A DNA stretch of 30,455 nt from Saccoglossus kowalevskii. Taxonomy: Eukaryota; Hemichordata; Enteropneusta; Harrimaniidae. A model generated the notes under the pieces. It saw only the letters and a program-made list of their open reading frames with translations. It made no database searches and had not been told where the DNA came from. Of the stretch, positions 1-30,455 are shown piece after piece; positions within the stretch are counted from its first letter, which is position 1; each line of letters opens with the position of its first letter. Where the stretch lies: NCBI RefSeq assembly GCF_000003605.2, contig NW_003141311.1:312460-342914 (forward strand), read 5' to 3'. A program made the translations under genes and the position numbers.

Positions 1-1140
1 GGCTAACTGGCGGCCATTTTGTTTTAATAATTGGGCTTCTAGAGCCATATCTCTTAAATGCTTTGACTTGTTGTATTTAAATTTTATATATTCGTTATAC
101 ATCATGTTATATTTATACATGTATTCAAAATGGCTGATTTTGAATGCTGTTCCAGAGCAATATCTCTCAATATGGACAAGTACTTGTTTGACAATCAGAT
201 ACAAATGTCAATCATTTTAATGTTAAAAAAAGCATATTCCTGACATGGTTATATTCCAGCTATAAACAAAACTATATATCTTAAATTTGATAACTAACGG
301 GGACTGTGCCATGCATGGCTTGTTATTCAAAATTTTTGCATGGAAAAAAAAAATTGTACCCTGTAGCAGGTGCATCGTTAGTTGTATAAATCCTGAATTT
401 TGAGTTATTTAATATTTAGATTCTCAACGGTCATGGTTGTAATATCAATGCTATGTATACTGTAATACAATAATTTTCAGTATCTGCACCTAATAATTAT
501 TATATTATAATAATCCAAACTATTTTGTAGAACTTTGTATTGATATAAAAACAAATTCCGGCAATATATCAATATTCAGTTTTCTAAAATTCAATTTGAT
601 TGTTTCTTAAATGGAATTATGTGTGGATCTGTGCTAGATAGTCTAGCTTGCAGAAAACGATGAGAGAGTGGATACGGCTATGATTAAATCTGAAAACATT
701 TTGGTTTAGCTGACGTCACAACATCTGTTCAAAATAATGTATAATAATTATGTTATTAACAAAATACTGGAATATATGTCCTCGTACATCATATGCTTAT
801 AATACTTATTATTATAAATCTACTTCTGTAAATTATGAAGTTTCTGAATACAATAATTCCTGGTTACGAGCATTCAATAACCATGCAAATTTACAACATT
901 AATGGATTCACTTTGACCTCTTCAGCAGATCAATGGAACTGTTAAAAAACACTCATTAATTAGGCTAACTTTGATTTGAAAAAATATTTGTTTGCATTCA
1001 GATATAATATGGATATTTCACGTAACCTTGTATGAACCACCCTCACTAGCCAAAATCTAAGTTTATTCAGCCAAGCCTCTAAACAGACCTTGGCAGAACG
1101 TCCATCAAATATGCGTATTCTATCAGCGCCCCCAGTAATC
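1..1140. other. Non-coding, A+T-rich; no gene recognised
   Basis: No ORF with a recognisable product on either strand. A CRE palindrome, TGACGTCA, lies at 711-718. Probably old interspersed repeat sequence. Confidence 0.6.
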
Positions 1141-1168
1141 AGTTGCAGCTAATCATTGTCCAATCAGT

Positions 1169-1381
1169 TTGCGTGTTACAAATCCTTCTTTGGCGTTTCT
1201 TTTTAAACAATATTGGCGGCGTGATATTTGTGATGATAAAATTGCGAAAGTTTTCGATGTTGGTGCCCTCAAGCCTCATCAGGTACAGGCAATCGACGCA
1301 GTTTTGTGTGGGAAGGATGTCTTCATAGCGACAAAAACAGGAAGTGGAATTTTATTTTATAATTTAGTACGTCCAAGCTGA
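1169..1381 (+). pseudogene. RecQ-like helicase fragment
   Basis: The reading frame contains a run like the start of a RecQ/SF2 helicase core: F-D-V-G-x-L-K-P-H-Q-x-Q-A-I-D, then L-C-G-K-D-V-F-I-A-T-K-T-G-S-G. The Walker A motif should continue G-K-S/T but reads G-I-L-F-Y-N, so the essential lysine is missing, apparently by a small deletion, and the frame stops at 1379-1381. No later helicase motifs follow. Such fragments are often carried by repeats in invertebrate genomes. Decayed host exon or element debris; not functional. Confidence 0.5.
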
Positions 1382-1521
1382 TTGGGCGCCTTGCTTCAAG
1401 GTGTGCCCAATCACATCTCACTGCTTAAGATACGCAATTAGCCTATGCGATCCCGCACGGTATCGTGTAGAGGCCTATAGGTCGAAGACACAGGACCGTG
1501 CGATTCGGACGATGTGTATGA

Positions 1522-1824
1522 ACGTGTAAAATGTTGGCAGTGGTTCGTCATGAAGTCAACGACTTCCGTCAAGGTGTCTGTACACTGGCCATTGATTGTC
1601 AAGGTCTCTTGGTCACTACCATGTGCAATAATCTTTCTGAAAATATTAGTTATGATGACAGCACCAATACGTGTGCAAGTCTTTGATCAGATCAGATTTT
1701 CTGTCAATGGAGTGTGTGCACACATGCTGCGTTCCATTTTGAAAACATCCCTGACGACGTCTGTGGTGAAACCAATAGTTTAGTTGACCCATTCCTTTCT
1801 ACATCTGTTGAAAAACATGTATAA
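1522..1824 (+). pseudogene. Reading frame of ~100 codons broken by one TGA, origin unknown
   Basis: In frame 1, codons from 1522 to the TAA at 1822-1824 are interrupted only by TGA at 1684-1686. The product has a protein-like composition (several Cys, Asp and His, few low-complexity runs). It lies in higher-G+C sequence just after the helicase remnant, so the two may belong to one decayed element. A GTG-initiated ORF in frame 2 overlaps it. I recognise no family. Confidence 0.25.
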
Positions 1825-2779
1825 TAACAATAAAGGTTATTAACAAATTACCATAATTTATGTCTTTGTACATCGTACAATTATGCATTGTTCTCAGCGT
1901 TGCGCGTCTCTGACAAAACTTTCACTGTATGATGTACACAAACATACATCTGGTACTTTGTTAAATTTTGTTAATATATACATAATTTTAGTAAATATCT
2001 CAGACAGTAATCTTTCAGTGAAGTAAGCCTTGTGTATCATGGTATTCATTATTTATTTCAAATTTTCTATTTCCAGGAACTTGAAGGGGTGTCTTAAAAT
2101 TACAACAAGGTATACTACAATTGCATTATGCCTCTGTGATGGAGCCTATGGAAGGTCTGTCATGATTACCTAAAGCAGGTTGTTTCTCATTATTTTAAAA
2201 ATAAAGTGTTATTTATACTGCTGTATTCAAGTGTTTTACTACTCGTAGATTAGCGTATATTTTGCTATTCTTGAGAGCAGAGTAAAATTACAGAACATTC
2301 TATATTTCTAAGACGCGCACCAATGTAACATGCTGTGAATCGCTGGTCAAATAGCCAATAAAAGCAGCACAAACTCAACTATGAGACAATCCTGAACAAC
2401 CTAATTTATATATGTTGCACATGGAGGGGTAGTCTTGTTACACTGTTCAGGAGAGTCTCAACAACTAGCTCAAAGTCAATTTTTTGAGAGTTTTTACTAT
2501 TCACTGTGGTTGCTAGGCGGTGAAAATGCTCGGATGTTCACACCAGAGAATATTCTATATGGAGCTATTTAGAGAGCAGATATTTAGGGGATTTAAGTGG
2601 AAGGATATTCCTTGTGTATTGAGACTTCTGAGAATGAAGTGATTTACCAGCAAATGATTATTTCTCTTTAGTAGATCTCACTCAACTAATTCTACTAGTG
2701 TGAAGACGCTGTTTTCTTGTGCATCACATATTTCCTCTCTAAACTTTGGTGTTGTGAATCATCGCTTGATGACCATTTT
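1825..2779. other. Non-coding; nothing recognised
   Basis: A+T-rich with no domain-bearing frame. The 80-codon ORF starting at 2700 runs into the tandem array that follows and has no recognisable content. Confidence 0.55.
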
Positions 2780-3141
2780 GATATTATCATTAGGTGCTTC
2801 ACATCTGGCCAAACCAATAAGGTTTGAGAGGAAAGCCTGGCTTGGACACATACCAGACTTTGCATTAAATCTGGTTACCCCAGTAATTGGTTTGAGGGGA
2901 GAACAACCCAAAATTGCATTACATCTGGCCACCCAAGCTTGAGGAGAAAATCTGGCTTAGACACTGCCCAGACATGTCATTGATTAAAGAGAGTAAACCT
3001 GGGTCAGATACAGCCCAGGAATTGCATTATGTCTGTCCACCCAATACTAGTATTATTTGTTGGAAAGAAAAACCTGGTTTGGACATGCCTATGCATTTAA
3101 TTACATCAGGATACCTGGATATGGTCATGCAAGTGGATTAA
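2780..3141 (+). repeat. Degenerate tandem repeat, about six units of 47-69 bp
   Basis: Units recur with the order CATCTGGCCACCC, then a GAGG/GAGAA block, CTGGCTTGGACA, and a closing GCATT. The GCATT/TCATT anchors lie at about 2862, 2916, 2977, 3024 and 3093. The copies are strongly diverged, and the 75- and 80-codon ORFs here are by-products of repetition. Confidence 0.65.
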
Positions 3142-3393
3142 ACCAAAGTCTCACTAAGGTGTAGATGCAAGTCACATGGCCAATTTTCCTTCTGTGCTTT
3201 TCTGGGCTATGGGATGATATATTTGTTGGCATATGACAAGTTTTAGAACTATTATAACAACACAACTATGAGCTATATTTCAATCATGCACACCCTATGC
3301 GATAAATGTTACATCCTTTGATGACTGAAGTTAGCCGTTCCAGGCAGCCATCCAATGAATGGACATCCAGAAAAACAAAAGCAAAATGACTGC

Positions 3394-3731
3394 AGATAGA
3401 TGGCACATCAACTCAGCATCACTACAGATACATCAGTTAACTCAACAGTAGTAAATTGTATTCGGTTGCGCAGGTTCATTGCAAGTGGCATGTAGAGTGG
3501 AAGAGATAAAGAAGCAATGAATAATAAGTACACACTACTAAGCTTGTTGTTTTTTTCAAAAGATCGACAACTTTTAATTCAACATTTCGTCTTAAATATA
3601 AAGCTTTGTCAGGAACTGGTGATATGTGACATGCCTGATTAGTGGTCTTGCTCTATATCGATAGATGGCTTATCAACTCGACATTACCAAAGATACACAG
3701 GTTAAACTCTATAGATGGCTTATCAACTCGG
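3394..3731 (+). repeat. Repeated ~50 bp motif (ATAGATGGCTTATCAACTCG)
   Basis: The 20-mer in the name occurs exactly at 3661-3680 and 3711-3730 (50 bp period). A diverged copy, GATAGATGGCACATCAACTC, lies at about 3396. The sequence after each copy (CAT-ACAxAGATACA-CAGxTTAA) is also shared, so the spacing unit is a real tandem repeat. Confidence 0.6.
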
Positions 3732-3988
3732 ATGAGTCCTTGGTATTATGCATACGTGAACAAGATGAACAAAAATATATACTTGAAAAACTTAATATAA
3801 AAGTTATTCTAACAACATTTCATTATAACATAGATTGCTTTTGATTATTAAAATTGTTTGTAGGGTGATTGATTGTAGGTCAAGTTACAAATGTTGTTCA
3901 GTTAAGTACATTGATATGATTTGTGTTTCCCACAAGAGACGCATTACTTTGTATTCTGATGAAACCCCAAAGATCGAAATGCAACATA
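3562..3988. mobile_element. Possible Penelope-like or related element remnant
   Basis: At 3562-3615 the sequence runs GATCGAC, then TTCAACATTTCGTC, then a short palindrome and TTTGTCAGGAAC. At 3957-3985 a converse form, CTGATGAAACCCCAAAGATCGAAATGCAAC-like, appears. Paired motifs of the type 'gtcgaacgtttcg / gatgaagcc-aaa-tcgaaacg' are typical of ends of Penelope-like elements and related repeats (from memory of such repeats). No coding remnant lies between them. Confidence 0.3.
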
Positions 3989-4565
3989 AATCTTGCCTAG
4001 TTTAGTCATACATTGCCTTACCAAAATCACCAGAGTCACCAGAAGGGTTTGTGCACCCCTATCTACAGTTATATTATTTTCAAATGTAAGAATAAAGATA
4101 GTAAACAGTGTCCTAGCACTTAGAATTGGTCAGAGAGAGCGTTCAAGATTACCAGAGACACTCTTAGTAAATTCACTGACATTTATCAGCAGGTAGAAGC
4201 AGGGCGTTACCAAGTAGGCATCGATCAAAGCCTGAGCAAGTGTAGTGTCCTTCAAACAATCAATCTGCATTTTTTTTATTGTAAAGAAGTTGTTTCAAAT
4301 CCCCTACAAATTAGTATTTCTGGGAATAGATTTTTATACGTGTATGGGTTAATTTCGGCTGAGCAGTGTTTCCAACTCGGAGACTTAGCAGTTTCACTGT
4401 CCTCTATTCCCATTGCACAGCTCCGACAACTATGGCTTTCAGAGTTATCTCAGTTCAGGTGTTAGTAGTCCAAGCAGTGTCTAGCCACCCTTAGATCGAT
4501 TTATCACTGTAACTCTGGTGCAACAGAAAGGAAATGCAGCTAGAATCTCATCACATCACCGTTCG
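3989..4565. other. Non-coding, possibly the 5' part of the DIRS-like remnant
   Basis: A 67-codon ORF (3993-4196) has no recognisable domain. G+C rises from about 4360 onward, like the remnant after it, but I could not identify reverse-transcriptase motifs. Confidence 0.4.
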
Positions 4566-4995
4566 CTCTGTGGGGAATGCTATTGATCAACCTGTTCAAT
4601 TCAAAAACTTCAAGCTCAAGAGGTACGCTTTGTGCTTACTTACTGGATCCCCTCACATATGCGATGTATAAGCTGATGATACCATGGGTGAATCAGATTC
4701 TATATGCATTCCCATCATTCCTAATAATTCAAGCTGTACTAGAGAAAGTACTGGCAATGCCTAATAATGACAGCATGTAATCGTATTGAATTGGCCAGTG
4801 GGACTATGGTTTCCACTCATCCTGTCTTCAGTGGTAGCCAGGTCAGTATGTCTGTGACCCCATCGCTTCTGACGCAAAATCACAGGGTTCTCCCCATAAG
4901 TCCAGTGCTGTTCCTATTACACACTGGAGGCTCTCCAGCAGTTGTCAGCTAGAGAGAATTTTCTAGCCGAGTGTCTGACAATATTGACACTCTTG
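4566..4995 (+). mobile_element. DIRS-like (tyrosine-recombinase) retrotransposon remnant
   Basis: Conceptual reading from about 4568 gives L-W-G-M, an L-F-N-S-K block, L-L-D-P-L-T-Y-A, then I-P-W, Y-A-F-P-S-F-L-I-I and V-L-E-K-V. This order matches the RNase H end of DIRS/Ngaro-type polyproteins (WG-x-P-x-x-DLF ... DPLA-x-DA ... YAFPP-x-x-LI ... VL-x-K). A shifted frame continues W-P-x-x-L-W-F-P-L-I-L near 4796-4828, then F-S-S-R-V-S-D near 4955, as at the start of the recombinase part. Several frameshifts and stops make it inactive. Upstream limits are unclear. Confidence 0.6.
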
Positions 4996-5389
4996 AAGAA
5001 TCAAAAAGCAGAATTTGACACAACTCCCATTATTACCCCTCATTATAGCAGATTTTTGGGATTGAGGACAGGGAGCAATTACTGCTCTGTCCAGCCAACT
5101 CGGGTATTTCAATAAAACACGTGCTATTAGATGTGACATTAAACAAACATTCATCTGTTATGTGGGGAAACATCATACAGCTGCATCCCCAACAACGATT
5201 GGCCATTTGGTAGAAAAAACGATTTAAGTGTAGTCGGCTGCACACACAAAAAAATTCCGTTTAGATAAGTGAGATTTCAGTGCAAATGTTCTCATTTGAG
5301 AGTCTTATTTTCAACAGTTTGTTATCCTGGGTTTCACCTATTTATTGTTGCGAAAACGATATTTCATCTGATTAAGTTTACAAATGTAT

Positions 5390-6010
5390 GTACCTCCTCC
5401 AAGGAGGTTATGTTTCGGTATCGTTGCTTTGTTTGTTGTTTGTCTGTTAAAAGGTTAACTCAAAAAGTTATTGATGAATTGATACGGTTACCATCAAAAC
5501 AACAATTTCAAAAATGATTTTTCATTTATAACTCAAAAAGTTACAGATGGATTTTTATGGAATTGCCAGGAGAGATTGTCTTTGATGCAAGTATCAATCC
5601 GTTGAATGTTGGTAGAGATGTCGATCCACCTACCATGGAAACTGTAATTTCGAGAATGATATTTTATTTACAACTTGAAGGGTTATTGATGGATTATCAT
5701 GATTTTGTTTACGATGGTGTGCCCTTGACACCGTACGGTCCAGTGGATTACATTTGGTAGTGATGTTCTTCTGGTTGCATTATGAATTCTCATGACATTT
5801 CCACAAGGGTCGGCCTGATACGGACCAATTGTTTAGATTTTGGTTAAGAGACAGATATGGTTGCTATGGAAACAAAATTTTCGGAAAACTCATGGGCAAT
5901 TGCCTTTCATACCAATCCATTAAATGTTACAAGAGATTAGAATCTGCTTGTTGTGGAAACAACAATTTTTGGAATGAATTTTCATTTATAATTCAAAACG
6001 TCAATTGAAT
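5390..6010 (+). repeat. CCTCC-AA-GGAGG interspersed repeat with internal repeats
   Basis: It begins with ACCTCCTCCAAGGAGGTTATG and a GTTTGTTGTTTGTCTGT run, then ACTCAAAAAGTTA-x-TGATGAAT. This head is familiar to me from a family of short interspersed repeats common in marine invertebrate genomes. Blocks recur inside it: a GGAAAC-AACAATTT-TCATTTATAA block at about 5488, 5639, 5861 and 5949, and an AATCCxTTxAATGTT block at about 5597 and 5924. The 67-codon ORF at 5557-5760 is part of this repeat. Confidence 0.5.
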
Positions 6011-6065
6011 CTCAGTAATTTGTCAGGGTTCCCTTGGAAACTAGAAACAAAGAAGCACCAATTGG

Positions 6066-6202
6066 TAAGATGTTGGTTAAGATCTGGAACTCACTGCCAT
6101 GGGAAAATTGTGTTCAATGACTATTCATTACCAAATAAATTTAAAGAACAAATTTATTCAGTTGTTTTAGGAGATATCTTTCTACAACCATTCAGAATGT
6201 AA
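6066..6202 (+). mobile_element. LINE 3' coding-end fragment
   Basis: The reading frame from 6070 gives V-K-I-W-N-S-L-P-W followed by a stop. A shifted frame continues N-D-Y-S-L-P-N-K-F-K-E-Q-I. The 'WNSLP ... NxFKxxI' order is the usual C-terminal end of many LINE reverse-transcriptase proteins. It is short and frameshifted, and lies directly after the CCTCC-AA-GGAGG repeat. Confidence 0.45.
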
Positions 6203-9200
6203 CGTTACGTTTTGATATATGATATTCAGTTATGTGTGTTTGTGAAATTCTCGCCGCCGTGAAAATAATGATCCAGTTTTAATTATACAGACCAAATGAT
6301 GTACATAATTAGCTTACATGCACACATTAACAAGGAGGGGTTTAGTGTTTATGCTATTGAGACACATTGATAGTGTAAGAAGAAACTATAGCAAAATGTA
6401 TTACCAAACCTTTTTCTCTAAAATCGAAAAGTAAATATGTCAGCCAATGTTGCGTATGATTCTTATTTTGGCAGATGGCTAAAGTCAGTATCCCCCAAGA
6501 ATCAATAATAGTACTAGTGAATGATGCTATTTTTTTACTGGTAAGATACTCAAGACAACAAAATAGCCTAAATTGTCCGATTGACATAAAGTACAAATAT
6601 ACACATTGTTTCAATGCAAATTATTCAGGTGAATAGATGTAATCTATTTTGTAGGGGTAGCTCTTTCTGGTGCGAAACTGTCAAAATTAGGTATGTATGT
6701 CTCTTTCTTAGTTTGTGTTTTTCTGACATTGATTGAGTATGACTGGATCATTAAAACTTACATATATTACAATTTGCATAATTTCAGTGGATTGTCGGTT
6801 TACTGTGCTATATGATTGCCGATATATTCATAAAACAGCTGATTTTATTATCCCCATCTGTGTCTTGCTCCACAGTAAATAAAATCAGTCTATGCACAGT
6901 CAGACTGTAGATAATTGATTATATATTTCCATTGATATTAATCACCGTGGCTAAGGTGCCGATATTTATATAAACCTGTGTTGATATTTTTGTAAAAATT
7001 TAAACGGCCACCAATCTGGTAAGTTGTGTGTAATCAATCTTGTCTGTGTTATTTATCATTCAGTGGTTGAACAAATACTTATCTTTGTCGAAACTGTTCG
7101 TGCAGGATGGTAGCGTTAACTGATTGTTTTGTTGTCAAACGTGTCTGCTGTTAGTATCTCCGTGATTACATGACTACTACTGCACTATATGCGATATATC
7201 AATTGTATTAGCGGAAACATTATTCGTTGTTGCCGTTGTTGTAAGTCGTCATCATGTATAGACTCTATTGTATTCAACCATGCATTAGTCGCATATGGTG
7301 TCCTGTCCGCCATCTTTATTTTGTTTGCAAAAAACAAAACAAAACATGAAAACAAAGTTTTAATCAGGTGCATGCCGTTGCCATGGAAATACCTTAATGC
7401 ACCTTAGAGCTGGTAGACGATGGAGTGTCTCTTATATAAATCAAATGAATGAATTCGCCATACCATATCATACAAAATGCAATATTATACAGGGAATAAG
7501 TTAGTTGACCGAACATGCATATTGATGCACTATGATAAGATTTTATATAAATTGTGTATAATATTTATTGGGTTCCCCCCCAAAAAAAAACATCTTGTTG
7601 TTGAATAATGCTTACATAATATGGAACGGTTAACGTGGCGTAATCAGCTGTGCGCTGCCAATAATGGAAAGTCACCTCGTCGTGATAGTGAGTACAGACC
7701 TTGCATGTCGCGTGTTTGTAAAATGCTCCATCAAACATGCCTGCAGTCAATTTTGTGAAATGCAAGGCAAATTGCAGATGGAAATTTGAAACGTTGAAGG
7801 GAGATCAGGTGATCTTTCAGTTCTCTTTGTATAACGTAGTGGCGAATTTGAAAGTGCAATTGCAGGTGTTATGTATGTTGCTGGGGGTTAGCATACTCCA
7901 TATAATTGGCGAAGCGTTGCTCATGGCGACTAATGCCTTTATTGCGTTGCTATGTGAAAGTAACTGAAATCAGGGATTTGAGAGACGTTACATTATTGAT
8001 ATCTGCGGCAGTGGTGATTTGATGCATTGGTAACTAGGCGTGTTGTCACGTACAAATCGTATGTGTGTAGGAGATTTATTTGTCAAGTGTAACTAAAAGC
8101 CACATCCAGGTAATTTGTATCAGTAGTCCTAATGTTCCATGTCCCGGATGTTCCATGGCACAACCTTATATATTATGCCATATGCATTTGTGGTGCATTT
8201 ATGTGTATAGTGATTTCTAACATCAACATGATGCCAGCACGTTATTATTTAAGGGCCGTCTTTTAATTCAAAATTATGTTCAACGTATCTGCAAATTCTA
8301 GAGGGTCCCCCCTCCTCATCTAAACCTGACGGCCACTAATTAATTATACATGTGTTCTATATCCGCTGAGTATATTTTTGAGCATGTTTGATTTTTTTGA
8401 ACGCATCTTGTTGATATATCGTAAAATAAAACTTGTTTGACAGTTAGTTCGATGCTATAATGAATATGCTAATCGTGCATATGCGGTTCGAATTACCTAT
8501 ACGTATGCGTTTTGGAGTTGTACATGATTATCATTGAACGAAAACTTGCTTTTGCCTCCAAAGCAAATTTTCTAATTTACGATAAATTTAATATCGCAAT
8601 TGAAGATTATTGAATGGTAAAATCTGCTGTAGCATCTAATATTTCTTTTTACTAATATGAAAAAATCAGTTTTCTTTTTTTTTGTCGTCGCGATTCGTGT
8701 TCTACGCTTATCAATAAGCAAGAATGTGCACCAGTCCGGCACACAATTCTAGCAATCAAACAATTCTCTACGTTAACACACGGATTATTTCAATCAGATA
8801 TTCCTAAAATTATATTTTACATAATCTTATAAATTGAATACTCTCTCTATTATTGTTCATAAATGATTTATTCCCACGATGTATTCTCATCAAGAGTTCG
8901 ACCACATATAATACGACGATCTCCAAAGTTTGAAATTAGCCGTTTTGAATCAACTTGTTGCGCAGGTAAGGTAATAACAAAAGACGCGACAAAGACAACG
9001 AATCATGTCGCAACGTAATTGCAATATAGATTCAAACACTGTAACCTATTTAGAGATATGTGAATAAAAAAAGTGAATAAAAAGACGAGCGCATTCTAAC
9101 CTGTATTTGCTCGGCAGTGATAATATAGCGCATTGTACATTATCTGTTATACATGGATGTTTACAAAATTAAACTAAACATCCTGTTTGTCTCTGATCGT

Positions 9201-12200
9201 TTATGAGTCATTTATGTCGGATTAATGCACCGCTGTTTTTAATGCATCGATTACAATTCGACAGGCTGAAATATCGTGATTACAAAAATTACGTAATATT
9301 TATCTATCCTACTACCAAGTAACACAGATAATAATGTTGTACTATGTCTATATCAGGACCTGGAGGTGTGACTGTGTTTATAACAAAAATTCTACTGCAA
9401 CCGATCCGGTTTGAATAGCCCTCTGTTGCCTGGTATATTTGATAATACGCATGTAAATTGTGATTTGCATGCTTAATTTTGCTTACTTGTTTACTGGGGG
9501 TATTTGTTGTTTTTAAAAACACAACAAATCAGATGCGGATATGTCTGGTTTGGTTTGCGTCTCATGTCATTTTTTATTTTCGTTGTTGCTCTGTGATAGT
9601 TGGACACGGAATAATGACTCTACAACCGTGACGATCGCGTGCATGTCTACATCCGATTTTTTTCAAAATGTTTATTACATCTATAATTTGAACATCACAT
9701 CTCACCAATTGTCTGGCCTTTCTCAGCCAAACTAATTCAAACATTTATCATAAAGACTCTTTGCGAATGCGATTCTATTCAAATCGTGACAGCTGTCTGA
9801 CATCCATTTTCTTTACTCATATATCTGCCTGTTCGTGTTTAATTTAATCATTACTTTGAGTGAATCGCTTAATAATTTCTTGTTAAATCTACAATGAAGT
9901 AATATACTAGTTTTAAAATATAAAATTAAAAAGTAAATTTTGTTTTGACACAAGAGAGAAATAACAAGAAAACCACACACACGAGCACATACATATGACA
10001 CCGCTTGTTTTTGTCGATCCAAAATGTCTCTTTCCATGTGTCAGTATCTGGCGCTAAAATTATAAAACATAATTAATCAATCATCTGTAATTTAAATGTG
10101 TTTCCCTTCGCATCAGTGTTTACATAAGTTTTATTAAAATTGAGAGATAGTATCAAATTCTTATGCGGTGATTATGGGACCCTACCACTTTACAAAATAC
10201 ATTAAAGGCATTAATTTTGAATTCTTATTCTGTATACGTAGTTGATTGATTTAGTAGCGTTTTCTTTTTTTGTATATAGACGACAAACTTTTTGCAGCTT
10301 TTACCCAGTGCAATGGTGTTGCGAAATTGAAGTTTAACTGAGTCCTCTGATAATTAATTAAATTATGTATTTCCACCTTATATTGTCCCCGACCCATATC
10401 ATGTTATGTTGTACTCAAGGCACAGTCGAACACATATAAAGTATATTGCCGAATGCCACTTGGGGTACCGTGTAATTTAAAGTAACTGTCGAAAGATTTC
10501 AACTAAACTAATATAAGAAACCAATATTGGATATACAGCAATTTAATCTATGCCCAAATGCAACTTTAAAACAATCGCCAAATGACAGTGTTGTAATAAA
10601 GAGATGGCTCAAACTATATTTGCAAGAATATAGTTCTCTTATGATGATTGAATTTTATAAAGCGCTGAATCCACCAATGGCGTTGATTGACGTCAGTCTC
10701 AACAAGGGATTAGTCTGTGTTGACACATTTTTTCACACAATTCCCACCGGAATCTGACACTAAGGATCTAACAACGCCTTCCAACTTTTAGAGTCTTACG
10801 GCCCGTTTGAACTTGAATTCTTTTTAGTGCATCCAAAAGCCATCTCCATCAGAAATGAGATGAGAATTAAACTTCAGTCCCGTAATGCATTCACCTCCTA
10901 GTTTGCAATAATATCATTGACTAACGAATGTTTTTAACATCACACACGTTGTACATAGACTTGATCTCTTATTGTATTCTTACCAAAGGGGAGCTTTGAA
11001 TGGTTTTCTCTCAATCCCGTCCCAGATGTCACGGTATATTGCATATTACTGTGACGTGTACTTTTCTTCCCCCAAATTATACTGATTTGCAAACGACTTT
11101 TACTCTTCTAGTTGGCGCGCGGTAGGTTTATTTGCTTACCTAAATTAAATTAACATTTAAACATTTAGCGAGACTATTATTTGTGTTGAAAATTCACGAT
11201 TTTCACATTTATTTATTAATTGATGAAATGCACTATAAACTTTCATCTGATAAAGTGAACGTAACCTCGAATGTCATGTAAGTTGGTTAAAATGTAGATT
11301 TTCTGAAGGGAAGCAAGGCAGCTTCAGTAGTGTTTTCCAAAATCAACAACACAGGTTTAATCTGTGTGCCTATAAGTTTCAAAGATAAACTTAAGACAAA
11401 GTAATGTTAGGATGTGTTATCAGTAGCTAACTAACACACAATGAGTGTTTCCAAACATTTGAGTGTTTTTTCTCCGTCCCTGTTTATTTCACAGATTAAT
11501 CATTTGCATATGAAAGTGTCGGACACAAGGTCACACAGCCACTGAAAAAAAATCATTGATTTTGGTGTTCTCATCTGCCGATTTTATCAAATTATAGCTA
11601 TCCCATTCCTTTACTTTCTTTGGTTTCCAATAGCCTTACACATTTGGATGCCCCTACACATGTTAAAGCAGACCTTGATGGGAAAACAAATTGCTTGTGC
11701 AGATAAACAAGCTTGAAAATCTTTGCTGTGATTTCATGGACGTTTTCTAGGAGTTTATGTTTTTCAAAATACAACGCCTTTAACAAAAAATAACGTATAC
11801 TTATTGTTGTCAGATTAACACCAAATTTTCACAGCTTTAAGGTTACAATGAGAGGAACTTGAATGTGTCCAGACAAACTATTTCATGGATTATTTACCAA
11901 TGTGTTGTGGTTTGAGTTGGGGGCAATGTGACTAAAACAGTAATTGAAATTTAGCACACTGCTTCTCAAAACGCGTTGCTTGAATAAAACTGACCAGACA
12001 CATTCAATTTACCAGACTATTGAACAACTAGGAAAAGTAAAAAATAACTTCTTATCACCAGCATAAATGCGTAATTATGTTTTTTTACAAAGAAAGTAAT
12101 TTTTCACTTTTGATTAAGTAACGCATCGCAGAATGCAGATACGGGCATGGCAAACACACCTTTGAAAAGCCTGAAGTCTGGCGATTCTAAAAATATATAC

Positions 12201-12332
12201 TTTCCTGGGTCTATTTGTAGTCATTTGGTCACAATTAGAAGATGAAAACAAGTATGCAAATAATAGTCCCGCTACCTTAAACTCCTTGAAATACAGACAC
12301 ATCGCCAAGAACACAAGTGGCGATTCAGTCGT
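6203..12332. other. Long intergenic stretch, no supported gene
   Basis: Scanned on both strands: ORFs are at most about 86 codons, with no domains, conserved motifs or exon series. Notes: a (GTT)-rich and A-rich run near 7210-7350, an ATG-started 76-codon ORF at 7737-7967 without recognisable content, and a CRE palindrome at 10688-10695. It may hold introns or enhancers, which sequence alone does not show. Confidence 0.5.
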
Positions 12333-12869
12333 GTGACGTCACAAACCATAATGGTAGCTGAATGAATAATCGTACCAATGAGAAAATCAAATGTTTATTT
12401 TATAGATGGCCTACGTAACAAGCAAATATTTGATAAAATGACCAAAATTGGTAGTCGGCTCCTCCCATTTCAATGGAATGACAACGTAATTGGCCACTAT
12501 ACACCACGGGGGTGTCAATGTCCTCGTGCTGCTGCCATTGTCGTTGTCAAACTGCCAGTCGCCAGTGGGGACATTCATTGTAATCAAAACAATCTCAAAA
12601 TATGCATCGCCTACGTGATTGCTGACGTCATCTCTCAAACGCCGCTAGATAACTAGATTCCTTTTCATGAACAACAGCGCAACAGATGGAGCACGCGATC
12701 TTATGAATATTTAGTAGCTAATGAATATTCATAATGCAGTATTTCCGACAGGAAGTTTCGTATGAGTGCGACGGCTGTGCCTTTCGGACGTAGCTAACAT
12801 CAGGGAGCCATACTCTTTCCTCATGGTATATCTTCCCACTTTTCTGCATTTCGGAGTAGTGTCACGCAG
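12333..12869 (+). promoter_or_regulatory. Candidate promoter island with possible non-coding first exon
   Basis: Within A+T-rich flanks this segment is richer in G+C and CpG. CRE palindromes TGACGTCA occur at 12334-12341 and 12623-12630. An inverted repeat, TTATGAATATT with AATATTCATAA (12701-12733), resembles a palindromic POU/octamer site. GGAAGT, an ETS-like core, lies near 12751. The segment ends at a plausible donor, CGCAG|GTAGAG, at 12869/12870. If the defensin-like gene has a 5' UTR intron, this is one place its first exon could lie, about 6 kb upstream. That link is speculative. Confidence 0.25.
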
Positions 12870-15800
12870 GTAGAGTTATATTTTTAATTATAATATATCA
12901 TAGTTTGGAAACATATTGTATTTTCCGGAGATGACATTAAAGTTAAAATCGTAAAAATCAGTAAAAAACATCGATGACCTGTCCGTGTCAGCTCGGCGGC
13001 AACTGTTGCAGTGATTTGGGTGGCGTAGGTCATACGCGATAACTGCGAATACATTGAAACGAATTGTTGTTTTGTATTTATAAAAATATTGTTTCAAAAC
13101 AGAATGTAGTTAAGAATCTATAATATTCATGTTTGAAGGTAGTTTGAAACGATGGTTATTTAGTGTTAAATAATGACAGTTCATCGCTCGTTCAATCGCA
13201 AGTTGACAGTTCAAACATGGCGTATAAATGTGTGTCAAATAAATTATGATGCTGACAATTTAGTTAATTCATAACAAAATTTGTAAAATCGGATAATTTA
13301 TTTAACGACAAGAAACCACTCCCATAATATATATTTGAAATTATATTTTTCTTCTATTACAGTATACTGAATTGATATAATATCGATAGAATTACATAAT
13401 CTATGATAGCTTTGAATTCAATTGTCATTGTTGTTCATGAACTTGCGCTATGACGTAACAAACTGTCGTGTTATTGCCGTATTACGTGTACGCCCATATT
13501 CAGTAAAAAATTAACATCCGGATTCGATAGAATTATGTACATTTCACAAGACTTGTCCCATATTTATGTGTTTATTATCATTATTCAGGGTTATATTTTT
13601 TCTGTATGTTTTTTTTAATTTCAAATAGAATAAGTCACTCTAGGAATTAAATAGCAGAATGAGTCCATAAACGTCGCCGTCAAGTTCTCAGGTAAGACGC
13701 GATAGATACAATAGAACAGAATCGCTTCATTCAATACAATCATAGGTATTATGTACCTCATGCACATGTCTTTAGTGACGGAATTTACAAATTTTAAGCT
13801 TATACAAACATTTGTACTTTTATATTTATAAAGACATATTTTGATGATTTCTTCTGTGTCAATAAAAAGAATAGTATTTGGGCGATTTCTTGTTGCGCAA
13901 TAGCTTTTATGTATCATATAATTAATGCGATTTGAACACAGAGCGCCTGGGGCTAGGAAGGGGCGGGGGTGTGGTCGGGGTGGAGTTGTCTGAAATTATT
14001 TTAAGAGTTATTATAAACTGAATTTAAAAAGATGCGTTATAATATATTTGTGTCGACATTAAAAGTTCAATATTTGCTGAAACCGCTGTGTGCTGTGCGC
14101 ACATTTATTAAAAACCAACAGCTATTCACCATGATATTGACCCCCGGCCATATTTGAAAGTTTTCGGTCGATACGGAAAGTCTATGTCTTTTCAGATGGT
14201 ATAAACTTGAGTAGAACTGTTCCACGCATTTTGCATCATTTTGCCATGATGCACAACAATATGTAGTAATTCTGATCACGTGGTTTTAAAAGGGAGTAGA
14301 ATCAAATCTTATTTTCGCGGGTATTATCCCAATTGTCAATATTAATACCCAAATGTGTGATCAACATCCAATAGTACTAAGAACCTTATCTAGTAAGTCC
14401 AATGTTACAATTAAATACTTACAAACTAAAATAATATTATTTTTCTTCAACGAATTTAGTACGATATGTTCGATTTATGATATTATGGCAGATCATCGTC
14501 CAGGGTACAGTTAACAGACCAATAGCTTTAACAACGCGCTCAGCGTACTTAATGTATTCGGCATGTATTACGCAACATAGTTCAGAATTAAAGCTTTAGT
14601 AAATATATAATAATACCAAGCTCAAAACTTTTTGTTTTGAACTTTTAATTAAACAGTTGGATAGACATAACAATAAGGTACATCGGACTTGGGCTAAACA
14701 TGGCAAACGAAATGTTTGAGTTGTTTGATACTTCAATATAGTAAATAAATTAACGAGGCATGTCAATGCAAGTGTATTTTATAACCCCTTTTTAATAAAT
14801 AAAACTGTCAGTGTCAGATAGCTTTCGTTTTTATACCCAATTGAAACACTCCATGTTTAGCTCGGCCAGCCACGCCGAGTAGGCGTGATTGGAGAAGTGA
14901 TCCGATTATGCACGAAATTCGCACTCAGTATATTGTTAGCTGAGTACCAGCTGACATTAACATTTCGCCACACAAATTAACATAATAATAGACAAAATCC
15001 ACAGACTGTTGTCAAGTTAATGGTTTATGACATTAAATGACGTGTTTTGAACGCTTTTTGTTTTCCGTAATGGGTATTGGTAATTAACAGGTAGCTGCGT
15101 GGCATCCCATTTCGATATCAGTGATTTAAACCATACTGCTTTATGCTACCAAGAATGTTTTTTCTTCTAAATATGATCGTTTATTATCTAAGTATGTTAC
15201 GATGACATATGTGGCTTCTTGAAAGATGTTTCAATAAATTCGATTAAGCGGAAACATGCATTGTAAACAAACCATGAAGTACACTTCGCTGTTTTCATGT
15301 TATTATTCCTTGATGTCTTGACGAAATACGTGAATATACAATACTATTTAGTTGATTCTAAGTAGTCTTGTTAAAAGTGAGAATTAATCAAATCCACGCC
15401 CACAGTTATATAGCTAGAATTATCTAGGCAGTTTTAAACCTGTGTTTTAAAACTTCAACTTCGAAAAATGATATTTGTAAAGAACTATTCGTTTTTCAAA
15501 GTACACAAGTTTCTAATGAGATGTCGATTTCTGCTATTATTTGTTATAAATATGTTGACGAAATCTATATAATCCTGCTCTGTGTAAGCTCAGCCTGCGC
15601 ATGGGCATACCAGTGTGCACGTGAAAGCGGCGTGTTAAACGCGATGTGGGGTCACCAGTTGTTACCAGTCCGTAATACTAAGCATTACATTCGCTTCACA
15701 TTACGGCGCTCGTTGAATGCAAATCTTTCTTTTTTTTATTTGTTCAGTTTTTTTTTTTACATTTAACAAACACAAAGCTATTTGTTCGTGGTTACAAAAC

Positions 15801-18340
15801 TCAATATTATTTCTGGAATTAAAATATATTGACAACCATCATTAAAGCACTCATTATGGCATGATCGGACAGATTGATTTCATCGGGACCAGATCCAAGT
15901 GAAACGCGGTTTCGTCAAAGTCACGGCTGATTTGTCTAAATGGATATTTTTCACATTAAATTTACTCCATTGTTCTGTAAGTCTTTTAACAGCGCTATTA
16001 AGCTGCCGTTTCACCAAACCGTTTCACATTTCTCGTTGCACTAAGTGATTTGAATTTGAATTATTTTTTTATTTATTTTTAAGCACGCCTGTATGTGTGT
16101 TCAATGATGGATCACTCTCCTGTCAATCAAACGACTCCAAGTATTAAAAGTGATTTTCATCTGAACTGTAACTCTAACGGACTTGCTGCTCAGTATACTT
16201 ACATCTGTTTTACTTTGAGCGACTATGGTTACATTTGAGTAATGTATAGATAAACATCGCCAATTGATTCAGTCTGGAAGTATTGTAGTCAAGCTCTTGG
16301 ATATTTTTTCTTTACAGTAGTTACAATAGAACTTCGAACGAAAATCTTGTCTGAAATCTTCATATACTTAAGAAGTTCGTTCACTAAGTTACTACTAATT
16401 AATCAAAATTTGGCGTGATTTTCATCAGTTTTGAAGCCCTGCATTTCTTTTAATTGCCACAGCATCTTGTACTTCTCGGCATAAGCACAGACACGATTCT
16501 GCAATGTGCTACCTACCGGTGATTCGTCATTGTTTGAATATTTTATTTTAGCACAGTTTCCATGAAATCTAGTGTCCAGTCTTGGTTTCGTATTCTGCAG
16601 CCTCACTTGTGATTTTCTTTATTTGTGATAGTCCAGTGTAAGGTCGCAATACGGAACTGTGTCCAAAGTACATTTTCTTCGATATCAAATTTAGTTTGTA
16701 TTCCCGCCAAGTATATGCTCGGATAAGTTTTCTTGTACAATTTGGAACCACTTGTTTCGCTGTCCGAACTGTCAGTCTACAACGTCAGCTTCTAGAAAAT
16801 TACGCTGTGGGTTGTTAAACAAGGACTGCATTTGAAATATCGGCGAATGATTTTTTAAAAAAAAAACAGCCGAACTCGTGTAAAGTTAGCATCGATTGTG
16901 TAACGTCGTGCTTAATACCTGTGTTAGTAATGTCAAGTCTACAGGCTGATAACAGTCACATCAATGTTAACCTAAACTTCTGAATCTGCAAAACGGGCAG
17001 GCAAAGTAAAACGGGTGTAGCCCCTTCCATATGGTCAAAATTCTCAAATCAAGTTTGCCGTGCCATCGTGTTTTACACGTAAAATTTTTTTTACATTTTT
17101 CAACTGTAAATATGAATACTACAACCCCTTTTAATTTAAAAATAGGTTGCACAATTTTTGTGTTTTGCCTTGATATTTATTACCTATAAAAAGACACGAC
17201 ATCATGCAATGCATTCAGAAAACCCGTTTACGGTTTATAAACATAAGAAAATACTGTTTACTGTCGTTGACCAATCAGAACGATCGCCGTGACGTGATCG
17301 TAGATGGATACATGCTCCTGAAAAGGACGACCCATCGCAAATGTAAATCGCAAATTGCGGTTTAGTTGTGGCCGGCTCGCTCCACGAGCCAGCTACTTTT
17401 AATGGCCATGAATGTACAGTTCATGTTTAGTACGGCCACTTCAGGTGAAACTCCCACACTCGTGTTTAACACCAACCTATGATAAATTCCCTGTGCACAT
17501 GTCTCGTGATGCATGCTGGTCTGAAATACAGATATACATATTCAGAAAAATTCTTTAAAATTTAACCGGTTAAAAATCATTCTAAATTAAATATATTATT
17601 TATTTATTTAAAACATTTATTTATTTATTAATTTATTTAAGACATTTATTTTTGTATTCCTATAGACTACCGACCTATTACACAAAAGTGAAAAATAGCA
17701 TACCCAACCGTAGATCTTAGAACAAAAGACACAGACATACTTACAAGAACACAAAACAAACAACTGACAACAACTGACAACACAATTAACGAGTCTCGAA
17801 CAAAATGAACCAATTGACAAATACACTGCACTAACTCGTCAAATCAATAAGAGAATGAGTTGACATCCACGGTATACATGAAGTGAGGTCGAGTATCTCG
17901 TAATGAGTGAACATATCCTGCTACACATGTGACACCGACCATATATCACTCCTTGTCAAATGGTTTTAGTATGAAGTAGGTATACAAAATTAAAATAATT
18001 GAAAAAAGTGTGACAAAATGTCGAATAATACTTTAAATAGTTATTTACAGTATCACGTAGACAGAGTCGCGTTTGACGAGAGGAAATTCAATTAACATTA
18101 CCAAATATTCAATACAACTTATATATTAAAATAATAACGTAATGACGTAATTATCATTAATTTGGTTTAATCTGACGACAGTAATTTTAATAATTTTCTA
18201 TCTGTCTCGTGTACTCTCACGATGCCTTGCTTATTCCTAATACGCTTCAATTCCTGTGTTTTTTTTACAGGTGTCGGCGCGCGTATCATTTTATATTATT
18301 TTATTTTATTATATTATTATATTATTTGTTCTTACCAACG
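12870..18340. other. Intergenic or 5' UTR intron; no supported coding sequence
   Basis: ORFs reach 98 codons (13621-13917, minus) with no recognisable features. Small GC hairpins lie at 14861-14879 (CTCGGC/GCCGAG) and 17374-17390 (GGCTCG/CGAGCC). A TATAAAAA run is at 17185-17192 and a CCAAT box at about 17272. Poly-T and A+T microsatellites lie near 15722-15762 and 18290-18330. If the gene starts at the 12.3-12.9 kb island, all of this is its first intron. Confidence 0.45.
17576..17655. repeat. A+T-only tandem (ATTTATTTATTTAA-type)
   Basis: Two to three imperfect ~35 bp copies of a TTTATTTATTTAA-rAcATTTATT unit. Low complexity; no gene. Confidence 0.6.
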
Positions 18341-18538
18341 TAAACCCAATTTGTAAATAGGTGAGTAAATTATTCCTTGCTCATGTTGAGTGCCCGGGTT
18401 TCAACCCAAACTAGCGCATTGTAAATACGCCCCAACCCAACCTAGCTCTTTGTAAATATACCTTGGTCAAACCCAGCTCTTTGTAAATATATTGCAACCC
18501 AACGCGGGGCTTCGGGCTGGGTGCGCCTACAATATATT
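18341..18538. repeat. Four-copy ~31 bp degenerate repeat ending in a hairpin
   Basis: Three units pair a CAACCCA-like block with TTTGTAAATA about 20 bp later, at about 18402-18431, 18432-18462 and 18463-18494; a partial unit lies at 18341-18361. The last copy runs into an inverted repeat: AATATATTG at 18486-18494 pairs with CAATATATT at 18530-18538 around a GC-rich loop with ACCCA/TGGGT pairing. It sits 270-465 bp before the start codon. Function unknown; it could be the end of a small transposon or a regulatory array. Confidence 0.6.
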
Positions 18539-18796
18539 CGGCTGAAAATTCATAATATTGCATACGAAATGTGTTTATAAATATTCGATTTCAATAGAAA
18601 ATATATACTGTGAACATAGCTAGAATGAGCAATATATTGGCACCCTTGTTGTATTAATTATCACTATCGTGCACATATTTCCAATTCTAATACATATCAT
18701 CACACTGGTGGTGGAAATATATGGGTTTATTAATAACTGATGCTTGTAGGTTGTTTTCGGTTAACACGTTTTTTTGTCAACTTCTGCTCGTTTCAG

Positions 18797-18805
18797 CTCA
18801 AAAAA
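18797..18805 (+). other. Candidate end of 5' UTR after a 5' UTR intron
   Basis: A long pyrimidine-rich tract ends in TTTCAG at 18791-18796, immediately before CTCAAAAAA and the start codon. It reads like a true 3' splice site, so the transcript may begin in a non-coding exon further upstream. If the promoter is proximal instead, this is simply leader sequence. RNA ends would decide. Confidence 0.45.
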
Positions 18806-18889
18806 ATGAAACCTATCATATCATTTAGGATTCTTCTTCTAGTAGTTGTCATCTACTTCCCACACTGCCTTATAATGGCTCCTGCGAAG
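18806..18889 (+). CDS. Exon 1: signal peptide (residues 1-28)
   Basis: The start codon is preceded by an A-run and lies 9 bases after a strong pyrimidine tract ending TTTCAG. The 28 codons give a short n-region with Lys2 and Arg8, a hydrophobic core of about ten residues (ILLLVVVIYF) and a small-residue end, A-P-A-K. Cleavage after Ala27 would fit the -3/-1 rule. The donor is AAG|GTAAGT, phase 0. This is the first ATG that joins in frame to exon 2. A second Met codon at residue 24 would lose the signal peptide. Confidence 0.82.
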
Positions 18890-21800
18890 GTAAGTTAGTT
18901 AAACTGTAAATAAAAAATATGTCAGTGACAAAACATAGTACAACTTTATTGTTGATGCATATAGGTAACGGGACAGAAGTGGGAGTCTGGAATAGGTCCG
19001 TGCAGCAACCCACACTCAACGCAACCTCGACATTTTAACACGCATTTCCAGTGCTTTGTAATTTCGACGAGGTAATATTTTACGCGGCATGGTTCCCTGT
19101 TTTTCAAAATTCACAGCCCCAAATAAAAAATAAATAAATATTTGTAAATTCACGAGAATGAAAATGTGATTCCCTTCTAGGAAGTGAACAAATCCAATAT
19201 ACACAAAGAAACACGCCACAGAGAGAAAAGGAAAACAGTAATAGAAATGGCACAAGGTGAGAGACATTTCACAGAAATCAACCAATCGAAATCGACATAA
19301 CAATCAAGCTTAGATTGAATTTGATGTTCTTAGCGTTTTATGTAAGTTGTTTAAACAGGTGTGCAATAATAATTCATTTTTTCAGATGTCACTGTTATCC
19401 CCAAAATTAAATGCGAATCTGTGGGAGGAGCCTGTCGTTATAGGTGGTGTTACAAAGGAGAAATAAATGACCCAAAACCTTCTATCTGTGGAAACTTACA
19501 AGACGTTTGCTGTATAGGTGAGTATATTTGCATAACTGGGCCATCTATTTGTTTTGATTCGATTCACAGACACCGCTTTGTGCTCTAGTTGCGAAATAAC
19601 ACAGCAATAAAAAAATATTACGACATTGTGCAAACAACTGAGTTTGACATTCAGAAATGTGTGGGCATTCAGAAATATATTAAAATAATTCACAACAAGA
19701 TGTATACAATATGCACACCAATAACAGTTTTCACAATTACCGCATACACGTGAATAATTAAAGACAAAACATAATATTATATATTCCCTATAGTTTTGCA
19801 TTTTATCTGTATTGAATTACGGCTTAAAAAAGATAATTGAAATATACCGTATTTTCCTCCATAAAAATGTATGAATGTTACACTGTCGTAAACGTAAATG
19901 TTTCTATCGTTTTGTTAAATATATCTAAAGGTGGAAATTACGGATTTACGTCATCAATTATGTCCTTGACAAGCAGACAATGTAATTTTAGATTGCAAGC
20001 AGGAAACATAAAATTAGCTTTGGATAGCGTGATATAATCTCACCGACACGTGTTACCAATAATTATTGTTAAAAATCCATCTGTCGTTATGCGCAAATAA
20101 AACCGTGAACACTTGCTATGTCGATGGATTTATTATAAAAAAACAAAAATTCTGTACTGACTAAATAAATATTGCGATTAAATTTAAGTGCTCGGTGACC
20201 TTGTCCGAAGACGGTCAACTCCGGGGGTATTTATATTTATAAATATTTATTTTCCTGGCACTATATATTTGATTCGGTAGTGATATGTTATGAGGCGTAT
20301 CCATACACATAGTCCTGATGTCGGCTGAATTTGACGCGATTATGGCATAAACTTGTTTCTGTTTGTTTTAATGCGCACTGTTTGTATATATTATTCCAGT
20401 ATAATATCATGTTTCAGAAACATTTTTGACAACACGTTCATGTAAACCTAAATCGGTTTCGTTGTTAAAATGTAATCACATACGATTCTGTAGATTCGCA
20501 CACCATCCTTTTTTTTTATAATTGAGTTGTTACAAACTGAGTAATTGGTATTAGTAACTTGAAGTTGTACTAAAGAAAATACATCAGTACTAACAAATTC
20601 CGAGGTTTCTATTTAATGTCAATATCCTGTTTTTTAAGAATCGCAATTTACCAGTCATCGTTTATATTATCCAAACTTATATATACCAACACTGTGCTCC
20701 TGCCAACATGTTCAACAATTATATTAGTAGAAAGTAGAAAAGTTTTGTTCTCCACTCTATTGAATGTTTATAGTAATATTTACCCTTTCAAAATATTTCA
20801 ATTGTTTTTTTCAAATCTGCCATTTTCTTTTGAATTACTAATGGTCGCCCTTAATGATTTCAAGGAAATCTATGGAATTTCGAATAAACATAGCAACTCG
20901 AAAATTAATTTCGCAACGGAGCTGTTTACAGATTAAGGTGTCGTTGCCATTTTGTGCATTCGTAGTGACGGTCATGGTGGACATAGTAATAATTCTCTAA
21001 CATGGCAGTATTTGCAACTCCGTTCAATTATTTTAGCCAGATACCTTGAACCGGTCTAACAACTATCAATGTGGTCGCACATGTTAGTAACATATTTGTA
21101 TTCAATACTGGGTACCTGTATGATACTATGTTAAACATTGCGTGAAAATAACACCCTACATACACATCTCCTGTTTTACATGACTTAACAATATATTTCC
21201 ACTGTGATAATAATATGTCCCATGCCATGCCATACGCAACACTGCTGGTGATACAGCATGCTTTTAATGTCTGAATATACCGACTATGAAAGGTTACAGC
21301 GCGAGAAGGATTAGCCAAAGCTTTCCGCCCGCACAAATGGTCGCGTGATCATAAATATTACCAAACATGCACAAGCTATATAGACATTGAGATACAATAA
21401 TGTAATTTGTTCAGGTGGCCGTCTGTTTAAAATAACGATTTGTTGTTTTTGTTAACAGAAAATCCCCGTCAGTTGAAGTGCAATCTCCAATGCGGGGGAC
21501 AATGTCGATCGAAATGTGAAAAAGGAGAAGTACTTGCAAGTGGTGATTGCAAATGTTACGGTTTACAGAATAAATGTTGCACAAGTAAGTAATTGAAACG
21601 TATGGGCATGCGTTAATCTGGGATAGCATGAATAATAATTTACATGCGTTGGATGGTGGATTAGACGACTAACTCGAACATACATATCACGTGACTGAAA
21701 TTCGCCAATGATTTTTCGTGTAACTGGTCATTCCAAATTATTCACTCTGCGCGGCGTCCGATACAAATTTCTTTATTAGAGGAAAGCTCTCGAACTTGAC

Positions 21801-24800
21801 ACAAGTAGTAGCAATCGTCGTAGAAAACGGGCATTTGACGCTAGTGGTTAGTCATTTCATCCAACCCAGCTACAATACAGCAAGTAATGACGCGGTATTA
21901 AACTTCACAAAGGAACCGCGGACATCTGTGTATATCTAGCGGATTCTTAGTGCGGTAAACCCTGTTTAACAACGGCCAAGTCACGAATGTATCAAATGTT
22001 AATGAGTTAGAAACTGATTTTTAATATGTAATTTCTTTGTCATTTTTAATAAAAGAACTGTTGTCATGCCGATATATATATATATACAAATTAAACAAGC
22101 AAATACAAATAAAAACTATAAAAAATAATCTTTCTATTAATGTCCAAGAATGATGTGGAAATAACATCATAACAAATCGACAATTCGAAACCAAAATACA
22201 TCATTGAAGGTAACAAAAATAACAGAAGATATTCGACAATACACAAGTACATGATAAACTGTATTGCAAAACGTAGTCAAAGAAAGACGCATTGTATAAT
22301 ACGTAGAAATATCCACAGACTCAAATTATATCCGCTTTCATAGTCATAAAGGAAGTTTTCAAGCTCAAGAACAAATGACAGACCAATAAACTTGCAATTG
22401 ACAAGTGATAGGATAAAATGACTGGCAGATATATGCACCTCGTGGTATACATGATACCGGGACGTTAAGAAATAGTAATCGTGCTTCGATTCGATTATTT
22501 GACACACAATGCAGTATACGCGTGTGGCTGCAAGGTGTCACTGGGATTAAATTGTGTGGTCGTTTGCATTCCCTTCAATTGAGACACTTTCTAGCGGTTT
22601 CTATGGTGAAGATTATTTAAAATTGTACAAACTATCATCGTTTGTCACGAACAAGTCCATTTCGATTTGGGGGGCTGTGTTTATACCATATTGCGATTTT
22701 ATTTGAAATGATGTTTGCTCTAATATCTGGCACCAATCTTGTTACAGAGGACACATCAATTGTTAGCTGCACAGCCTCCTGCGATGGTAAATGTAGAAAG
22801 ACCTGCGGTCAACACGAAATTGTGGCATCGCAAGGTTGTACATGCGAAACTGGGGTCTGCTGCATAGGTAGGTGTTGTTAAATTATTAAACTGTGAACAT
22901 TTGGGTTGGAAAAAAATATTATAATTATGCTGGTGACAGTATTTGGGCAGCTGACTAATTAACAAATTGTACGATTGCGATACATCATTTTGGAAGTTCC
23001 AGTGGCGCTGAATTCCGAGGTTATTTTCATGAACTGAATATATCTCCACAGAGAATCCGTTATTATTACACTGCAGTGAGCAATGTGGCGGCATGTGCAG
23101 AAAAAATTGTAAAGCTGGTGAGATCAGGTCACCCGGGGACTGCAAATGCCAAGGGAATACGCGCTGCTGCATTCGTGAGTATTATTGTATATTCTATGTA
23201 ACCAAAAGCGAAATAAATCATTATGCTTATTTATTTTGAGAAGTTGATCATTCGGCTTAGACATTTTTAGGTCTAAGAACTTCCCAGTAATTTGTCATTC
23301 CAAGTAATTGCACTAAAGTATAATTATTTCTTACATCACTCTGCAGACAATTGTAATTATTTTTATAACTTTAAGCTCGAAAATGCACACGATCCGGTCA
23401 AATTGATATGTGATCCGATGCATTCGTAGAACACGTTTATATGATTATACTTTTTATGTTGTTTCAATAGCTGATCCAGAAAATGTCCATGTCCATTGCG
23501 TTGACGACGAAGAAGGAATCTGTCGAAATGGTCAATGTGAAGAAGAAGAGGAACAGGCACCTGATATAATGATCTGCGACAGAGCTGCGGATGTATGTTG
23601 TATCGGTTAGTAAACCTTCACGTGTAGATTCACGATCAACACTTTTAGAAATTACGTGCATAACTGATGAAAAATACTCATTGTGTTTTAATTTTATTTA
23701 ATTCTAGACGACGAGCATGAAATAACTTGTGAGAATTCTTGTAATGGCGTGTGCCGTTCTACTTGTCGAGCACTTGAAATGCAAGCCCCGGGAGAATGCA
23801 AGTGTACAAAGGAAGGCAAGAAGTGTTGCATAGGTAAGCACCATTCTCATTATTCTGCAAGCAGTGTGAAAGAACCTCATTTTACCATGTTAGCTTCAAT
23901 ACCTGATTTGCAGAAACTTTCTTCAGGATGTTTTTTATTGATTCTCTACATCGACAAAAAAAAAACATTGTACAGCAACTCAGGGGTCTCCTGTCTATAA
24001 TTTATACATTACATTAAAAACATGAATTGTATTGGGTAGTAATGTTTGCAAAATGTGTCTTTGATTGTCTGGACAGGCTAGTTAAACAAACTGATAAAAT
24101 AACTAATCAATTTTAAGTGCATGTAATGTAATTCCAAATGTTACATTGCAATTTTTAGAAAATCCTAGTATTTTGGAGTGCAATCAAGCGTGCGGAGGAA
24201 GATGTAGAACCGAATGTGAAGAAGGTGAAATGCAATCTTCTGCCGATTGTAAATGTAGCAAGGGAAAATGTTGTATAGGTGAGATGCTTGCAATTACATG
24301 ACATGTTCTAAGGTTTTGCTGTGGGACATTACCCAATTTTGCTTTAATACTGTGCTACATAAAAAAACACTGAACAATATATTTCTGATATAGCCCAGCA
24401 TTTTCATTAGAGGAGATTACTTGATTAGGACTAAATGTGACATATGCTGATCGCGACTCTTTTTCACTGTGTACATAACCAAATGCTGTCTATTTCAAAT
24501 TTGTCTGTTCATTGCATATCGTCAAGTTTTCAAATTACTCTGTCATTATATTTCTAAAATGTGTTCAAATGTGATATCTTTGTTATTGTTTTGGTATTTA
24601 ACGAATACTTCTTTCATTTAGCTGATCCCAGTTATCTTCAATGCAACCAGGCCTGTGGCGGAAGATGCCGAAATAAATGCCGAGAGTTAGAAGCTGAAGC
24701 ATCGGGACACTGTAACTGTTTGGGGAATAAAACATGCTGCATAAGTAAGTATTCATTGATTTAAAAACTAACTAGTATTGCAAAATGTGGATACCCTTAA

Positions 24801-25647
24801 TTATATTTTTTGCTGTTTGTTAATATTGTAATAAACATAACACACTTGACCTCTGTGCTCAATGCGTGCGCATACTAGAGAAATAGTAACAGATAAATTG
24901 ATTGCATTCATTCACTCGCTAAAGCGTGTTTATTTATTTATTTGTCAATTATATTTATAATTGTAAAGTAACATTCATTCATTCATTCATTTATTTGTTT
25001 CAGCCAACCAACATGTGTTGAATTGTAAAACATGTGGGGGTGAGTGCAAAGCGGAATGTGGCCAGGGAAAGATAGAAGCTGCTGGTTCATGCAAGTGCCT
25101 CACAGATTACAGCCAGAAATGTTGCATAGGTAAGACACTATACATCAATAAATCCCGTACTTGCAAAAACAAATTACAACCTATTCAAAACTACTAAAAA
25201 CATTGTTTAATGTTATCATAACTTATACGATTTGTTTGCTGCAGATGATCCGACAGAAATTAAATGCGAGAAGCACGGTAAAGGACAATGCAGACCACTC
25301 TGTGGTAAGGGCTTCCAAAGAGCGCCAGTAGACTGGAAGTGCCAAGATGAAGGCACCATGTGTTGTATTGGTAAGTGAATCCAACAACTGTGAACTGTGT
25401 TCTAATTAAGCTATCGAAATCTCCTCATGGATTTGACCCACAAGATATTTGAGTATCCAATCAATGATGTCTGTATTAATGTTGGGGGATACCTTACTTT
25501 GCAGACAATCAACAAGAACTTTCCAAGAGCTTAAGGCGTCAAGTTGATCTAGAAATCGACGAGGAGTTAAGAGATGACGAAGCGTTTCTTCCCCCGACGA
25601 CTGGTCCTCCATCCACACCAGGATATTTATTGGACGAAGTCGAATAA
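18806..25647 (+). CDS. Secreted tandem beta-defensin-like protein, 10 cysteine domains, 13 coding exons
   Basis: Spliced CDS: 18806-18889, 19181-19256, 19386-19517, 21459-21584, 22748-22867, 23052-23174, 23471-23605, 23708-23833, 24159-24278, 24622-24744, 25004-25129, 25245-25370, 25505-25647. These sum to 1560 nt (519 residues plus TAA) with GT-AG borders and a consistent frame throughout. Residues 1-27 form a signal peptide. Residues 28-53 form a basic pro-segment with an REKR site at 42-45. Residues 54-472 hold ten cysteine domains, one per exon, with 74 cysteines. Residues 473-519 are an acidic tail. The spacing C-x6/7-C-x3/4-C-x12-C-x4/7-CC, usually with GG-x-C before the second canonical cysteine, is that of the beta-defensin fold; the C-terminal domain of big defensins and the spiny-lobster defensins are invertebrate examples. 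Role is inferred: secreted innate-immunity, protein-binding or venom-type factor. Charges of the domains are mixed, so a classic cationic microbicide is not assured. I recognise no named ortholog. Confidence 0.88.
18890..19180 (+). other. Intron 1
   Basis: GTAAGT to CTTCTAG, 291 bp, phase 0. Nothing coding seen; a short A/T-rich run lies near 19125-19145. Confidence 0.75.
19181..19256 (+). CDS. Exon 2: basic pro-segment with furin-type site (residues 29-54)
   Basis: The acceptor is CCCTTCTAG and the donor CAAG|GTGAGA. The 76-nt exon converts phase 0 to phase 1. This is exactly what is needed to join exon 1 to exon 3, where a direct join would read a wrong frame to an early stop. It encodes a Lys/Arg-rich stretch in which Arg42-Glu-Lys-Arg45 fits the R-x-K/R-R furin consensus, followed by Lys46. 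Cleavage there would release the defensin-like array from a short N-terminal propeptide. It is short and without a conserved domain, so confidence rests on frame logic, splice sites and the processing motif. Confidence 0.75.
19386..19517 (+). CDS. Exon 3: domain 1, six-cysteine beta-defensin-like (residues 54-97)
   Basis: Acceptor CATTTTTTCAG, donor ATAG|GTGAGT, phase 1-1. Cysteines at residues 63, 70, 75, 88, 95 and 96 give C-x6-C-x4-C-x12-C-x6-CC, with GG-x-C before the second cysteine. The first two spacings and the x6-CC end match human beta-defensin 1, and the middle loop is a few residues longer. This is the domain that most directly identifies the fold. It has aromatic residues (Y, W, Y) around the third cysteine and a near-neutral charge. 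Confidence 0.88.
19518..21458 (+). other. Intron 3 (largest in the coding region)
   Basis: GTGAGT to AACAG, 1941 bp, phase 1. I looked for skipped or decayed cysteine exons (CC-I-GT, GG-x-C patterns) on the plus strand and found none. It holds a 106-codon plus-strand ORF at 20616-20936 and 101- and 102-codon minus-strand ORFs, none with a recognisable domain, and short AT palindromic runs near 20230-20250. Confidence 0.7.
21459..21584 (+). CDS. Exon 4: domain 2, eight-cysteine defensin-like (residues 98-139)
   Basis: Acceptor GTTAACAG, donor ACAA|GTAAGT, phase 1-1. The 42 residues follow the eight-cysteine pattern C-x3-C-x3-C-x3-C-x10-C-x-C-x6-CC with CGGQC in the middle. It is mildly basic by count. 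It ends CCT rather than the CCI of nearly all sister domains. It is separated from domain 1 by the largest coding-region intron (1.94 kb). Confidence 0.88.
21585..22747 (+). other. Intron 4
   Basis: GTAAGT to TTACAG, 1163 bp, phase 1. It contains a short TA run near 22073-22085 and no supported gene. Confidence 0.7.
22748..22867 (+). CDS. Exon 5: domain 3, eight-cysteine defensin-like (residues 140-179)
   Basis: Acceptor TTGTTACAG, donor ATAG|GTAGGT, phase 1-1. Pattern C-x3-C-x3-C-x3-C-x10-C-x-C-x4-CC in 40 residues, with DG-x-C replacing the usual GG-x-C. The genomic reading frame is also open upstream through the intron, which makes a longer ORF there, but the spliced start is fixed by the acceptor and phase. 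Confidence 0.87.
   Translation, partial: RTHQLLAAQPPAMVNVERPAVNTKLWHRKVVHAKLGSAA
23052..23174 (+). CDS. Exon 6: domain 4, eight-cysteine defensin-like (residues 180-220)
   Basis: Acceptor CTCCACAG, donor ATTC|GTGAGT, phase 1-1. The 41 residues carry C-x3-C-x3-C-x3-C-x10-C-x-C-x5-CC with CGGMC, then a G-E-I turn after the fourth cysteine, shared in form by several domains. Mildly basic. A 138-codon antisense ORF over this and the previous exon is a shadow. Confidence 0.87.
23471..23605 (+). CDS. Exon 7: domain 5, acidic six-cysteine defensin-like (residues 221-265)
   Basis: Acceptor GTTTCAATAG, donor ATCG|GTTAGT, phase 1-1. At 45 residues it is the longest domain. Pattern C-x7-C-x4-C-x12-C-x6-CC. 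It carries 14 Asp/Glu against two Arg, including five consecutive Glu after the third cysteine. Neither extra cysteine of the eight-cysteine class is present. The charge is opposite to that expected of a microbicidal defensin, so the domain may be a charge-balancing, metal-binding or spacer module (inference). Confidence 0.84.
23708..23833 (+). CDS. Exon 8: domain 6, eight-cysteine defensin-like (residues 266-307)
   Basis: Acceptor TTAATTCTAG, donor ATAG|GTAAGC, phase 1-1. The 42 residues show C-x3-C-x3-C-x3-C-x10-C-x-C-x6-CC with NG-x-C. The first-to-second cysteine linker (DDEHEIT) is acidic, whereas the C-terminal loop (TKEGKK) is basic. Confidence 0.87.
24159..24278 (+). CDS. Exon 9: domain 7, eight-cysteine defensin-like (residues 308-347)
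   Basis: Acceptor GCAATTTTTAG, donor ATAG|GTGAGA, phase 1-1. The 40 residues follow C-x3-C-x3-C-x3-C-x10-C-x-C-x4-CC. It shares the ten-residue block CNQACGGRCR with domain 8, yet the two DNA copies differ by seven synonymous changes, a sign of protein-level selection. No ORF of 60 codons exposes this exon; it was found by reading the sequence. Confidence 0.87.
   Translation, partial: KILVFWSAIKRAEEDVEPNVKKVKCNLLPIVNVARENVV
24622..24744 (+). CDS. Exon 10: domain 8, eight-cysteine defensin-like (residues 348-388)
   Basis: Acceptor TTTCATTTAG, donor ATAA|GTAAGT, phase 1-1. Pattern C-x3-C-x3-C-x3-C-x10-C-x-C-x5-CC in 41 residues. The linker starts A-D-P, one of the [EDAP]-[ND]-P linkers that recur before domains 2, 4, 5, 7, 8 and 10. 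Confidence 0.88.
24972..24992 (+). repeat. ATTC microsatellite in a splice acceptor tract
   Basis: About four to five ATTC units directly before TTATTTGTTTCAG, the acceptor of exon 11. Length change here would alter the branch-point to acceptor distance. A TTTATTTATTTATTTG run lies just upstream at about 24930-24944. Confidence 0.75.
25004..25129 (+). CDS. Exon 11: domain 9, eight-cysteine defensin-like (residues 389-430)
   Basis: The acceptor is TTTGTTTCAG, whose pyrimidine tract contains an ATTC microsatellite. Donor ATAG|GTAAGA, phase 1-1. Pattern C-x2-C-x3-C-x3-C-x10-C-x-C-x7-CC: one residue is missing between the first two cysteines relative to the other eight-cysteine domains, and the last loop is the longest. 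Confidence 0.87.
25245..25370 (+). CDS. Exon 12: domain 10, six-cysteine defensin-like (residues 431-472)
   Basis: Acceptor TTTGCTGCAG, donor ATTG|GTAAGT, phase 1-1. Pattern C-x7-C-x3-C-x12-C-x6-CC in 42 residues. It aligns without gaps to the eight-cysteine domain 2. Against that domain, the first extra cysteine is Gly and the second is Trp, so both extra cysteines are replaced together. Near-neutral overall. Confidence 0.87.
25505..25647 (+). CDS. Exon 13: acidic C-terminal tail and stop (residues 473-519)
   Basis: Acceptor CTTACTTTGCAG, phase 1 entry, TAA at 25645-25647. The 47 residues have no cysteine. They contain a dibasic LRR pair, then an Asp/Glu-rich stretch, then a Pro/Thr-rich segment (PPTTGPPSTP) and an acidic end. 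About 13 acidic residues against four basic. It has no membrane or GPI-type hydrophobic end, so the product should be soluble. AATAAA at 25643-25648 overlaps the stop and is probably too early to be the poly(A) signal. Confidence 0.82.
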
Positions 25648-26861
25648 AAAATCTAAAGGGATTTACAAGATTGCGCATGAAGAGCACGTGTATATCTGTA
25701 TATATCTGTGACACGTGTATATATTATAAACATATATATATAGTATATATATATATATATATATAAACACATACATACTATATGTATATATACTATATTC
25801 AATAATGTAAATATATAATGATAATAACTAACAATCTTATTATCTTTATGCTAATACGATTATGTAGAGTAAATATATAAGGGTCGATAAAGAAATTAAG
25901 CAAGGTACAGTGATTACTCAAAAGATCGAACTAAAGTTGTGTAATTACATAGTTGCCCACCGTTATCAACTTTATTGACCTTTTTCTGTGTATATCATTT
26001 ACAATGGTTAGAGTGAGTTTTCTGAATACTACCAGATACGGCAAATTAGTCAATAAGCGGAGATGGAGGTTAGATACCGTTGTTTATGTTAAACTCTGCC
26101 ATATATATGTAGACAGAGGGGGTAAAGAATATTTTTGGCGAACCACTGCATTTATGTATTACATCAATGCATCAATGATATATGACTTCAACACTGTAGT
26201 CTATATTTCAGGAAATGGTCAGCTTTTCCAGCTAATACACTTATTATACTATGTACTTCTTTAATATACAAGTATTTAAGAAAGATTGACAATTGACGTG
26301 TATTGTGTTACATAAATGTGAATTGCATCATGTTAAAAGTTTCCACCCTATATCAACAAACGAAAGTTTCATAGGTCTGTATTCTATTCCGACTTAGTTA
26401 AAAGGTTAGACTATGGCATGGTATGGTATTGATGATAATTAGGCTATTACCTGTGTCATATACTTTGCTAGGGATGTATGGTGACATCAAAGTCAATATA
26501 ACTCTAGAAAGTAGAATCAACATTCAATTCTATTTAACCTACTGTAAGAATAACTTGTGGTGATTTGGTAACCATCAGTAAAGGGAGACCAGTTCGTATG
26601 AAGTACCGAGAAAACATGTCCATTCCCTGTGGCTCATATCCTGTAGTATAACTGTTGGCTACATATCTTTGGCCAGTCTATTGAAATATTTAATGATATG
26701 GGAGCTATTCCTGATTCTCGTATCCTACAATCTTACATTCTATTTTTCTGAAAATAACAAATATTAAAAAAAATATGTATTAATAACTTTCTTTCTCTTT
26801 AAAACTATCTCAATTTGTATTAACTTCGTTGTAATTTCTGTACATATATATTTCCACCACA
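25648..26861 (+). other. 3' flank and probable 3' UTR; no further gene
   Basis: No clear AATAAA is seen in the first several hundred bases after the one that overlaps the stop. A 103-codon ORF at 25953-26264 has no recognisable domain and begins at TTG; its first ATG is internal. The transcript end cannot be placed. Confidence 0.4.
25730..25800. repeat. TA microsatellite in the 3' flank
   Basis: An uninterrupted TA run of about 11 units at 25744-25765 is flanked by impure TATATG/TATATA runs. It begins about 85 bp after the stop codon and lies in the probable 3' UTR. Two CACGTGTATAT boxes (25685, 25712) precede it. Confidence 0.8.
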
Positions 26862-27330
26862 TTGACCCCTTTGGTTAGAAACACTATATCATATATTCTT
26901 GAATTAACTTTTGGGATAAGAACACCATGTACTTTTGGATCAACCCTTGGGGCTAGAGACATCATGTAACATATTCTTATCATATGATATATTTTTGGAT
27001 TAACCCTTTGTGATCGTGACATCATGTATTCTTTGACTAGCCCTGGAGCAGACATTATACAACATATTTTCACTTAACGCCCGGGACTATAGAAACCGTA
27101 TTATATATTCTTGGTTAAAACCGCAGGGGCTAGAAACATTACATCATACTTTATTTTGGAATTAAGCATTGGGGATGGAGACATCATATCATATATTCTC
27201 TGTTTAGCCCTGGGGCTATAGACATGGTATCATAACATTCTAGGATTAACACCGGGAACAGAGACATTATTTATATCCTATATTCTGGGTTGACCCCGGG
27301 ATAGACACTTCATATACTATATTCTTGGAT
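26862..27330 (+). repeat. Minisatellite, about 11 diverged copies of ~43 bp
   Basis: Each unit reads roughly TTAACCC-TGGGGCTAGAGACATCAT followed by a TATCATATATTCTTGGA-like end. Anchors of the GACATCAT type lie at about 26878, 26921, 26957, 27016, 27050, 27091, 27131, 27178, 27222, 27261 and 27302, a mean period close to 43 bp. Copies are diverged in length and sequence. The 87-codon minus-strand ORF inside is caused by the repetition. Confidence 0.75.
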
Positions 27331-28099
27331 GTATAGGTGTCGTTAAGCTACTCTGGGCAGCATATAATGAATGAACAGGCGTAAATCGTAGTTAAAAATT
27401 ACCGCCGAAATCTCAATCGAGAAAAGAAAGAGAGACATCTACGAGATCTACCGCCATCGCGTCTGAACACTGAGAGTATTGGCATTAAAAGAATGGAACA
27501 CTGTTTGAGAAAAAAAAAATCAAATCTCGTGGCTCCTTTTCTTGCAACAAGGTCTCGGCGGCCATTTTTTTCTAAGGTCTATTGAAACTTGACAAAAGAT
27601 ATCTTGTAAAAGTTGTTTTCCATTTAAATCAAAATCCATTTTAATCTGGGCAATGTTGGGACTATAAACAATTGTTTTTGTTTGTTTAGCTGTGTAGTAA
27701 ATATGTATATTTTATTTTATGTTCACTAAATTACAATCACTGAAATTCAACCCTGATATGTGTATTTACTTTTAGGCTAACTCTTTGTCGCTATGGCTAC
27801 CGAATAAACTCATTTACACAATTCTTTCACCTAACTATGCCGTTTGATTTGTTCTTCTGTATATTCAGTAGTTGACAAACATTGGTTATTTTGTACATTG
27901 AAATATCAAACCATTCAACTAATATTTGTATATATGATATATTTAGGATTTTACACTTTGTGAACTTGTGTAATATCTCTCCAAGTACAAGTAACGCTAA
28001 CGCGTATGCAAATGATTTTGCTTTTATTTTTTTAGAAAAAAACATGCATAATGACTGTGTACACATCAAACATTTAATTCTGCAGTTATTTTCTCTTTA
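27331..28099. other. Non-coding flank between minisatellite and LINE remnant
   Basis: Nothing recognised. GGCGGCCATTTT at 27557-27568 also occurs at 9-20, at the start of the window. Confidence 0.5.
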
Positions 28100-28830
28100 C
28101 CCATGCCCCTCGGGAGTCAGTACTTGCTCCAATATTGCTCAAATTGTATACACCATAAACGACGACGACGATACTCAAAACTACCTGTTTTTCGACTTGA
28201 ATTATCTTGATAGTAATATATCACAAGTGGAAAGTGATATCCAGACTCGGATGACGACGAGTTTCTTAAAGTTGAACTCTGACAAAACTGAACTATTATA
28301 TTCCTGGTTCACGTCAAAACATGTGTGAATTCAATATACCCTTCATACAGATAAATTGCAGCGCCATTATCGCTGCAACGTTCCTTAATACGGTATCCCT
28401 CAAGTCAACATAAAGAAACATCAACGCAAAGTCCAGAAGACAACAGCTCATTTAATGCAAAAATTAAAAAGTGTGATCAGTTACATTGGTTGCCGATGTA
28501 ACAAGATTTCTCTAATAATCTTTCTCCCCATTCATGAGACAACTCCTCCATATATTAGTAACCTACTGACACTTTATAAACCTGCTCGTAATATTTCGGC
28601 TTTTTTAATATTAAATAAAATGTTATCAAATATACCACTAGATACTACAAAACATTTGGGCAGCGTGCTTTTTATTATGCTCTTTCTTAGTTATGAAACG
28701 ATCTATCATTTGATGTAAAGGTCCCAATATTCAAACGGAAGTTTATTTTTGTTTAAACTCGATTATTATTATTGAGAATTGTTTATGCGTTATTAAGCGC
28801 CTTTCAGCATTTAGTTTTTTTTATTAAAAA
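28100..28830 (+). mobile_element. CR1/L2-like LINE remnant: RT palm to 3' end
   Basis: Pieces in shifting frames follow the order of a LINE reverse transcriptase. S-V-L-A-P-I-L-L-K-L-Y-T lies at 28117-28152. D-D-D-D-T-Q-N-Y-L-F-F-D (from the Y/F-ADD motif region) and F-L-K-L-N-S-D-K-T-E-L-L lie at about 28160-28300. L-H-W-L-P-M is near 28481, P-P-Y-I-S-N-L-L-T-L-Y near 28548, G-Q-R-A-F near 28658, N-D-L near 28698, and a final A-F-Q-H-L near 28800. The expected YADD has decayed, and there are several stops. Non-functional. The 148- and 87-codon ORFs here are pieces of it. Confidence 0.7.
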
Positions 28831-30455
28831 ACCCCTAACATCAAGAGATAAGAAAACTACGTTATACAAATGTCTACTTATTATTTAGGTTTTGGCGGTA
28901 AATTTAGACTATGCACATCTTTCAGCTTCAATGCTTTAAGCGAAAGCGAGGCTCAAGCGAAAAAAATATCGAGACATCCAGAAGGCCCCCACACACACTA
29001 CTTATGAACTAGTTGACAATTTGCGCCCTCGTGCGTCGAGTAAATTTATGTTCGTTAAAAGGTATGATATAGATGTCCATCGTCTATGTGGTCGTAAAAC
29101 CCTGACTCCTTCGTGGCGCCTCATTTAAGCATTGAGTGGTCGTTTGCTTTCATTGGCTTACAGGCATTGTCGGTGTATATTGTCAGAGTATGTTTGAAAT
29201 GTAGCAAAAACAAATACTCAGGGGTGGGTGAGAATGGATATTTATCGTCGTGTAATGCAAATGTTCCTGGGAGGTGGGAACGGTAAATTTGTATTTATTT
29301 ATTTAATGAACTACGCGTTGTATACAAGTAATCGAGACGGAATATTGACATCACACTTTAGACTGACATTTTACAAGTAAACTACTCGCAATCCCAACTG
29401 CAACAGAAATATAAAATGGATGGTCATGTGGTGGCGCAATTCAAAAAAATTGAGATTTGTCACGTCGTGTGTGGGCGCACTGAAGACTACACAACTCGTT
29501 GACGTACGTTAACTCAAATAAAGTATATACGTGATAATGTTGTCGCAATCATTATTTAATCAATTATTCTTCAATTCGGCGAATATTAGAAGCAATTGGT
29601 TTTTATTTCCCCTAATCAGCGATCACATGACATTTACATTTGGTGAGCTGTAATTTATTCATTAATTTATATTTTGAGAAAAGAAAAGAAAGTCAATAGA
29701 CATCATCCTATACTAGAACATACAGTTACCAAATTATACATTATTATGACTTATACCCGGGGTTTATGTCTGATATATTTCAGTCAGTTAGGAGATTCAC
29801 GAAACTACATTGGTATAGTAATTATTGGCTTCGTATCCGACACAGAACCTACTTGCATCAGTGTATTACCTGGATGATTCACATCCGAGCAATTATAGGT
29901 GCTTTAATAACAAAGCAACAAGACAAATTGAAATTCACATAGAATATATTGCTATCGATCACACAATTGTGTAAGTCTTGAATTCAATAAAATTATAAGA
30001 AATTTCTCAATGAACATGTATTTATTAGTGTACTATATATCTATATATGTATATATATTTATATTTACAATGTTATTTATATTCAAGATTATATTTCCAA
30101 ATCGATTGAGAACCACATAAGCCTCATTGCGTGTATATTATACCAGAATATATCCAGAAAATGTTAATCGAAGCAAATTGGTCAACAATTCTAGAAACTC
30201 CATGATTATACAAAGGTTTAAAGATTAATGGATGAAACAATATAATGTTTCGTTATAACGGTGATATTGGTATTTATAACAACTGTTTAAAATACAATGT
30301 TTTTCCTTAAATGTTTGCAGTGAACTCTAAAGAGATTTGTTTAATACAACAAACTTCATGGTTTTATTTATTGTCCTAATTGTTGTCAGTGAAATTGTTT
30401 TATTTGAACGCTGAACGTAGACGCAAGTAGTGAGAACCTAGTATAGCTTACACTT
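28831..30455. other. Non-coding to the window end
   Basis: No domain-bearing ORF. The 67-codon ORF at 29674-29877 is unsupported. Low-complexity TATA-type runs lie near 30030-30080. Confidence 0.55.

Follow-up and report, generated by a model that had tools for sequence, protein, structure and literature searches.

A predicted Saccoglossus kowalevskii gene for a putative secreted chain of ten beta-defensin-like domains

The window analysed here, a stretch of 30,455 nucleotides of Saccoglossus kowalevskii DNA, carries on its plus strand 13 exons (positions 18806-25647) that, when joined in the genomic sequence, give 1560 nt encoding 519 amino acids plus a stop codon (Table 1). On balance, we favor the interpretation that this single gene produces a secreted, intact polydefensin whose ten beads adopt beta-defensin folds and together serve as a multivalent binder. 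We read the product as a multivalent defensin rosary that stays intact rather than serving as a reservoir of antimicrobial peptides. From its N terminus, the protein would consist of a signal peptide, a short basic propeptide carrying REKR, ten trans-defensin beads of ~42 residues, an SLRR site and an acidic tail.

Table 1. Exons of the predicted gene; positions refer to the window.
Exon	Positions	Strand	Encoded feature	Cys	Cys spacing	Further details
1	18806..18889	+	signal peptide (predicted), residues 1-28			hydrophobic core SFRILLLVVVIYF; GT donor, phase 0
2	19181..19256	+	propeptide with furin-like REKR, residues 42-45 (dibasic scan)			phase 0 to phase 1, AG/GT sites
3	19386..19517	+	domain D1	6	6-4-12-6-0	AlphaFold2 pLDDT 83.1
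4	21459..21584	+	domain D2	8	3-3-3-10-1-6-0
5	22748..22867	+	domain D3	8	3-3-3-10-1-4-0
6	23052..23174	+	domain D4	8	3-3-3-10-1-5-0
7	23471..23605	+	domain D5	6	7-4-12-6-0	net charge -12
8	23708..23833	+	domain D6	8	3-3-3-10-1-6-0
9	24159..24278	+	domain D7	8	3-3-3-10-1-4-0
10	24622..24744	+	domain D8	8	3-3-3-10-1-5-0	sequon NKT at residue 383; AlphaFold2 pLDDT 85.2
11	25004..25129	+	domain D9	8	2-3-3-10-1-7-0
12	25245..25370	+	domain D10	6	7-3-12-6-0
13	25505..25647	+	47 residues: SLRR dibasic site, then acidic tail (35 residues, net -10), stop codon

All 12 introns have GT-AG borders, and each of the ten domain exons encodes one domain and both starts and ends in phase 1. The signal peptide was called by inspection of the translation, and cleavage at REKR is presumed. 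When a profile of the ten domains was applied in leave-one-out fashion to the six-frame ORFs of the window (20 aa or more), the left-out domain was found again in every case (E 2.9e-7 to 4.8e-14); the same search revealed no other copies in the window, the best remaining ORF giving E 0.21. The 13-exon model proposed in the earlier note is thus borne out by intron borders, consistent phases and recovery of the left-out domains. Its count of 519 residues with 74 cysteines in ten domains, following a signal-peptide-like start, is likewise confirmed; a seventy-fifth cysteine lies in the signal peptide.

Six core cysteines, comprising four single residues and a terminal CC pair, are invariant across all ten aligned domains. 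In contrast to beta-defensins, with their six cysteines, seven domains carry eight, and only D1, D5 and D10 have six. Specifically, two extra cysteines are both present in seven domains and both absent from three, a joint pattern whose chance probability would be 1 in 120 for independent domains; paralogous domains, however, are not independent. Because these two residues are present or absent together, they probably form a fourth disulfide in the seven domains, which these beads would have either gained or kept. Beads of one chain that jointly gained or lost two cysteines would constitute a natural experiment on the beta-defensin-like fold.

AlphaFold2 models were made for one six-cysteine domain (D1) and one eight-cysteine domain (D8). 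Both contain a helix (9-12 or 7-11), two strands of at least three residues and a two-residue middle strand. In Foldseek comparisons with the D1 model, beta-defensins and platypus defensin-like peptides fill all of the 15 best rows; together with other vertebrate defensins they make up 41 of the 46 rows (21 beta-type, 20 alpha), many of them mutants of one protein. For D8, vertebrate defensins or defensin-like peptides account for 24 of 32 rows (15 beta-type, 9 alpha), and the other rows include four big defensins and one match to helianthamide, a sea anemone protein. Beta-defensins rank first for both models, and every single structural match is weak; a SCRiP structure is level with beta-defensins in structural Z. 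By prediction, then, the two modelled domains have a beta-defensin-like fold. The fold assignment in the earlier note therefore stands as a prediction for D1 and D8, tempered by the weak matches, the SCRiP tie and the eight-cysteine variant.

Sequence profiles place the domain less precisely. Against PDB sequences, the domain profile gave three weak matches, with helianthamide first (E 0.36, profile positions 11-40 of 41) and CpoBD13 third (E 8.3); D1 and D10 alone gave none. Taken alone, the helianthamide match is non-significant. The only PDB matches of the full protein, two muscleblind chains (E 0.047 and 0.099), were rejected as matches of cysteine composition. Pfam scans of the whole protein and six of the ten domains yielded nothing at cut-off, the nearest being Meleagrin at 0.12 (D2) and TSP1_2 at 0.1 (D5), the latter rejected as covering just residues 1-29 of one acidic domain. 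Scans of all ten domains without their first residue also yielded nothing at cut-off (Meleagrin, E 0.13, and Defensin_beta_2, E 1.9, in one of ten domains each), and WAP, Kazal, Kunitz and EGF repeats were set aside for lack of a Pfam match. Because no curated beta-defensin profile matches, we use the name "beta-defensin-like" rather than assign the domains to a named Pfam family. The domain is thus left unnamed by every profile library scanned.

The 519-residue query retrieved 1931 candidates from the protein database, none at E 1 or better, and the ten-domain alignment retrieved no candidate. This empty result likely reflects a gap in animal coverage of the database and is not proof of an orphan. 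The single domain exon (of ten) compared with a phage DNA collection had no match there, and Rfam and tRNA scans gave none.

The structural tie bears on a rather unlikely alternative, in which the beads, chiefly the seven with eight cysteines, belong to the SCRiP-like or U-GRTX-Esi24 (Cltx-2-like) repeated domains of octocorals rather than to true beta-defensins; the protein would then fall in a multi-domain family that has already been noticed, possibly as a toxin-like or structural secretion protein. SCRiPs and U-GRTX-Esi24 resemble the beads in their eight cysteines and similar size (PMC6627431, PMC11896702), and U-GRTX-Esi24 is described as an octocoral eight-cysteine domain repeated within proteins (PMC11896702); compared by description only, it could be the same module as the eight-cysteine beads. 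However, SCRiPs are reported to carry a cysteine triplet near the C terminus (PMC6627431), whereas all ten domains here end in a CC pair. Moreover, the three beads that lack the extra pair still align on the common six-cysteine core.

Returning to the favored reading of beta-defensin-like beads, a phase-1 intron 5' of the cysteine-rich region is described as common to beta- and big defensins (PMC7203481), and such an intron lies just 5' of this region in all ten domain exons. Big defensins and panusins further share with this protein a trans-defensin cysteine core and a prodomain with a dibasic site (PMC7203481). In contrast, big defensins combine one cysteine-rich domain with a hydrophobic N-terminal domain (PMC7203481); ten such domains are present here and the hydrophobic domain is absent, exon 2 encoding only a charged stretch of 25 residues, and we rejected a big defensin assignment.

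Serial beta-defensin domains have precedents, contrary to the earlier statement that they occur singly or in big-defensin-like fusions. Vertebrate polydefensins include AvBD11 with two domains, Komodo dragon VkBD39 with three and Gila monster helofensins with four, and AvBD11, like the gene described here, devotes a separate exon to each domain; Komodo single-domain defensins with eight cysteines are also reported (PMC9138766, PMC6716921). The present chain differs from these polydefensins in its ten domains, in the eight cysteines of seven of them, and in the third loop of its six-cysteine beads, which spans 12 residues. Rusticalin and a tick carboxypeptidase inhibitor each contain two tandem, extracellular beta-defensin-like domains, and the latter provides a precedent for inhibition (PMC6339383). 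Rusticalin, with spacing Cx6Cx6-7Cx8Cx7CC and a C-terminal peptidase domain (PMC6339383), was rejected as a model for this protein, which has ten domains, a 47-residue last exon and no Pfam match, to a peptidase or otherwise, over its whole length.

Longer arrays are described among cis-defensins. The lepidopteran X-tox proteins, or 'defensin rosary', hold 5 to 11 imperfect defensin motifs, with eleven in Spod-11-tox (PMC2728511), and nasonin-2 and -6 carry four to five defensin-like repeats, each encoded by one exon (PMC2853521). The likeness to X-tox, namely many defensin motifs within one secreted protein, is one of architecture and not of membership: X-tox motifs are cationic, of the CS-alpha-beta (cis) type and end in C-x-C, whereas the beads here are of the trans type, end in CC and form an acidic chain. 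On these grounds we rejected the X-tox pattern (C-x4-C-x3-C-x7-G-x-C-x3-K/R-C-x-C; PMC2728511), from which all ten domains also depart in their other spacings. The nasonins, which resemble this protein in joining several one-exon repeats, are likewise of the cis type, unlike the beads here.

The claim that no named family has this architecture also needs revision, given that the general architecture is known as the secreted cysteine-rich repeat protein, or SCREP (PMC6262176), a class defined by architecture rather than by homology and resembling this protein in its secreted tandem cysteine-rich domains; the main text of that paper does not contain the word "defensin". The protein described here has ten such domains in tandem with no dibasic site in any of nine linkers, and its secretion is suggested by the signal-like start. 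Thus, the ten-bead protein is a variant within known tandem-defensin and SCREP architectures.

Because none of the nine linkers (8-10 residues each) contains a dibasic cleavage site, in a scan covering dibasic motifs only, the chain would stay whole, at ~48-52 kDa with 37 disulfides. After REKR its net charge is -17 (pI 5.16), or -7 (pI 5.79) if it is also cut at SLRR. These properties make it improbable that the gene encodes a precursor reservoir, in which the secreted chain is cut into ten small antimicrobial peptides. In its favor, the propeptide with its furin-like site and the one-exon domains resemble defensin precursors; a dibasic site terminates the prodomains of big defensins (PMC7203481), D2 (+3) and D4 (+2) are mildly cationic, and an octocoral double SCRiP precursor is reported to be cleaved between its domains (PMC11896702). 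Against this reading stand the linkers free of dibasic sites, the acidity of the chain and of D5 in particular, and the example of Spod-11-tox, which is described as having lost antimicrobial properties and as not being processed into bioactive defensins (PMC2728511).

An intact chain may instead bind multivalently through the diverged loops of its beads, and the multivalent action suggested in the earlier note is plausible for a protein that stays whole. High avidity is reported for the tandem-repeat peptides functionally characterized so far (PMC6262176). Its most likely role would be that of a multi-headed extracellular binder or enzyme inhibitor, in defence or in secretions. Precedents are Spod-11-tox, the tick carboxypeptidase inhibitor and helianthamide (PDB 4x0n), a single-domain alpha-amylase inhibitor and the best PDB-sequence match of our profile; the latter two inhibit on a beta-defensin-like fold.

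Why some lineages join defensins in series has been called an unanswered question (PMC9138766). More tentatively, we entertain the possibility that the protein represents an undescribed family of intact ten-bead trans-defensins that mix six- and eight-cysteine beads, are convergent with X-tox, and act as multi-headed binders in which the loops of each bead have diverged to a different target. Such a chain would be a trans-defensin counterpart of the cis-defensin X-tox proteins, and hence a second, independent system in which to ask whether linking beads trades killing for multivalent binding.

Each bead is encoded by one symmetric phase 1-1 exon, and therefore the array appears to have grown through old exon duplications. 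Comparison of the domain exons gives a mean identity of 0.53 at first, 0.60 at second and 0.34 at third codon positions; at the fourfold sites of residues that they share, it is 0.26. These values point to protein-level constraint following an old duplication of domain exons, whose age is further indicated by the saturated fourfold sites and by introns that cannot be aligned (no intron-intron similarity at E 0.01). A tree of the ten domains supports none of its seven inner branches, and we therefore claim neither a duplication order nor a single origin of the six-cysteine beads.

It is highly improbable that the model is partly wrong, with exons 1-2 belonging to another transcript, the array comprising two genes, or expression lost: the 13 exons are drawn from genomic sequence alone, two of the introns are long (intron 3, 1941 nt; intron 4, 1163 nt), and an exon-like stretch with AG and GT borders (18965-19071) sits between exons 1 and 2, but phases agree over all 13 exons, and ten old domain exons free of stops and frameshifts show signs of protein-level constraint. 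The exon-like stretch itself was rejected as an alternative exon; it ends in phase 2, and its insertion leads to a stop codon whether it is joined to exon 2 or directly to exon 3.

The predicted gene could be rebuilt from the sequence with the same numbers that the earlier note had claimed, namely 13 exons, 519 residues, ten domains and 74 domain cysteines. Its coding length is 1560 nt, all 12 introns have GT-AG borders, and 74 of the 75 cysteines in the protein lie within the ten domains. Exon 1 closes in phase 0 and exon 2 in phase 1; exons 3 through 12, one per domain, are symmetric, with phase 1 at both ends, and exon 13 supplies the tail and stop codon. The predicted protein is polydefensin-like, with ten beads of which some have six and others eight cysteines; the structure of the gene and the type of protein suggest an animal source. 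Its location and other features are collected in the table, where the pyrimidine-rich stretch before the start codon suggests that the 5′ untranslated region contains an intron.

Positions of the ten-domain gene and of other features in the window
Position	Strand	Observation	Reading
1226-1348	+	41-codon open stretch, similar to the beginning of a DEAD/DEAH-box helicase domain	Possible pseudogene or gene fragment
18765-18796	+	Pyrimidine-rich, TTTCAG at its end, 10 bases upstream of the start codon	Suggested splice acceptor
18806-25647	+	Ten-domain gene	
18965-19071	+	Exon-like, between exons 1 and 2; AG and GT borders, open frame, out of phase with neighbours	Perhaps a cryptic or alternative exon
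26860-27330	+	Loose repeat by eye, unit about 60-70 bases	Diverged copies, or no array
27876-28328	+	150-codon open frame	

The repeat itself is real. Profiles built from nine domains at a time were run against every six-frame ORF of 20 residues or more in the window. They recovered the omitted domain 10 times out of 10 (E 2.9e-7 to 4.8e-14), and the best non-domain ORF reached only E 0.21. Mean amino-acid identity between domains is 0.38. Compared with one another, the domain exons have identities of 0.53, 0.60 and 0.34 for codon positions 1, 2 and 3, and of 0.26 for fourfold sites where the residue is shared. Among the introns there is no similarity at E 0.01. These values fit a history of old duplications held by protein-level selection, which is how we read the ten domains.

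Three domains carry six cysteines, with spacings 6-4-12-6-0 (D1), 7-4-12-6-0 (D5) and 7-3-12-6-0 (D10). D2, D3, D4, D6, D7 and D8 carry eight, spaced 3-3-3-10-1-n-0, as does D9 with the opening 2-3-3. The core of six cysteines is invariant in all ten aligned domains, and so is a glycine that lies two positions ahead of the second core cysteine; an arginine directly after that cysteine and an isoleucine directly after the terminal CC are nearly so. The two extra cysteines are both present in seven domains and both missing in three, a joint pattern that suggests, for domains that are not independent, that they pair with each other.

A phase-1 intron precedes all ten domain exons, as it immediately precedes the cysteine-rich region in beta-defensin and big defensin genes alike (PMC7203481, section 9); the hydrophobic domain of big defensins is missing. 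This intron, the predicted fold and the terminal CC put the beads closer to the trans-defensins than to cis-defensins of the insect type. For the eight-cysteine beads, a serious rival identity is U-GRTX-Esi24, an eight-cysteine octocoral domain repeated within proteins.

The outline of the earlier interpretation stands, but the uniqueness of the architecture was overstated. Tandem beta-defensins of up to four domains are described for AvBD11, green anole, Gila monster and Komodo dragon (PMC9138766, PMC6716921), and in Nasonin-2 and -6 a cis-defensin-like domain occurs four to five times, each copy on its own exon (PMC2853521). No beta-defensin chain of more than four domains is among the matches listed in literature searches on multi-domain or repeated defensins. 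Relative to these sources, the ten-bead mixed form adds a new version to an arrangement already described.

The main functional rival is a reservoir model, in which the chain is cut after secretion into ten small antimicrobial peptides. Dibasic pairs occur at REKR (a furin-like site in the exon 2 propeptide), at SLRR (after D10, in exon 13) and within D3, D4 and D6. The nine interdomain linkers, counted from the last cysteine of a domain to the first of the following one, contain none; they span 8 residues in eight cases and 10 in one. Spod-11-tox, the clearest architectural precedent, was not processed into bioactive defensins, and their antimicrobial properties had been lost (PMC2728511). 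From a single open gene whose ten conserved beads each fill a symmetric exon, an acidic chain and linkers free of dibasic pairs, we hypothesize that the protein is secreted, loses its propeptide at REKR and perhaps its tail at SLRR, and otherwise stays whole. Such a chain probably binds several targets, or one repeated target, simultaneously; high avidity is said to be common to those tandem cysteine-rich repeat peptides that have been characterised (PMC6262176).

After cleavage at REKR the chain has a computed 474 residues, 51.7 kDa, net charge -17 and pI 5.16, or 439 residues, 47.8 kDa, -7 and 5.79 if also cut at SLRR; the net charge of single domains ranges from +3 (D2) to -12 (D5). Membrane killing therefore seems less likely for this acidic chain than a role in defence or secretions as an enzyme inhibitor or coat binder, the more so as enzyme inhibitors exist on a beta-defensin-like fold, among them the tick carboxypeptidase inhibitor (PMC6339383) and helianthamide (PDB title). 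Charge alone cannot decide the role, since big defensins range from anionic to cationic (PMC7203481).

Elsewhere in the window, Tandem Repeats Finder did not list the loose repeat. The 150-codon frame may resemble the closing part of a LINE reverse transcriptase, an identity for which the Pfam scan gave no support. The helicase-like stretch matches Pfam DEAD at E 0.0012, below the Pfam cut-off.
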